Source of the DNA: a virus | Length of the DNA stretch: 56,578 bases | Direction: 5' to 3' (one strand) | Virus record (IMG/VR): IMGVR_UViG_3300031673_016576 | Location: 1-56,578 of that record | In this document: piece by piece, positions 1 through 56,578 of the stretch | Layout of the letters: each line of letters opens with the position of its first letter | Numbering within the stretch: position 1 is the stretch's first letter | Position numbers and translations under genes: made by a program | Notes under the pieces: model-generated | The model's database searches: none | Told to the model about the DNA's origin: nothing | The model's input: the letters and a program-made list of their open reading frames with translations, nothing else

Positions 1-141
1 GATGTACGCGCCATCGTTCGGGGCGACGGGCCGATTGTACCCGCCAATGAAGGCTGGATCGAGACGATGCAGGATCTCAGCTGGCTCGCCGCAATTACTG
101 TCGCCATGAAATTGCGTTCGGAACAAGGAGGTGTGCCGTGA
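1..141 (+). CDS. C-terminal fragment of an unknown phage protein (partial at window edge)
   Basis: An open frame enters from the left edge in frame 1 and runs 46 codons to a TGA at 139-141. The peptide ends with WLAAITVAMKLRSEQGGVP; it has no motif I recognise. The following gene starts at a GTG overlapping this stop (GTGA), so the two are probably translationally coupled and co-transcribed. Too little of the protein is present to assign a role. Confidence 0.6.
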   Translation, partial: DVRAIVRGDGPIVPANEGWIETMQDLSWLAAITVAMKLRSEQGGVP

Positions 142-305
142 ACTGGAGATACATGGTCTGCAAGTGGTTGGCTATCGGGGCCATCGCTGCATTGGCGGCC
201 GCGATGACCGACATCACCGCGATGCAGGCGTCGTGGGGTGGTATCGCGCTAGCCGCTATGGACTGCGCGCGTGATTTCTTGAAGAAGGCGTTCGGACTGA
301 TCTAG
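138..305 (+). CDS. Small hydrophobic protein, 55 aa
   Basis: The GTG start at 138 overlaps the previous stop and is preceded by a good Shine-Dalgarno (AAGGAGG, about 125-131). The N-terminal third (YMVCKWLAIGAIAALAAAM) is a candidate membrane segment, followed by a short amphipathic stretch ending in DFLKKAFGLI. A small one-helix protein followed directly by a strong terminator could be a lysis or superinfection protein, but no family is recognised and this is inference. It is too short for routine gene callers. Confidence 0.55.
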   Translation: MNWRYMVCKWLAIGAIAALAAAMTDITAMQASWGGIALAAMDCARDFLKKAFGLI

Positions 306-330
306 CCGCACACTCCTCGGCGGCCGTTCA

Positions 331-366
331 GCACCCTCCCCATCTTGCCGGGGGAGGGTGCGTCTT
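331..366 (+). terminator. Intrinsic terminator-like hairpin
   Basis: An 11-bp GC-rich stem (GCACCCTCCCC at 331-341 with GGGGAGGGTGC at 351-361) closes a 9-nt loop and is followed by GTCTTACT. The T-tract is poor. The position, right after a stop codon and before a promoter, supports termination of the leftmost operon. Confidence 0.7.
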
Positions 367-379
367 ACTACCGTAGCTA

Positions 380-408
380 TTGACAACGTTGTGCTAACGT
401 GTTACCAT
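380..408 (+). promoter_or_regulatory. Sigma-70-type promoter P1 driving the solo scaffold-repeat locus
   Basis: TTGACA at 380-385, a 17-nt spacer, and TACCAT at 403-408. It shares TTGACA-17-TACCAT with the promoter at 6434. Transcription would start near 415, about 30 nt before the structured scaffold, and would continue into the gene at 657. The promoter therefore appears to serve both a non-coding RNA and the downstream zinc-ribbon operon. Confidence 0.75.
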
Positions 409-444
409 AGCATTGGTATAGAGGAGGCCACACAGGATTTGCCA

Positions 445-639
445 GTTGAGAGTGGGGGCTAAATAGTCGTGGGTCCCCGACCTGCCACCAGCCCGGAGAA
501 GGCTGGTCGCGGATCAAATCCTAATCCCCGGCCTCGCCGGGGCGCGCGCAGGGAGGTTAGAGATCACGGTGTGATAATGTTACTCCCACGCGCGCGAGGG
601 CACGACGTGTTGTAGCATCACAACTTGCCGGGATTGAGC
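445..639 (+). ncRNA. Putative natural single-guide RNA: scaffold, anti-repeat, solo CRISPR repeat and guide-like tail
   Basis: Positions 445-564 are identical at 119 of 120 positions to the reverse complement of 55116-55235, the scaffold next to the CRISPR array. The first 22 nt match the last codons and stop of the effector gene. Hairpins are visible at 488-506 (CCAGCC/GGCTGG) and 526-542 (CCCCGGC/GCCGGGG). The anti-repeat at 543-555 (CGCGCG...GGGAG) can pair with the repeat at 583-594 (CTCCC...CGCGCG), closing over a small hairpin ATCAC-GGT-GTGAT at 563-575. The single repeat is at 579-606, and the next roughly 33 nt would be the guide. Promoter P1 lies directly upstream. That it works as a guide RNA is inference; the homology and pairing are seen directly. 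The 3' end is set only by analogy with the 33-nt spacers. Confidence 0.7.
579..606 (+). repeat. Solitary CRISPR repeat unit
   Basis: This 28-nt unit begins GTTACTCCCACG and ends GAGGGCACGAC. It matches the repeat at 54869-54896 (reverse complement) except for one base of the central palindrome, and is in the same orientation relative to its scaffold copy. It is 14 nt downstream of the scaffold homology, against 36 nt at the right-hand locus. No second repeat follows, so it is not an array. Confidence 0.85.
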
Positions 640-656
640 GGGAGGAAGGCTGAGAA

Positions 657-1457
657 ATGGGAAAAGTGAGAGTCATACACGTTGATCTGGGCGACAGCGC
701 GAACAAGGCCCGAGTGGCCCAGGTGTGGTCAGGGCCCGGGATTGGATACCGCGGATCTATTTCGCCGTCGCTGGCAATGGATCTGGGTATGTGTGAGCGC
801 GAAGGGGGGACATACCATCGTGCCGGCACCCTGGCCTTCACCCCCGACGGCGAGAAGGTCGAGGCGGCGCGGGGGGATGGGACGGGGGCGATAGACGTAC
901 TGCTCAACAGGGCCGAGGGTGTGGCAGATTATCTTCTCGGGCTGGATCCCGACTCGGGAGTTGAGAAGAGATTGCGCGAGTCTGTGGCTGCCGTCCGCGC
1001 CGAACTCGCTGCCCGCGGCGAGGAGCGGGTGGTGGAGGTGGGTGAGGGGGGAGCCGACGTGTGGCTTATGGGACCCCGCCGGTCATCCGGGGTAGTGCTG
1101 GACAAGGGCCGCTACGCCATCCGCGGCCCCCTCCCCGACGCGCCGAAGCCGGTGGCGCGTCCGTGGCAGACGCGCAACGGAGGCCTGATATGTCCCGCCT
1201 GCGATTTCGTCGTCGCCGCGTGCATCCCCGCGGAACACTGCCCACGCTGCCTGGAACCCCTCGACGCGCCGAAGCTGGTGGCGGTGTGGGAGAGGCCGGA
1301 GATCAAGCGACCGCGGCGGAGGAGGATCACAGTTGAGTACACCTGTAGCGATTGTGGGATGCCACTGCTCTCTGGAAATCTAGGGTCGCCGTGCCCAGGT
1401 TGTGACAGACTCCTCGCCTCCACCGCGAGCCCGTGGCCGGGGACGGAGGCTGAGTGA
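657..1457 (+). CDS. Double zinc-ribbon protein, 266 aa
   Basis: The ATG at 657 follows a GGGAGGA Shine-Dalgarno. The N-terminal half is unassigned. The C-terminal half carries two zinc-ribbon-like pairs: CPAC...CPRC (about residues 178-197) and CSDC...CPGC (about 229-248). The last 70 residues, including VAVWERPE and LLASTASPWPG, are clearly related to the C-terminus of the leftward gene at 49113-49538, so this is a duplicated module. It is the first gene behind promoter P1 and the solo guide-like RNA, and its stop overlaps the next start (TGATG). A nucleic-acid or metal-binding role is likely; no specific function can be given. Confidence 0.75.
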   Translation: MGKVRVIHVDLGDSANKARVAQVWSGPGIGYRGSISPSLAMDLGMCEREGGTYHRAGTLAFTPDGEKVEAARGDGTGAIDVLLNRAEGVADYLLGLDPDSGVEKRLRESVAAVRAELAARGEERVVEVGEGGADVWLMGPRRSSGVVLDKGRYAIRGPLPDAPKPVARPWQTRNGGLICPACDFVVAACIPAEHCPRCLEPLDAPKLVAVWERPEIKRPRRRRITVEYTCSDCGMPLLSGNLGSPCPGCDRLLASTASPWPGTEAE

Positions 1458-1672
1458 TGGCCATCGACACTGAGTACCAGGACAAGGTGCTTTGCCCGAA
1501 GTGCGGATATGTGCAATGCGAGAGGTGCGAGTACGAGATGTTCTACAGGGACAGCGACGTGCACGAGGACCGGGAGTGCGACAACGAGGATTGCGATGCG
1601 GTCTTCACAATCGTCCGGCATGTCTCCCTCAGTTACTCGACGAAGCTGACCGGGCCGAAAGGGGCGGAGTGA
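1457..1672 (+). CDS. Small zinc-finger protein, 71 aa
   Basis: I chose the ATG at 1457, which overlaps the preceding TGA, over the GTG at 1454. The protein contains CPKCGYVQCERC near the N-terminus and a second cysteine pair (CDNEDC), so it can bind at least one zinc. It is highly acidic in the middle. It sits in a run of overlapping small genes (TGATG joins on both sides) and is probably translated by coupling. No family assignment. Confidence 0.65.
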   Translation: MAIDTEYQDKVLCPKCGYVQCERCEYEMFYRDSDVHEDRECDNEDCDAVFTIVRHVSLSYSTKLTGPKGAE

Positions 1673-1923
1673 TGGCTGAGTGTGAGCTAACCAGGCGAGA
1701 GGTCAAGAAGCAACTGCGGCCCATGGGCTTCATGTACAGCACGGATGATCGCGACGATGGAGTCTGGGCCACCGGGCATGGCATTGCGGTCGGCGTCTAC
1801 ATGGGGATGTGGCGGACGATGGTAGGGTTCCGTAGGGAGCAGCGACGGGCCAACTTCCGCCTAGTACCACTGGCGAAGGCCGCCCTCGCGGCGGTCAATG
1901 CGACGAAGGGAGAGGAAGCGTGA
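1672..1923 (+). CDS. Hypothetical protein, 83 aa
   Basis: The ATG at 1672 overlaps the TGA of the preceding gene; an upstream in-frame extension to 1492 lacks a ribosome site and is antiparallel to nothing useful, so I do not use it. The protein begins MAECELTRREVKKQLRPMG and ends with a basic then alanine-rich segment. No recognised domain. It is the third member of a chain of coupled small genes. Confidence 0.6.
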   Translation: MAECELTRREVKKQLRPMGFMYSTDDRDDGVWATGHGIAVGVYMGMWRTMVGFRREQRRANFRLVPLAKAALAAVNATKGEEA

Positions 1924-2135
1924 GCGAACAGTGGCCGGAGATGATGGCGAGCGCGGCAGTGCTGATTGCGACGGCGGCAGGGGCGATGATCGAACTTGCC
2001 GCTATGGATGCCGCCAACAGGGATCGCGAATCAAATGGGCTCGCACAAGCCTATGGTGAAGAGCAGATCCGAGAGGTTAGTACGATGTATGGCCTGGGCG
2101 TCAATGACATCCGTTGTGCAATGCCGAGGAGGTAG
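1920..2135 (+). CDS. Hypothetical protein with N-terminal hydrophobic helix, 71 aa
   Basis: A GTG start overlaps the previous stop (GTGA). Residues 9-26 (MASAAVLIATAAGAMIEL) could form a membrane helix, and the rest is hydrophilic. No family recognised. The coding frame ends shortly before the Shine-Dalgarno of the secreted protein at 2143. Confidence 0.55.
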   Translation: MSEQWPEMMASAAVLIATAAGAMIELAAMDAANRDRESNGLAQAYGEEQIREVSTMYGLGVNDIRCAMPRR

Positions 2136-2142
2136 AAACGAC

Positions 2143-3858
2143 ATGAGACGACTGCTGACTGCCGCACTACTGTTTCTGGTTGTGCTGTGCGCGCCGACGT
2201 GGGCGAGCCTGACACATCAGCCGAACTACACCCACACCAAGGTTGTGATGATCGACTATCGTCAGAAGAACACGGCGGAGGAGTTGGACTTCCTGGGGAG
2301 CCATGCCGATCTCATCATTGGTGGCACATCGGAGGGCCACGGAGACGTCCCAGGACTGGTGTACACGAACTACTACTGCGTGTACGTCGGCAACGAGGAG
2401 TACGAGGATGCCAAGGCCTGGGCGGCGCAGCGGGGCGTTGACTTCGAGGCCTTCTTCATCCACTACGCCGAGGCAACAGAGGCTAGATTCGGAAGCGAGA
2501 CCCACATCCTCCCCGCCAGCAGTCGGGTGCCGACCTACAACTGGTATGGTAGTGGTGGGATCCTGACTCGGCAGGGTGCGCGCGTGGTGACAAATCCTGG
2601 CAATCCCAATTACCGGGCGTGGAGGCTGGACTATCTCGAATCGGTCATGGGCGACAAGTACGACGGTGTCTTCATCGACAACACGTCCTTCGACCACTTC
2701 ATCCAGCCGCCCACGATCCTCAGAGGCGGTTCCATCGCGGAATATCCCACGGATCCCGGACCGTCCTATGGGACCGCTCTGCTGAGCCTCTTCGCCGATT
2801 TCAGTGTCAGGTTCGGGTCCACCAAGGCGCAGGTCCCGAACGTATCGATGTACCCGGACGACCCGCGCGTGTACCCCTATGTGTGGGGCTTCTACCGGGA
2901 GGGCTGGAACCAGCCCAACAACGCGTCAAACTACGCTACGATCGAGAAGAACATCGTTGATTCCACCGCGGTTGGAGTCGTCGCCAACGCGCTGGGAGGC
3001 TTCGCCGCGGAGCCGCGATACGAGATGCCCCTCTTGGCCAACTTCTACCTCGTCAAGAACGAGACATGCCACTTCTTCCCGTTCCTCGCGCACGTCAGGG
3101 ACGGGTGGGACATCGACCCCAGGCTCAACCAGTGGTTCGGTGCGGTGGCATACGATGTCGGTCAGCCCAGGGGCGGCCGCTATATTCTACAGGCCGGAAT
3201 CGATCCATCGTCGCCGCGGCGCGACGTGATGACGGCGACTACCAAGAAGACTGGGTACAGTTATCGTCTCACCGATCCGACCAAGAACTGGACGGCTGAG
3301 CAGTGGCGCAATCTGTGGGTGTTCTTCCCTAGCGGTTACGCCATCAAGGCCTACCATAGCGGAGACAACTGGATCGACCTGTACGACCCGAAGGAAGTGC
3401 CGAACGATGGGGTCTATCAACTCGGCAACTACACCTATGGGATCCAGGCCCGTGATTACGACAACGCACTCGTGCTGATGAGATCACGGCTATGGGACAG
3501 TCTAGAGGTAGGAGATTCGTCAGCGGTAGATGTGGTGCTGCCTATGACCGAGGACAATCCACTGGGCCAATACTATGTGCTCGACCGCGACGGGGTGGTA
3601 GGCACGACAGTACTGACCTCGATCTCGCTGCGGGCGGCAGATGGTGCAGTACTCGTGAAGGCGGAGCTGCCCGAATCAGAGCCGTTGGCACTGGAGCGAT
3701 CAGGTGTTGCCGTGCTTCGTGCCGAGGCAGTCGAGACGGCGCGTTGCTCGTTCTGTGATGCGGCGGGACCAGGGCTGGAGATCACGCTGGATGCGTTGGG
3801 GATTCGAGTCGTGGTGACCATCTGCTTGGACTGCCTGGGTGAACTAGGCCTGCGTTAG
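2143..3858 (+). CDS. Secreted glycoside-hydrolase-like protein with C-terminal cysteine pairs, 571 aa
   Basis: The ATG at 2143 follows GAGGAGG and opens a typical signal peptide (positive MRR, hydrophobic LLTAALLFLVVLC, cleavage near TWA-SL). An open frame extends upstream to 1996 but lies over the previous gene, so 2143 is preferred. The body resembles TIM-barrel putative glycoside hydrolases: an early VVMIDYRQ strand and YDGVFIDNT with an acidic residue at a strand end, as in catalytic positions of such families. The C-terminus has CSFC...CLDC, an unusual ending for a secreted enzyme. It may be a host-envelope or exopolysaccharide depolymerase; substrate unknown. The TnpB element is inserted a few bases after its stop. 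Confidence 0.65.
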   Translation: MRRLLTAALLFLVVLCAPTWASLTHQPNYTHTKVVMIDYRQKNTAEELDFLGSHADLIIGGTSEGHGDVPGLVYTNYYCVYVGNEEYEDAKAWAAQRGVDFEAFFIHYAEATEARFGSETHILPASSRVPTYNWYGSGGILTRQGARVVTNPGNPNYRAWRLDYLESVMGDKYDGVFIDNTSFDHFIQPPTILRGGSIAEYPTDPGPSYGTALLSLFADFSVRFGSTKAQVPNVSMYPDDPRVYPYVWGFYREGWNQPNNASNYATIEKNIVDSTAVGVVANALGGFAAEPRYEMPLLANFYLVKNETCHFFPFLAHVRDGWDIDPRLNQWFGAVAYDVGQPRGGRYILQAGIDPSSPRRDVMTATTKKTGYSYRLTDPTKNWTAEQWRNLWVFFPSGYAIKAYHSGDNWIDLYDPKEVPNDGVYQLGNYTYGIQARDYDNALVLMRSRLWDSLEVGDSSAVDVVLPMTEDNPLGQYYVLDRDGVVGTTVLTSISLRAADGAVLVKAELPESEPLALERSGVAVLRAEAVETARCSFCDAAGPGLEITLDALGIRVVVTICLDCLGELGLR

Positions 3859-3864
3859 GGGGCG

Positions 3865-4020
3865 GTCAGCTACCCCCGGCTAAAGCCGGGAGCTTGTCCC
3901 AGACGCATACGCGAGTGCGTATGTCGGAACCATTGGCAGGTTGACGGCTGCCCTGGCTCGGAACGCGATGTTCTGAGCCGCGATGTGGTCCGCAAGGCCA
4001 GTGTGCCCGCAGGACCGACA
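3865..4020 (-). ncRNA. Predicted omegaRNA overlapping the tnpB 3' end
   Basis: By analogy with TnpB elements, the guide RNA is made from the 3' end of the tnpB transcript through the right-end hairpin (3875-3890), with the guide copied from the flank below 3865. The hairpin and ending are visible; the RNA itself and its 5' limit are inferred. If correct, the guide corresponds to the 3' end of the gene at 2143-3858 and its short intergenic region, read on the minus strand. Confidence 0.5.
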
Positions 4021-4998
4021 AAGGAAGACGCTTTGACTGGAACGGTTGGCTTTTTCAATATGGCCGCAGACAGGACACTGGCGCGAGGTATTGCGCGGAT
4101 CGACCGCTACCAGTGCTATCCCGGCGCGCTTTGCCTTGTACGAAAGGTAGCCGCGGAGTTGAGCGAAAGACCAGTTAGCAAGTTGTGCTCGCTGTCGCCG
4201 GCGAACCGTGACCCTATCGCGTATCCCGCCGAGTTCTTCGATGGCAATGGCGCGATGGGTGTCTTCGGCGTTCTGCACAACCGCTTTGCTGATCCGGTGA
4301 TTCATATCCTTCTGATACCGGGCCTGCTTTCCGCGTATCTTCTTGAGTTTGCGGCGGGCTGGGTGCGTGCTCTTGCGCTGCAAATTGCGACGGCGGTGGG
4401 CGAAGGTGCGACGCGACTCCTCAACGGCCTTACCGGAGTAGACTGTGCCGTCGCTATCAGTGAGGATGTTGACGATGCCTAGGTCGCAACCGAGCACGCC
4501 GGATACGTCCCTCGGCTCCGGCTCCTCGACGTTGCAGGTGGCGAAGAGATACCACTTGCCCTTGACGAGCGCCAAATCGGACTCTCCCTGCTGAGTGGCG
4601 AGGAGGGCGCGCTGGCGCTCGCCGCACACGAAGGGGATAGTTTGGCGGCCGGCGACAGTCCAGATAGAAACCTCGGAGGCCGCGACTTTCCAGCGCAGGA
4701 TGCGAGAGTCGTAGGCGATGCTTCCGGTAGGGCGAAAAGTTCGTCGCGCCCTCCGGTCGAGTTTGTAGGCGTCACAGACCTTGGCAATGCAACGGACTGT
4801 CACCTGGGCACTCAGGGCAAACCGCTCTCGGACTTGGTGATAGGTCAGGCGGTGCAGGGCAAACTGCCCGAAAACTCTCCGATCCCATGCCTCCCCAGAG
4901 ATGTAATCGCAGGCGGCGTTGGCGACCTTCAATGTTTGTCGGAGAACCGCGGCCTGGTCGGGGCGGGGAAGCAATTTCACTTGCGCGACGAGTCTCAT
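3880..4998 (-). CDS. tnpB: TnpB RNA-guided nuclease, 372 aa
   Basis: TnpB uses an omegaRNA to cut DNA next to a short target motif and helps retain IS200/IS605 elements. The RuvC triad is intact: D172 in GCDLGI, E254 in AIEELGG and D337 in LADHIAAQNI, with the zinc ribbon CPVC...CRSC at 308-330 between the last two. The C-terminal YASGTSSRL is characteristic of right-end-encoded tails. The start is the ATG at 4998; six codons upstream would lie over the promoter -10 box. With the -10 only 6 nt upstream, the mRNA is predicted to be leaderless. Length is normal for TnpB and no frameshift is seen, so it is probably active. Confidence 0.92.
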   Translation of the reverse strand: MRLVAQVKLLPRPDQAAVLRQTLKVANAACDYISGEAWDRRVFGQFALHRLTYHQVRERFALSAQVTVRCIAKVCDAYKLDRRARRTFRPTGSIAYDSRILRWKVAASEVSIWTVAGRQTIPFVCGERQRALLATQQGESDLALVKGKWYLFATCNVEEPEPRDVSGVLGCDLGIVNILTDSDGTVYSGKAVEESRRTFAHRRRNLQRKSTHPARRKLKKIRGKQARYQKDMNHRISKAVVQNAEDTHRAIAIEELGGIRDRVTVRRRQRAQLANWSFAQLRGYLSYKAKRAGIALVAVDPRNTSRQCPVCGHIEKANRSSQSVFLCRSCGHTGLADHIAAQNIAFRARAAVNLPMVPTYALAYASGTSSRL

Positions 4999-5004
4999 GG
5001 TTCT

Positions 5005-5033
5005 AGTATAGAGCATCGAGGCCGGTTTGTCAA
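5005..5033 (-). promoter_or_regulatory. Leaderless promoter of tnpB
   Basis: On the minus strand: TTGACA (5033-5028), exactly 17 nt, TATACT (5010-5005), then 6 nt to the ATG at 4998. This places the expected transcription start on the A of ATG. The same geometry is seen for the HNH gene promoter at 22431-22459. Confidence 0.75.
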
Positions 5034-5093
5034 CCGGAAAGGCCGCTTCCTCCCCGCACTGAAAGTACGGGGTATCCGCGGCGGGAGGTTTCG

Positions 5094-5219
5094 ATGAGTA
5101 CTGCCGTTCGCTGGACGTGCGGTGATCTCTTCTGTGGTGCCAACGTAGTCAAGGTGGTCAACGTCGAGCCGCGTGATACAGAATCTGGAGTTGTGCTGCA
5201 AAAGGAAACTGACGGCTGA
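5094..5219 (+). CDS. Hypothetical protein, 41 aa, next to IS left end
   Basis: The ATG at 5094 follows GGGAGG by 5 nt. The 41 codons contain two cysteines (TCGDLFCG) and end with KETDG. The start lies at or within the outer end of the tnpB element, so this may be the remnant of a longer gene cut by the insertion and now using a start near the element. Coding status is uncertain. Confidence 0.4.
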   Translation: MSTAVRWTCGDLFCGANVVKVVNVEPRDTESGVVLQKETDG

Positions 5220-5240
5220 GTGGAGGGAGGAGGTGGACTG

Positions 5241-5540
5241 ATGCTGATTCACGAGTTGAAGTGTTGGCCCGAGTTCTATGATGCGATGGCATCGGGCGCA
5301 AAGACGTTTGACATTCGCAAGGATGATCGCCCATACGCGGTTGGCGATCTTCTAGCGATGCGGTGGTGGGACCCGGAACGGGAAGCCTACGCGAAGGTTG
5401 ATGGATGCAACAGCTTCGGGCGACCCGAGATACTCCTATTCCAGGTGACGTATTGCCTTCGGCATAAACCGCCGTGGGTTCTGGCTCACTATGTTGCAAT
5501 GGGCCTGCGGCGCGTACACCTGAGCGTGGGCGAAGAGTGA
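5241..5540 (+). CDS. DUF3850 / ASCH-like RNA-binding-fold protein, 99 aa
   Basis: The ATG at 5241 sits behind GGAGGAGG; the GTG at 5220 precedes the ribosome site and is rejected. The sequence HELKCWPEFYDAMASGAKTF followed by IRKDDRPYAVGDLLAMRWWDP is typical of DUF3850, a small PUA/ASCH-related fold common in phages. Length fits the family. The molecular role in phages is not established; RNA or modified-base binding is possible. It is in the same direction as the nuclease gene downstream. Confidence 0.8.
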   Translation: MLIHELKCWPEFYDAMASGAKTFDIRKDDRPYAVGDLLAMRWWDPEREAYAKVDGCNSFGRPEILLFQVTYCLRHKPPWVLAHYVAMGLRRVHLSVGEE

Positions 5541-5564
5541 GCGAGGAGGCGTGACGGCTGAGAA

Positions 5565-6437
5565 ATGGCGACCAAGGAGACCGAGATCGGCGCTGTGGTT
5601 GTTGAATGGTTGCGGCAGCAAGACTTCGAGGTCTTCCCCGAGGTTGCCCATACCGGGTTTGGTGTAGCTGATATCGTTGCCAGGAGAGGGAAGATCGTTT
5701 GTGTCGTCGAGTGTAAGGTCAACTTCGGACTCGCTGTAATGGAGCAGGCCATACGGTGGATAGGCACGGCCCACTATGTCTATGTAGCGACGCGTCGTCT
5801 CTACAGTAGACGGCATCGGACATGGGACGGGCGCGCGGCGAGAGCCGTGCTTGAGCGGTATGGCATCGGGTTGCTGACGGTACGGCCCGGCTCGCGGGAG
5901 GGGTGTGGTCATCTCGAACCTGATGTGCACGAAGCGATCCGGCCCGATTTCAACCGACGGGTGAAGACGGAGCGCCTACACCACGTCCTCAACTCGATTC
6001 CTATGGATTGGGGGGCCGAAGCTGGTTCACAGTGGTCACAGCAGTGGACACCGTTCAAGCAGACATGTGTTCTGGTCTCTAGGTACGTCGCAACACATCC
6101 AGGCTGTACCCTCAAAGAGATGCTGGCAGATGTGCCCACGCACTACCACACTCCGACGACGGCCCGATCGACGCTGCCGAAGTGGATCGATGTCGGCAAG
6201 GTTGAGGGCGTCTTCTGTGATCGCAATACGCGCCCGATGAAGCTATGGCCCGTTGATCCCGAGAACTGGAAGGTGTACACCGAGGCCGAGCGCGAATACC
6301 GGCGTGTGCGCGGCCGTATGATGAGGGATAGGGACGAGATGCTTGGGCGAACCTCGAAGTGGGGGGAGCAACTCGACGCCGCGCTCGAACGAGTCAACGC
6401 CGCGAAGGCAGAGATGCTTGCATCGGTAAACTCTTGA
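5565..6437 (+). CDS. PD-(D/E)XK-type nuclease with C-terminal extension, 290 aa
   Basis: The N-terminal half has the restriction-endonuclease-like core: an early helix (VVVEWLRQQDFEVFPE), then GFGVADIVARRGKIVCVVEC with the acidic residue of VADI and the ECK of VVECKV as the D...ExK site, and a downstream helix with EQAIRW. Residues about 165-215 look like a winged-helix or HTH region, and the C-terminus is a long charged helix. This suggests a sequence-specific DNase or a Holliday-junction or repair nuclease; whether it attacks host or competitor DNA is unknown. A promoter follows its stop directly, so it ends its operon. Confidence 0.7.
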   Translation: MATKETEIGAVVVEWLRQQDFEVFPEVAHTGFGVADIVARRGKIVCVVECKVNFGLAVMEQAIRWIGTAHYVYVATRRLYSRRHRTWDGRAARAVLERYGIGLLTVRPGSREGCGHLEPDVHEAIRPDFNRRVKTERLHHVLNSIPMDWGAEAGSQWSQQWTPFKQTCVLVSRYVATHPGCTLKEMLADVPTHYHTPTTARSTLPKWIDVGKVEGVFCDRNTRPMKLWPVDPENWKVYTEAEREYRRVRGRMMRDRDEMLGRTSKWGEQLDAALERVNAAKAEMLASVNS

Positions 6438-6462
6438 CATACCTACGGTTGTGTGCTACCAT
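6434..6462 (+). promoter_or_regulatory. Sigma-70-type promoter P2
   Basis: TTGACA at 6434-6439, a 17-nt spacer, and TACCAT at 6457-6462. The -35 box overlaps the last codon of the upstream gene. Transcription would start near 6469, just before a long leader stem-loop at 6475-6540 and the first copy of the TGGAAACG element. Confidence 0.8.
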
Positions 6463-6474
6463 AGGTATAAGAGT

Positions 6475-6540
6475 GGGCAGGGCTGGTACTAACATAATCT
6501 AGAGAGGAACGCTATCTCCACCCAGCATCTAGCCCTGCCC
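6475..6540 (+). ncRNA. Leader stem-loop at the 5' end of the P2 transcript
   Basis: A perfect 10-bp stem (GGGCAGGGCT at 6475-6484 with AGCCCTGCCC at 6531-6540) encloses 46 nt that contain GAGAGGAACGC and TATCTC, which can form a small inner hairpin. It starts about 6 nt after the predicted transcription start. The loop GGAACG resembles the invariant TGGAAACG of the element family downstream, so it may be a divergent relative. Function is unknown (stability, regulation or protein binding). Confidence 0.5.
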
Positions 6541-6553
6541 GCACGATGAGTAA

Positions 6554-6601
6554 CGGGGCTGCCGAAGGAGACCTGGAAACGTACCCACGCTGGCGGCCCC
6601 G
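6554..6601 (+). ncRNA. TGGAAACG stem-loop element, copy 1
   Basis: Outer stem CGGGGCTGCC (6554-6563) with GGCGGCCCCG (6592-6601), including one G-T wobble; the loop contains TGGAAACG at 6574-6581. The 3' arm is followed by CACTCACAAAAGAGG, which includes the ribosome site of the gene at 6626. It is one of six copies in this window (also 7276, 8245, 8807, 9626, 19830). Confidence 0.75.
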
Positions 6602-6625
6602 CACTCACAAAAGAGGTTGATTTGG

Positions 6626-7384
6626 TTGGCGAGTGAACGTCGAAGGTTATGTGGCTTCCGTAAAGTAGGCGCGCTCTACCTTGTTAGCGATGGTGCAATC
6701 GAGCCATGTGGTCTGCTTCCTCGCCGCTTAGAGATCTGTCCGACGTGCGGACACGGTCTGAAGGCCAATCGCGGATTCCAGTGGGTGCGTGCCGAACTTA
6801 TCAGTTACCCGACCGATGCGCGGGGTTGTGATTATTGTATCGGCACTGTCGAGGGCGTTCCGACAGTTACCAAACCCTGTGTGATGCGATCATTGGCAAA
6901 GACCCCGGAGCAGATCTTAGGCCTTCTCTGGGTTGGTGGGGCCTACTACCGTACGGCTGCACATTTCATAGAAGAGGCGCGCGTCCAGGGGATTAGCCGA
7001 CGCGTGTCCACAGTACCTAAGGGCCTGAAGTTAGGGAAGACCTGGGTGTTGTTGGCCCATCGGCGCGTCGTCGTATTGGATGCCGATGGTGCAGTACCTG
7101 CTGTCTTCGGGATGTTCCGACCGGCGCGTGTTGAGATCCTCATCACCGAGGAGCAGGCCACCAACGGAGAGTACCTAGCGGCATTGGCGAAACGGCGGAT
7201 TACACCCATCGTTGTATCGACCAATGACGCAGACCATAATCCTGATGCACTCTTACAGCTCGAACTTGATCTGGATGTGGGGTCGCCGAATGCACACTGG
7301 AAACGGCTCCGTGGTGGCGGCCCTACACCCATAAAAGAGGTGGGCAGATGCGACTCGGCATCGCCGGTTCCATCGGCGGTCTGA
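6626..7384 (+). CDS. Zinc-ribbon-containing hypothetical protein, 252 aa
   Basis: There is no good ATG. The TTG at 6626 lies 9 nt after AAAGAGG and is preferred to the TTG at 6617, which abuts it. The N-terminal half has CPTCGH and CDYC, a candidate zinc site; the middle is mixed alpha/beta (TWVLLAHRRVVVLDADGAVP). The last 37 or so codons read through element copy 2 (7276-7327) and overlap the start of the next gene by 37 nt, so the native C-terminus may have been extended by insertion of that element. No family assignment. Confidence 0.6.
   Translation: MASERRRLCGFRKVGALYLVSDGAIEPCGLLPRRLEICPTCGHGLKANRGFQWVRAELISYPTDARGCDYCIGTVEGVPTVTKPCVMRSLAKTPEQILGLLWVGGAYYRTAAHFIEEARVQGISRRVSTVPKGLKLGKTWVLLAHRRVVVLDADGAVPAVFGMFRPARVEILITEEQATNGEYLAALAKRRITPIVVSTNDADHNPDALLQLELDLDVGSPNAHWKRLRGGGPTPIKEVGRCDSASPVPSAV
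7276..7327 (+). ncRNA. TGGAAACG stem-loop element, copy 2, inside the 3' end of a gene
   Basis: Stem TGTGGGGTCGCC (7276-7287) with GGCGGCCCTACA (7316-7327): 12 bp, two wobbles. The outer pairs T-A, G-C, T-A differ from other copies but still pair, which is compensatory change. TGGAAACG is at 7298-7305. The element lies within the reading frame of the upstream gene and 20 nt before the patatin-like gene. Confidence 0.75.
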
Positions 7385-8241
7385 AGCCTGTCGCGTTGGT
7401 TGGTCTCTTCAAGGCCATGGATGACATTGGCCTTTACGACGAAATCGTCGCATTCTCGGCCGCGTCTGGCTCGGCTCCTTGGTGCGCGCTTGCTGCACAG
7501 GGTTGGTCACCCAGCGAAATGTGGGATATCGCTGGTAGTATCCGGGACAAGACCGTCTACGAAGATCCTCACATGCTCGGATTGGTGAGCGCGGCGATTC
7601 GATCCTTACGTCGGCGTGAGTTGCTGCCGGGCTGGACCGGGATCATGCGTGGAGACAGGTTGCGTGATTGGCTCTACGACCACCTCGGGACCGTGGACTT
7701 CGAGGACCTGCCGAAACCGCTGTATCTTACCGCATTTGACATCAACGAGGCGAGGGGTTGTCTGTTCGGACCCGGTATGACAGCGGCGCGTGTTGAGGTC
7801 GCCAAAGCGGTGCGCGCCAGTACCGCGATCCCGTGGGGCTTTCGACACGAAGACATCGTGATCTCACCCGGTGAACGTGCCCACGGATTTTGGGACGGTG
7901 GTGTTGTCTCATCACTCCCGATCTGGCCGCTGATCCAGTTCGAGAATGTTGATACGGCGATTGTTCTAGATGCTGCCGCGGTTACAGAGCCAGCGGGGCG
8001 GGAATGGATCAGCATTGATTCGATGGATGTGTTGGACATGGCCGAAGCGATGCTTGATGGTCATGTTGCGGCCGCGAACGAGATGGAAGTCCGGTACGCT
8101 AAGGAGCATGTACGGCTCATCGTATTGAAGGTGCGTGTGCCCGCGTTGATGTCGAATCCGGGTGGAACAATCGGACCCGCACTTTTCGAGAGCTATCTCG
8201 ACGCGAAAAGGTTGTTAGAGAAGGAGTTTGATGTTGGATAA
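7348..8241 (+). CDS. Patatin-like phospholipase, 297 aa
   Basis: Patatin-like enzymes hydrolyse acyl esters of phospholipids with a Ser-Asp dyad. Seen here: a glycine-rich start (GIAGSIGGLKPVAL), a nucleophile-elbow region SAASGSAPWCALAAQGWS and the downstream FWDGGVVSSLPIW, whose DGG holds the family's aspartate. The usual GxSxG is degenerate (AASGS), so the serine seems kept but flanking glycines are not. ATG at 7348 with AAGAGGTGGGCAG upstream. It sits between two stem-loop elements. Possible roles are membrane damage at lysis or lipid remodelling; this is inference. Confidence 0.75.
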   Translation: MRLGIAGSIGGLKPVALVGLFKAMDDIGLYDEIVAFSAASGSAPWCALAAQGWSPSEMWDIAGSIRDKTVYEDPHMLGLVSAAIRSLRRRELLPGWTGIMRGDRLRDWLYDHLGTVDFEDLPKPLYLTAFDINEARGCLFGPGMTAARVEVAKAVRASTAIPWGFRHEDIVISPGERAHGFWDGGVVSSLPIWPLIQFENVDTAIVLDAAAVTEPAGREWISIDSMDVLDMAEAMLDGHVAAANEMEVRYAKEHVRLIVLKVRVPALMSNPGGTIGPALFESYLDAKRLLEKEFDVG

Positions 8242-8244
8242 GTG

Positions 8245-8294
8245 GTGGGGCCGCCGAGGCTGGGATGGAAACGGAGTGAGATTGGCGGCCCCAC
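8245..8294 (+). ncRNA. TGGAAACG stem-loop element, copy 3
   Basis: A perfect 11-bp stem, GTGGGGCCGCC (8245-8255) with GGCGGCCCCAC (8284-8294). TGGAAACG at 8266-8273 lies in the loop. It begins 4 nt after the stop of the patatin-like gene and ends about 17 nt before the GGAGGAGG of the next gene. Confidence 0.85.
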
Positions 8295-8325
8295 CCTAAA
8301 CGAAATGCATGGAGGAGGTGATATG

Positions 8326-8787
8326 ATGAGTAGGCAAAGGTTCTATAGTATGGTGTTACTTGGCATACTCTGTTTGTGTGCAGCCCCAGCGATGGCGGCC
8401 GACATCCCGGACGCGGTCGAGAACACATTCCGCGAGATCGTGAACCTTGTGGGTGGTACTGAGGCGACTATCGCGGCGCGTGTCACGGGCGACGTCGATG
8501 GTAAGACCGTCTTATTGGCCGCAAAGCCAATAAATGGGTTGTGGCTCAAGGACGAGGCCCAGATCACCGATGGTGTTCGTCTACAACTCTCACTCGACTG
8601 GATCTATGATCCACTGATCCTCGTCGGTCAAGATGTGGATTGGCACGGCGGTATAGGCCTCCGCGGCCAGGCCGCCAACGCGGAGAAGGCCGTCACATTT
8701 CTGATTGGTGTCGGCGCGGTTTCGTCCGATGTCGATGAGGACGGCTTCGGCTGGTGCTTCGGCGTCGGATATAGCTGGCGTAACTGA
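8326..8787 (+). CDS. Exported small protein, 153 aa
   Basis: ATG codons at 8323 and 8326 both follow GGAGGAGG (8311-8318); 8326 has the better spacing. A clear signal peptide is present (MSRQRF, hydrophobic MVLLGILCLCAAP, cleavage AMA-AD). The mature part is rich in alternating beta-type segments and ends GWCFGVGYSWRN; an aromatic C-terminus can be a feature of outer-membrane barrels, but the length is short and this is speculative. It is flanked by stem-loop copies 3 and 4. Possibly a superinfection or envelope protein. Confidence 0.6.
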   Translation: MSRQRFYSMVLLGILCLCAAPAMAADIPDAVENTFREIVNLVGGTEATIAARVTGDVDGKTVLLAAKPINGLWLKDEAQITDGVRLQLSLDWIYDPLILVGQDVDWHGGIGLRGQAANAEKAVTFLIGVGAVSSDVDEDGFGWCFGVGYSWRN

Positions 8788-8806
8788 TCTCTAAACGAAA
8801 TCTCGC

Positions 8807-8860
8807 GCGCGGGGCCGCCGTTACGCATCTGGAAACGATGAAGATGTGGCAGCCCCGCGC
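8807..8860 (+). ncRNA. TGGAAACG stem-loop element, copy 4
   Basis: Stem GCGCGGGGCCGCC (8807-8819) with GGCAGCCCCGCGC (8848-8860): 13 positions with one C-A mismatch. The outer pairs differ from copies 3 and 6 but pair. TGGAAACG is at 8830-8837. The Shine-Dalgarno AAAGGAG of the next gene follows by 6 nt. Confidence 0.8.
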
Positions 8861-8879
8861 CATCCAAAGGAGTGGTGTC

Positions 8880-9611
8880 GTGCGCGTGTTCGTTACGGGT
8901 AGTGCTGGCGCGTTGGGTCGAGTTCTCGTGCCGGGTCTGCGGGACGGTGGCCACGATGTCGTGACCTTTGACATCGCTGAGAATCCCAGCCAGGATTGCC
9001 GGAGCCGTGCCGCTGTTGCTTCGGCCGCCGCGGGGTGTAATGTCGCCGTACTTTGCGCCGCCATTCCCTGGGGCAGGCCCGGCGTTTCGCCCGACGAGTT
9101 TCGGCAGGTGAACTGCGTGGCTGTTTGGGAGACGTTGATGGGGTTGTGGGAGGCGGGTTGTCTACGCATTATCTACGTCTCGTCTACTGCTGTTTACGGC
9201 CTAGAACCGGGGATGGATCACGGCTTCTCAGTGGACGAACCCTACTGCATCGACGAATCGGATCAGGGCCGGATGTTGCGTGAGCGTTCGATGCGTATCA
9301 ACTTCGGTAAGGGTCAATGCACCACAGAGATCGTGTCTTATGGCCAGTCCAAGATCATTGCCGAACACATGGTGGCCTGGCTCGCCAAGACCCAGAGCAT
9401 GGACGCTATCATCATTCGTTGTGGCCCGTTTGGGGATACACCACATAACATCTTCGGCTCTACGAGGACACCACCTGATCTGACGACGCGTGCCATCCTA
9501 CGACTACTCGCCTTGCAGCCAGCGTTCTCAGGAATCAAGGTCCTCAATCTCGCGCTTCGCAACGGTATGTTGTCTCTAACGCGCGCCGAAGCGCTTGGTT
9601 TGTTGGCGTGA
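8880..9611 (+). CDS. NAD-dependent epimerase/dehydratase (extended SDR), 243 aa
   Basis: The GTG at 8880 follows AAAGGAG; the ATG at 8838 lies inside stem-loop copy 4 and is rejected. The N-terminus has the Rossmann glycine motif VFVTGSAGALGRVL, then IIYVSSTAVYG (catalytic Ser/Thr strand) and YGQSK (catalytic YxxxK). These are features of UDP-sugar epimerases and dehydratases. At 243 residues it is shorter than the usual 300 or more, mainly at the C-terminal substrate domain. It could feed nucleotide sugars to the glycosyltransferases encoded elsewhere in the window; the substrate is not predictable. Confidence 0.8.
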   Translation: MRVFVTGSAGALGRVLVPGLRDGGHDVVTFDIAENPSQDCRSRAAVASAAAGCNVAVLCAAIPWGRPGVSPDEFRQVNCVAVWETLMGLWEAGCLRIIYVSSTAVYGLEPGMDHGFSVDEPYCIDESDQGRMLRERSMRINFGKGQCTTEIVSYGQSKIIAEHMVAWLAKTQSMDAIIIRCGPFGDTPHNIFGSTRTPPDLTTRAILRLLALQPAFSGIKVLNLALRNGMLSLTRAEALGLLA

Positions 9612-9625
9612 TTGTGGAGTTGTGG

Positions 9626-9677
9626 CGCGGGGTCGCCGTGTTGACGTTGGAAACGCTACGCTTATGGCGGCCCCGCG
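9626..9677 (+). ncRNA. TGGAAACG stem-loop element, copy 5
   Basis: Stem CGCGGGGTCGCC (9626-9637) with GGCGGCCCCGCG (9666-9677), 12 bp with one wobble. TGGAAACG is at 9648-9655. It follows the epimerase stop by 14 nt, and its 3' arm runs directly into TTTG and the TTGACA of promoter P3, so here the element ends a transcription unit or lies between two of them. Confidence 0.85.
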
Positions 9678-9681
9678 TTTG

Positions 9682-9710
9682 TTGACACAGCCATAGGCTT
9701 CTGATATACT
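9682..9710 (+). promoter_or_regulatory. Sigma-70-type promoter P3
   Basis: TTGACA at 9682-9687, a 17-nt spacer, and TATACT at 9705-9710. It is placed to transcribe the small zinc-ribbon gene at 9736 and the following coupled genes. Confidence 0.8.
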
Positions 9711-9735
9711 ACAGTAGATTAGAGATGAGCACACC

Positions 9736-9930
9736 ATGACCACTGAAACAGAATCATACACTGCCTGGTGTTGTCGCTGTCATGGCAACGTGCCTATCAC
9801 AAAGCCTGTGGTGGAGCGGGTGATCCATGGCAGGTCGTTTGTGATGAGGGGACAGTGTATGATTTGCGGCGGCCAGACCCGTTGCTGGGTGACGAAGATA
9901 GTGGCGCGCCGTTTCGGGGTGGTTGAGTGA
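9736..9930 (+). CDS. DUF5679-like zinc-ribbon protein, 64 aa
   Basis: The small protein has WCCRCHGNVPITKP and, after a strand, RGQCMICGGQTR, the two cysteine pairs expected for a DUF5679-like ribbon found in phages and archaea. ATG at 9736 is 26 nt after the -10 box of P3. Its stop overlaps the next start (TGATG). Function unknown; RNA or protein binding is likely. Confidence 0.7.
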   Translation: MTTETESYTAWCCRCHGNVPITKPVVERVIHGRSFVMRGQCMICGGQTRCWVTKIVARRFGVVE

Positions 9931-10214
9931 TGGCGGCCCGGAAGGTTGGATCACGGCAACTGGTCATCGCGGCGGTCAGGCGGAATCGGGGCTGTTTGCA
10001 GCATGCCGCCACCGAATTGGGGATCACGCGCGAGCGTGTTCGCCAGATCGTGATGGTCATGGGGGGCTACGAGAAGCTGGGTATTGTACGGCGTCGCGAC
10101 CACGCCTTACAGTTGTTGCGTTCCGGTGTGGATCACGCCGTAGTCGCCGCGACGGTCGGCTACAGTTCACGGACAGTGGATGATCTGGCTCGAACGATTC
10201 GAGATAGGAAGTGA
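9930..10214 (+). CDS. Helix-turn-helix DNA-binding protein, 94 aa
   Basis: I use the ATG at 9930, coupled to the previous stop, not the GTG at 9927. Two HTH-like segments are visible: CLQHAATELGITRERVRQIV, like sigma region 4 or FIS-type recognition helices, and VVAATVGYSSRTVDDLAR. It is basic. A role as a phage transcription regulator is inferred. Confidence 0.65.
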   Translation: MAARKVGSRQLVIAAVRRNRGCLQHAATELGITRERVRQIVMVMGGYEKLGIVRRRDHALQLLRSGVDHAVVAATVGYSSRTVDDLARTIRDRK

Positions 10215-10218
10215 TGGT

Positions 10219-10728
10219 ATGGCACAGACATTGACTTGGGATGTCTACTACATGCGCCTCGCCCATGAGGCGGCGACGCGTAGTAGGTGTGTGAGTCGGC
10301 AGATCGGAGCAGTCTTGGTGCGGGATCACTGCGTTATCGCGACTGGCTACAACGGCCCGCCGCGCGGTTCCGCACTCTGCCACGACGGTGTTTGTGTGTG
10401 GCCGCGTGAAAAGCGCGTGTTCCGAACCGATCTTTCCGGTTGCCCCGCGGCCCACGCCGAGGCGAACTGTCTCTACGCCGCGGCTCGTGTAGGTGTGGCG
10501 ACGGCTGGGGCGACGCTATACTGCGCCTGTGGGGTCCCGTGCAAGGCCTGTATGGTCGGCCTCATCAACGCGGGCGTGACCGGTATTGTCTGTCTTCCCA
10601 CAACGTCTGGGGTGGGACTTTTCTATGACGACCTCTCCAAGCGGTTCGTTGATGCTGGATTGGTTACGGTGCATATCCTTGATGAGCAGACTGGAGAGTC
10701 GTCCCGAATTGGTGGTGTGCATAGATGA
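10219..10728 (+). CDS. dCMP deaminase-like cytidine deaminase, 169 aa
   Basis: Converts dCMP to dUMP for thymidylate synthesis in phages. The zinc site is complete: HAEAN (histidine and catalytic glutamate) and PCKAC (two cysteines), with the N-terminal signature SRQIGAVLVRDHCVIATGYNG. The ATG at 10219 has AGGAAGTGATGG upstream; upstream in-frame codons overlap the HTH gene. Length is typical. It may also serve a modified-nucleotide pathway with the deoxyribosyltransferase-like proteins here. Confidence 0.9.
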   Translation: MAQTLTWDVYYMRLAHEAATRSRCVSRQIGAVLVRDHCVIATGYNGPPRGSALCHDGVCVWPREKRVFRTDLSGCPAAHAEANCLYAAARVGVATAGATLYCACGVPCKACMVGLINAGVTGIVCLPTTSGVGLFYDDLSKRFVDAGLVTVHILDEQTGESSRIGGVHR

Positions 10729-11459
10729 TACGACCCCGCTTACTCGCTGGCAAGGGGATGTGGATCTGGCAGATCGCGAAATGTGAGGGGGGAGATGTCC
10801 GACGTATCGTCGAGAAGGCTCGGTGGGCAGGACTCTCTCACATCCTCGTCAAGGTCGGCCAGGATAACCGTGCCTACGATTCTGTTGCTGCCCACGAACT
10901 CTACTACGCCGCGCGCGATGCCGGTGTCGAGTTTATCGGCTGGCACTACGTGGGCGGTACGACGATGCCAGAGATCGAGGCGGTGCGGGCGGCCGAGAAC
11001 ATCATCGACTACCACTCCCATATCTATGTGATCAATGCTGAAAAAGAGTTCAAGGGCCAACCAGAGCGGGCAAAGGACTTCATGCGCGCGCTCCGTGGCC
11101 ATTCCCATCTGCGCCGTTGCGTACTACTCGCCTTGTCGAGCTTCTACCTTCCTCGGAACCACCCCGACTTCCCTTGGGACCAGTTCACCCCCTACTGCGA
11201 TCTCTGGATGCCACAGATCTACTGGCATAAGAACGATCCTGTGTGGGCGCTGGAGGAGGCGTTGCGACAATCCGCAAACTTCGGCATTCCGCGTTTCGTC
11301 ACCGGTGCGGTCTATCCCGAGGCTGCGCGCAACGCTGCGATGGTGAAGAGCTTCTGTGATGCGGTGAGTCGTAAGAAGTTGTGGGGCGCGAACTTCTGGA
11401 GCTGGCAGCACTGCACCGCAGAGATGTGGGACGTGATTAGGGAGGCGCGATTCGAGTGA
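10725..11459 (+). CDS. TIM-barrel glycoside-hydrolase-like protein (possible endolysin), 244 aa
   Basis: ATG at 10725 overlaps the previous stop. Strand-ending residues as in lysozyme-like or DUF1906-like barrels are visible: KGMWIWQIAKCEGGD, FIGWHYVGG, IYVINAEKEF, LWMPQIYW and GANFWSWQH. The acidic residues after strands (NAEKEF) could be catalytic. No signal peptide, so export would need a holin (one is at 48546). It is not next to the holin, so a role in lysis is inference. Confidence 0.6.
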   Translation: MIRPRLLAGKGMWIWQIAKCEGGDVRRIVEKARWAGLSHILVKVGQDNRAYDSVAAHELYYAARDAGVEFIGWHYVGGTTMPEIEAVRAAENIIDYHSHIYVINAEKEFKGQPERAKDFMRALRGHSHLRRCVLLALSSFYLPRNHPDFPWDQFTPYCDLWMPQIYWHKNDPVWALEEALRQSANFGIPRFVTGAVYPEAARNAAMVKSFCDAVSRKKLWGANFWSWQHCTAEMWDVIREARFE

Positions 11460-11875
11460 CGGATCCAAGGGATGTGGTCGAGTCCATTCCCATACCCGAA
11501 CATGGCGAGCGGCCCTTTAGACGCATCTATATCGCTGGGCCGCTCTGGCCTTGGGACGCGGCTTGTCCACGCGCTGCGCGAGAACGGAACATTGCCCAGG
11601 CCGTTGAAGCCTTCTTCGCTCTGTCCCGTAAGGGCTGGAACTGCTACTGTCCCCACTTCAGCGCGATCTATGGCCATGAAATAGAGTGGTGGTCACAGTA
11701 CGAAGTCGTCTTACCGCGCGATTTCGACTGGCTCTCGGTCTGTGATGCCTTACTGCTTCTGCCAGGTTGGGAATCGAGTCGTGGTACCCGGAAGGAGTGG
11801 CTGGTGGCCCAGCACTGGGATCTCACCGTCTACTACAGTGTTGAGGAGGTGCCAGACCTTACCGTCAATGAGTGA
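11456..11875 (+). CDS. Nucleoside deoxyribosyltransferase-like protein (DUF4406/DUF1937 type), 139 aa
   Basis: GTG start overlaps the previous stop. The fold signature is RIYIAGPLWPWD, then CPHFSAIYG, and DALLLLPGWESSRGTRKEW, matching the IYIAGP...H...D...L..PGWE.S.G...E pattern of nucleoside 2-deoxyribosyltransferase-like phage proteins. These are thought to act on nucleotides or nucleosides. Together with dCMP deaminase upstream it suggests nucleotide metabolism; the substrate is unknown. Confidence 0.75.
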   Translation: MTDPRDVVESIPIPEHGERPFRRIYIAGPLWPWDAACPRAARERNIAQAVEAFFALSRKGWNCYCPHFSAIYGHEIEWWSQYEVVLPRDFDWLSVCDALLLLPGWESSRGTRKEWLVAQHWDLTVYYSVEEVPDLTVNE

Positions 11876-12857
11876 TAGTCCGGCGCGGCACCATCTACGA
11901 CACACACCCATCGATATCGGAGATCTGGAGAAGCAACCGAGTGGAGGCACTGGCATTGAGCCTGCAGCAGTGGTTGACGAGCAACCGACCGAGAACCCCG
12001 ATTCGGTGTATCCACGCCTTCCTGACGGTTCCATCTTCGACGATTACCCCGATGACTACGAACTGACCGAGACGGCCCGCCGTGTTCTCAACAGTTTGCA
12101 GCAAGGCCTGGAGTTTCGGGGAGAGCATTCCGAGTTCCTGCGACAGATCCTGACGCAACGCTGCACCCAGGTCCTGCTCCGTCGTCAGATACGTGTCGAG
12201 ATGCGTAAGCCGGAGTCAAATAGGGACCTCGGGGCGATTGCGAAGGCATCTGACCAGATACGGAAGATAGATGAGACATTAGTCAAGCTCTTCAAAGAAC
12301 TGGATCTGCTGCGCCTGTCCGAACGGAAAGGTACGCCCTACGACTATGTCCAGCGGATTCGGGCGCGGGCCGTCGAGTTCATGCAGCAACGTGGCTACCA
12401 GCGTGCCTATGCCTGTCCTGATTGTGGGCATATCAGCATGGTCTACGCGCTCTATGATCTTGACGTGCGGGATCTGCGGTGGGATGAGATCGAGAAGGAG
12501 TTGCTTGGCCGCGGGCTGGTGCCAGCACAGGTCACACCTGTACTTGATCAGTTGAAGCGCATGCGGCTGCTTGTGCGCGGTAACATCGTGGTGACGCCAC
12601 ACAGCCACCCATGGCTCAATCATCCACATTTCCCAATATTCTCGCCAGAACTGAGGGATATGCTCCATCAGCGGTGTGATTGCGGTAGGGCGCGGTTGAC
12701 GTTGGAAGAGGCTGGTCAGATCCTTCGGATCAGCCCAGTCGCCGTGGATCAACTCGAACAGGAAGACCGGCGCTTGCGGGGTTTGCCACCGTTGGAGGGC
12801 GAGGATTTGGGTGCGAAATCAATCTTCGAGCGGGAGGGTGAAGAAACGGCTAAATAG
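11868..12857 (+). CDS. Putative terminase small subunit or packaging-associated protein, 329 aa
   Basis: ATG at 11868 overlaps the upstream gene by 8 nt; the longer frame from 11742 lies over that gene. The middle is a long helical, charged region (RRQIRVEMRKPESN, KLFKELDLLRL), followed by CPDC...CDC cysteines and a final HTH-like segment (TLEEAGQILRISPVAVDQLE). Its position directly before the large terminase is the main reason to suggest a small subunit; the sequence does not prove it. Confidence 0.5.
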   Translation: MSDSPARHHLRHTPIDIGDLEKQPSGGTGIEPAAVVDEQPTENPDSVYPRLPDGSIFDDYPDDYELTETARRVLNSLQQGLEFRGEHSEFLRQILTQRCTQVLLRRQIRVEMRKPESNRDLGAIAKASDQIRKIDETLVKLFKELDLLRLSERKGTPYDYVQRIRARAVEFMQQRGYQRAYACPDCGHISMVYALYDLDVRDLRWDEIEKELLGRGLVPAQVTPVLDQLKRMRLLVRGNIVVTPHSHPWLNHPHFPIFSPELRDMLHQRCDCGRARLTLEEAGQILRISPVAVDQLEQEDRRLRGLPPLEGEDLGAKSIFEREGEETAK

Positions 12858-12869
12858 CCGTTACTGTAA

Positions 12870-15722
12870 GTGGCTAAGGATTCCCGACCACCAGAACATG
12901 TCCTCGACTACGAGGATCTTTGTATGTACGAGATCTTACAGGACGAGGTCCTCTTCCAAGAGTTCTTTCTGCCCCAGCCCGGTGTGAGCCAGCTCCTATC
13001 CGATCATGTCTGGTCGCCCGAGGTGGGGCGGGTTGTCTGGTGGTTCCAATATCCATTCATCTTGTGGCCCACAGGGGTGTGGGAGTGTGGACGTGCCGTA
13101 GGAAAGGCTTTGGCCTTAGACACACCCCTTCCTACATTATTTGGATGGACCACTATGGGAGGGGTGAGAGTCGGAGATATGTTGTTTGACGAACGGGGGG
13201 AGCCGTGCCGAGTTACATTCGTATCAGTAGTGCAACATCAGCGTAAGTGTTATCGGGTTGTATTCTCCGACGGACAATCCATCGTTGCCGACGCGGAGCA
13301 TTTGTGGCTGACTGAGACGCACGCGGCTCGGAAGGCGGCACTGCGGTCGAAGCGCCCAACCCGGTTGCCGCGCATTGTGACGACCAAGGAAATCGCTGAC
13401 AGTCTGGTGTATTGTGCCCGCGGAGACCACAACCATTCGATACCGTTGACCGAGCCACTTATATGCCCTGTGGTGGCATTGCCGATTGATCCCTATGTGT
13501 TTGGTCTCTGGTTGGGGGATGGGTCGTCAGCTACTGCGGAACTGACGGTTGGGCAGGTCGATAAGGAGATTCTGGGAAGTGTTTGCATGGCTGGTTATAA
13601 CACTAAGCTGATACCCCAGGATATGCAGAAGACTCCGAGATATACATTTGGAACGCGTCCCAAGAAACGTGACCCCAAAACCGGAAGGATGATGGCTAAT
13701 GGATCTGCACACAGCCTACTGCGACTAATAGGTGTCCTCGGCAACAAGCATATCCCTGATTTGTATCTGCGGGCCGCTTACAGGCAGCGGCTTGACCTGC
13801 TGCAGGGCTTGATGGATTCAGATGGTCATGTAAGCAGGCGTGGCCACTGTGAGTATACTAGTATCAATAGGAGGCTGGCAGAGGGTGTATTGGAACTCTG
13901 CCATAGTTTGGGGATCAAAGCGGTGCTCTACTGCGAACGTGCACGGCTGTACGGTAAAGACTGTGGTCCTCGATATCGAGTGAGTTTCACTACATATATA
14001 TCAATCTGTCGGTTGGCCCGGAAGCGGGAGCGGATCAAGGCCCCCGGAGTGCAGCACCAGAGGATACATCGGCGCTACATCATTGCAGTTGAGTCGGTTT
14101 CTTCGGTGCCTGTGCGTTGCATTCAGGTCGATTCTCCGTCACAGCTATACCTAGCTGGAAGAGGGATGATACCAACCCATAATACCAAGATAGGTATGGA
14201 GGGCGGAACCGCTTGGGATATGGTGAATATGGATGGGCTGTCCTCGGCCATTGCGGGACCGTCCGAGCAACACACGATGCGTGTGTTCGACGCTGTATCC
14301 GATCTGTTGCGGGAGCACCCGTTCCTTTCCCATTGGTTATCCGAACGCAGTTGGGGCCAGATGCAACGGACGGAACGGAAGCTCCGTACTCGTAATGGAT
14401 GGGAGCTCCGCGGCCTCATCCCGAGCCGCGCCGGTCGGGGCTTCAAGGGTGAGCATCCCGCGCGCTTGCGGGTAGACGAGACCCAGGATGTGATGACCGC
14501 TGGTATGGTCCAGTTAGATGACGCGGTGCGACCCTTCGATCCGCGTCGCCTGGGAAGTCGACAACACTACTTTGGCGTCCCAAATGGGGATCGGACGACA
14601 CGCTTCTACGAGATGTGCCACACCAAGGCGGCAACATGGTCTCGTTGGCGGCGGCGAATGCCCTCATATCTCGCGCCGACGATGCGCCGAAGTGACTTCA
14701 TCCAGGTTTTGGATCGAACTGGTTGTACCTACCACGAAGCTCCGCATGGGCGAATCGTGGTAACGAACTGGTCGAACGATGCGAAGCAGAACACTTTGGG
14801 TGTGTGGGGTGATCCCGCCCTACCAGTCATTCCGGTCCATGTCTACGAAGCCTGTACCTTACCGGAGGGGACTCCTAACTACATCACGGTCGAGATCACG
14901 GCCGGTTTGCTGGAGAGTTCGAATACGCCACCGGAGGATTTGGTGCGCCGCTTATTGCTAGAGGGGTCGATGCGTGATCAAGTGCCGAACCTGCAGAAAA
15001 TCTACATCGCGATTGATCCGGGCCGGGAGAACTGTCCGGTTTTGATATGGGGCAAGTTATCGAAGCCGTGGCGGAACCACACCGCGATCTATGTTTTGCT
15101 CGGCCGGGTCGATATCAGGCGCGTCATGGATACGGCGACGCAGACCCGCATCATCGATGCGATCGCAGACTACTGGAATGCCGATTGGGTCGGTGCCGAC
15201 GCGACGAGTCAGGGTGTTTACGTCACCGACACGCTTTGTGAGAAGGAACGTTTCGGGTGGAAGGGCCGTTACAAACTAGTCGACACGTCGCGCGGGCGCG
15301 CGGCGAACTGCCGCAGCATCGAGGATTTGGCGACGGCGCGTGGTTGGCCCTACCAAGTCGTTCTGCCCGTGGATTTCTCGGGTACCATCCCTGATGGCTG
15401 GCGGTTGGGGGAGCCGTCGTTGAAGGACACTGATGTTTTCACTGCTCGATTGCTTCAGGATCTCATGCAGGTCAGCGAGCCGCGGCTACTCTTACCAAAC
15501 GGAAATCAAGACCCAGAACTCTTCGGCGAGGCGACGTCATATCGCGAGATCATTTCGGGTAGTGGGCCGCGTTTCTATCCGCCCCACCCCCATCTTGTCA
15601 GCGCGTTGAAGGTCACCGCCGCGATCATTCACTACGCCGATCTACTCGATGTCCAGGCCACCCCCAGCGATGTCGAGGCGGGTGGGTCCGAGTTCTACAG
15701 CAGTAGCGACCTCCCGTTCTAG
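12870..15722 (+). CDS. terL: Terminase large subunit interrupted by an intein, 950 aa (591 aa after splicing)
   Basis: The packaging motor ATPase and nuclease. The Walker A loop GRAVGK-T is split by the intein between residues 79 and 439; splicing restores GRAVGKTKIG. A Walker B-like LRVDETQD follows. The C-terminal RNase-H-like nuclease shows IAIDPGRENCPVL, VGADATSQG and a later aspartate (SLKDTDVF). The GTG at 12870 has no clear ribosome site, so the start is less sure. It is followed by a terminator at 15748. Host range or packaging type cannot be deduced. Confidence 0.93.
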   Translation: MAKDSRPPEHVLDYEDLCMYEILQDEVLFQEFFLPQPGVSQLLSDHVWSPEVGRVVWWFQYPFILWPTGVWECGRAVGKALALDTPLPTLFGWTTMGGVRVGDMLFDERGEPCRVTFVSVVQHQRKCYRVVFSDGQSIVADAEHLWLTETHAARKAALRSKRPTRLPRIVTTKEIADSLVYCARGDHNHSIPLTEPLICPVVALPIDPYVFGLWLGDGSSATAELTVGQVDKEILGSVCMAGYNTKLIPQDMQKTPRYTFGTRPKKRDPKTGRMMANGSAHSLLRLIGVLGNKHIPDLYLRAAYRQRLDLLQGLMDSDGHVSRRGHCEYTSINRRLAEGVLELCHSLGIKAVLYCERARLYGKDCGPRYRVSFTTYISICRLARKRERIKAPGVQHQRIHRRYIIAVESVSSVPVRCIQVDSPSQLYLAGRGMIPTHNTKIGMEGGTAWDMVNMDGLSSAIAGPSEQHTMRVFDAVSDLLREHPFLSHWLSERSWGQMQRTERKLRTRNGWELRGLIPSRAGRGFKGEHPARLRVDETQDVMTAGMVQLDDAVRPFDPRRLGSRQHYFGVPNGDRTTRFYEMCHTKAATWSRWRRRMPSYLAPTMRRSDFIQVLDRTGCTYHEAPHGRIVVTNWSNDAKQNTLGVWGDPALPVIPVHVYEACTLPEGTPNYITVEITAGLLESSNTPPEDLVRRLLLEGSMRDQVPNLQKIYIAIDPGRENCPVLIWGKLSKPWRNHTAIYVLLGRVDIRRVMDTATQTRIIDAIADYWNADWVGADATSQGVYVTDTLCEKERFGWKGRYKLVDTSRGRAANCRSIEDLATARGWPYQVVLPVDFSGTIPDGWRLGEPSLKDTDVFTARLLQDLMQVSEPRLLLPNGNQDPELFGEATSYREIISGSGPRFYPPHPHLVSALKVTAAIIHYADLLDVQATPSDVEAGGSEFYSSSDLPF
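13107..14183 (+). other. Class 3 intein with LAGLIDADG homing endonuclease, 359 aa
   Basis: The intein begins with Ala80 (ALALDTPLPT) and ends ...GMIPTHN before Thr439. It lacks an N-terminal Cys/Ser but carries the W-C-T set typical of class 3 inteins: W146 in the block B region AEHLW, C417 in VPVRCIQVDSP and T435 in IPTHN. LAGLIDADG motifs are at 211-219 (FGLWLGDGS) and 310-319 (LLQGLMDSDG), so it is probably mobile. Insertion in the P-loop, a conserved site, is typical. Confidence 0.9.
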
Positions 15723-15747
15723 CCTGTTTGATCCATTTCGATGGCAT

Positions 15748-15776
15748 CCCACGGCGACGATTGCCGTGGGGTTTGT
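15748..15776 (+). terminator. Intrinsic terminator after terL
   Basis: An 8-bp stem CCCACGGC (15748-15755) with GCCGTGGG (15763-15770), followed by GTTTGTTG. It separates terL from the head operon. No strong promoter is apparent in the next 80 nt, so some read-through is likely. Confidence 0.65.
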
Positions 15777-15855
15777 TGTCAACATCATCCCATTTCCTGC
15801 CATATGGCCAACAGTAATCTATACGAGGTGAGTTGTGTCAAGGAGGCTGGCCTAG

Positions 15856-17907
15856 GTGTTTGAGGATGCCGGCAGCCGCGGTGTTGAACTGTCACCGCGG
15901 GGCGTAGCCATTGTCCTCGCGCGCGACGAAGGCGGTTCTGGTATAGGAGAGGTCCGCCTCATCGAACAGCCCGCGATGCTGGAACACTTCTCCGCAGTAC
16001 TCCAGTCGAATCCCTACGGTATCGGTGGTAGTGAGGGACGGCTCGGTCTGACGATGCAGGATATCAAGGGCTTAGGCGCACCACTACGTGAACTCGTCAC
16101 ACCCGCCCCGACTGATCGAGCAACCATTCTGCGCCGCATCCACGAAGCGGCACGAGACTTCTGGCTGACGCGCCTATGGGCACGAAGTTGCGCCGACTTT
16201 GGATCGGCCGGTTTCGAACTGGCCTGTGCGAACGAGAAGCAGAAGGAGTTCTGCGACCAGCTCGCGGAGCACTTGAATTGGGACCGAATCGACTACATGC
16301 TGCACTACCACATGGCACTGACCGAGTCGGTTTATGTGTGGTGGCGCTACTATCCCAGCTTGCAAAACCGCTCGGCCCTGGCCCCGGATGGGCAGTACGT
16401 ACCGGTTTGGATCGAGACCCTTCCACCCAGTGTCATCGGATTCACCACTACGGGCCGTGTAGGGATCTATGCGGATCGGTTGCAACCACTGGCCAGCATT
16501 GCACACAAGCCTACCAATCAGCGAAGTCAAGAAGAGATTGTTTATCTCCAACAGTTTCCTTCCGATCTCATAGCGGCCGCGGCGGGAAGGCGGCGCGGCA
16601 ATCTGTTGTATCCCCTCGACGAACTTGACACGCGCCAGTTCGGGCACACACGGGTCGAGCACTGGTCAAAGGCGGATTGGGAACACTGGCCCGTTCCAAT
16701 GCTGTACACCGTTCTTGCCGACTTGGAGTATCTCTTGATGTGCCAGGACGTCGACTATGCCGGTGCGTTCCAGATGAAAGCAGGTCTGATGATCTGGTCT
16801 GTCGGTCCCACCGAACCCAAGCCCGATGCGCCCGGCCCGAAGCGTCCGCAATTGAAAGCGCTGGAGACGATGGTGCGGAACGCGCTCGCGGAGCGCCATA
16901 CCCACATCTTCGCCGGCAACGACTTCAATGTGCGTTGGGTAGTGCCACCCATAGAGCTGTTCTCACGCGAGAAGTATGCGTCCGCGCTTCAGCGCGTCAT
17001 GGATGTACTCGGCATTCCCGCCGTCTTCTATCCTGTCGGTCACGGTGCCGGCGGCCGCTCGGGCATTCCCTACGCATCCGGCTACATTTCTGTCAAGCCG
17101 TGGGCTCAGCGCATTCTGAGCAATCGGCGGATGATTCGACGGCCCACAGAGCGGGTGTTCTGGACGTTGTGCTATCTCAATCGTGTCGGCGGCGCGTCCC
17201 CCGACCATGTCGAGGTCCACTACGATCCGAACGTATTGGTTGATGATAGGATCCGCCTCTCACAAGTCCAATTCGAGACGCAACAGGGCATTGTCTCGAA
17301 CCGTACCGCGCTGGAATCGTTGGGACGAAACTACGAGGCCGAACTCCAGCAAAAGCGGGATGAGATCGAACTGGCCAAGAAAGAACCCGCGCTTTTCACT
17401 CCCCACTACATACCAACCAAGGGGATTGCGGGCACACAACTGCCGGGTCAGGGCGGTCCCACCAACCCCGGCGCGGGAAGGCCTCAGACACAAGAAGTGG
17501 TCGCTCCCGATGACGCACAACCAAGGCCGAGCACATCAGCTATTGAACAAGCACATATCGAAGATGACATCGTCTCCGATGACGACGATCCGCTCGGCGC
17601 GCTCGCCTTTGTCGAATGGGATCCCGAAACGTTGGATGGATTCGTAGCCGATGCGGACCCAGTAGTGGAGAGTTTCGCCGATGATGAGTTCGCAGCCAAC
17701 ATCGAAGTTAGCAATATGTATATACGGATACCAGTCAATACCGGTTCCTACAAGAAGCATCGGTATGGGCCCCTCAACAGTAAGGGCATCCGGCTGCTTT
17801 ACGGGATCAAGGCCGATGGGACAAGTGAAGTCGCTACTGTTCTGTTCCGGACGGATCGTTGGGATATGAAGCGGGCGCGTAGCTGGATCAAGAAACACTC
17901 GTTCTGA
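15856..17907 (+). CDS. Portal protein, 683 aa
   Basis: Position after terL, length and pattern fit a portal. The GTG at 15856 has AAGGAGG about 10 nt upstream. Features include a long helical core around residues 240-330, a segment AGNDFNVRWVVPPIEL and a C-terminal extension after a proline/glutamine-rich linker (about 515-580). That extension, VLFRTDRWDMKRARSWIKKH, resembles a short motif often found on phage proteases or portal tails and may be an extra domain. It forms the dodecameric DNA gate at one capsid vertex. Confidence 0.75.
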   Translation: MFEDAGSRGVELSPRGVAIVLARDEGGSGIGEVRLIEQPAMLEHFSAVLQSNPYGIGGSEGRLGLTMQDIKGLGAPLRELVTPAPTDRATILRRIHEAARDFWLTRLWARSCADFGSAGFELACANEKQKEFCDQLAEHLNWDRIDYMLHYHMALTESVYVWWRYYPSLQNRSALAPDGQYVPVWIETLPPSVIGFTTTGRVGIYADRLQPLASIAHKPTNQRSQEEIVYLQQFPSDLIAAAAGRRRGNLLYPLDELDTRQFGHTRVEHWSKADWEHWPVPMLYTVLADLEYLLMCQDVDYAGAFQMKAGLMIWSVGPTEPKPDAPGPKRPQLKALETMVRNALAERHTHIFAGNDFNVRWVVPPIELFSREKYASALQRVMDVLGIPAVFYPVGHGAGGRSGIPYASGYISVKPWAQRILSNRRMIRRPTERVFWTLCYLNRVGGASPDHVEVHYDPNVLVDDRIRLSQVQFETQQGIVSNRTALESLGRNYEAELQQKRDEIELAKKEPALFTPHYIPTKGIAGTQLPGQGGPTNPGAGRPQTQEVVAPDDAQPRPSTSAIEQAHIEDDIVSDDDDPLGALAFVEWDPETLDGFVADADPVVESFADDEFAANIEVSNMYIRIPVNTGSYKKHRYGPLNSKGIRLLYGIKADGTSEVATVLFRTDRWDMKRARSWIKKHSF

Positions 17908-17924
17908 CATAGGAGGTGGGTTGT

Positions 17925-19823
17925 GTGCGATTACCAGAGAGGTTTACGGTCTGTGAACAGGTCCCGCTGAGGGCACTTGCGGCCAGTGAGGTGGCTGATC
18001 TTCCCGAGGGGACCCACTCCAGCGTTGGTGCGCAGGTCCACGTTCTGAGCGTTGGGGAACGCTCAAGGAAGGGGTGGGCACTGGCCGATGAACGGCTTGG
18101 TGACGGCTGGCGTGGTCTACAGGGTGGCCACGTCAACATGGGTCATAATCCCGATGATGTCTACGGTTACATTCCGCGAGTCATCCGCCGTGGTTCCGAT
18201 GTCCTCGCCAACCTCGCGATCTCGCGCCGTAAGTTGGAGGCGCGCAATCAGGACCCGACGCGGCTGACGACGGACATGGCCGTTTCTGTTGAATGGACAT
18301 GGCTACTCGATGGCAGTGCTGTGACGAAAGGCGATAAGAAGTACACCCTGGCCGAGGCTGCCGAGGCCGGCCTTATTGATGTTGTCCAGAATCCGACCGC
18401 AAAGCTGCCAGAGGTTATCGCCACCGATCCAGACACCACGATTTGGTGTAGTGGTGTCGAGTTCCACGATTTGGCTCTGGTTGATCTGCAGGAAGCAAAT
18501 CCGGCGTTTCCATCGGCGCGGATTCTCTACGCCAGCGCTGCCGAACAGGGTCTGGATCCCTCGAAGAGCATGGAGGCGTTCCTACGCGTCGTCGAGACCG
18601 CGCTTGTCGGCAAGTACAAGACCGGAGACAGTTATCCGTACCGTATCTACACCTTCTCGGATGCTGTGGTCTGGGAGCAGGATGGGAAGTACTGGAGCGC
18701 GTCGGTGAGTACTGAGAAGGGCGGCACCGTTGTGATCGGCGAGAAGGCCGAGCTGGAGCAGCGCTTCGTCGAGGCCGCGGCGGCGGAGCGTTTGGGACGG
18801 AAAGGTGGACCGTACAAGGCCGGGCCTGGTGGTGGATGTGTCTGCCCCAAGTGTGGAGCAACGGCATCACATGATGCTGGTGAGCCTTGTACCGAAACGA
18901 AGTGTCCGAAGTGCGGAGCCATGATGGTGCGTAAGGGTGTGGACAGTAAGGCATCACTGGATCCTTCACCGTTTGTAGATATCATCTACGGTATGGGATC
19001 GACTCCGGCGGCCAAGAAATCGGGACACAAATCCGCTCCGAAGGGGTATCCGACACAACGTTCACAGTACGCGGATCCAGCCAACTACAAATATCCACTT
19101 GATACGGAGGCTCACGCGAAGAATGCCTCAGCAAGGTTCCACTACGCGGTGAGTAGTGGGGAGTACAGCCGTGCCGAACTCGTCTTCATGGCGAAGCGTA
19201 TCGTGAGTGCGTGTCGCCGTTACGGTGTCGACGTGAGTTCTGATTCGCTTGTCGGGAAATATGCGGGACTGAAGCGTAAGTCAGGTAGTAATGCTGCCAT
19301 AAACACTATTGACCCGAAAGGGGGTGAAAGCGTGGCTGAGTTGACAGAGGAGAAAGTCCGGGAAATGTGTGCCCAAGCAAAAGAGGATGGTCGACAAGAG
19401 GCCCTGAACGGGCTGCAGTCGCCCGAGTCCGAGCTCCGCAAGCAGATCGCGGATACCGCTGTCGAGGAGTTCAAGGTAAAGCAGTTGCCAGCCCTTCTGG
19501 AAGAGGCGCAGGGGAAGGGTAGGGAGGAAGTCGCGGCCCAGAACGCGGCTGTCGATGAACTCTCTGCTATCCACCCCCTGACCGATGATGAGAAGAAGGG
19601 TGTGGTTGCCGCAATGGTTGCGGGTGAGTTCAACCTCGCGATGGCTAAACTGGAGCGGGAGAACCGGAAGCTGAAAGGTGAGTTCAAGACTGATCCTACG
19701 GCTGATCCCGAAGCTGCCAATCGTGCCGCGGCCGCTGCCGCAGTTCTCAACCCAGATGGCTCGGGTACCGGTGCTGGTGCAGATACGGAAGACCCGCCCG
19801 CCGACCCTGTGGTGATTTTTTAG
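17925..19823 (+). CDS. Prohead protease fused to scaffold, 632 aa
   Basis: GTG at 17925 follows AGGAGG by 8 nt; the GTG at 17916 lies in that site. The N-terminal roughly 240 residues look like a capsid maturation protease (GGHVNMGHNPDDVYG, MAVSVEWTW, VEFHDLALVD). A zinc-ribbon insert follows (CVCPKCG...KCPKCG, about 304-330), then a DUF6582-like segment YPLDTEAHAKNASARFH. The last roughly 160 residues are a charged coiled coil with an acidic, alanine-rich tail, typical of scaffold. An internal start at 19332 could make scaffold alone. Confidence 0.7.
   Translation: MRLPERFTVCEQVPLRALAASEVADLPEGTHSSVGAQVHVLSVGERSRKGWALADERLGDGWRGLQGGHVNMGHNPDDVYGYIPRVIRRGSDVLANLAISRRKLEARNQDPTRLTTDMAVSVEWTWLLDGSAVTKGDKKYTLAEAAEAGLIDVVQNPTAKLPEVIATDPDTTIWCSGVEFHDLALVDLQEANPAFPSARILYASAAEQGLDPSKSMEAFLRVVETALVGKYKTGDSYPYRIYTFSDAVVWEQDGKYWSASVSTEKGGTVVIGEKAELEQRFVEAAAAERLGRKGGPYKAGPGGGCVCPKCGATASHDAGEPCTETKCPKCGAMMVRKGVDSKASLDPSPFVDIIYGMGSTPAAKKSGHKSAPKGYPTQRSQYADPANYKYPLDTEAHAKNASARFHYAVSSGEYSRAELVFMAKRIVSACRRYGVDVSSDSLVGKYAGLKRKSGSNAAINTIDPKGGESVAELTEEKVREMCAQAKEDGRQEALNGLQSPESELRKQIADTAVEEFKVKQLPALLEEAQGKGREEVAAQNAAVDELSAIHPLTDDEKKGVVAAMVAGEFNLAMAKLERENRKLKGEFKTDPTADPEAANRAAAAAAVLNPDGSGTGAGADTEDPPADPVVIF
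19332..19823 (+). CDS. Nested in-frame scaffold product, 163 aa
   Basis: Within the protease-scaffold gene, GAAAGGGGGTG lies about 6 nt before an in-frame GTG at 19332 that begins MAELTEEKVREMC. The product would be exactly the coiled-coil scaffold region. Nested scaffold genes inside protease genes are established for lambda (C/Nu3) and relatives. That this start is used is inference from the ribosome site. Confidence 0.5.
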   Translation: MAELTEEKVREMCAQAKEDGRQEALNGLQSPESELRKQIADTAVEEFKVKQLPALLEEAQGKGREEVAAQNAAVDELSAIHPLTDDEKKGVVAAMVAGEFNLAMAKLERENRKLKGEFKTDPTADPEAANRAAAAAAVLNPDGSGTGAGADTEDPPADPVVIF

Positions 19824-19829
19824 GTGATG

Positions 19830-19879
19830 GTGGGGCCGCCGCTAGAAGATTGGAAACGCTGTGGTTTTGGCGGCCCCAC
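19830..19879 (+). ncRNA. TGGAAACG stem-loop element, copy 6
   Basis: A perfect 11-bp stem, GTGGGGCCGCC (19830-19840) with GGCGGCCCCAC (19869-19879); TGGAAACG at 19851-19858. It lies 10 kb from the other copies, between the scaffold gene and the gene at 19918, with the same stem sequence as copy 3. The loop sequences outside TGGAAACG differ, so it is not a recent duplication of a long segment. Confidence 0.85.
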
Positions 19880-19917
19880 TCTAAAGTTGCTAATACATGT
19901 GAAGGGAGGTGTACAAC

Positions 19918-20412
19918 TTGGCGGATCGTGATGTAAGACTGCGCCGACTTCGGGGATTCGACTTTCCAACCGACCAACTCTCGGTCTACGCGGCCGATGA
20001 TGAATACTACGAAGGCACGATCTTGCACCGCAATCTCAGCGCGACCAACGAGTTGACAGCGGCCACCAACAATGCCGAGATGTTGCTTCTGAAGCGGGTG
20101 ACCGCTGCTGGTCCGACCGTGTACGAGAAGCTGACACGGACTGATGTCGGCGAGGTTGCGGTGGGCGAGAAGGTCCCTGCCGTTTTGCTGCGTGTCGGTG
20201 CGACTTTCGAGACTAAGGTCTTCGCGTCGACAGGTACGGGTGGAATCTCGGCCGGTACGGCATTGGACAGCGCCCTCGGCGTCATCGACGGCATAATCGT
20301 CCAGCAGCAGCTCGTCAGTGACGGTAGCGTCGAGTTCTTCCGTTTGAAGAACGACCTGATCGCCTCCGAGGGCATCATCGAAGTGATGGTGAGCAATCTG
20401 AGACCGGTTTAG
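19918..20412 (+). CDS. Putative capsid decoration or head-stabilising protein, 164 aa
   Basis: TTG at 19918 is 9 nt after AAGGGAGG and preferred to the GTG at 19909, which abuts it. The protein is beta-rich (TKVFASTGTGGISAGTALDS), without cysteine. Position between scaffold and major capsid protein is typical of decoration (gpD-like) proteins. Assignment rests on synteny. Confidence 0.5.
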   Translation: MADRDVRLRRLRGFDFPTDQLSVYAADDEYYEGTILHRNLSATNELTAATNNAEMLLLKRVTAAGPTVYEKLTRTDVGEVAVGEKVPAVLLRVGATFETKVFASTGTGGISAGTALDSALGVIDGIIVQQQLVSDGSVEFFRLKNDLIASEGIIEVMVSNLRPV

Positions 20413-20450
20413 ACGGTTTCCATTTTACGAGAAGGAGGTGAACAAGCGAT

Positions 20451-21689
20451 ATGCCAGGTACGGATAAGGAACGCCTAGCCGCAGAACGGGTTCAGGCCCT
20501 CCTCAGCGGGCCGCGGCGTGTTGTCGCCTCGTTCAACGACGACAACTACGCGCGTGCGCGCCAGCGTCTGGAGGCACCGGCCCGGACTGATCGCGAGAAG
20601 CGTATCGAGGCCTTGAAGGTGGCATTTGCGCGTCACAACGCCCATGCCGCGGAGATCTCGGATCGTTCGCCGCTTCCCACCGAGGTTCGTCAGCAGTTCG
20701 TCTCGCGCCTCGGCGCGCGGATGGAGGCGGATCTGTGGGGAATGCGGGTTGCCGATGTGAACCCGACCCAGTGGGGTTCGATTCTGTCCTATCGGGTCAC
20801 GCAGATGAAGCTTCCGAAGGTGTACAAGATCGGAGCGCCTGGTGGGAACTTCCAGGAGATCCATGCCAATCGCGACAGCGTCTTCAGCCTTGGTGATCCC
20901 GTCATCTACACCACCCCGGAGATTCTCGTGCCGCGGTTTGATCCGCGGTTTCTTGACCGCTACATCCAGGATCTCCAGGTGCTTGCAGATGAGGCCGCTA
21001 TAGCCATCAACGAGCAGGTCGACAGTGATCTGTTGACCGCGAAGGATAACCAGTTGGTGACTCCGGCGCAGGGCACACTCGTGACCAACGGGTTCGACTG
21101 GGTCTCCAGCAAGGTCAGAGGCCTGCCGACCTACAACGACGTGGACTATTCAGCCGCGTCGGGTGGATACGTAACGAAGGACATCTACATGGACCTTGCA
21201 CATCGTTCCATGCTGCTGAAGCGTCGTCTGGAATGGATCGGAATGCACCCCGACACCATTATGACGCTGTGGCAGCAGACCGATGCGGGGGCTGGGGCAA
21301 CCGACTACTTCCCAGAGCTCCCGGATGTTCTTCGTGCCCGCATCTTCGAGGAAGGCGAGCGTGTCTTCACCTACATGTGGAACACGCGATTCCCGCTGCC
21401 GGACCCGACGAACAGCATCGATTGTACCGGTGATGATCGGTACTTCTGGGTCCTGATGTCTCCGTTGGATGACCGTGCGCCACGCGGGCTCGTCTGGCTC
21501 TTCACCTACCCGGAGCCGATCAACTTCGGGCCGAATGGGGCCGCCTACTTCGTGGATCAGATGCAGTACCTGCGGACGGAGGTTCGTAACGGGCAGATCT
21601 ATGAGGTCTTCGTAGTGCAGAAGGCCATCCAGATCGCCTACACGGACTATCAGAAGCCGAACGTGATCCGTGCGCAGTACGCTACGTAG
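20451..21689 (+). CDS. Major capsid protein, 412 aa
   Basis: ATG at 20451 follows AAGGAGGTG. Length, location after scaffold and decoration genes, and a strong terminator after the stop support the assignment. An N-terminal charged helical region (residues 1-70) would be a delta-domain; the central and C-terminal parts (MHPDTIMTLWQQTD, QIYEVFVVQKAIQIAYTDY) fit an HK97-fold shell protein in general pattern. I do not identify a subfamily. Confidence 0.75.
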   Translation: MPGTDKERLAAERVQALLSGPRRVVASFNDDNYARARQRLEAPARTDREKRIEALKVAFARHNAHAAEISDRSPLPTEVRQQFVSRLGARMEADLWGMRVADVNPTQWGSILSYRVTQMKLPKVYKIGAPGGNFQEIHANRDSVFSLGDPVIYTTPEILVPRFDPRFLDRYIQDLQVLADEAAIAINEQVDSDLLTAKDNQLVTPAQGTLVTNGFDWVSSKVRGLPTYNDVDYSAASGGYVTKDIYMDLAHRSMLLKRRLEWIGMHPDTIMTLWQQTDAGAGATDYFPELPDVLRARIFEEGERVFTYMWNTRFPLPDPTNSIDCTGDDRYFWVLMSPLDDRAPRGLVWLFTYPEPINFGPNGAAYFVDQMQYLRTEVRNGQIYEVFVVQKAIQIAYTDYQKPNVIRAQYAT

Positions 21690-21712
21690 TGGGTTGGGGT
21701 TTGGGATGGTCA

Positions 21713-21746
21713 GGGGCTGGGCTGGCCCGCCAGTCCAGCCCCCTTT
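21713..21746 (+). terminator. Intrinsic terminator after the capsid gene
   Basis: A strong hairpin: GGGGCTGG (21713-21720) with CCAGCCCC (21735-21742) and inner CTGG/CCAG pairs, followed by CTTTGCT. It limits transcription of the head operon, consistent with high expression of the capsid gene. Confidence 0.75.
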
Positions 21747-21782
21747 GCTATGAATCTTTCTGTGGGAGTGAACGAGGCCTAG

Positions 21783-21890
21783 ATGCCATCTTTAGCCTCA
21801 AAAGACACCTCCGGCACCTTCCTCGCTGCTGAGGGTGAGACCGAGGTCATAGAGGGGCGTGCCTGGGAAACCAAGGAGCGGTTAGTGTTC
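21783..21890 (+). pseudogene. Truncated 5' fragment related to the gene at 22499
   Basis: The ATG at 21783 opens MPSLASKDTSGTF, nearly the same as MSSLAQRDTSGTF at 22499, and similarity fades by about residue 35. Beyond that the plus-strand frame stays open to 22511 only as antisense of the HNH gene. The simplest reading is that the HNH cassette entered, with a duplication or imperfect copy of the start region. It could also be the intact start of a divergent small gene. Confidence 0.45.
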
Positions 21891-22430
21891 GGTTTTGCGA
21901 ATGGCGTATCGCTTGCGGGCCGTCGCGTTCCTGCATTGTTTGCACTGGGACGTGAGGGCATCGTGGGTCTGGCCGCTCCTGCCAAATTGATCCCGAGGAA
22001 GAATCTGGCGGCATTTGTTGCATTGGGCATCGCTGTCAGAGATGTACCTATCGGACACCCGGTGAGTTCGCATATGCTCCCCCTGGCTCCGAAGGAGAAC
22101 GAGGTTACCCAATGTGTTGTTGAGCCTGTTCCCGTCCCTATGGTGGACTGTTTCTCCGGGGGCCAGATCCCTTCCAAGATGTTGCGCCATGAGCCACCGG
22201 TGTTCCTTCATTTAGATACCATCGACGAAGATACATCGGTAGCCCTGGGCGTTGACATAGCCACCTTTCCACCGGTGGTTGTTCGGTCCCCTCTCGGAAA
22301 GGCCGAAACACCGCTTGCCACAAAAGCGAGAGGTCTTCGCGATGGTGCGGAGCGGATGATATGCAACACCACACTGGGCACAGATACGTATCGTGTTGAC
22401 GAGGCGACGAGTTCTCTTTTCCATAGGCAT
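21882..22430 (-). pseudogene. HNH homing endonuclease with an in-frame stop
   Basis: Leftward from 22430 the frame encodes CAQC...CGKRC and GPNNHRWKGGYVNAQGYR, typical NUMOD-like DNA-binding start, then a TAA at 22214-22212, and continues in the same frame with MKEHRWLMAQHLGRDL, VHHRDGNRLNNTLGNL and HMRTHR, the HNH core. A final CNKC...CKQC ribbon precedes the stop at 21882. One nonsense codon thus splits the gene. Either it is inactivated, or the ATG directly after the stop makes a separate catalytic part; no ribosome site is seen there. Antisense to surrounding phage genes. Confidence 0.8.
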
Positions 22431-22459
22431 ATGATACCACAGTCAGAGAGATACGTCAA
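22431..22459 (-). promoter_or_regulatory. Leaderless promoter of the HNH gene
   Basis: On the minus strand: TTGACG (22459-22454), exactly 17 nt, TATCAT (22436-22431), then 6 nt to an in-frame ATG at 22424. The geometry equals that of tnpB, so translation of leaderless mRNA from 22424 is predicted rather than from the ATG at 22430. Confidence 0.55.
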
Positions 22460-22498
22460 CGGGTGTTGTTCCCATTATACCGACCGGGGGAACCATCC

Positions 22499-25387
22499 AT
22501 GTCCTCTCTAGCCCAGCGCGATACAAGCGGCACATTCACTCAGAACGTCGTTCTTGGTGAGGGGCCGGAAGCCATAACGCGGAGGACGCGGGCATTCAAG
22601 GTCTTCCCGCTTCCCGACGCCCCCGACGGCCGAAAGAGATTCAGGGTTGGCGGAAGCGTCGGCCCCATCCACTACCGCCTGAACCCCTTCTCTGCGGTCG
22701 AGCAGTACAAGGAGATCGACCTGACTATCGGCGCGGGGCGTGGGTGCGACCTGGAGATGATGGCGAACGGCTACCAGATCCAGTGTTGGCACAGCCGGCC
22801 GAACGCGGTCAGCGCGGAAGAGCCGCTGTATGTGATGCGGTTCCTGAGGGCGGGGCACTGGGTGGAAGTCTCCCCCATCGCGCTGTACTACCAGAACGAC
22901 CTCGGGCAGCGGCAGGCTGTGGGCGCGCTGAAGGGTGGCGTCAAGGCCGCGGTTGACAATGACGCCTACTCGGTGCGATATGCGGACGCGTTCGGGCCGG
23001 GCCTGAGCCTGCGCTATCAGCTCGTGCCCGACGAGTTCTACCCCGTCGTGGAGATAGCATCGGCGGCCGCGCTGCCAGCACCCACGATAGACCCGCACGG
23101 CCTGCGCCTGGTCAAACTCTTCTCCATTCGCTGGGATACGGACACTGACCCCGTGGCGCTCACGCACGCGGACAAGCTGAATCCGGGCGAGCTCACCCTC
23201 GACAAGAGCAAGTTCGACAGTGCGGTGAAGGTCGAGCAGACCACCGCCTTCCCGGCTGAGGCGGTGGTGGATGTCGCCGCGAGGACAGAGCGCAGGCAGG
23301 CCTGGTGGTGGAAGCCGCCTCGGTGCTGGGATTCCTCGGAAGAAGTGCAGGACGTCCCCACCAAGTGGGAGTGGGCGGAGAATCAGGGACAGTTCGCAGT
23401 AGCGGTGAGCGTGGCGGTCGCTGACCTGGACCATGTCATCTACCCGGTATATCTTGATACGACGCCTATTGGCGAGGAGCAGGTGGGGGCACAAACAGAT
23501 GATGCGGGGGCGTACGGCTCCACTTATCCGGGCACGAGTACGCTTCTCTCCCTTACCCAGTCGTACCTCTATTTTGGTGCCGGCACATCCACCTTCTACA
23601 TGTTTGGGGCCCGGTTTACGACAATACCCATACCCAAGGACGCGACGATAGACTCGGCGTCGCTCTCCTTGCGCTCATACACAAACTCCAGCGTGCAACT
23701 CGATATTACCATCGCCGCCGAAGCGGCCGACAGCGCCGTGACCTTCGATACCGTGCCAACGCACAGCGTCGTCACCGCGTACAATGCGAAGGGGGCACAG
23801 TCGGCGCAATGGGATGTCGGAACTGCCGCATGGGTTACAGATGGCTGGTATCAAAGCTCAGATATCGCCGCCGTAATAGAGGAGGTGACGGATCGGGCCG
23901 GCTGGAGTTCCGGGAATGATTTGGCGTTGATCGTATACAACACCTCATCGGATCGGCCTGGCTCCTCTGAGTATCGACGGTGCCACTCCTATGATCAGAG
24001 CGGCAACGTCTCCGGCCCTAAGTTCAATGCGAGCTACACGGAGGGGGGAGGGGCTGACGTCACAGTTTTTCCTGCCGCGCTGACTCTGACTGCCGCGGTA
24101 CAGGGACCCATCCCGGTTATCACATCCTCGCCCTCGGCACTGGCCTTGACGGCCGCGCTGCCAACCCCCGAGCCGGTCGTGACCTCCACGCCCGCGGCAC
24201 TCGCGCTCACCGCCGCTGTCCTGGCACCCACGGAGACCGGCACTGCCGTTGTCGAGCCATCAACGCTGGCCTTGGTGGCGGCGCTCCTCGCACCCGAGCC
24301 GACTGTTATCAGCACTCCTTCTCCGCTCGCTATATCTGCGGCGTTGGGCGCGCCTGAACCGATCATAACCATGATGCCGTCCGTACTGGCGCTGACGGCG
24401 GCGGTAGAAGCACCGGGGGTCATCGCGGGCGCGATAGTGGAACCAGCAGCAGTCCCCTTGACTGCGGCACTCCTCACACCCGAACCAGTAGTGACGATGA
24501 CTCCTGCGGCGCTGGCTCTGTCTATTGCAGTAGAGGCCCCGGAACCAACCATCATAGCCACGCCGGGCGCGCTCAGTTTGAATGCTGCCCTGGAAGCAGC
24601 CGAGCCAGTGGTCGTCACTACACCGGCCGCCCTGGTCCTGACGGGCGCGGTCGAGACACCGACCACGATAGCGGGCGCGGTTGTGGAACCGTCAGTGGTA
24701 TCTCTTACCGCCACGGTCCTTGCGCCAGAACCCACCATCATCACGAGCCCAGCCTCCCTGGCCCTGACGCTCGCCCTCCTCGATCCTGAGGCGACAGTGG
24801 TGGTGACGCCTGCTGCCCTCGCGCTTGCACTCGGCATAGAGGCACCAGTACCAGTCATCATCGCCTCTGCCACGGCACTTGCCCTGACGCTTGGTCTGCC
24901 CGTGCCAGTGATCATCGCGACTACCATTGGGGATGTGATTGTGCTACCGGCGGCCCTCGCGATGACCTTGGGCCTTCTCGTCCCTGATCCACAGGTAAGT
25001 GTGCAACCCAATGCGTTGGCACTGACGGCCACACTCGAAGCTCCCGTTCCTACCATCATCATCGCGCCCGACGCGCTCGCCCTCGTTCTCAACCTGGAGA
25101 CGCCAGTCGTGACTGCCGGCGCGGTTGTTCTGCCAGCCACTCTGGCGTTGACGCTGGGCCTACAGACGCCGGCATATGCGGTGATAGTGACTCCGGTGGC
25201 ACTCTCGCTCACCGCAACCGTGGAGAGTCCTACGGTGACGGCCACCGCCATCGTCCTGCCAGTGGCCTTGGCATTGAGTCTTGGACTGCCATCGCCTGTC
25301 GTAGTTGTCGTCTCATCTGAATTGATGCGCCAACGTAGAACGTTGCGAATTACGGGGTCGAGGATCGGTACGAGGCAGATACTATGA
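22499..25387 (+). CDS. Large structural protein with about 20 tandem repeats, 962 aa
   Basis: ATG at 22499; in-frame codons upstream to 22463 lack a ribosome site. The first 500 residues are beta-rich, with a DNRLRE-like carbohydrate-binding pattern around residues 310-500 (ATIDSASLSLRSY ... GNDLALIVYN). From about residue 520 to 945 there are some 20 units of 18-22 residues of the form V-T-x-P-x-ALALTAA-x-x-P-E-P, every third or fourth longer with GAVVEP. This is likely an extended fibrous rod or beta-structure. A short basic end follows. Probably an appendage or head fibre; the partner is unknown. Confidence 0.65.
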   Translation: MSSLAQRDTSGTFTQNVVLGEGPEAITRRTRAFKVFPLPDAPDGRKRFRVGGSVGPIHYRLNPFSAVEQYKEIDLTIGAGRGCDLEMMANGYQIQCWHSRPNAVSAEEPLYVMRFLRAGHWVEVSPIALYYQNDLGQRQAVGALKGGVKAAVDNDAYSVRYADAFGPGLSLRYQLVPDEFYPVVEIASAAALPAPTIDPHGLRLVKLFSIRWDTDTDPVALTHADKLNPGELTLDKSKFDSAVKVEQTTAFPAEAVVDVAARTERRQAWWWKPPRCWDSSEEVQDVPTKWEWAENQGQFAVAVSVAVADLDHVIYPVYLDTTPIGEEQVGAQTDDAGAYGSTYPGTSTLLSLTQSYLYFGAGTSTFYMFGARFTTIPIPKDATIDSASLSLRSYTNSSVQLDITIAAEAADSAVTFDTVPTHSVVTAYNAKGAQSAQWDVGTAAWVTDGWYQSSDIAAVIEEVTDRAGWSSGNDLALIVYNTSSDRPGSSEYRRCHSYDQSGNVSGPKFNASYTEGGGADVTVFPAALTLTAAVQGPIPVITSSPSALALTAALPTPEPVVTSTPAALALTAAVLAPTETGTAVVEPSTLALVAALLAPEPTVISTPSPLAISAALGAPEPIITMMPSVLALTAAVEAPGVIAGAIVEPAAVPLTAALLTPEPVVTMTPAALALSIAVEAPEPTIIATPGALSLNAALEAAEPVVVTTPAALVLTGAVETPTTIAGAVVEPSVVSLTATVLAPEPTIITSPASLALTLALLDPEATVVVTPAALALALGIEAPVPVIIASATALALTLGLPVPVIIATTIGDVIVLPAALAMTLGLLVPDPQVSVQPNALALTATLEAPVPTIIIAPDALALVLNLETPVVTAGAVVLPATLALTLGLQTPAYAVIVTPVALSLTATVESPTVTATAIVLPVALALSLGLPSPVVVVVSSELMRQRRTLRITGSRIGTRQIL

Positions 25388-25584
25388 GGAAGGAACTGGT
25401 CGAAAAGGATGGGCAACTCTATCTTATTCTTGGCGACAAGGCCATCCCAGTCGAGATAGTGGATGGAACGCCACAGGTAAGTGGTGTCTGGTCCGAACAG
25501 AGACCAAACGCGCAGGGCGGGACGGACTGCATCGTCCACGTTCCCTGTCTAGATATAGTCGGCGAAGTCAAACGACCGCACTAA
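25384..25584 (+). CDS. Hypothetical protein, 66 aa
   Basis: The ATG overlaps the preceding stop (ATGA), so it is probably coupled. It starts MRKELVEKDGQLYLILGDKA and has two cysteines near the end. Nothing else can be said. Confidence 0.6.
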   Translation: MRKELVEKDGQLYLILGDKAIPVEIVDGTPQVSGVWSEQRPNAQGGTDCIVHVPCLDIVGEVKRPH

Positions 25585-25600
25585 AGGAGAGTGGTAGAGG

Positions 25601-26011
25601 ATGGCATCTGGAATCTACAATCGCTTCAAGGCCAATCTGATGAACAAGGTGGTGGATCTGGAGGCAGACACCATCATGTGCGCCCTCATGGACGACTCCC
25701 ATGCATTCACGGCCACACACAACCTCTGGGGCGAGGTGTCGGCCAATGACATCGGGGACAAGGTCGTCTATACAGTTGGTGGCATCGCGCTCGGAGGCAA
25801 GGCGGTGACGCAGGGAGCGACAACCAAGTTCGCTGCGACCGACTTCGAGGCCGGCCCAGGTGAGACACTTTCTGCCTATCATGCCGTGCTGTGGGATGAC
25901 CTCGCCGCCGATGAGCTGATCTGCTCCATCGATTTCGGTGGGATACAGGCCTGTACCAACGGCACGTTCAAGATCCAGTGGCACGTCGACGGGATTATCA
26001 ATCTGACCTAA
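25601..26011 (+). CDS. Putative virion protein, 136 aa
   Basis: ATG at 25601 is preceded by AAAGGAGAGTGG. The protein is similar in style to small phage structural proteins: MASGIYNRFKANLMNKVVDL, then a beta-rich body with ALMDDSHAF and AYHAVLWDD, ending QWHVDGIINLT. Such proteins often lie among tail or fibre genes. No further assignment. Confidence 0.6.
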   Translation: MASGIYNRFKANLMNKVVDLEADTIMCALMDDSHAFTATHNLWGEVSANDIGDKVVYTVGGIALGGKAVTQGATTKFAATDFEAGPGETLSAYHAVLWDDLAADELICSIDFGGIQACTNGTFKIQWHVDGIINLT

Positions 26012-26039
26012 CGGGGCGTAGAAGAACGGAGACTGCGCA

Positions 26040-27056
26040 ATGCCGCCGCTGATCCAACAGAATAATACGAGCCATGGCCAAGAGTTCCTGATGGTGGATG
26101 AGGTCGATGGGCACACAAAAAAGACCGGTCTTACACCGACCGTCACGCTCTGGAAACAGGGCGCGTCGGATTGGATCAATGCCGCTGGTGAGATCGTCGA
26201 ACTCGGCAAGGGCCTCTATGAATTACTGTTTGCTCTCTCCGATGTTGACACCCTCGGCAAGTTCATCCTCCATGCCGAGGCCGAAGGTGCTAACGATACC
26301 GATGTTAGCTGCCGTATCGTCACCTACGATCCCTATCTGGGCACCGCGGCCGCGGCCCAGTACGCTATCGTCGCCGAGGCTGGGGTGGTCGCAGAGGTCC
26401 GACAAGCCGCAGGCGATTTGGGATTGTATCGAAGCCATATCGTACCTATCGGGATGGTCAACGGTGTGAACAAGCGGTTTCAGAGTCCACTTGTACCCTT
26501 GGCGGCAGATGCAAAGCTCTACAACGCCGCAACGGGCGACCAGATCAGTACCGGCTTCGCGCTCGATCCCGATACAGGAATGCTGGTCTACTCAACAGCT
26601 CCGTCTGCGGCGAGTCAACATTACTTGGAGGGGATGCTGTACCGCTACCGCTCAACCCAGGTCGGCATTGCGTTGAAGCAGGCCGGTCTGTGGCTTTACG
26701 GCATGTGGGGAGCGACCGCCTATGTCGTCTCTGAGTCAGGTGGTATCGTGACGTTAGCGCCCCAACCGAGTGGACTCGATTGGCCCATTTTGGTGATTGC
26801 GGGCGCACGATTCCTGTTGAGTACACGTTGGGCCGATGCGGCCTCGGACGCGGTACGACTGAGTGATGCGGCTGGTCAGATTGATACGACATCACGCGCC
26901 TCGCGGCTCGGGGAGGTCGTAAAGGCACTCGATACCCAACTCTTTATCTTGGCCCAAGACGCTGGCTATACCTTGCCGGTGCTACCGGCGAGTACTGACG
27001 GTTCACTCTATCAGGGCCAGGCCTGGTCAGTCGAACGGTATGGAGATATTCCATAA
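26040..27056 (+). CDS. Putative virion or appendage protein, 338 aa
   Basis: ATG at 26040. The N-terminal 110 residues (TGLTPTVTLWKQGA, IVELGKGLYELLFALSDVD, GANDTDVSCRIVTYDPY) match a beta-sandwich pattern found in phage adsorption or baseplate proteins. The C-terminal half is alpha/beta with a late segment WPILVIAGARFLL. The stop overlaps the next start (TAATG). Confidence 0.55.
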   Translation: MPPLIQQNNTSHGQEFLMVDEVDGHTKKTGLTPTVTLWKQGASDWINAAGEIVELGKGLYELLFALSDVDTLGKFILHAEAEGANDTDVSCRIVTYDPYLGTAAAAQYAIVAEAGVVAEVRQAAGDLGLYRSHIVPIGMVNGVNKRFQSPLVPLAADAKLYNAATGDQISTGFALDPDTGMLVYSTAPSAASQHYLEGMLYRYRSTQVGIALKQAGLWLYGMWGATAYVVSESGGIVTLAPQPSGLDWPILVIAGARFLLSTRWADAASDAVRLSDAAGQIDTTSRASRLGEVVKALDTQLFILAQDAGYTLPVLPASTDGSLYQGQAWSVERYGDIP

Positions 27057-27484
27057 TGCTGGGTACTACTACGCGACAACATATCTTAGCAGAACGCCAA
27101 GGCGAGATCGCGGGAGCCGAGTATGGCTACTTCGAGCTGGAGACCGTGATTGCAACCGGTTCGTACTCGGATGCGGATCCGGCTGGTCGTGGCATCACAG
27201 CTGCTAAGGCATACCAAGCCATTCCGGGACGGGTGGTTTGGCGTGGGACAACTCGCAGAATCTTCGCTGGTGGTGTCTACGAGTACCATCGCGCCGATGT
27301 CGCAATCATGGGTATAGCCCCTCTCTACGCATCGGTCCTAGAGTCGGGACGACACCTTCGAGTGCCTAAGTCAAGTGCGGTTGGGGATGCACTCGAAACC
27401 TGCCGTATCCTCGAAACTGTCGTTGATCCCACCTCCGGCAGCGTTACCATCTACGCCATTCATGTCAAGTCGTCACAGCAATAA
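27056..27484 (+). CDS. Putative head-tail connector-region protein, 142 aa
   Basis: ATG overlaps the previous stop. The gene sits where connector proteins are usually found, before the tail-completion genes at 27956 and 28687. The sequence (GVYEYHRADVAIMGIAPLY) shows no motif I know. Assignment is by position only. Confidence 0.45.
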   Translation: MLGTTTRQHILAERQGEIAGAEYGYFELETVIATGSYSDADPAGRGITAAKAYQAIPGRVVWRGTTRRIFAGGVYEYHRADVAIMGIAPLYASVLESGRHLRVPKSSAVGDALETCRILETVVDPTSGSVTIYAIHVKSSQQ

Positions 27485-27495
27485 GGGTGAGTCAG

Positions 27496-27969
27496 ATGCC
27501 AGAAGCGCGTGTGGAGCAACTTTGCGTCGCTGTAGATCAGCACTTGTCGGATTTCATGCGCAACTACCAAGAGTCGGTTGAGAATCTGCTCAGTGCGGAT
27601 CGTTTAGGTGCCATTCTTGTCAACGATCGCTTTATCAACGGACTACAGGCCGACATCGAAGCTTTCTTACGTAAGCATCCGCGTCTCTCCCGCAAGCTCT
27701 CGCCGACTGCTATGAGGGTAGTGGCCTCCGCGCTTACCGAGGGCGAACGCACCGAGCTTTGGAACTATCTGGCCCCCCTGATCAAGCGGCGGCTGGATCG
27801 AGCGGACTGGCGGCGTAGTGCTGATGCCTCCCGCGCCGCGGTAAGAGAACTGATCGAGAAGCATCTTCGAGCCGATCTGAGACGGCACGTCGCCATGCTG
27901 AATGATAGGTTGAAGACGCTGGGCCATCTACTCATACTACTGCAAGAAAGGGATCGTGGTGGGAGTTGA
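27496..27969 (+). CDS. Hypothetical helical protein, 157 aa
   Basis: Either the ATG at 27496, with AAGGGTGAG upstream, or the GTG at 27487 could start it; I prefer 27496. The product is strongly helical and basic at the C-terminus (ADLRRHVAMLNDRLKTLGHL). Overlaps the next gene by 14 nt. Probably a small morphogenetic protein. Confidence 0.5.
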   Translation: MPEARVEQLCVAVDQHLSDFMRNYQESVENLLSADRLGAILVNDRFINGLQADIEAFLRKHPRLSRKLSPTAMRVVASALTEGERTELWNYLAPLIKRRLDRADWRRSADASRAAVRELIEKHLRADLRRHVAMLNDRLKTLGHLLILLQERDRGGS

Positions 27970-28687
27970 GATTAGACTAACACCGTATGGGTCGAGCCGC
28001 ACCCGGCGGTTCGTCCAAGCCGTTGACTACGCCTGTCGCGCCACCGCGATGGAGGCGCTGCGGCGTTATCGACTGCGCGTCCTGGCACGGATGCCTGGGC
28101 AGACAACGGCTGGGGCTATCCAGCGCGCGCCGCGTGACGTCTTCGTCGGCCACCCAACCGAGGCGGAGCGTCCACACGTCTATGATGTTGTCGCACGGCC
28201 CGACATGGGCCAGGCCGTGATACTGCAGAACACGCAATCCTGGGCCTATTTCGGCAACCGTCACATCCTTGATGCCGACACCGCACCGATGTACTGGCGC
28301 GGTGAGTGGACGGGTGGTGAGCGCGGACAAGGCGAATTGGTCCGTCAGGACGAGCCACCTATTTGGGCCATCATCGAGTACGGCGCGGGCGAACACCCTA
28401 TCTCTCCTCGTGGTGGTCGGACCCTGCTCCGTTTCCGTGATCAGCGTAGTGGTGAGATCGTGTACCGTCCCCGAGTTGAGCGACATCCCGGCGCATTCCG
28501 CAAAGAAGGTGTACGTTTGGGCCACTTCGGCTCATTGGTGAGTTTCCGTCAGCTCCAAGGTGTGGCCCAAGAACTCAATGCCGAGCCGTTCGGACGCGCC
28601 CCATTCCGTGTGGCGCATTGGCAGACCGTTGCCGAGGTGCAGACAATGTTTCGAGGCGCTTTGATCGCTTATACGAGGGGGATCTGA
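27956..28687 (+). CDS. Putative head-tail joining / tail completion protein, 243 aa
   Basis: GTG at 27956 (a second GTG at 27959) follows AAGAAAGGG. The pattern resembles HK97-gp10-like tail completion proteins: an N-terminal basic helix (RRFVQAVDYACRATAMEALRRY), then beta segments with AIIEYGAGEHPISPRGG and VRLGHFG. The stop overlaps the next start. Location before the tail terminator candidate supports the call. Confidence 0.55.
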   Translation: MVGVEIRLTPYGSSRTRRFVQAVDYACRATAMEALRRYRLRVLARMPGQTTAGAIQRAPRDVFVGHPTEAERPHVYDVVARPDMGQAVILQNTQSWAYFGNRHILDADTAPMYWRGEWTGGERGQGELVRQDEPPIWAIIEYGAGEHPISPRGGRTLLRFRDQRSGEIVYRPRVERHPGAFRKEGVRLGHFGSLVSFRQLQGVAQELNAEPFGRAPFRVAHWQTVAEVQTMFRGALIAYTRGI

Positions 28688-29265
28688 TGACACAACCAGC
28701 ATACCGCGAAGCCTCGATTACAGAGCATGTGCGACAAAGCCTGGGCTTCCACATCCGCACCGGGACCGTGGAGACCTATGACCTAGCGACTGGTGTATAT
28801 GCCGAGCGGAAACTTACTGACATCGTACCCGGCATCATCATTCGACCTGCCTCACGCACCTACCGCGGCATGCCGACGATTGATCTGCGGGACAACGAAG
28901 ATCTCAAGCCCTATGTCACCTGGACGAAACGCGCCGACGGGCCGATTCAAGACGCGCTCTATGGCGGCGGACACAAAGACGTCTCGTACTGGGAGATTGA
29001 TGTGCGGCTCGGTGAGCAGACCGTGTTTCAACGTGACGCCGTCGAGGACTGGCTGACCGCGTTTTTGGGTGCCAAGGAAACCAAGGACGTCTACTTCTAC
29101 CATTACGATTCCGAGGCGGCACCCTCGGTGAGCCGAGGCGATGTGATCGCGACCATGCTGATTCAAGACGTGGTTAGCCAAGACCATCTTGACGTCGCCA
29201 TGGCACGTGGCGAGGATAGCTGGTTGGTTCTCAACTTCACGGTCAAAGTACCAAAACTGGGGTGA
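28687..29265 (+). CDS. Putative tail terminator-like protein, 192 aa
   Basis: ATG at 28687 overlaps the previous TGA; the upstream open frame lies in the previous gene. Alpha/beta pattern with VFQRDAVEDWLTAFLG and a final beta segment SWLVLNFTVKVP, as in tail terminator or neck proteins. Last gene before the glycosyltransferase cluster, whose first GTG overlaps its stop. Confidence 0.5.
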   Translation: MTQPAYREASITEHVRQSLGFHIRTGTVETYDLATGVYAERKLTDIVPGIIIRPASRTYRGMPTIDLRDNEDLKPYVTWTKRADGPIQDALYGGGHKDVSYWEIDVRLGEQTVFQRDAVEDWLTAFLGAKETKDVYFYHYDSEAAPSVSRGDVIATMLIQDVVSQDHLDVAMARGEDSWLVLNFTVKVPKLG

Positions 29266-30776
29266 TTCGGTTGGGCAAACCTATTAGGATAGGATGGTTC
29301 TCGGATTGGGCCTACGCACCCACCGGATTCGGGACTGTCGCACGTAATGTACTCACACGGCTCAACGCCATGCCCGAGTTCGAGGTCCGGCAACTTGCCA
29401 TAGGCTATGATCCGTGGCAGGCCTTAGGAGCAGTCAAAGATCCGGTTCAGTATCGAGAAGCCGTTGATCGTTTCCGAGACACGCGCGTCGACGGGTGGTC
29501 TCGTGATCTGCCAAGTCCGGTCGGCTTTCCATGCGATTCACCCCTTGATGCCAACGACTACGGACAGTCATCTCTGCAGCTCTGGATCGACCGCTTCGCC
29601 ATAGACGTGCTGGTCTGCAACTTCGATCCGTGGATGACGGCGTGGATGCCGTGTCAGGGTACGCAGCAAAACCTTCGTTGTCCAGTCATCTACTACCAGC
29701 CCATTGACGGCGAGGTCTGGGGCCATCATCTCCCGATCCATCTCTTCAAGTTGCCGAAGCGGAGACTCGCCCGTATCGCCTGGCGTGACTTCATGCTGGC
29801 CCAAGAATACACCGTTCTCTACGGTGACTGGGCACGGCAACTATTCCTCGACGAACTCGATGAAGGTGAGCGCGCCAAACTCGACGGCCGATTAGATGTC
29901 ATCCCCCACGGCGTAGACCTCAAGACATTCGTGCCAGGATCGAAGATAGCGGCAAGGCAGACTCTTGGACTTCCAGAGAACGCCTACATCATCGGAATGG
30001 TGGCGACAAATCAAGCGCGCAAGAACTGGCCCGATTTCCTGAAAGCGGTCGGCGCGTTCCTACACAGCCACCCCAATGCTTATCTTGTTCCCTGGACCGA
30101 ATGGTTACCCTCTATGCCGGGTGGATGGGATCTGACACGTCTGATTCCACTGACCTGTCCGACAAAGCGGGTGGTACGGATCGATCTCGCAATGGTAGAT
30201 GAGACACCACCCGTCGAACTCCTCGCCACGCTGTATCAAGCCTTAGATGTCCACGTCTTATGGTCAATGGGTGAAGGCTGCGGACTTCCACACCTAGAGG
30301 CCCAGGCCTGTGGACGACCCAGCCTAGCAGTTGACTACGCCGGTGTCACCGACTACTTCTCTGATGACTACATGCGTGTGCCCTATACCGAAACGGTTAC
30401 CGCATCAGGTAACTGCATCGAACGGGCGCGCGGCGATACCGGCATCTTACTGCAAAAACTGGCCCAGCTCTGTCACGACCATGACTTGCGGGATCGTTTA
30501 GGGACCAATGCTGCGCACTATGCGCGTGCGCATTGGAACTGGGATCATATCGTGTTGCAATGGCGCGAACTGATCATGCGTGCGTACAAGGAGGGTCGTC
30601 GGTCATGCGATTCAGATGCATCGTCTGCGGCCGAATCGAATCCGGACAGTCCGATGGCTACACCTGCCTTGACTGTGAGCGTGGAGAGCGGAGACGTCTC
30701 CACTGCCGACGAGGAGGTGGGAAGAGGTGGAGAAGCCATGGCGCGGATCGGCCCCGTCTCGTCGCGCGCCAATTGA
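29262..30776 (+). CDS. Glycosyltransferase, GT-B / group 1 type, 504 aa
   Basis: Transfers sugar from a nucleotide donor to an unknown acceptor. GT-B features: N-terminal RIGWFSDWAYAPTGFGTVARN (glycine-rich acceptor loop), a mid-segment DVIPHGVDLKTF, GMVATNQARKNWPDFLKAV and the donor-site WSMGEGCGLPHLEAQACGRP. GTG start overlaps the previous stop. The last roughly 55 residues are low-complexity acidic/serine-rich and overlap two other frames (30605, 30727), so the functional enzyme probably ends near residue 448. Confidence 0.85.
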   Translation: MIRLGKPIRIGWFSDWAYAPTGFGTVARNVLTRLNAMPEFEVRQLAIGYDPWQALGAVKDPVQYREAVDRFRDTRVDGWSRDLPSPVGFPCDSPLDANDYGQSSLQLWIDRFAIDVLVCNFDPWMTAWMPCQGTQQNLRCPVIYYQPIDGEVWGHHLPIHLFKLPKRRLARIAWRDFMLAQEYTVLYGDWARQLFLDELDEGERAKLDGRLDVIPHGVDLKTFVPGSKIAARQTLGLPENAYIIGMVATNQARKNWPDFLKAVGAFLHSHPNAYLVPWTEWLPSMPGGWDLTRLIPLTCPTKRVVRIDLAMVDETPPVELLATLYQALDVHVLWSMGEGCGLPHLEAQACGRPSLAVDYAGVTDYFSDDYMRVPYTETVTASGNCIERARGDTGILLQKLAQLCHDHDLRDRLGTNAAHYARAHWNWDHIVLQWRELIMRAYKEGRRSCDSDASSAAESNPDSPMATPALTVSVESGDVSTADEEVGRGGEAMARIGPVSSRAN

Positions 30777-30868
30777 AGGAAGGGTCGTTGTTTTCCCCAT
30801 CAAGAACGAGCGATACAGCGATGTCATCGCTTATCTCCAATCCTGGGACGGACGGGCGCGAGAGCTAG
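30605..30868 (+). CDS. Small zinc-ribbon protein overlapping two glycosyltransferase genes, 87 aa
   Basis: ATG at 30605 lies 9-10 nt after AAGGAGG, a better site than most here. It begins MRFRCIVCGRIESG and YTCLDCERGERRR, a two-pair zinc ribbon, then basic low complexity. It lies in a third frame over the end of the upstream gene and the start of the next one. The ribosome site and cysteine pattern argue that it is real; the length beyond residue 35 or so may be accidental. Confidence 0.45.
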   Translation: MRFRCIVCGRIESGQSDGYTCLDCERGERRRLHCRRGGGKRWRSHGADRPRLVARQLKEGSLFSPSRTSDTAMSSLISNPGTDGRES

Positions 30869-31464
30869 TCGTCGTCGCCGACTGCAAGCCTCTCGTCAAG
30901 CAGGCCTTGGAGGGGTGCCGGTTTCCCGGTGGGCTTCGTATCTGGTACGTCGAACAGGACCACTTCCGCTACCGCGGCCTCTCCGGTGCTTATGAGCAAG
31001 GCGTTGTATTCGCGTTGACCCTGCCCATGGCAGAATGGGTCATAACCGTGGATTGTGGGACCTGGCAGCCATCCCAGATCACTGCCGCACTTGATGCAAC
31101 CGTATCGGAGCGTGCTTGGTTTGGTGTGCGTCCACTAACCGGTGGACGTTCCCGCCTCAAACTCTTTCTCACCCAATTCGGTGGCGCGCTGATCCGCCGT
31201 CGCACCGGTGTTGGCATAATCGATCCGACCTGCGGCTATCGGGCCTATGCGGCCGAGACACTACGCGAAATCGACTTCGCCGCCAACGGCGTCCCTAATC
31301 GGCTTTACCACGCCAAGCTCGCAGTACAAGTCCAGTGTGTTGTTGCCCTGGCCTACATCGGCGAGTTTCTCTGTACCCACCGCCCGACTCCATCGAAGAT
31401 GCGGCTGCGCGACGCAGTTACCGCGCTCTGGTACGTACTCCGAGGAGGGTTGGGTCATGTTTGA
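30727..31464 (+). CDS. Glycosyltransferase family 2-like protein, 245 aa
   Basis: GTG at 30727 has GAGGAGG upstream; the region before residue 20 overlaps other frames. The core runs VVVFPIKNERYSDVIAYLQS, VVVADCKPLV, then VITVDCGTWQPSQI where the GT2 DxD would be (VDCG, altered), and IIDPTCGYRAYAAETL, which resembles the acceptor region of polyprenyl-phosphate sugar transferases. No membrane helices at the C-terminus. Second enzyme of the cluster. Confidence 0.75.
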   Translation: MEKPWRGSAPSRRAPIEGRVVVFPIKNERYSDVIAYLQSWDGRARELVVVADCKPLVKQALEGCRFPGGLRIWYVEQDHFRYRGLSGAYEQGVVFALTLPMAEWVITVDCGTWQPSQITAALDATVSERAWFGVRPLTGGRSRLKLFLTQFGGALIRRRTGVGIIDPTCGYRAYAAETLREIDFAANGVPNRLYHAKLAVQVQCVVALAYIGEFLCTHRPTPSKMRLRDAVTALWYVLRGGLGHV

Positions 31465-32239
31465 TGGACTCGTCAGCGTTATTGTCACGAGTTGGAACCG
31501 TGAAGAGGTGGTTGACTGCCTTGTCTCGATCTCTCGCCACACCGACGAGACTACCTACGAAGTGATTGTGACCGACAACGGGTCGGATGAGGGCTTGCAG
31601 CGAGAACTCCAAAAATGCCAGCACTGTGGTCTTATCAATAGGTTGCTGTTGCGATCGCCGGGAGACTGCCAGTCCTGGGCGGCATCAATGAACGAGGCTG
31701 TTCTGGCCAGTCAAGGCATGTGGCTGGTCGTTCCGAGCCTTGCCAACGACTTCATCGTCACCCCTAACTGGCTCGGCGCGATGGGGCAAGTTGCGCGGCG
31801 TGACGATGCTAGACGTGTCCACTGGGCATTCGCTGTGACTCAAGATGGACAGCAGATGCAGGCCGAGGGCTTCGGTGGCTATGTCTTAGAACCGGCGCGC
31901 TACGCCCACGATCCAAACGACGATCCCGACTACACCGGACACGCCTTGCTGCACCGCGGTCTGTGGGATGCGGTCGGTCCCTATGATACCCAGTTCGAGC
32001 CGATCTATATGGAGGATGTGGACTGGGGTATTCGACTCCACATGTACTTGTCCAGTGAGATCGATCCTGTAGCGGCCTTGCAGTACCGGCCCGCCATTCA
32101 ACTCGTGCCCGACGCTGTTTTGATCCACACCAAGATCCATACCGTTCGAGGTCATGGTGCCGCGATGTGGGGTCGGAACCGCGACCGACTCTTAGCGAAG
32201 TATCCAGCAATCAAACAAGCACTGGAGGCGCAGCGATGA
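31457..32239 (+). CDS. Glycosyltransferase family 2 (rhamnosyltransferase-like), 260 aa
   Basis: ATG at 31457 follows GAGGAGGG and overlaps the previous gene by 8 nt. GT-A features: VSVIVTSWNREEVVDCLVSI, VIVTDNGSDE, then a long loop to PNWLGAM, and GLWDAVGPYDTQFEPIYMED (ED acceptor-base motif). The DxD equivalent is not obvious (SLANDF). The stop overlaps the next start. Confidence 0.85.
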   Translation: MFDGLVSVIVTSWNREEVVDCLVSISRHTDETTYEVIVTDNGSDEGLQRELQKCQHCGLINRLLLRSPGDCQSWAASMNEAVLASQGMWLVVPSLANDFIVTPNWLGAMGQVARRDDARRVHWAFAVTQDGQQMQAEGFGGYVLEPARYAHDPNDDPDYTGHALLHRGLWDAVGPYDTQFEPIYMEDVDWGIRLHMYLSSEIDPVAALQYRPAIQLVPDAVLIHTKIHTVRGHGAAMWGRNRDRLLAKYPAIKQALEAQR

Positions 32240-32619
32240 CAGATGTGAAGCTTCGAGTCTGGGTTTCTGGCTTCGAGGAGACCTCTCTCATAGAGGCGGC
32301 GTTGAGTGATGTCGGTTTCATCCCAGTAGTCAATCGACCGCAGCGTGTAGTCGGTGGACACGGCCACGCCGGCGTCGAGCTCTGGAAAGAGGGGATCCGC
32401 CGCGCCGATATCGTTCTGATCAATGCGGAATGCCGCGGCATCGAGACCGGTATGGAGTTGATGTATGCCGTTGTCCTCAACAAGATGTGTATCGTCGTCG
32501 GCGACACTGCCGCTGCAATGCCATGGCTGACCGTGCACTGCACCGCAACCTTCCCGACATGGCCGAGTGCCGTCGCCTTTTTGGGTGAGTACCAAAAGAT
32601 CGGAGTTGAGCCATGCTAG
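32236..32619 (+). CDS. Deoxyribosyltransferase-fold protein, 127 aa
   Basis: ATG overlaps the previous TGA. The sequence RVWVSGFEETSLIEAALSDV, WKEGIRRADIVLINAECRG and ETGMELMYAVVLNK fits the nucleoside 2-deoxyribosyltransferase-like or TIR-like flavodoxin fold, with an acidic GME(L) near the site. It lies between two GT2 genes, so it may act on the sugar-nucleotide side of the same pathway. Distantly like the gene at 11456. Confidence 0.55.
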   Translation: MTDVKLRVWVSGFEETSLIEAALSDVGFIPVVNRPQRVVGGHGHAGVELWKEGIRRADIVLINAECRGIETGMELMYAVVLNKMCIVVGDTAAAMPWLTVHCTATFPTWPSAVAFLGEYQKIGVEPC

Positions 32620-33290
32620 TCGGTATGACCATACCGGTTCTCGTCAACTTCTCAGGCCTCATCGAACTGCTCAATACCGTCCGCACCGCACACAGCATCC
32701 GTTACCATATCGTTGATAATTCCACAGCCAATCACTCCGTGGCGGAGTCGTGGAATCTGGGTTGCCGCACCCTCTTCGATGCGGGTTGCGATGTTGTCAT
32801 CGTCGCCAACGACGACATCGTGTTGTGTCCACACAGCATCGACAACCTCGTTGACTGCTGGCGCGAAACCGATGCGTGGATAGTGACAGCCGCCAACCTC
32901 CGCGGTGGACCCAGCTCAGAGCAGGTCAAGATAATGGTGCCCAAACCTCCCTATCGGGTCCATGCCCACCCTGACTTCAGCTTCTTTCTGTTGCCGCGCC
33001 ACACATGGGACAGAGTCGGCGAGTTCGATGAGAACTTTCTACGCGCCTACTTCGAGGACAACGACTACCACGCCCGCGTCGTCCTCGCCGGTGGCACAGC
33101 TGTTTCAACCAGTGCCGCACCGATGTACCACTATGGTGGAGGCACCCAGAACCACGGTGTCACGCCTGTCGTGTCTGGAAACGAGTTCTCTGCAAACGCG
33201 GCCTATTTCCAGCGCAAATGGGGCCATGCCGTCGTCACCGAGGAGAGTTTGATGCGGCAGCATTACTATCCCACCCCGTTCAAACCATAG
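32613..33290 (+). CDS. Glycosyltransferase family 2, 225 aa
   Basis: ATG overlaps the previous gene by 7 nt. Short GT-A: IPVLVNFSGLIELLNTV, YHIVDNSTAN, VVIVANDDIVL (the DD metal-binding motif), FFLLPRHTWDRVGEFDENF and FEDNDYHARV (acceptor-base acidic pair). Last gene of the cluster; 84 nt separate it from the tail gene at 33375. Confidence 0.85.
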   Translation: MLVGMTIPVLVNFSGLIELLNTVRTAHSIRYHIVDNSTANHSVAESWNLGCRTLFDAGCDVVIVANDDIVLCPHSIDNLVDCWRETDAWIVTAANLRGGPSSEQVKIMVPKPPYRVHAHPDFSFFLLPRHTWDRVGEFDENFLRAYFEDNDYHARVVLAGGTAVSTSAAPMYHYGGGTQNHGVTPVVSGNEFSANAAYFQRKWGHAVVTEESLMRQHYYPTPFKP

Positions 33291-33374
33291 TCTGGTACAA
33301 CCCCAACTCACCATTCAGGGGCAACGACTGCGTTAGGTCGCCATATCTCTATAGAGAGGAGGTGGACTTGAAGG

Positions 33375-34175
33375 ATGCCTATTGAGAGCAGAATGACTGC
33401 TATGGTGATGAAGCGGAAGCGTCTGATCGTTGACGGTATGCCCGTCGGCGCGCTTTCCGGCCTCGACTTCGACCCCAACGTCATCGAGGTGAGCCGTGAC
33501 GTCTACGGCGACGTCGACGGCATTAGCATGGCGACGTATGGTTCGGGTCCGCAAAGCGTGGATATCATCGAAGATCCGAACAGCCCGCTCGTCAACGAAA
33601 TGTTCGCCGGTATCCCTGATCGGGACCCGACGACCCCGGTGCTGGCGCGTGCAGGCAGTGGGGTGACCCCGCGCTTCGCCATAGTCGAAACGCTGAATGA
33701 GGACCACAACGGCTACGCGAACGGCAGCACCTATTTGGGCAGCTGGGCGGCCGTGTTCGGAACTGCCCGGAACGATCCGGCAGGGGAGGCGGTGCGCACC
33801 ATTCGCGGCAACGCCGGTGTGCCTCTGGAGTGCCTTGAGGGTGGCCAGTTCCTTTCCCGCCGCGTCACACTGTCGAGTGGTGGTGGCGGCTGGACCGGTA
33901 CGTGGACCAGTCCGGTCCCGCTCCTGATCCCGCAGAAGAGTGACCACTACGCGGTTTACTTGGAGATCCAGCACGGCGATGGCTACGACCGTGTGGCCCA
34001 GGAGATCGCTGTCGACGACACCAATGTCGACGTGGCCAAGACGATCACGATTCCGCATACCGACGTGATCGATGCCGGATTTGGCGGTGCGACGGGTACG
34101 GAGGTCTCGGCGTGGGTCATCTTCCTCCACAGCGAATCCGCTCTGCAGACCCACGAGTACCGTTGGGGCGCGTAA
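33375..34175 (+). CDS. Major tail (tube) protein, 266 aa
   Basis: ATG at 33375 has AGAGAGGAGG upstream. Beta-rich protein located directly before a terminator and the frameshifted tail chaperone, the expected place of the tube protein in siphoviruses. Contains VSGLDFDPN-like beta strands and an Ig-like C-terminal part (TVSWVIFLHSE region). Assignment by order and size; strong terminator downstream suits an abundant product. Confidence 0.65.
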   Translation: MPIESRMTAMVMKRKRLIVDGMPVGALSGLDFDPNVIEVSRDVYGDVDGISMATYGSGPQSVDIIEDPNSPLVNEMFAGIPDRDPTTPVLARAGSGVTPRFAIVETLNEDHNGYANGSTYLGSWAAVFGTARNDPAGEAVRTIRGNAGVPLECLEGGQFLSRRVTLSSGGGGWTGTWTSPVPLLIPQKSDHYAVYLEIQHGDGYDRVAQEIAVDDTNVDVAKTITIPHTDVIDAGFGGATGTEVSAWVIFLHSESALQTHEYRWGA

Positions 34176-34194
34176 CATAGACCAAGACAATGTG

Positions 34195-34227
34195 GTGGGG
34201 GAGAGGGCAAACAACCCTCTCCCCCAC
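34195..34227 (+). terminator. Strong hairpin after the major tail gene
   Basis: A perfect 13-bp stem (GTGGGGGAGAGGG at 34195-34207 with CCCTCTCCCCCAC at 34215-34227) and a 7-nt loop. No T-tract follows (CTACTAGG), so it may attenuate, stabilise the upstream mRNA or act with Rho. The next ribosome site, AGGAGGG, follows closely. Confidence 0.65.
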
Positions 34228-34243
34228 CTACTAGGAGGGCGTC

Positions 34244-35443
34244 GTGCAAGACCATGATCCCAAGGAAGTAATCCTCACCACGATGGAAGCGTTCGACCCG
34301 GCCCGCCAAGATCCCATTGAGCAGATCTCGTTGGGGCGGGACAGTATCGAGATGCGTATCGTCCGCATCTCCGAGATAGTACGCCAAGCCGTCGAGGCTA
34401 CACAGCAGCGCTTCGCGCGCGACTTACGAGACCGCTTCATGGGCGAGGTCGAACGCGGCGAACGCTTACTACCCCTAATCGAGCGCATCGAAGTCATCAA
34501 GGACGAGTTAGGCCTATGGGGCGTTGAAGAGTTGGGCGCGGCGTGGCTATCTGTCTGGACAGCGCGCCAGCCCGAGGATGAGGAGCGCAAGCTACCGGAA
34601 CCGGATCGCTCCGCTTGGGATGAAGCGCAGTACCGCACCGACCTGCTCCGACTCTTCGTCATCGAGACACTCGCCCAGATCGAGATGGTGCGCATACCCG
34701 CCGTGCTTCCAAAAGCGCTGCTCGATATCGGTCAGCTCAAGTCGTCAGACGAGCTGGACGAGGATGAACAGACCAAGCGGCTGCTCGAAGTCATAGATCG
34801 GGAAACGACGGAGCGGATCCGCCATCTCCGCCAACTGCCCGGCGAACGGGTCTGGAAGCGACTGTATCACGCCGCCGCGGTCGAACCCGCCTTTGAACAG
34901 GCTCAGCAATACACGCGCGTTTTGATGTTGTATGCCTGCGCACGCAAGCTGGATGATCGTAACGCTCCCTTCTTTGATCTGTCAGCCGTTGGCATCACGT
35001 CGATAGCCCAGGCGCTGCGTAGCCCGCAACAGGCATACGACGCCATGCTTGCCGAGTTCAAGGGCGATGAGCGGGTACTCAACGAAGTGGCCCAACGGGT
35101 CGTGATTGTGGGCGGTGCACTCTCACCCGAAATGGCGGCGCGTCTCGAAGAGGCGGCCAAAGAGCCCTTTCGTTCAGGCCCTTTGCGACATAGCACGGAA
35201 ACAGGGGCAGGTGCCAGGGTGGGAGGGGACATCGTTGCTGCAAATCCCAGCGAACACGATGTACCTGGCGCGTCGAGCGTGGTTCTGGGTGGACGCGAAG
35301 GAGGCGCTTCGGCAGACCACAAGCCTGGGGCATCCGCGCCCGCCCAAGTGGATCATATCAGATTATCTGACGCAGTTTTTGGATCTGGTGCAACGGTTGC
35401 CTCATCCAGAGGAGGTGGGGGAGTACAAGACGTCGGCGCGTGA
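34244..35443 (+). CDS. Tail assembly chaperone, zero-frame product (G-like), 399 aa
   Basis: GTG at 34244 follows AGGAGGG. Helical, charged protein between the tube and tape-measure genes, where siphoviruses encode frameshifted tail chaperones that coat the tape measure. The first 308 codons look natural; after CCC at 35165-35167 the zero frame becomes low-complexity (glycine, alanine, serine) for 91 codons, whereas the +1 frame carries well-formed protein, supporting programmed frameshifting there. Confidence 0.7.
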   Translation: MQDHDPKEVILTTMEAFDPARQDPIEQISLGRDSIEMRIVRISEIVRQAVEATQQRFARDLRDRFMGEVERGERLLPLIERIEVIKDELGLWGVEELGAAWLSVWTARQPEDEERKLPEPDRSAWDEAQYRTDLLRLFVIETLAQIEMVRIPAVLPKALLDIGQLKSSDELDEDEQTKRLLEVIDRETTERIRHLRQLPGERVWKRLYHAAAVEPAFEQAQQYTRVLMLYACARKLDDRNAPFFDLSAVGITSIAQALRSPQQAYDAMLAEFKGDERVLNEVAQRVVIVGGALSPEMAARLEEAAKEPFRSGPLRHSTETGAGARVGGDIVAANPSEHDVPGASSVVLGGREGGASADHKPGASAPAQVDHIRLSDAVFGSGATVASSRGGGGVQDVGA

Positions 35444-35603
35444 AATAGACTGGGTGTCTTTGTTTGGGGGCCATGTGATACCGCGCTACGATCTCTGGCA
35501 GGCTTTGGAGGAAATGGTCTACGGTCATTGCATCGCGGTTGAAGACAACCCAGCAATCGCTGATTATCTGAAGCGACACCGCGCCAGACTCCGAGACATT
35601 TGA
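35165..35603 (+). CDS. Frameshift extension of the tail chaperone (T part), 144 aa plus slip site
   Basis: The overlapping frame reads FVQALCDIARKQGQVPGWEG and ARRAWFWVDAKEALRQ to a stop at 35601-35603. It is +1 relative to the gene at 34244. A CCC-TTT-C site at 35165-35171 would let prolyl-tRNA slip from CCC to CCT, giving ...KEP-FVQAL... and a fusion of about 452 aa. CCC-T +1 slips are known from a Listeria phage. The shift itself is inferred; a -2 shift is formally equivalent. No independent ribosome site is seen. Confidence 0.65.
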
Positions 35604-36370
35604 TGACTAAAAGAGATCCGGCCAAAAAGAAAGAGTATGATCAGCAATACTGCCTCCAGAATCAGGAGGCCATCCGTGCGAGGCATAAGGCATACTATGA
35701 AGCAAATCGAGATGCCATCGTCGTGAGACAGAAGGCATACTACGAGACAAACCGGGAGAATCTTCTGATACAAAGTCGGCAGTATCGTGAAGAGCACCGC
35801 GCTGAGTTGGGGATACAAGAGGCCATCTACCGTGAGAAGAATCGAGAAGCACTCCGTATAACAGCAAAAGCTTATCGGAGGGCGAATCCAGAAAAGGTGA
35901 AGGCGAAGAATGCTGCTTATTATCAGAAGAATCGAGATGCCCTTCGCGCGAAGCGGAAGATATATCGGGAGGCGAATCGGGAGGAACGCTGTATCGCGGC
36001 GAAGCGGTGGCAAGAGAACAACCCCGACAAATACGCAGCGATTCACCAAAGAAGCGAGCACCGCCGACGCGCCCGGCTTGCCAATGTTTCGGGTGAGTAC
36101 ACCCAAGAGCAGTGGTATCAAATACTTACTCGGTATGGTATGGCCTGTGCCAAGTGTGGGCGGTCTCTTACGCGACGCTCTGCAACTGTAGATCACTTCG
36201 TTCCAATTGTTGCTGGTGGTCCGAACTGCGCCGAGAACTTGCAACCGTTATGTAAATCATGTAACAGTCGTAAGCATACTCGAATACCCACGTTTGAGGA
36301 ACAGTTAGCATTCATCGCACGTCGCAAGGCACTAGGCCTTCCAGCCGCCTTGATCGCGGAGGTGCTCTAA
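35603..36370 (+). CDS. HNH homing-type endonuclease with helical repeats, 255 aa
   Basis: ATG at 35603 overlaps the TGA of the chaperone. The first 145 residues contain about seven 17-19-residue repeats (pattern K-A-Y-Y-E-x-N-R-D/E), a helical DNA-binding linker. The C-terminal half is an HNH_5-like nuclease: CAKCG, TVDHFVPIVAGG, NLQPLCKSCNSRK. A paralogue follows directly. Free-standing HNH genes in the tail operon are typical selfish insertions. Confidence 0.88.
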   Translation: MTKRDPAKKKEYDQQYCLQNQEAIRARHKAYYEANRDAIVVRQKAYYETNRENLLIQSRQYREEHRAELGIQEAIYREKNREALRITAKAYRRANPEKVKAKNAAYYQKNRDALRAKRKIYREANREERCIAAKRWQENNPDKYAAIHQRSEHRRRARLANVSGEYTQEQWYQILTRYGMACAKCGRSLTRRSATVDHFVPIVAGGPNCAENLQPLCKSCNSRKHTRIPTFEEQLAFIARRKALGLPAALIAEVL

Positions 36371-36371
36371 G

Positions 36372-36857
36372 ATGCCACTCAAAGATCCTGTCAAGCGAAA
36401 GGAATATCGACGGCAATGGCGCCTCCAGACCCGGGATGCCCGTCACGCGACAGAGAAAGTATGGCGGGAAGCGAACCGGGATGCCTGTCGCGCGAAAAAG
36501 AAAGTGTGGCAGGCAGCGAACCGGGATGCCCGTCGAAGGGGTGCACAGCGGAGGCGCGCTTGTATTACCAATGTTCCGGGTGAATACACCAAAGATGAAT
36601 GGCAGGATGTGCTTGTCCGATACGGCATGACTTGTGCTATATGCGGACATCCCTTTACAGCGCGGTCCGCGACAGTAGACCACTTTGTTCCTCTGAGTGC
36701 GGGTGGTCCTGCCTTTATTAGTAATATTCAACCCCTGTGTAAATCATGCAACAGTCGCAAGGGTAGTCGGATACCTACGTTTGAGGAACAACTCGCATTC
36801 ATCGCTCATCGAAAGACGCTAGGCCTTCCAGCCGCTTTGGTCGCGGAGGTGCTCTAA
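36372..36857 (+). CDS. HNH homing-type endonuclease, tandem paralogue, 161 aa
   Basis: ATG at 36372 is 1 nt after the previous stop, with GGAGG in the end of the upstream gene. It has two or three of the helical repeats (KVWREANRDACRAKK), then CAICG, TVDHFVPLSAGG and CKSCNSRKGSRIPTFEEQL. The last 30 residues are almost identical to the upstream gene, so this is a tandem duplication with shortening of the repeat region. Its end supplies the ribosome site of the tape measure. Confidence 0.88.
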   Translation: MPLKDPVKRKEYRRQWRLQTRDARHATEKVWREANRDACRAKKKVWQAANRDARRRGAQRRRACITNVPGEYTKDEWQDVLVRYGMTCAICGHPFTARSATVDHFVPLSAGGPAFISNIQPLCKSCNSRKGSRIPTFEEQLAFIAHRKTLGLPAALVAEVL

Positions 36858-36858
36858 G

Positions 36859-39800
36859 CTGCCAAGCGCTCAATATTCCTATTTGCTCGGAATAGGCTTG
36901 GACCCGGTCACCGTCCAAAGGCTGCAGGCACAGCTAATCCAGCTCGCCCAGCAGGCCTCGAAAGTCGGTACGGCCCAGGCGCGTACCACTGTGGGTGTCA
37001 CCCCACAGCAAACCACCGCAACCCAACGCGCCACACGTCAGGCCGCGGCTGGCTTTGCTACTACAAGTAAGCAGGCTACGCAGGCAACCCAAGCAGTCAA
37101 AGGCTTCGGTGGCGCGATGCAAGAGGCGGGTCGCGGAATCTCTCATGCCGCGGGCAAGGTCCTTCTGTGGAGCGTGGCAACAGGTGCGATCTACGGTTCA
37201 CTGCAAGCCCTCCGCGGTGCTGTCGAGACCATCAACGACGTGGACTTCGCGTTGACTGGTTTGAGGAAGGTATACGCCGGAAACATCGCTGATCTCGGTC
37301 AGATGAAGAGGGCCGCGGTCGATATGGCGATGGCTTATGGTTCTGGAATCTCCGACGTCCTGAATGGTATGCGCGACTGGGCTCGGCAGGGCTACCGTGC
37401 TCGTGATGTAATCGAGTTGACAAGGGTTAGCTTGCTTGCCCAGAACATCGCCGAGATGGATGCTGTACAAGCAACCCGCTACTTGACGGCGGCCCTGAAT
37501 CAGTTTGATCTTGAGGCCACTCAAGCAATTACTGTCCTCGACACGTGGAACGAACTAAGCAACCGCTATGCCGCAACGACGCAGGACATCGCGGAAGGCA
37601 CTGCCCGCCTCGGCCGCACCGCCCACGATGCTGGCCTCTCGATCCAAGAAGCCAGCGCGATGGTCGCCGTTCTAGTCGAGCAGACGAAGCGATCGGGCCA
37701 AGAAATCGGAACGGCGATGCGTACCGTTCTGACCTACGCCTATCGCGAGCGCAACGTCAAAGAGCTTGAGAAGATCGGCATTTATGTTCGCCGTGAGCGG
37801 GGCGAACTGCTGGCTATGATGGACGTTTTGACGCAGCTATCTGTCAAGTGGGAGGTACTTAGCGATACCCAGCGTCAGGCCATTGCTGAAGCCTTCGGCG
37901 TGCGGCGGGTCACCGAGTTCCGGACCCTAATCCAGGGCATGCCCGCCATCCTTGAGGCGACGCGCATCGCGTATGACAGCCAAGGCTCCGCGTTGCGGGA
38001 GAACATCATCTTTCTGGATTCCCTGCAGGTCCGTTATGGGCGGTTGAAGGCCGCGCTTCAAGCACTCGCGGTCGGAACGGAAACGCAGGATACGTTGAAG
38101 AGCATTGTCAGCGTACTCACCAGCCTCGTTACCGTTGTCGATAAGGTTGGCATCAAGACCATCTTCGCTGCGGGCGCTCTGGTTCTGATCACGCGCTACA
38201 CCCAAGCCTACTCGGCCGCGCTGATTACGTTCCATACCCAAATGGTTTTGGGCACACAAGCAGTAGCGGCAGGTACGGTGACAATGGCGGCATGGCAACT
38301 CCAGGTCAATGCTGCAACACTTGCCCTGCAGCGATTCTGGGTCACACTTGGTCCTGTTGGTTGGGCCGTGGCCGCTGTTGGTGTTGCTTTCGGGACTTGG
38401 AAGGCCATTGATGCTTATGTTTATCGCCATGAGCGTGCGGCACGTGGACTGGAGCGACAGGCCGAGGACATTGAGCAAACAACCCTGGAGGCGCTTCGCC
38501 GCGAAGAAGCTGGCTACCGCGCCCAGGTCGACGCGTTGACGCGGCGTGCCGAACTGATCCAATCCTTACGTGATCAGTACGAAGCGGTTGGAAAGAGTAC
38601 TGATAAGGCCGCGGACAAGCAAAAGCAGATGGCGAAGATCCTCGAACTGCTTCAAGCCGCAACGGGTGATGCCAGCTTAGCTTTACGCGACGGCTTAGCT
38701 CCCGCATTTGGCATCGTCGAGCGCGCCGCACAGAGCGCTCTTATCGGCATTACCGATGCGATGGACAAGATGCGGGCCAGTATTGCCCAAACACTGCGGG
38801 GACAAATCCAGGGTATTAGGGGCGATATCGAACTGCGCAGAGATGCCGTCGATAACTTTGCGAAGGCCGCGGAGAGAGAACGCAAGACGGTCCTTGGCAT
38901 GTTCGACACTATTGCTAAGGGGCAGAAGCTGTATGTTGACCCCTTTGCCGGTGTGGATCGAAAAGATGCCGAGGCTGTGTTGTCTCGGACACATGAGATG
39001 AAGGATCTGTCCGGCCTGCAGACCGGTGTTACCAACAGGCTCAGCAATGCGGTGGGTGAGTACAACGTTGCGGCGGGTCGTCGAATCGAGTTGGAGGGTA
39101 CACTCAAGACCACTGAACAAGCCCTACTCGAACTCGAAATGGAACGCGCCGATCTTCCCAAAAGGATCGTATCGGATCCGGATCCGCTCGGCACTAAGAA
39201 AGCTGGTAAGAGCCTCCGCAGTTATCAGAATCAGGTCCGATCCGTTATCAATCTGGTACGCGAACTCCAACAGGCGATGCGGCGTATGGGCGCGGAAGGT
39301 CTCGGGCCGTGGTATCAAGAAATCCAACGCTTCGACCAGACTTGGGAGGATATGCAGGACCGCGCGCTGATGGCGTTGGACCAGATCAATGAAACCTTGT
39401 CCGAAGATATCCCGGCACAGGCGCGCAAAGCCCTGCTTGGGGCACGTGACGAACTGGTCGGCGTGCTCAACACCTTCGCTACTCAATATCCCCTAGAGTT
39501 CCAGCGCGCATGGGAACGTGCACTGCATATCATCCGCGGCGGTGCTGAGGCATTACAGTTCCAGCTCCGTGAGTACCGCGAAGAGTTGGAGAAGACCCTA
39601 GCCGATTGGGTTCGGCGCGGTAAGATCACGCCCGACCAGGCAACGGAGATGCAACGGCTCGCCACGCTGACCAAGCAATTCGAGGTCATCTCTAAGAGTG
39701 CCGATCTGCTGGAACGGCAGTACCAGTTCGAACGACAAATCACAGAACTCGAAATGGGGAAGGGTTGGGAGTTCTCGCGTGAACGCGCCGAGATGTTGCG

Positions 39801-41583
39801 GCGTGATGTGGAGCAGGCCGCCGGCGCGTTGACCGCGTTACTACTGGCTGCTCGGGCCGAGGGCGCTGTCGGTGAGACCATCGGGGAGATTATAACGGAA
39901 ATGCGCGCAAAGGCGTCTGATCTCGCCGATGCCTTACTTACCGCCGAACAGAAGCTCGTTGGTGCAAATGCAGCGGTGCTGGACTTCCGAGACGGCATTG
40001 TTGGGCTTGGTCAAGACCTCGAACTCTTCCTACTCGACCGACTCGGCGATGTTACCGGGAAGATCAAGTACCTACAAGACATCTTCCAGCGCGCCCTAGA
40101 CCTCAAAGATGTCAACGCTCAGATCGCGGCGTTCCGTAGCTTAGTCGAGCTGCACCAAGAGCTTGTGGAGGTACAGTACGACTACTTGAAATTGCAGGCC
40201 GACACGGACACGTTCCAGCAGTTCGCGTTGTTACAGCAGCGTTACGGCGCGATGACCGACCCGCGCGAGCGCATCCGGCTCTGGAAAGAGATGCAGGACA
40301 TCCAACGCGACTACGCTGACTGGCAACGCGAGGTTGCCGCGGGTATGGAGGACTACGGCCTTGACCCCGTGGCGAGGACGACGCGTGAGATCGAGCGGCT
40401 GTGGGAGTTACTCGAAGAGTTTCCCCTAACAACAGAAGAGGGGCGGGGGTATTTCGACGAACTCCTCAGCCGCGCCACGCAGTTTGGTGATGCCTGGCGC
40501 GCCGAGGTGAAGCAGCTCAGTAGTAGCTTTAGCGATGCGATGGCCGATGCTATCCAAGGCACTGGCGATCTAACCGAAGCAATTGCTGGCATTTTCGAGG
40601 ACATCGGACGGGAATGGCTGAGGACCTACATTAGCCGTCAGATGGAGGGCGTGTTCGAGGAGTTGAACCGCGCCGCTTACCGCGCCCGTGGGGAACCTGT
40701 TGATAGAGCGACTGACATTATGGGCCGCCTCCGCGAGATCAAACTACCCGAGAAGCCAGAGCTTCCTGCTCTGGAAGGCCTCGACCTGCAATTGAGTAGC
40801 CTTGGTCAGACCTGTTTAGACGCGGCGACAAAAATGGAGCAGTCATTGGTCGCCATAGATGCGGACACTGCCGCTATCATCGAGCACACCCGCGCACTGG
40901 TCGAGTCGGCGCAGCAGATCGGTGCTACGGGTGGTGGTGGGGCCGACTTCAATAGCTTGCTCCTTCAAGCAGCGGCTGGAGGCGGGGGTGAGGGTGGAGG
41001 CATTCCAGGAGGTGGGGATTACGGAGTGAAGCCGTGGCAAAAGTCGGTGATCGGAGCCGCTGGACTTTACAGTGCATACGAAACTGGATCACCAATGGCA
41101 GGTATGGTTGGTGGTGCCTTAGCATTTGGCCCCTGGGGCGCTGTGGCCGGCCTTGGTCTTGGAATACTGGGCAAGCGTAAGAAGAAAAAGGAGGCGGATG
41201 CCCAGCAGGCCGCGTTCGCACAGAAATTGATGGCGAAATACGGCGCTTTCTGGTCCCCGCCTGATGTGATGTGGAGTACTACTCCATTCCTTTCCGCAAT
41301 GGACTATCCTGCCTACGCCTCTTACCGCGGCTACGCCGCACCGAAACCGTCCGCGGCATATCCTACCGTATCTGCGGCATGGACCGCGCCGACGCGCTAC
41401 CCCACTGTGACGGCTCCACAATTCGATCTGCGCGAACTGGCACGACGCATCCAGCCAATCACGGTGAACCTACACGGCACGGGCTATACGGCGCGTGATG
41501 CGCGCCAGATCGCCGTTTCGATCCAACGCGAGCAGGCCCGGCTCTACGAGCGCGAACAAAAAGCCGGGGTTAGGGTGAGGTGA
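36859..41583 (+). CDS. Tape measure protein, 1,574 aa
   Basis: Sets tail length and is threaded through the tail tube. The best start is a CTG at 36859: the sequence GGAGGTGCTCTAAG-CTG-CCA copies the GGAGGTGCTCTAAG-ATG-CCA context of the HNH gene before it; the alternative TTG at 36883 has no ribosome site. Residues about 210-300 form the TP901-type core (YAATTQDIAEGTARLG, LVEQTKRSGQEIGTAMR). Helical throughout, with hydrophobic segments near 490 and 1,395-1,440 that could insert in the membrane. Contour length predicts a tail over 200 nm. Confidence 0.92.
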   Translation: MPSAQYSYLLGIGLDPVTVQRLQAQLIQLAQQASKVGTAQARTTVGVTPQQTTATQRATRQAAAGFATTSKQATQATQAVKGFGGAMQEAGRGISHAAGKVLLWSVATGAIYGSLQALRGAVETINDVDFALTGLRKVYAGNIADLGQMKRAAVDMAMAYGSGISDVLNGMRDWARQGYRARDVIELTRVSLLAQNIAEMDAVQATRYLTAALNQFDLEATQAITVLDTWNELSNRYAATTQDIAEGTARLGRTAHDAGLSIQEASAMVAVLVEQTKRSGQEIGTAMRTVLTYAYRERNVKELEKIGIYVRRERGELLAMMDVLTQLSVKWEVLSDTQRQAIAEAFGVRRVTEFRTLIQGMPAILEATRIAYDSQGSALRENIIFLDSLQVRYGRLKAALQALAVGTETQDTLKSIVSVLTSLVTVVDKVGIKTIFAAGALVLITRYTQAYSAALITFHTQMVLGTQAVAAGTVTMAAWQLQVNAATLALQRFWVTLGPVGWAVAAVGVAFGTWKAIDAYVYRHERAARGLERQAEDIEQTTLEALRREEAGYRAQVDALTRRAELIQSLRDQYEAVGKSTDKAADKQKQMAKILELLQAATGDASLALRDGLAPAFGIVERAAQSALIGITDAMDKMRASIAQTLRGQIQGIRGDIELRRDAVDNFAKAAERERKTVLGMFDTIAKGQKLYVDPFAGVDRKDAEAVLSRTHEMKDLSGLQTGVTNRLSNAVGEYNVAAGRRIELEGTLKTTEQALLELEMERADLPKRIVSDPDPLGTKKAGKSLRSYQNQVRSVINLVRELQQAMRRMGAEGLGPWYQEIQRFDQTWEDMQDRALMALDQINETLSEDIPAQARKALLGARDELVGVLNTFATQYPLEFQRAWERALHIIRGGAEALQFQLREYREELEKTLADWVRRGKITPDQATEMQRLATLTKQFEVISKSADLLERQYQFERQITELEMGKGWEFSRERAEMLRRDVEQAAGALTALLLAARAEGAVGETIGEIITEMRAKASDLADALLTAEQKLVGANAAVLDFRDGIVGLGQDLELFLLDRLGDVTGKIKYLQDIFQRALDLKDVNAQIAAFRSLVELHQELVEVQYDYLKLQADTDTFQQFALLQQRYGAMTDPRERIRLWKEMQDIQRDYADWQREVAAGMEDYGLDPVARTTREIERLWELLEEFPLTTEEGRGYFDELLSRATQFGDAWRAEVKQLSSSFSDAMADAIQGTGDLTEAIAGIFEDIGREWLRTYISRQMEGVFEELNRAAYRARGEPVDRATDIMGRLREIKLPEKPELPALEGLDLQLSSLGQTCLDAATKMEQSLVAIDADTAAIIEHTRALVESAQQIGATGGGGADFNSLLLQAAAGGGGEGGGIPGGGDYGVKPWQKSVIGAAGLYSAYETGSPMAGMVGGALAFGPWGAVAGLGLGILGKRKKKKEADAQQAAFAQKLMAKYGAFWSPPDVMWSTTPFLSAMDYPAYASYRGYAAPKPSAAYPTVSAAWTAPTRYPTVTAPQFDLRELARRIQPITVNLHGTGYTARDARQIAVSIQREQARLYEREQKAGVRVR

Positions 41584-41587
41584 TGAG

Positions 41588-42964
41588 ATGCTGCGGCGAT
41601 CCAATGTTGGACGTGTGACACATACACCATTTGCCGACTTTCCGGCGTTGACACGAGAACGCTACGTTCTGCCCGCGAATCCGACACGCATCACGGCCGC
41701 GGAGGAATCGGCTGCGGAACACATGCGCCTCGCCGGTGGGCACGAGAAGGTTGTGACACCGTCTCGACATCTCTATCCGGGTGCTGGTAGTGCGCGGCGT
41801 GTGTGGTGGCCACTCGTCGAGGTTGAGTTCCCTGATGTCATGCCTGCCGAGTTTATCCGTCAGCTCCGCGAAATGCAGCATCGCGGTCAGCGCGTCGCGT
41901 TCTGGATCCCCGGCCTTGATGAACCTCGGGGTGGGCTTCCCATTCACCGCCGCTTCCTCGACAAGATGTGGACCGAGGAGGGCACTTACTACTACACAAA
42001 CGCGCTGCCTTGGAGTGAGAAAGGTCTGCGGCTGTACGACGCCGCTGGCAACCTGATCTATGAGAACACCGGTTCTGGTAATGATGGAAATGCTTACGGA
42101 ATTGCATTAGATGGTGGCCATGGACGCATTTCCCGGGGCTCCACAGGTCCGCAGGACTACTACGCCTCCTATGACCGCCTCGTCTACGGGCACATCGTCT
42201 CGATTTCGGTTGACCCCGTACCTGCGGGGCAGTACGCACGGTTCGGACCATCCGTGGCGATACAAGAAATCGACTTCCCTGTGGTTACGCGCACAAACAA
42301 ACTGTACTTCACGAAAACGGCGGCTGCAGTTGATGGATTGGCGGCTGAAACAGCGTCGAGTCAGACACCATCGGGCTGGATGGGTAGCGTCGGCCTCTAC
42401 GACATGGATCCGCAGTTTGTGTTAGCACCGCAGTCTGTGGGGCAGTTCAAGGTCGGGAAGGACTTGGATTATCAGTACGATCTCTTCGGTGTCTTCGTCA
42501 GTCCGCCACTAGCTGATCAGATCATCGCGGCCGGTACGAAGTGTTCACTCGGCCTTTGCTACGCCAATGGCTATCCCGAAACCGATCACCTCTGGCCACA
42601 CGGCTTCGTTTATTTGTGGCGGCCCGGCATCGGAATCGTGGCGGTGTTATCGAACACGTCTTATGATCTCAGCATACGTGGCGGCGCGCCCGGCCGCATC
42701 CACCACATCGCGGATTGGTATACAACCGGTGCTGTGATCGGTCCCCCCATTGGTGATTGCGTCGACGTCTTCGATGGCGACCGCATCGTCGCCGAGGTCT
42801 GGGGCTATTTCAACCTGCCCATGGAGTCGCCCGATAAAAACACGGTCGCATATGGCTTCGGCGGTACCGGTCTGAGCCTCCCACCAGCTCAAAACGTAGT
42901 GCTTGATGATACAGTCGGTTTCGTCGAGTTCTCGAATACGCTGTACGTGTTGGAGCAGGGATAG
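41588..42964 (+). CDS. Tail tip protein, 458 aa
   Basis: ATG at 41588 with GGTGAGGTG upstream. It starts after the tape measure, where distal tail proteins are encoded. Beta-rich; N-terminal part includes HLYPGAGSARRVWWPLVEVE and the remainder includes GHIVSISVDPVPAGQYARFG and SYDLSIRGGAPGRI. Overlaps the following GTG by 1 nt. Function by position only. Confidence 0.6.
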   Translation: MLRRSNVGRVTHTPFADFPALTRERYVLPANPTRITAAEESAAEHMRLAGGHEKVVTPSRHLYPGAGSARRVWWPLVEVEFPDVMPAEFIRQLREMQHRGQRVAFWIPGLDEPRGGLPIHRRFLDKMWTEEGTYYYTNALPWSEKGLRLYDAAGNLIYENTGSGNDGNAYGIALDGGHGRISRGSTGPQDYYASYDRLVYGHIVSISVDPVPAGQYARFGPSVAIQEIDFPVVTRTNKLYFTKTAAAVDGLAAETASSQTPSGWMGSVGLYDMDPQFVLAPQSVGQFKVGKDLDYQYDLFGVFVSPPLADQIIAAGTKCSLGLCYANGYPETDHLWPHGFVYLWRPGIGIVAVLSNTSYDLSIRGGAPGRIHHIADWYTTGAVIGPPIGDCVDVFDGDRIVAEVWGYFNLPMESPDKNTVAYGFGGTGLSLPPAQNVVLDDTVGFVEFSNTLYVLEQG

Positions 42965-45900
42965 TGCCTAGTGCTGTGCAGCAAAAACTGGGGCGTATCC
43001 TCAAGCGCGCATCGGTAGAATATCAAGCCCGGTTCGTCTGGACCGCGTTGACCTGGGATACCGATACGCCCTATGATCCTGCGTACACACCACCGATTCG
43101 TGCCGCGTCCAGCATAGATCTGGCACCTCACGTTGCGTCGTGGGAGGCGACGCGCCGGGTGCGTCAGCTCGCCGCAAACCTTACCCTAACTCTCAAAGCC
43201 AGCCTCGACGACGCTACGCTTCGTCAGATTGACTACAATGATCTGATCGAGGTCAGTCTGATAGTCAGTGCTGGAGGCGAGGCAGTAACGGTGAATCTTG
43301 GTGCCTACTTCGTAGACCGGATCCCCGAACCAGCAGAAGAGGTGGGGCAGGCCGGTGAATGGGTTATCGAGGCGCGGGATGCCGCGAAGTTGTTACAACG
43401 CCGTCGCTACTACGGCAGGTTGGAGCCGAGCCGCATTCGCGTACCCGCTTCAGGCTTTGTGGCGCTGTCAAAGCAGGATAAGCCTGGACTTGACTACATC
43501 GAGTTCTTCCACGACCCCACTGGACTTGACGCGGTCTTGAGCCGCACCATCAATTGGTGCTCATTACCCAAGCCTGTATTTCGTGTCCTAGAAACGAGCG
43601 AGTCGGTTGTACCTGATGATGAGAACGTACGCGTCCTCTTCGGCGACGGATTAGTGCGGATCGGGAGAGAATGGTTCGCCGACAATATCGGTACCAACAA
43701 CACCCTTCAGGTCGCGTACTATCGCTATGCGCAGTGGGAGGATACGTTCGGGGCCGCATATGACTTGAACTCGCCAATGGACATCGTTCTGGACATGGCG
43801 CTGTGGGCCGGTTTCCAGGACACTGATCCTAACGCACTGCTCTACATCGAACGGATCGATGATGTGACCTTCCCCATGCCGTTCGATAAGGTCTTCGGAC
43901 ACGACGGCACTGACCACACCGATGATGCCGCCACAGGCGGGGACATCGCTGGGGCCAATCTCTATTTAGGGGTGTTGTCTCGACGCTTCCCAGCCGTGCA
44001 TTGGTCGCTCAAGACCGCGGCGACGCATTCGGATACGACTCCACAGTTCTGCTACGACTACTGGGATGGTGCTCAATGGGTCGAGATCACACCAGATCAG
44101 GACACGACCGATGATCTGCGGCAATCCGGCTTCGTCTCCTGGTTCGGGCAGGATCTGAGTGCCTGGGTGGTTTGCCAACCCCTGGCGGTGATGCCAGAGG
44201 GTTACTATATACGTGTACGCCAGCTCAACGGCATTGGTGTCGTCTCAACCCTTATCATGGCGGGGCATCCGATTCAATGCCAGGACAGTCGTCTCACAAC
44301 CGATGATGACCTCGTCCCCGAAGATGTATTGGAGCGCCTTGTACGCCCATCCGTTCCGCCGAACTATCGTTGGGAAGGCACGCGCACCGGCGGCTTTGCT
44401 GCCGTGCTTGACGTAGCCAACATTGCAGATCCCGACTTCGAGTTGGTAGATGAGACACGCGTCAGCATCAGCCCGGAGCGGCCCCATGAGGACGACCTCA
44501 AAACCGTTGTGACCTACCGCGGCCAGGCGCGGGAACGTTTGAACGCGGCGTTGGCCCAGAACGGCGGGGCGTGTTGGAACTTAGTGGCTGATCCTGACGA
44601 GGCCACGACGTTCTATCGGCTCATAGACGGCAACACACGAATGGCCATCAACTTCGCCGGTGCTCTGGGCACCCTACCTGCAGCCGAGACCGTGGTATTC
44701 CGCATCGATTTGGGGTGCGTTCGCGGCGAGATTGATCTGCGCGAGATTCGGCCCTACACACAAAACGCGGACACACCCATTACGATCACGCCCGGAACGG
44801 GTGGTGTGACCTGGGCCGACAACGCCTTTGGCACCGCGGTCACGGACGATAGTGATGCGACCTGGAAGTTGCTGATCGTAAATCTCGGCTGGATCACCTA
44901 TGCAGACGATCATCAACGCGTCAACTTTGCAACTCCGAAGTCCATCAACCGCGTTGATTTGAGACTGTCGAATACGGATATCCGTAGGTCTGTACGTGTC
45001 GAGATCAAGCTTTCGGGTGAGACGAACTGGCGGCTCGTCGCCGCGGTATCGAAGCAGATCGGGGCCGCGCCAGAGACCGTTAGTCTGACCAATCTACGGC
45101 TCCATAATGTTGTGGGTCTGCGGATCAACGGCCCGATAATGAGTTCGATATGGGACGGAATCGGAAAACTATACGAACTCGATCTGTTTGGCCCGGACAG
45201 TTCCGAACTGATCGGTACGTGGTCGGCTATTGGTGGTGTCGGCGATGTCGACGATCTGCACGACGGCAACACCGTTACTGGTATGGTCTTCGCTGCGCGT
45301 GGTGAGGGCTTCCAAGTAGACTTTACGACTCCGGGCCTTCTCGACTACTTAGAGGTCTTTGGTATCATCCACGGCAATATGCTGGTGGAGTATCAGGTAG
45401 ATGGCGGATCTGTCTGGGAACCCGGAATCTTTCTAACACCAATGCCTGAGTGTTTGGCAAGCTACACCGCCCTCGGCTGGGCCAATGTCGCCAAGGTACG
45501 GTTCCGGGTATTAGGAACCACGCCTGTTCAGGAGCTTTCTGCCATCGAGGTGTACACGCCCGCGTATGTGAGCGAGGAGACGACATCGGGCCGCATGGTC
45601 GTGCCGGCGAAGTGGCGGATCGAGTACCAAGACGCATCTGACTTCTTATGGTACACGCTCTGTTCTGAGGCTGATGGTGCCGCATTCGAGATTCCGAAAA
45701 GCGTAATTGACCGCGGTATGTTCGGACCCGAGATCTTTGCGCGCGCGTTACGGTTCACGATCCTCGCCTGGGGCAAGGATGAGAACGGTAATAGCAATGC
45801 CTGGATCGGTGAGATCAAGGTCTGGATCGGGGATACGTTGTATGGCAAAGCGGTGTTGGGTCTAACAGCACCATTCGATTCTGCGGCTGATCTCGCGCTA

Positions 45901-46194
45901 CAGGGCCGCCTGGGTTGGAAAACCAAGACATACCCGATTGATGTGACGGCGACAACACAGGAAACGGTGGACTACCGCGCCCTCCAGCTGCTTCGGGAGC
46001 AGTTACGGATGCCCTACACGCTCTACGCAGTAGATCTACGCTACGATGTCGGGCTGGGGCAGACCGCACGGCTGCCCGAGCATGTACGGCTCGCCTATGA
46101 TCTTCCCTACGTATTCTATCTGGTCACCGAAGCGGTTATTGGGGCCGAGGGTGCCACAACTGCGCCGCTAGTGGAGTGTCTACTATTGCCATAA
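42964..46194 (+). CDS. Tail hub / baseplate protein with discoidin-like domains, 1,076 aa
   Basis: GTG at 42964. The N-terminal 140 residues look like a hub domain (SSIDLAPHVASWEATRRVRQ, LTLTLKASLDDATLR). Residues about 590-880 contain two beta-sandwich segments similar to F5/8 type C carbohydrate-binding domains (RVNFATPKSINRVDLRLSNT; FQVDFTTPGLLDYLEVFG). The C-terminus returns to a hub-like pattern (DLRYDVGLGQTARLPEHVRL). Likely forms the central tip and binds surface sugars. Confidence 0.65.
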   Translation: MPSAVQQKLGRILKRASVEYQARFVWTALTWDTDTPYDPAYTPPIRAASSIDLAPHVASWEATRRVRQLAANLTLTLKASLDDATLRQIDYNDLIEVSLIVSAGGEAVTVNLGAYFVDRIPEPAEEVGQAGEWVIEARDAAKLLQRRRYYGRLEPSRIRVPASGFVALSKQDKPGLDYIEFFHDPTGLDAVLSRTINWCSLPKPVFRVLETSESVVPDDENVRVLFGDGLVRIGREWFADNIGTNNTLQVAYYRYAQWEDTFGAAYDLNSPMDIVLDMALWAGFQDTDPNALLYIERIDDVTFPMPFDKVFGHDGTDHTDDAATGGDIAGANLYLGVLSRRFPAVHWSLKTAATHSDTTPQFCYDYWDGAQWVEITPDQDTTDDLRQSGFVSWFGQDLSAWVVCQPLAVMPEGYYIRVRQLNGIGVVSTLIMAGHPIQCQDSRLTTDDDLVPEDVLERLVRPSVPPNYRWEGTRTGGFAAVLDVANIADPDFELVDETRVSISPERPHEDDLKTVVTYRGQARERLNAALAQNGGACWNLVADPDEATTFYRLIDGNTRMAINFAGALGTLPAAETVVFRIDLGCVRGEIDLREIRPYTQNADTPITITPGTGGVTWADNAFGTAVTDDSDATWKLLIVNLGWITYADDHQRVNFATPKSINRVDLRLSNTDIRRSVRVEIKLSGETNWRLVAAVSKQIGAAPETVSLTNLRLHNVVGLRINGPIMSSIWDGIGKLYELDLFGPDSSELIGTWSAIGGVGDVDDLHDGNTVTGMVFAARGEGFQVDFTTPGLLDYLEVFGIIHGNMLVEYQVDGGSVWEPGIFLTPMPECLASYTALGWANVAKVRFRVLGTTPVQELSAIEVYTPAYVSEETTSGRMVVPAKWRIEYQDASDFLWYTLCSEADGAAFEIPKSVIDRGMFGPEIFARALRFTILAWGKDENGNSNAWIGEIKVWIGDTLYGKAVLGLTAPFDSAADLALQGRLGWKTKTYPIDVTATTQETVDYRALQLLREQLRMPYTLYAVDLRYDVGLGQTARLPEHVRLAYDLPYVFYLVTEAVIGAEGATTAPLVECLLLP

Positions 46195-47750
46195 GGATAC
46201 GTTCTCTCCAATCGCCTAGTGTCCGCGACCTCTGGCTCCGCGATTTGACGCGTCAGGGCTATGGCGTTCAGGGCATCGGTGCCTTCGGGCCAATGGTTCC
46301 GACCCCGATGAGCGGTAGTGCAATGATCCAGCACAACACCTTGCCGGATCTTCAGGGTGGCAACCCCACAGAAATGGAGTTCTACCATGTCCCGAAGTTG
46401 ACCCAAGGCTCTGTTCCTTTTGCCGATGCAAACGGTGTACTCGCCGAGGACAACCCGAATCTGTTCTGGGATGATGCGGCTAATCGGCTGGGGATCAGGA
46501 CGGACGCGCCAGGATATCCACTCCATGTGGCGGGCGACATCGCCGCGGGAGTGGACGGTGTGACTGCGGGTATCTTCTACGCGTTCTCCGTCACCGCCGG
46601 GCAGTTTGCCACTCTCAGCTGGAATATGTTGACCTTCAGGCGGCCTAGCAACAACTACATCCAGGTAATTCCTGCTGCAGGGCTGGCTGGCAACGTAGAG
46701 TTCCGCCTCAAGGACGTGTGGGACGTAGTGCAAAGGGCCTTGCTCTTGACCAGCACGCCGCAGGCACTCTTCGCGGATGGCGTAGTCGGCGCGCCGGCGG
46801 CCTCCTTCATCACCGAAACGACCATGGGCATGTACCGCATCGCCCTGAACCAGCTCGGACTCGCGGCGGGCGGGGTGCTTGCGCTCACCCTGACGAACAC
46901 GCCGCAGGCGCTCCTGCGAGATGGAACCGCTGCACTCCCTGGTTTGGCATTCGGGAGCGAGACTGCCCTGGGCATCGGGCGCGCGGGGGCAGGCACGGGT
47001 GGTCTCGCGGTAGGCGGGGCATATGCGGCCTATTGGACGGCTACCGCGTTCCGGCCGGTCCTCGACAATGTGCTGACGCTCGGCATCGTGGACGTGGGCT
47101 TCCAGGCCCTTCACCTCACAAATGCCGCGCATTCACCCGCGGCCGAAGGCGAGGCGCGCATCAATACCGGGAGCAACGCCTTTGAGCACCGGATCGGGAC
47201 CGTCGTGCACCGGAACGGTCTCTGCATCTACAGCGGGTCGCCAGTAACCGATACCGTCGTGAGCGCCGTTGACCGCACGTTGGATTCCTTCACAATTCCC
47301 GCAGCCTACTGGAAGGTGGGGAAGCGAATTACGATAGTCGCACCCATCCTACTGGAGAGGGAGACCCCAGCGAACTGGGTTCAGGCGAAGTTGTACATCG
47401 GGACCACGCAGGTTCTCTACAAGAGAATCACGGTGCCGGGCGCTCCGGGCTGGATTTCCGCACACGTTGACTTGGAGATGAGCTTCGTGGTCGGCGCGAT
47501 TGCTGGGGCTGGCATCACACTCTATCCCACCCGCAACATCCGTTCCTATAACTGTCAATCTCACGCCGTCTACGATGACATAAACAATCCTGTGACGCCG
47601 ATACTGGAGATGATCCCGATGGAGCCGGACACACCGGGCATCGCGATTGCTACGAATGCTGCCAAGGCTATCGTTGTCAAGTATGCCTGCAATGACGCGA
47701 CCTCTGTCGTACACGTCTATCTACAGGGGCTCACCATTTATGCGACCTGA
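46176..47750 (+). CDS. Tail fibre / receptor-binding protein, 524 aa
   Basis: GTG at 46176 overlaps the hub gene by 19 nt. Residues 70-125 (GSVPFADANGVLAEDNPNLF, NRLGIRTDAPGYPLHVAGDI) show the pattern of phage and host-repeat fibres that precede collagen- or beta-helix-like shafts. The middle has short repeats (LLLTSTPQALFADG / LTLTNTPQALLRDG). The C-terminus is a compact beta domain, probably the receptor binder. Confidence 0.75.
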   Translation: MSTIAIRIRSLQSPSVRDLWLRDLTRQGYGVQGIGAFGPMVPTPMSGSAMIQHNTLPDLQGGNPTEMEFYHVPKLTQGSVPFADANGVLAEDNPNLFWDDAANRLGIRTDAPGYPLHVAGDIAAGVDGVTAGIFYAFSVTAGQFATLSWNMLTFRRPSNNYIQVIPAAGLAGNVEFRLKDVWDVVQRALLLTSTPQALFADGVVGAPAASFITETTMGMYRIALNQLGLAAGGVLALTLTNTPQALLRDGTAALPGLAFGSETALGIGRAGAGTGGLAVGGAYAAYWTATAFRPVLDNVLTLGIVDVGFQALHLTNAAHSPAAEGEARINTGSNAFEHRIGTVVHRNGLCIYSGSPVTDTVVSAVDRTLDSFTIPAAYWKVGKRITIVAPILLERETPANWVQAKLYIGTTQVLYKRITVPGAPGWISAHVDLEMSFVVGAIAGAGITLYPTRNIRSYNCQSHAVYDDINNPVTPILEMIPMEPDTPGIAIATNAAKAIVVKYACNDATSVVHVYLQGLTIYAT

Positions 47751-48056
47751 TCGGAGTTCGGCCTGTCTGCGCTCCCAGGGGATTGTGTCGGGTCCGCCCC
47801 GGACGCCGTATGATTTACGGAGGGAGGCCCGCATACCCCTCGGGTCCGCGGCGGGAGGCCCGCCATGCAGGGGTTGTGGGGGGTCCTGTGGAGGCGCATA
47901 CATGGCGAAGGTTTCGAGGCCCGCGGCCGTGAGGACCTGTTCAGGTTCGGCCGGCGGGTCGTTCCGGGCGTGCATGTACCCCGTGGTGGAAACGACGAGG
48001 AAGATCATGCCGACGAGGAAGGTCGCGAGCAGGAGCAAGGCCAGAATGGGTTTCAT
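47721..48056 (-). CDS. Small membrane-anchored protein, 111 aa
   Basis: ATG at 48056 lies 6 nt after AGGAGGGG; upstream codons to 48077 precede that site. The N-terminus MKPILALLLLATFLVGMIFL continues to a single membrane helix followed by a proline-rich, basic soluble part. It is antisense to the end of the fibre gene (30 nt overlap). Topology is compatible with a spanin-like or envelope protein, which is inference only. Confidence 0.6.
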   Translation of the reverse strand: MKPILALLLLATFLVGMIFLVVSTTGYMHARNDPPAEPEQVLTAAGLETFAMYAPPQDPPQPLHGGPPAADPRGMRASLRKSYGVRGGPDTIPWERRQAELRSGRINGEPL

Positions 48057-48075
48057 GGTGTCCCCTCCTGAGTTC

Positions 48076-48104
48076 ATTATATCACAAAGGAGTCCGAGAT
48101 GATA
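48076..48104 (-). promoter_or_regulatory. Possible promoter of the membrane-anchored protein gene
   Basis: A consensus -10 TATAAT lies at 48081-48076 on the minus strand, 19 nt before the start codon. The -35 at 17 nt (TATCAT) is poor. It overlaps the start of the rightward gene at 48099. Confidence 0.35.
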
Positions 48105-48341
48105 CTGCCGTACCGTTCAAAACGCGAATTGGTGTATGACTGGCTGAACAATCTACGGGTGCATAAACCCGACGAACTCGAAGCGGCCTTGAGGCTCGCC
48201 ATGGGTGTCCGATTCGATGCCTTTGTCACCTGGATCGTCCAGGAGGCTAAGAACTACTACACTGCACAGCGTGATACAGCACAGGCCGCACACGACGCCA
48301 TAGACGCGCTCCCAGACAAGCCAACAGAACCGGTCGAGTAG
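48099..48341 (+). CDS. Hypothetical protein, 80 aa
   Basis: ATG at 48099 follows AAAGGAGTCCGAG. Helical, hydrophilic product; no motif. First of three small genes leading to the holin. Confidence 0.6.
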   Translation: MILPYRSKRELVYDWLNNLRVHKPDELEAALRLAMGVRFDAFVTWIVQEAKNYYTAQRDTAQAAHDAIDALPDKPTEPVE

Positions 48342-48370
48342 CCATATCACAATGGAAGGAAGTGGGGTAA

Positions 48371-48565
48371 ATGCCGCGGACAAAAGAGATGCGGGTCGCC
48401 GAAGCGTTGCGCTACATGGAGCAGGAGTGCGGTGTGTCCATGCAGCCCAAACTACGCACCACATCGGATGGTCAGCAATCACTAACAACGCTCATCATCG
48501 ACTGGGTAGATCTGGGTGACCCGATCCCTGATGCCGAGCCGACAGATGGTGCCGAAGGTGGCTAG
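48371..48565 (+). CDS. Hypothetical protein, 64 aa
   Basis: ATG at 48371 follows GGAAGGAAGTGGGG. The product is short with an acidic tail (DPIPDAEPTDGAEGG) and overlaps the holin start by 20 nt. No family recognised. Confidence 0.55.
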   Translation: MPRTKEMRVAEALRYMEQECGVSMQPKLRTTSDGQQSLTTLIIDWVDLGDPIPDAEPTDGAEGG

Positions 48566-49052
48566 ATGGACTCCGCAGGATATCCTCGACGTACTTGGCA
48601 AGCTCTTCCATTGGACGAGTTGGCGGTGGGGAATAGCCGCGGTAATTGCGTGTCTAGCCAACTTCGTGGCAGAAGCACCGACAGTCTGGCGCGGACTACT
48701 CGTCATGTTCATCGTCTTCTTCGTACTCGACATCGTGACCGGTATAGTAGCGTCAGTACGGGTCCGGCAGATCAAGGTGTCGAGCCGCCTCTTCGGGCGC
48801 TCACTCGTCAAGATGCTGTGCTACTCGACCGTACTGCTTATCGCCACTATGCTTGATTACTACGCCAACTGCCGCTATGCCGTTTCGCTGTTCGTGCTGG
48901 CCCTGGCCGCGAGCGTGGAGGGGCTGTCCGTGCTAGAGAACACACGCGCGCTATGGGAAGGGCTGGGCCTGAAATGGCCCTTCAAGTTCCTGTCCGACAA
49001 GATCGAGCGGTTGGCGCAAGTCCCAGAGCAGGATGGGGACGAGCCGCGCTAG
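48546..49052 (+). CDS. Holin (phage_holin_4 / TIGR01593-like), 168 aa
   Basis: Forms membrane lesions that end infection and release endolysin. I use the ATG at 48546; codons back to 48516 lie in the previous gene. About three hydrophobic segments are visible (WGIAAVIACLANFVAEA, LLVMFIVFFVLDIVTGIVAS, LCYSTVLLIATMLDYYA) plus the family-like RLFGRSLVK and the ending SVEGLSVLENTRALWEGLGL. The C-terminus is charged. No endolysin gene is adjacent; the GH-like protein at 10725 is a candidate partner. Confidence 0.8.
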   Translation: MVPKVARWTPQDILDVLGKLFHWTSWRWGIAAVIACLANFVAEAPTVWRGLLVMFIVFFVLDIVTGIVASVRVRQIKVSSRLFGRSLVKMLCYSTVLLIATMLDYYANCRYAVSLFVLALAASVEGLSVLENTRALWEGLGLKWPFKFLSDKIERLAQVPEQDGDEPR

Positions 49053-49112
49053 GGACTCGTCCTGATATCTCCTCGTCCATCTCCCGCCCCAGACATGCCC
49101 GCGCCATAACGC

Positions 49113-49538
49113 TCAGTTGTGGGCGGCCTCGTCGCCTCCTGGCCACGGGGTCGCGGTGGATGCGAGGGACCTCTTGCAGATAGGACACCTCCCGCCCAGG
49201 TGACCCTCGACGAGCGGGGTGCTACAGGCACTACACATATAGGGGGCTCCGGCGTGCTCCGGCCTCTCCCACACAGCAACCCACTTCGGGGAGTCGGGGA
49301 GGCGGTCAACGACATAGTGCCCCGCCCTCGTCACTCCCATTAGCGCGGCGAGTTCGCCTGGCGTCTCGGGGTCATGGGGGAAGAATGTCATGCCCCACTC
49401 CTCCGCACCGCATTGCCGTATCTGCAACGCTGGACGGTGGCTAGCGCGTACCTCCCTCACCTCCACCTCTGACACCCGCAGGCCCTCCTCGGGCGGATAC
49501 TTACTCTCTTCACACAACGTATCAGTCTTGTCATCCAT
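49113..49538 (-). CDS. Zinc-ribbon protein, paralogous at C-terminus to the gene at 657, 141 aa
   Basis: ATG at 49538 overlaps the stop of the upstream gene (TGATG), with GGAGGTG before it. The C-terminal 55 residues carry CSAC...CPIC and the shared words WVAVWERPE and LASTATPWPGG, closely matching residues 205-262 of the protein at 657. The N-terminal half differs. Last gene of the leftward operon. Confidence 0.65.
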   Translation of the reverse strand: MDDKTDTLCEESKYPPEEGLRVSEVEVREVRASHRPALQIRQCGAEEWGMTFFPHDPETPGELAALMGVTRAGHYVVDRLPDSPKWVAVWERPEHAGAPYMCSACSTPLVEGHLGGRCPICKRSLASTATPWPGGDEAAHN

Positions 49539-49882
49539 CACTTCACCTCCGATCCCAAGAATCGCAGCGCATTCACCACTCGCCAGTGAACGAGGCTCTG
49601 CATCTCCTTCGCCAGCAAGTCAGGATGCTCTCGTGCTAGACGCTCCCAGTCCATGCCATTCAGTGCGGTTTCGAGAATCAGGAGTTCTCCCTTTGCTTGT
49701 TCGACATCAACGAGCTTCGCTTCCCGTAACACCTCAACGTCTATGAGTGCGAGTGCGGTCTCACATCCCAGCATCTCGCCGCAGTCCTCGCAGTTCATCT
49801 CCCGCTTGCTTTCACAGTCTGCTCGGTCGATGATCAGGACGCGATGTACACGATCCAATCGGTCATACACCACTTCACCCAT
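49538..49882 (-). CDS. Hypothetical protein, 114 aa
   Basis: ATG at 49882. Contains CESKREMNCEDCGEMLGC, a cluster of cysteines that might bind metal, then helices. Lies in the leftward operon between the metallophosphoesterase and the zinc-ribbon gene. Confidence 0.5.
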   Translation of the reverse strand: MGEVVYDRLDRVHRVLIIDRADCESKREMNCEDCGEMLGCETALALIDVEVLREAKLVDVEQAKGELLILETALNGMDWERLAREHPDLLAKEMQSLVHWRVVNALRFLGSEVK

Positions 49883-49924
49883 TCCATCACCATCCTATAT
49901 GATGTGATAACGCGTGTCCGTAGA

Positions 49925-51259
49925 CTACTTCTCCACCCGCAACGCTTCGGGCAAGGTTTGCTGGATGAGCTGGTCGAAGGTTTCTGTCACCGGTGTGTGT
50001 ACCGTGAACTCGCGCACATCTACACGATCATACTTCGGTTTTGGTGAGAGGTAGAGGGGCCACCTGGATGTGAAGCCAATCTTCGGGTTGTGGAAGAGTA
50101 GGCCTTGTGTGGCCTGACTAGCCGCACGCATCTTCCCAATCGAGTACTTCGAACCGGGTACCCAAGTCCCGTTCATAATCCATCCCGGTGTTTCGGCATA
50201 GCGGTGGTGGTGCCCCACGATCACTGAGTCGTACACCAATCCGGTAAGATCGATCCATTCGGCACGCGCCCTATCCAATCCGTAGTAAGGGATGCGGTTC
50301 CATGCTCGAATGTCTTGGCCATGGCTGACCAGATAGTTCCACGGCTCGTCGCGATCTACAGAGGGTTCGGAGAAGGCCACGAATGGGGACCGGCTGAGAT
50401 GCAAGCGGATGTGGGGTTGATCACGTAGCAGGAGCTGTACCATCATGTAGACCATACGATCCGCATTGAACGTGGTCGTCTGTGTTCGGCCATGGTTGCC
50501 ATCGCAGGCAATGATCTCGATCTCCTCGAACAAGGTCCCGCAATGCAGCGCCATGTCGGCAAGAATGTAGGCGGCGAGGGAGATCTGCTCCATGAAGAGA
50601 TCGTCGAGTTCGGCGAACTGCTTGGGATAGATATCTTCACCTGTCGGGAAGTCACCGATCCACGGCATGATGCAGCGCCGAACGTCCACCGCGCTACGTA
50701 CTACGGCGAGGCAGTCGGCAAGATTGGTCTTCCAACGTCTGATCTCGTCGAATAGGATGCTTTTGTTGAACGCGGTGAGTCCTGCTGTTTCCTCTCGGGT
50801 ATGGAACGCGCCGACATGCATGTCCGAAACGATGGGCATGGCAAACTCGGGCAGGCGTTGCTTCGCGTCTTTGACCGGTTTGATGTGGGGGATCTTGATC
50901 GGCTCGAAGCTTTGCAGGCAGGACTGTATGGTATCGACGAAGATCTCTTCCCATGCCGCGGCGCGCCGCGCCTTACGCTCCGCAGCCACTAACTTGCCTT
51001 TGAGTTCTTGTATCGATGGCGGTACGGGAGCTGGTGGCGGTACCGAATCGGCACTCACCAACTCAATTGATGCATCGATCTCCCCAGCCTCGATCATTCG
51101 GGCAAGACGGAACCGTAATGCCGAAACGGTCTTGCATCCCAACACTTTGTAGTAGCGGCGTGCCCACTCCTCGCGTGTGATGTCCTCAGCTACCGGAGGA
51201 TTGGCTTTGTAGGCGCGCCGGATGATCTCGTTCAGAACGGCGTTTGGCTTACCTGACAC
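49925..51259 (-). CDS. Calcineurin-like metallophosphoesterase, 444 aa
   Basis: All family motifs are present in order: VSDMHVGAFH (DxH), WIGDFPTGED (GD), IIACDGNHGR (GNH), LVSHGQD and VGHHHRYA (GHxH). Binds two metal ions and cleaves phosphoester bonds; phage relatives include DNA or nucleotide phosphatases. The N-terminal 130 residues form a helical extension with a coiled coil (LKGKLVAAERKARRAAAWEE) and a possible HTH (GCKTVSALRFRL). Substrate unknown. Confidence 0.88.
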   Translation of the reverse strand: MSGKPNAVLNEIIRRAYKANPPVAEDITREEWARRYYKVLGCKTVSALRFRLARMIEAGEIDASIELVSADSVPPPAPVPPSIQELKGKLVAAERKARRAAAWEEIFVDTIQSCLQSFEPIKIPHIKPVKDAKQRLPEFAMPIVSDMHVGAFHTREETAGLTAFNKSILFDEIRRWKTNLADCLAVVRSAVDVRRCIMPWIGDFPTGEDIYPKQFAELDDLFMEQISLAAYILADMALHCGTLFEEIEIIACDGNHGRTQTTTFNADRMVYMMVQLLLRDQPHIRLHLSRSPFVAFSEPSVDRDEPWNYLVSHGQDIRAWNRIPYYGLDRARAEWIDLTGLVYDSVIVGHHHRYAETPGWIMNGTWVPGSKYSIGKMRAASQATQGLLFHNPKIGFTSRWPLYLSPKPKYDRVDVREFTVHTPVTETFDQLIQQTLPEALRVEK

Positions 51260-51273
51260 ATCTCACCACTCCT

Positions 51274-52260
51274 TCATAACGCTTTCTGATAGGCATCGTA
51301 CAGCAGTTTCCCGGCTCGCTTCCATGTAAAGTTATCTCGGATATGCCGCGCCAGCGACTCGTTGCGACGGGGCCATCGCGACATCGCCACTTCCCAAGCT
51401 GTGCGCGTCGCAACTACATGAGTCTCGGGGTAACCGGCACGTCCGTAGTGGGCGTAGTCGCCGAGGTATTCTTGTATCGCTGGAATGTCTGTGGTCACGA
51501 CCTCACAACCAGTGATGCCAGCTTCGAGGTTGGTCAGACCGGGATTATCGTAGTGTGTGGGTAGGACGCTTACTGCCGCACCGGCGAACCAGTGCATTAT
51601 CTCGCTGTGAGGACGCGCGCCCATAAGATGGATCCAGGGTCGCCCCTCCGCGATCTGTTCACAACGCGCATAGACCGGATGGCGGCAATCGCCGATGCAG
51701 TAGATTGGGAACTTCAGATCTGCGTCAACCATGGCCTGAAGGAACTTATCCTGTGCCTTCCTGTCCTCGTAGCGCGCGGCGAGGATGACATAGGGTTCGT
51801 GTGGTACGACCCCATAGTCGGGTTGTGCTAAGTACCAATCCGCGGGCGCGCCTGTCGGAATCCAGATGCTCTTCGCCTCTAACACATCGGCAGGCAGGCC
51901 GAGATCATAGGCGAGTTCGAATGGTTCGCGATGGATGTTGATGAAGAGGAAACGGGCCTGCAACGCGATCTCGGCACAGCGTTCACGTGAAATGAAAAAG
52001 ATGCCAGGACTGTGGATGGTCTGGATGACCAGCGGTACACCGCGTTCCTTAGCGATCTGAGCGGCTTGATCCGCTTCTTGTAGGATGATGTTGAAGGCGT
52101 GAACCAACTGGAACTGTTCTCGCCGCCAATCGACGTCGTGACAATGGATCACTTCAACATCGGGTGGGAGATGTTGCCGTAACATCTTCCGCTGCGTCTC
52201 ATCGCCGCCCTGATGCGCCCCCTTCTCGTATGGAGTGCGGTTGACGGTCAGTACCCTCAT
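51274..52260 (-). CDS. Glycosyltransferase, GT-B / group 1 type, 328 aa
   Basis: Starts MRVLTVNRTPYEKGAHQGGD (GT-B N-terminal loop) and contains YVILAARYEDRKAQDKFLQA, IHLMGARPHSEIMHWFAGAA and YDNPGLTNLEAGITGCEVVT, the donor-binding E motif. Slightly short for the family. ATG at 52260 overlaps the upstream stop (ATGA). Confidence 0.85.
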   Translation of the reverse strand: MRVLTVNRTPYEKGAHQGGDETQRKMLRQHLPPDVEVIHCHDVDWRREQFQLVHAFNIILQEADQAAQIAKERGVPLVIQTIHSPGIFFISRERCAEIALQARFLFINIHREPFELAYDLGLPADVLEAKSIWIPTGAPADWYLAQPDYGVVPHEPYVILAARYEDRKAQDKFLQAMVDADLKFPIYCIGDCRHPVYARCEQIAEGRPWIHLMGARPHSEIMHWFAGAAVSVLPTHYDNPGLTNLEAGITGCEVVTTDIPAIQEYLGDYAHYGRAGYPETHVVATRTAWEVAMSRWPRRNESLARHIRDNFTWKRAGKLLYDAYQKAL

Positions 52261-53051
52261 ACCATTTCATCTGGCTGATCAAAGAATAGCTCAACAGTGC
52301 CCGTTCTTGGGTTCCTACATCCAACAGTCATACCGCGCCTATCCCCAGTCGCCAGAACTACGCGCTGATACTCCATTGGATCATTGGGTTGTCCGAATTG
52401 GCTCCGCCAATCCCAATATCGGAAGGCCACTTTTCCCGCGTCATTCAGATTTGCGTAGCTATAATCCGCTGGGACATTGCCCTCGTATAGTAGGTAGCGA
52501 CTACTTTCTTTGGCCGAACACCCCGAATCGTTCATCCAGGAGGCTTTTAGACAGCCCCCCAACTTCCGACAATAACGGCGACGGGGTACCAGTACACCGC
52601 TGAGATACGCATCGATTGAACATGTGTAGCAACGCGGAAGTTTGTCCTTGCCGATGGTGGCGGCAATCTGATATTCAATGCCCTTCCCATAGCCAAGACA
52701 CCGCAGCACAGCATATGCAAGGGATGGTGAACGTGCCCTACCAGCCATGCAATGAATCAGCAGTTTGTGTGTCTGTCCGCTCAGGGCACCCAATGCAAAG
52801 TCCAATGCCGACTCTAAGAGTTGGGGGGTCCATGGCATTCTATCATCTTCCAAGTTGATACGATGCAATCGAACGTTGTGTGTCCGCGCCCAAGAGACTT
52901 CGGCGTCTGGCCCATTCTCGTGGCATCTGTCATTGTCATGGAAGAACGCGATGATATAGGTGAATCCTTCATGGACGAGGCGTTCCATATCGCTTTGGTG
53001 GCCGATACAGCCAGAGATCGCAAGTTGCTTTGTGAGTCGGATGATGTTCAT
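52257..53051 (-). CDS. Dual-specificity-type protein phosphatase with C-terminal domain, 264 aa
   Basis: Residues 1-145 form a cysteine phosphatase: the signature HCMAGRARS (HCx5RS) near residue 100 and an upstream acidic loop INLEDDRMPW. The remaining 120 residues have several cysteines (CYTCS, YCRKLGGCLKASW) and no recognised fold. It could remove phosphate from host proteins or from nucleotide or sugar phosphates; lying between glycosyltransferases makes the latter possible. Confidence 0.75.
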   Translation of the reverse strand: MNIIRLTKQLAISGCIGHQSDMERLVHEGFTYIIAFFHDNDRCHENGPDAEVSWARTHNVRLHRINLEDDRMPWTPQLLESALDFALGALSGQTHKLLIHCMAGRARSPSLAYAVLRCLGYGKGIEYQIAATIGKDKLPRCYTCSIDAYLSGVLVPRRRYCRKLGGCLKASWMNDSGCSAKESSRYLLYEGNVPADYSYANLNDAGKVAFRYWDWRSQFGQPNDPMEYQRVVLATGDRRGMTVGCRNPRTGTVELFFDQPDEMV

Positions 53052-53104
53052 CTAGCCTCGGTGCGCGCCTTTCTCGAATGGTGGACGATTGATAGTCAGG
53101 ACTT

Positions 53105-53689
53105 TCATGGCTGAAGACGCTCCCTTACACGTTGGAGTCGACGCCGCGTCTTACGCAGCACACGGTACAAGGCGGGATCCTTGGTTATTTCCTCGCCTGC
53201 CAACAAGCGCCCCAACGCATCCAATTCGATGTCTGTGAGATGTGCCTTGATGAAGATCTCCTCCAAAGCTATCCTGTCCAGAACTACCCGTTCTGGATCT
53301 GCCGAGCCATCAACACACAAGGTTTCGCGCTGGTTCTCATCAAAGTCTTCTAGCGCCACGATCTGCGGGATGCGATCGGTGCGGCTGTCTCGAAAAACTG
53401 AGCTGGGTATTCGTATCAGGAAGGAGTGGCGGAGCCGCCATTTCTGTATCGCTCGTGTTGCAGTCTTTTTCAGATAGGCCCCTTGCTGTGCCATCGGTCG
53501 TGTTGTGTCCAGTCGGTTGCGCACCGCATCCATAATTGCTACGCGGCCCACCTGCGCGAGGTCTTCCTGTTTGTCCCGATCAGTTGTGAGTCTGCGTGCC
53601 TCGCGCTGCAATACCTTGTCGAAGCATGCCAGCCAGTAGTCCAGTACGGCGGGATCGTTGGTGCCGCGCTGTTTCGACTGACCAGCCAA
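53105..53689 (-). CDS. Sigma-70-like (ECF-type) factor, 194 aa
   Basis: TTG at 53689 follows the stop of the upstream gene by 0 nt, with GGTGAG before it, so it is coupled. Region 2 is visible as KQEDLAQVGRVAIMDAV plus the aromatic/basic KTATRAIQKWRLRHS; region 4 is a basic C-terminal helical segment (LYRVLRKTRRRLQRV) with the preceding LTDIELDALGRLLAG. It may direct RNA polymerase to late phage promoters. Confidence 0.7.
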   Translation of the reverse strand: MAGQSKQRGTNDPAVLDYWLACFDKVLQREARRLTTDRDKQEDLAQVGRVAIMDAVRNRLDTTRPMAQQGAYLKKTATRAIQKWRLRHSFLIRIPSSVFRDSRTDRIPQIVALEDFDENQRETLCVDGSADPERVVLDRIALEEIFIKAHLTDIELDALGRLLAGEEITKDPALYRVLRKTRRRLQRVRERLQP

Positions 53690-54580
53690 TCAGAACTCAC
53701 CGCCATCCTTCCACTTCGTGGTGTAGTCAGCACCTACGGTAACTGGCAGTCGGGCCTGCCAACGCCCCCGCCAACGGTTGTAGTTGAGCGTATACATCAA
53801 CTGATCGTAGTTCAGAAGGCCGGCCGGGAGCTCTCTGATGCCCAACCCTTCGGCGACTGCACGCGCCTGATCACCATAGGCAGGTTGGGAACCGGCCGCA
53901 CCTCCACCATGGTCGGCTCGAATCGGTAAGGTGCGGATGTGCCATCCCGCTGCCAACCACGCACAGCAGACCTCGCGGTCGTACCAGTGATGGAGGCCGG
54001 GATAGTCCTGATCGAGAAGAGTTGGGATTGTGTCGGTACGATAGAAGATGCCGCAGCCGTCAAGAGTAGCCGAAGCCATTCCGTCATCAGGTGTCCACGC
54101 GCCATGGATGCGCCATATCTCACCGGTTCCGTTGCCCCCCCATTGCTTACCAATCAGACGGGAGTGGGTACCGATACGCCCCCCATCCGGTGCCAGTCCG
54201 AACGCACCGACTAAACCGGCAAGGCCCAGCTTCGCATCTTCCTCGAAGGCGTGTGCGATACAAAGATCCCATCCGACATCCCAGATCAAGACATCGTAAT
54301 GGATGAAGGCGAGGATGTCGGCATCGGTGTAGTCGGCGGCGTATCGGATCGACTCGAAAACGCCCAAGCTTTGATCCGGCACGAAGTAGCGGGTGTGTCC
54401 CCGGTCTTTCGTGATGGTGCCGCAAAGTCCGGCATGCGTTGTAATCACGTCGAGATCAGGGGTGTTGTCGACAACAATGATCTCGGTGCCCGAATCGGAA
54501 ACTGTCCGCACGACCTGAGCAAGACATGCCTCAAGTAGGTCTGTTCGACCAAGTACTGGAATCGCGACTGCGACCCTCAT
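53690..54580 (-). CDS. Glycosyltransferase family 2, 296 aa
   Basis: First gene of the leftward operon. GT-A features: VAVAIPVLGRTDLLEACLAQ, IIVVDNTPD, FESIRYAADYTDADILAFIH with the DxL strand, and a WYDRE acceptor-base-like pair. ATG at 54580 follows GGGGTGAG. Promoter at 54620-54648. Confidence 0.82.
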   Translation of the reverse strand: MRVAVAIPVLGRTDLLEACLAQVVRTVSDSGTEIIVVDNTPDLDVITTHAGLCGTITKDRGHTRYFVPDQSLGVFESIRYAADYTDADILAFIHYDVLIWDVGWDLCIAHAFEEDAKLGLAGLVGAFGLAPDGGRIGTHSRLIGKQWGGNGTGEIWRIHGAWTPDDGMASATLDGCGIFYRTDTIPTLLDQDYPGLHHWYDREVCCAWLAAGWHIRTLPIRADHGGGAAGSQPAYGDQARAVAEGLGIRELPAGLLNYDQLMYTLNYNRWRGRWQARLPVTVGADYTTKWKDGGEF

Positions 54581-54619
54581 CTAGTCTCACCCCGATGTAT
54601 CCCACCAACAATCTACTAT

Positions 54620-54648
54620 AGTATACCACAGTACCTACGGGTTGTCAT
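54620..54648 (-). promoter_or_regulatory. Promoter of the leftward operon (possible crRNA target)
   Basis: On the minus strand: ATGACA (54648-54643), 17 nt, TATACT (54625-54620). The region 54614-54630 matches the reverse complement of the 19-nt terminal CRISPR spacer (54730-54748) at 16 of 17 positions. Transcription would run into the glycosyltransferase at 54580. Confidence 0.75.
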
Positions 54649-54701
54649 CTTTGCATGCCTAGATCCTACCCATAATCGAAGATTTGAGGCGAAAGCTTCG
54701 A

Positions 54702-55079
54702 CCAGCATCCTCGCGCGCGTAGGAGTGACTGTGTGGTATACCATAGTAATCGTGCCCTCGCGCGCGTGGAAGTAACCAACAGTAAGGCGGCAACGGAACC
54801 GGCGAGGTCGTCGTGCCCTCGCGCGCGTGGAGGTAACGTGTGGCGCGTTGGGTTTCTGTGGTTTGCTGGTCGTGCCCTCGCGCGCGTGGGAGTAACGGCC
54901 AATATCCTACCCATCTTAGGCAACACATCGTCGTGCCCTCGCGTGCGTGGAAATAACCGCCCTTGTTTCGTCACTGAAGGCGGTCCAACCGTCGTGCCCT
55001 CGCGCGCGAGGGAGTAACCCGGAGGCCGCCAGGAAGAGGGGGAATCCAGAGGTCGTGCCCTCGCGCGCGAGGGAGTAAC
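54702..55079 (-). CRISPR. CRISPR array: seven 28-nt repeats, six spacers
   Basis: Repeats (plus-strand positions): 55052-55079, 54991-55018, 54930-54957, 54869-54896, 54810-54837, 54749-54776 and a degenerate one at 54702-54729 (20 of 28 matching). In minus-strand reading each starts GTTACTCCC, has a palindromic core (CCCTCGCGCGCGAGGG in the two leader-side copies) and ends GCACGAC. Spacers from the leader side are 33, 33, 33, 31, 33 and 19 nt. Orientation is set by the degenerate end and by the scaffold and effector lying upstream. No cas1 or cas2 is visible. No exact match of the five long spacers was noticed in the window. Confidence 0.93.
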
Positions 55080-55115
55080 ACTGCCATACCTATCGTCCAA
55101 ACATGTTTCATCACA
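55080..55115 (-). promoter_or_regulatory. Leader segment between scaffold and first repeat
   Basis: 36 nt lie between the scaffold homology and the first repeat. They start TGTGATGAAACATG on the minus strand. The length is close to a spacer plus 3 nt, so it could be an old spacer whose repeat was lost, or a leader. No clear promoter is seen in it, so the array may be read from the effector transcript. Confidence 0.45.
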
Positions 55116-55235
55116 ATCTCTACCCTCCCTGCGCGCGCCCCGGCGAGGCCGGGGATTAGGATTTGATCCGCGACCAGCCTTCTCCGGGCTGGTGGCAGGT
55201 CGGGGACCCACGACTATTTAGCCCCCACTCTCAAC
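55116..55235 (-). ncRNA. tracrRNA-like scaffold overlapping the effector gene 3' end
   Basis: The minus-strand RNA begins within the last seven codons of the effector (stop at 55216-55214) and extends to the leader. It has hairpins at 55174-55192 and 55138-55154 and an anti-repeat at 55124-55137 whose CGCGCG and AGGGAG can pair with the 5' half of each repeat. A second copy at 445-564 differs at a single base. This mirrors omegaRNA position in TnpB loci and tracrRNA function in compact type V systems; its function is inferred. Confidence 0.75.
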
Positions 55236-56578
55236 GCTCCAAAGGAGCGGTGGAACCCTCGATAGCCTCCTGATGTATTCCACTCCGCCTTGCGATAAAA
55301 CGCCCGCCGAGCGATGTTCACAGCAGCTGCCTCGTCGGCGTCGAAATTGACATCACAAGCCGGACAGTAGAGATCTTCACCTTCCCGTTTGGCATCCTCC
55401 CCACACCGAGGACAAATCAACGATGAGTAAGCAGCGAAGACCTCGCGTGGTGGTAACATACCAGCCATCCGCAACTTGTAGCTGAGGATATGACCCATCT
55501 TGGCATACTGGGAACGTATAAATGCGCCGCTTGTCTGTAGGTTGAGATCTTCCATCACTACCAACGAGTGGTGCTCAACGGCCAACGCAACCAACGCATT
55601 GGCGATTGTGTGGAGCATCTGCTCTTGGTGTCGACGCTGCCAGGCTTGACGACGCACATGCCGACCACGCCTCTGTGCGGCCTGGCGCTTCCGTCCCAAT
55701 AGGATCTGTAGAGGACGCACGTCCCGACCAAGGCTCCCAACTCTGAGTGGTCGACCCTCTTTGTCTATGATTGCGTATGCCGCCTGTTTGATGATGCCGC
55801 GATCAACTCCAAGATAGGTTTCCTCTTCACCCCGCTCCATACTCTCGACTTGGAACTCGAAGCTTATATGTAGGAAGTACTCGCCATCGCGCCGACAAAG
55901 GCAGGCACAGCGCGCCTTCCCTTTCGTGAGATATTCCTCTTCGTGCCATATCCCAAACGCGAGTGGGAAACGCAACCTTGTAGGCTTCTGTGGCTTCGGC
56001 TGCACCGGTAGTGATACCACCCACTTCTCGTTGTCGAGTCGTTCGAGAGCAAAATCTCGGGCGCGTACATAGAGAAGCGGCCTGACAATCTCGCGCTCCT
56101 CACGTAGCAGACGGGATTGCCACGCTTGGTGGTCGAATGGATCACCAACCCACTCAGCGGCCTCTGCAAGGGCCTTCTGGTACCCATCAGACTGATATCC
56201 GTACAGTGGTGAGGGGTACTGGGGTTCATCAGTTGCGTCCTCATGGTTCTTCCTATCTTCCCAGGCCTGTCGTAGTTTGCAGTACGAAACAAGGTTCGTT
56301 AGGATATCTGATACTAAGCCGTCATATAGAGCGCTTGGCAAATCCGTTGCTGATAGCAAAGGACGGATTTCCTTCATTGCATTGAAGGGGCTGGGGAGTC
56401 TCTTACCATCGTGGAGATCACGAATCCACAGATCAGCCATGGGGCGGCAGCGCTCCAATGTATCTATATAGGCCTTGCTGTAACGGGCGAATACCTGGTC
56501 TAGGAGGGCACGTTTTCCAGTACCGGGATTGTATAGTTTGAGGATGGCTGTTTTCTGTACGATGACTGTGCACCTCAT
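55214..56578 (-). CDS. Compact Cas12/TnpB-like RNA-guided nuclease, 454 aa (start at window edge)
   Basis: A TnpB-sized type V effector. RuvC residues are intact: D259 in YLGVDRGI, E343 in VVMEDLNL and D415 in FDADEAAAVNIARR (the usual NAA is AAA). The zinc ribbon CPRC...CPAC spans 389-408. The N-terminus (TAILKLYNPGTGKRALLDQV) is the normal wedge start, so the ATG at 56578 is plausible though its ribosome site is outside the window. Similarity to the TnpB at 3880 is limited to these motifs. The gene overlaps its scaffold RNA and is followed by the array, with no adaptation genes. Probably phage-used, against competitors or host; nuclease activity is predicted, not shown. Confidence 0.9.
   Translation of the reverse strand: MRCTVIVQKTAILKLYNPGTGKRALLDQVFARYSKAYIDTLERCRPMADLWIRDLHDGKRLPSPFNAMKEIRPLLSATDLPSALYDGLVSDILTNLVSYCKLRQAWEDRKNHEDATDEPQYPSPLYGYQSDGYQKALAEAAEWVGDPFDHQAWQSRLLREEREIVRPLLYVRARDFALERLDNEKWVVSLPVQPKPQKPTRLRFPLAFGIWHEEEYLTKGKARCACLCRRDGEYFLHISFEFQVESMERGEEETYLGVDRGIIKQAAYAIIDKEGRPLRVGSLGRDVRPLQILLGRKRQAAQRRGRHVRRQAWQRRHQEQMLHTIANALVALAVEHHSLVVMEDLNLQTSGAFIRSQYAKMGHILSYKLRMAGMLPPREVFAAYSSLICPRCGEDAKREGEDLYCPACDVNFDADEAAAVNIARRAFYRKAEWNTSGGYRGFHRSFGALRVGAK

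What the first reader, a model, noticed from the sequence alone, without database searches (positions are those of the whole stretch)
3865..5090. A TnpB element and a TnpB-like CRISPR effector in one phage
The genome holds an apparently intact IS605-type tnpB and a separate Cas12-like effector. Their RuvC nucleases could compete for or protect against each other's RNA, and the pair allows direct comparison of ancestral and derived forms within one replicon.
Basis: partly seen in the sequence, partly recalled or inferred. Interest (0 to 1): 0.5.

Follow-up and report, generated by a model that had tools for sequence, protein, structure and literature searches.

The report
Phage tnpB element beside unrelated Cas12
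This phage carries an intact-looking selfish RNA-guided DNA cutter (a TnpB element) and, elsewhere in its genome, a separate small CRISPR cutter; the two are not parent and offspring, and such pairs already have precedents in other phages.

Summary
Window 3880-4998(-) encodes a complete 372-aa TnpB. Its catalytic D-E-D and zinc cysteines are intact, and a strong promoter-like site precedes it. Hairpins stand at both element ends; the right-end one shows covariation over 11 elements. No TnpA was found. A second RuvC protein (55214-56578, 454 aa, complete) adjoins a CRISPR-like array and a tracrRNA-like stretch.

The reading is only partly right. The two proteins are not an ancestral and derived pair: an AU test rejects them as sisters (p 0.0015). 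TnpB groups with a TnpB of an otherwise unrelated viral contig. The effector groups with effectors of a Pseudoalteromonas plasmid and phage, near Salinibacter phage and plasmid ones, most of them array-linked. I found nothing that supports RNA competition.

The tnpB is not decayed. Its age and empty site could not be tested, because no relative covering the site was found.

Most likely this is a selfish TnpB element between two phage genes, its guide aimed at the empty site, living alongside an independent phage type V system. One spacer nearly matches the phage's own tape-measure gene, which suggests related phages as targets.

The pairing has precedents (a 421-kb landfill phage in print; record G007 here), so interest is modest.

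The parts
3880..4998 (-). tnpB, 372 aa from ATG 4998 (listed ORF 3880-5016, 378 aa); RuvC D178, E260, D343 in 378-aa numbering
   Evidence: (D178, E260, D343 invariant in 7 of 7 aligned TnpBs, this one included)
5005..5033 (-). promoter-like site TTGACA-17-TATACT, 11 of 12; transcript would begin almost at the ATG (leaderless)
   Evidence: 1 found in 3700-5200, shuffle mean 0.2; a similar site with the same spacing seen by eye upstream of L005 tnpB
5046..5077 (-). left-end hairpin GGATACCCCGTACTTTCAGTGCGGGGAGGAAG
   Evidence: similar left-end hairpins seen by eye in L003, L004, L008, L032, L043, L045, L046
3865..3895 (-). right-end hairpin (3' end of the presumed omega RNA); the tnpB stop codon lies at its loop
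   Evidence: 6 of 8 pairs have compensatory changes, 18 of 88 cells; 0 of 500 shuffles reach the cell count
3845..3864 (-). presumed TnpB guide (first 20 nt of flank); no second target with 4 or fewer mismatches in 90.8 kb of this phage
   Evidence: next best 20-mer match has 5 mismatches; boundary inferred from the right-end motif
1996..3858 (+). flanking gene, 620 aa, unknown function; its stop codon is 6 nt from the element
   Evidence: no PHROG match
5094..5219 (+). small ORF (41 aa) with a ribosome-binding-site-like GGGAGG just outside the element's left end
55214..56578 (-). array-linked Cas12-like effector, 454 aa, complete
   Evidence: D259, E343, D415 invariant in 3 of 3 aligned
55116..55213 (-). 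tracrRNA-like non-coding stretch; its end pairs with the repeat in a predicted fold
   Evidence: (cofold of the 463-564 copy with the repeat)
54703..55079 (-). CRISPR-like array: six clear 28-nt repeats plus one degenerate, spacers 33, 33, 33, 31, 33 and 20 nt
37006..37036 (+). near-match (29 of 31) of spacer 4 in the phage's own tape-measure gene
   Evidence: 200 shuffled spacers: best 9 mismatches
445..639 (+). second copy of the tracr-like stretch (119 of 120 identical) with a single repeat and a guide-like tail, behind a promoter-like site at 380-408

Best explanation
The feature at 3865-5077 is a TnpA-less IS200/IS605-type insertion that carries a TnpB with a complete active site and its omega RNA, placed between two phage genes. 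It most likely acts as a selfish retention or homing device. The transcript runs through the right-end hairpin into the flank, so the guide equals the flank of the occupied site. TnpB then cuts copies of the phage genome that lack the element, in replicating or co-infecting relatives, which are repaired from the carrier or lost. Shown here: intact gene, catalytic residues, promoter-like site, end hairpins with covariation at the right end, insertion between genes. Inferred: expression, guide boundary, cleavage. The Cas12-like protein 50 kb away is an independent phage type V system with its own array and tracr-like RNA; it does not derive from this tnpB. The two share RuvC/TNB homology; no functional coupling was found.
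For: TnpB complete by profile, with D-E-D in 7 of 7 aligned TnpBs; promoter-like site; right-end hairpin covariation. A profile of 7 TnpBs, which includes this one, finds it full length at 632 bits and the effector only over profile positions 128-351 at 53 bits. TnpB nearest to L005 TnpB, 99/97 support; effector nearest to the J2-1 phage and P. spongiae plasmid effectors, 96/84; sister relation of the two window proteins rejected, p-AU 0.0015. In 20 of the 32.1 kb of L005's contig, and in 8 further loci of related records, the only ORF matches to the window are the tnpB, its antisense frames and other RuvC proteins, apart from one weak match (22% over 131 aa) in G002, as expected of a gene that moves between unrelated viruses. 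A gene-drive role of TnpB on plasmids is reported in a preprint (PMC11870625, abstract and outline read).
Against: No empty site and no TnpA in the window, and no second copy among the window repeats, so mobility is not shown. The TAM could not be read: left flanks of relatives share no clear motif by eye. The guide boundary rests on a motif. No expression data. A regulatory role without cutting cannot be excluded by sequence.
Confidence: 0.7

Rival explanations
1. The tnpB is domesticated: the phage uses it as an RNA-guided regulator or exclusion factor (like TldR) and not as a selfish element.
For: Its own promoter-like site, no TnpA, and prophage TldR regulators are in print (PMC13418256, passages read).
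Against: All three catalytic residues are kept, whereas TldRs are described as nuclease-dead; both IS-end hairpins are kept; the guide has no second target with 4 or fewer mismatches in the 90.8 kb of phage sequence at hand. The host is unknown, so host targets were not searched.
Confidence: 0.12
2. The two RNA-guided nucleases are a coupled pair: they share RNA, regulate each other, or one arose from the other inside this phage.
For: Co-residence in the window, and again in record G007 (tnpB 53% identical to this one, plus a 649-aa effector beside three 40-nt repeats).
Against: Sister relation rejected. The effectors of window and G007 come out apart in the best tree, though one clade of the five P0002-family rows plus the G007 effector is not rejected (p-AU 0.13). 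No reported repeat links the two loci. No spacer matches the tnpB element closely: the best listed are spacer 4 with 10 mismatches of 31 and the first 20 bases of spacer 2 with 6 mismatches. The loci lie about 50 kb apart.
Confidence: 0.06
3. The tnpB is a passive, recently arrived or dying insertion with no present effect.
For: Position between genes; non-autonomous (no TnpA); TnpB-like genes are common in phages: 313 of 50,697 phage records match P0001, of which 182 are Salinibacter records, the number that also match the effector P0002 (identity of the two sets not checked record by record).
Against: No stop or frameshift, complete active site, promoter-like site and hairpins intact.
Confidence: 0.12

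Closest known systems
TnpB of IS200/IS605 elements (NCBIfam NF040570), TnpA-less kind
   Same: Nearly full-length profile match, D-E-D, zinc cysteines, end hairpins, presumed RNA overlapping the 3' end of the gene, presumed guide from the flank
   Different: No TnpA found; TAM and empty site unknown; at most 63% identical to any TnpB found here
Phages in print with several TnpB/Cas12 proteins (PMC12607003: a 421-kb landfill phage with two TnpB-like proteins, Cas9, Cas12b2-like and Cas12f1-like; 10 of 114 viral elements with 2-3 type V effectors)
   Same: TnpB-like and Cas12-like proteins in one phage
   Different: The passages I read do not say whether those TnpB-like genes lie in IS elements with ends
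Thermus phage phiLo (MH673673)
   Same: Several genes annotated as IS605 OrfB/TnpB in one cultured phage
   Different: No array of three or more repeats found; one 43-nt pair with 69-nt period only
Compact effectors of Salinibacter ruber M8 phages, S. ruber plasmid pSR16 and P. spongiae plasmid NZ_CP023400
   Same: Relatives of the window effector beside arrays, below the named subtype cut-offs: phage 27% over 97%, plasmid NZ_CP023400 23.5% over 92%, pSR16 27% over 52%
   Different: Repeat sequences differ; tracr-like stretches not compared; phage J2-1 has the effector without repeats in the 6.7 kb read
Thermus Lalka phage TnpB-like gene with array (PMC11437467)
   Same: Phage, TnpB-like effector, 29-bp repeat GTTYYYCCCGTGCGCGCATGGAGGCACCG resembling the window repeat by eye, 32-33 bp spacers, no cas1/cas2 (passages read)
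   Different: Protein and DNA not fetched or compared

Membership tests
TnpB (IS200/IS605) | profile match over cut-off across most of the protein | tested here: met
   NF040570 176.6 bits vs 100, residues 13-352 of 378
TnpB (IS200/IS605) | RuvC D-E-D and CxxC...CxxC zinc ribbon | tested here: met
   D178, E260, D343 and C314, C317, C333, C336 invariant in 7 of 7
TnpB (IS200/IS605) | structured right end overlapping the 3' end of tnpB | tested here: met
TnpB (IS200/IS605) | partner TnpA (optional) | tested here: not met
   PF01797: 0 matches in the window record; many tnpB elements lack it (recalled)
TnpB (IS200/IS605) | TAM at the left end and guide matching the empty site | tested here: inconclusive
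   no relative covering the site found; no shared left-flank motif by eye
TnpB (IS200/IS605) | RNA-guided cleavage | not testable with these tools
   needs a bench assay
TldR (nuclease-dead TnpB repressor) | loss of RuvC catalytic residues | tested here: not met
   all three kept
type V CRISPR-Cas (for 55214-56578) | RuvC/TNB effector next to a repeat-spacer array | tested here: met
type V CRISPR-Cas (for 55214-56578) | adaptation gene cas1 (not required) | tested here: not met
   PF01867: 0 of 2 records, window and G001; cas2 not searched
Cas12e/CasX, Cas12f2 (named subtypes) | curated subtype cut-off | tested here: not met
   CasX 88.9 vs 200 bits, Cas12f2 68 vs 450; PADLOC Cas12f models reach 59 bits, without a curated cut-off

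The most novel reading that the evidence does not exclude
One phage carries two independent RNA-guided weapons against its own kin: a TnpB element whose guide destroys sister genomes that lack it, and an MGE-borne compact type V effector, outside the named subtypes tested, whose spacers come from homologous genes of related phages (spacer 4, tape-measure gene). It would also express an extra single-repeat guide RNA from a second, promoter-linked tracr copy.
Probability: 0.2. Interest if true: 0.6.

Novelty: new member of a known kind. Interest (0 to 1): 0.33.

Why it matters
The pairing is already reported in a larger phage, so it is not new in kind. If both nucleases are active, it gives one replicon in which an element-retention nuclease and a phage CRISPR nuclease can be compared for targets, RNA loading and effect on co-infecting relatives. 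The tree shows that the effector was not made from the resident tnpB, which argues against reading this pair as evolution in place. The array-linked relatives on Salinibacter and Pseudoalteromonas elements are labelled hypothetical, TnpB-family or zinc-ribbon proteins in the three annotated records read.

Tried and rejected
Ancestor-descendant pair inside the phage: rejected by the tree test. The tree left out some fetched or seen proteins: the split RM378 gene (L048), the broken phiLo 143/144 and the third G002 protein (31449-31664). It holds no characterised Cas12 reference.

Array-linked rows as one clade: the five rows of the P0002 family form one side of a branch only weakly (77/50); adding the G007 effector is not rejected (p-AU 0.13) but it lies apart in the best tree. 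One of those five, J2-1, has no array in the stretch read.

Empty site of tnpB: searched through the flanking gene (8 pattern matches, 0 relatives) and the terminase (2 pattern matches, 0 relatives); these searches reach close relatives only. Close TnpBs in cellular genomes: 1 of 398 genomes of the phylum of a Pseudoalteromonas genome at E 1e-50 or better, 34% identical. The TAM idea that the element sits next to a ribosome-binding-site complement (CTCC in the window, L004 and L008) did not hold by eye in L043, L045, L046 and L003.

Targets of the other spacers, the solo guide and the tnpB guide in 90.8 kb of phage sequence: none convincing. Spacer 5 has a 17-of-20 match at 54116 that fades to 24 of 33 over the full spacer; the peptide test gave no support, though the frame of that match holds a stop in the spacer and was skipped. 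Spacer 4 in IMG/VR: only the overlapping record of this phage. Array region against 50,697 phage records: no match.

P0002 in genome contigs: 9 pattern matches, 0 relatives; with the three-sequence alignment 149 pattern matches, 1 relative.

Fold models: P0001 mean pLDDT 68, P0002 55.5. Foldseek ranks an AsCas12f structure first for both, but with query-normalised TM-scores of at most 0.42 and 0.35 among the 50 rows shown, so they only support the superfamily.

The right-end hairpins were picked and trimmed by eye before alignment, which favours the structure. 11 elements were used (window, L003-L008, L032, L043, L045, L046). L044, L047, L048, L053, L054, the phiLo and the haloarchaeal TnpBs were left out.

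Full report
Observation. The window is one virus record of 56,578 bases. It is a fragment: record G001 matches window 15680-56578 at 99.99% and runs 34 kb further. A Pfam scan finds two RuvC/TNB proteins, at 3967-4167(-) and 55313-55507(-), both over the cut-off. The first lies in a 378-aa ORF (3880-5016), which scores 176.6 bits against NCBIfam guided_TnpB (cut-off 100). The true start is probably ATG 4998, giving 372 aa: a TTGACA-17-TATACT site at 5033-5005 would put the first transcript base almost on that ATG, and the nearest relatives begin there. The second, 454 aa, runs to the contig end; the overlapping record shows an in-frame TAG directly before its ATG, so it is complete.

Is the tnpB alive? 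D178, E260, D343 and four zinc cysteines are invariant in 7 of 7 aligned TnpBs. Hairpins are present at both ends. The right-end hairpin has the stop codon of tnpB at its loop. In 11 elements whose right ends I picked and trimmed by eye, 6 of 8 pairs show changes on both sides, 18 of 88 cells. 0 of 500 shuffles reach that number of cells; 34 of 500 reach the number of pairs and 18 of 500 the number of pair types. Sliding the partners by 1 to 3 columns lowers paired cells from 87.5% to 53% or less. So the end structure has been kept across relatives. No Y1 transposase occurs in the record. The element lies between the stop codon of the gene 1996-3858 and a small ORF at 5094-5219. It is not decayed. 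Whether it is recent could not be tested: G001 starts at window 15680, and searches with the flanking gene and the terminase found no relatives in viral contigs.

Relatives and tree. Six viral contigs carry P0001 relatives of 30-61% identity. In nine loci of these six records (none of them a whole record), ORF-to-ORF comparison with the window finds tnpB, its antisense frames and other RuvC proteins, plus one weak match of 22% over 131 aa in G002, so the gene travels between unrelated viruses. A tree of 28 RuvC regions (207 columns) puts the window TnpB with L005 (99/97). It puts the window effector with the P. spongiae plasmid and J2-1 phage effectors (96/84), near those of a Salinibacter phage and plasmid. 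Holding the two window proteins together is rejected, p-AU 0.0015. The effector's end branch is long (1.63), which weakens any fine placement, and 10 of 25 inner branches are open. 'Ancestral and derived forms in one replicon' is thus true only in the loose sense that Cas12 proteins are held to come from TnpB (PMC12669027, passages read).

The effector system. Six clear 28-nt repeats with a period near 61 nt adjoin the effector gene, with a tracr-like stretch whose end pairs with the repeat in a predicted fold. No cas1 was found in the window or G001. The CasX and Cas12f2 cut-offs are not met (88.9 of 200 and 68 of 450 bits). 182 phage records of Salinibacter ruber M8 hold a relative covering at least 80% of the protein; the 25 listed all show 97% and 27.3% identity. 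I read one of these (L023) and two IMG/VR contigs (L028, L030). All three have a downstream array, but the L028 effector and repeats are the same as those of L023, so these are two independent looks at most. The P. spongiae plasmid (8 repeats) and S. ruber plasmid pSR16 (5 repeats) also have arrays; phage J2-1 has none in 6.7 kb. Spacer 4 (31 nt) matches the phage's own tape-measure gene at 37006-37036 with two mismatches; 200 shuffled versions never came under 9 mismatches. The simplest reading is a spacer from a related phage.

Pairing. Among the 7 records with a P0001-like tnpB (window and G002-G007), 3 hold two or more TNB proteins over the cut-off: window 2, G007 2, G002 3. Two have an array beside one of them: the window and G007 (a 649-aa effector, three 40-nt repeats with 77-nt period). 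Arrays were sought in only part of the other sequence: 54.8 of 82.8 kb of G007, 26 of 101.7 kb of G002, 20 of 32.1 kb of G004 and 19 of 30.7 kb of G003, and not in G005 and G006. The exact-repeat script missed the known degenerate array of L030, so I repeated the scan for L034-L038 with the repeat finder, which showed no further array. Pairs of this kind are in print: PMC12607003 (section 12 and other passages read; [quoted passage not shown] Cultured phage phiLo is annotated with several IS605 OrfB genes and shows no array of three or more repeats. PMC6293099 and PMC11437467 (passages read) describe TnpB-like effectors beside arrays in a cyanophage and in three Thermus phages. Five searches on TnpB with Cas12 or phage terms (listings seen) showed no title or abstract opening about RNA competition between such a pair; the library is open-licence only and the key survey (Altae-Tran 2023) was not held.

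Mechanism. For the tnpB I favour retention by cutting the empty site, reported for plasmids in the preprint PMC11870625 (abstract and outline read). The presumed guide, 3864 down to 3845, is the flank and has no second site with 4 or fewer mismatches in 90.8 kb of this phage. Expression, guide boundary, TAM and cleavage are inferred. For the effector, targeting of related phages is suggested by one spacer only.

Verdict. The finding is real, the proposed relation of the two proteins is not supported, and the pairing is a new example of a known situation.

Noticed in passing
window 445-639 (+): A 120-nt copy (119 identical) of the last effector codons plus tracr-like stretch, followed by one repeat and a guide-like tail, behind a TTGACA-17-TACCAT site: in a predicted fold it resembles a natural single guide RNA. 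No target found in 90.8 kb.
   Followed up: partly
window 54838-54868 and 37006-37036: Spacer 4 of the phage array matches the phage's own tape-measure gene at 29 of 31 bases; positions -3 to -1 beside the match read CCA.
   Followed up: partly
window 54777-54809 and 54116-54148: Spacer 5 shares 17 of its first 20 bases with the neighbouring gene 53690-54580; over 33 bases only 24 match, so it may be chance.
   Followed up: partly
L023 4894-5311, L030 7893-8385, L024 3466-3922, L051 4398-4712: Relatives of the window effector in Salinibacter phages, S. ruber plasmid pSR16 and a P. spongiae plasmid stand next to CRISPR-like arrays but are recorded as hypothetical (L023), TnpB-family (L024) or zinc-ribbon (L051) proteins; L030 carries no annotation here. 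Possibly an unnamed family on mobile elements.
   Followed up: partly
L052 2386-3837: Pseudoalteromonas phage J2-1 has an unannotated 483-aa relative (62% identical to the plasmid effector) with no repeats in the 6.7 kb read.
   Followed up: partly
L033 16810-19243 (record G007): A second viral contig with a P0001-like tnpB also holds a 649-aa TnpB/Cas12-like protein beside three 40-nt repeats of 77-nt period.
   Followed up: partly
L055 (record G008, Pseudoalteromonas): A fragment 90% identical to the last 105 residues of the plasmid effector, with two stops inside: apparently a decayed copy.
   Followed up: no
window 36242-36377 and 36729-36864: Direct repeat of 136 nt at 85% identity, 487 nt apart, just before the tape-measure gene.
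   Followed up: no
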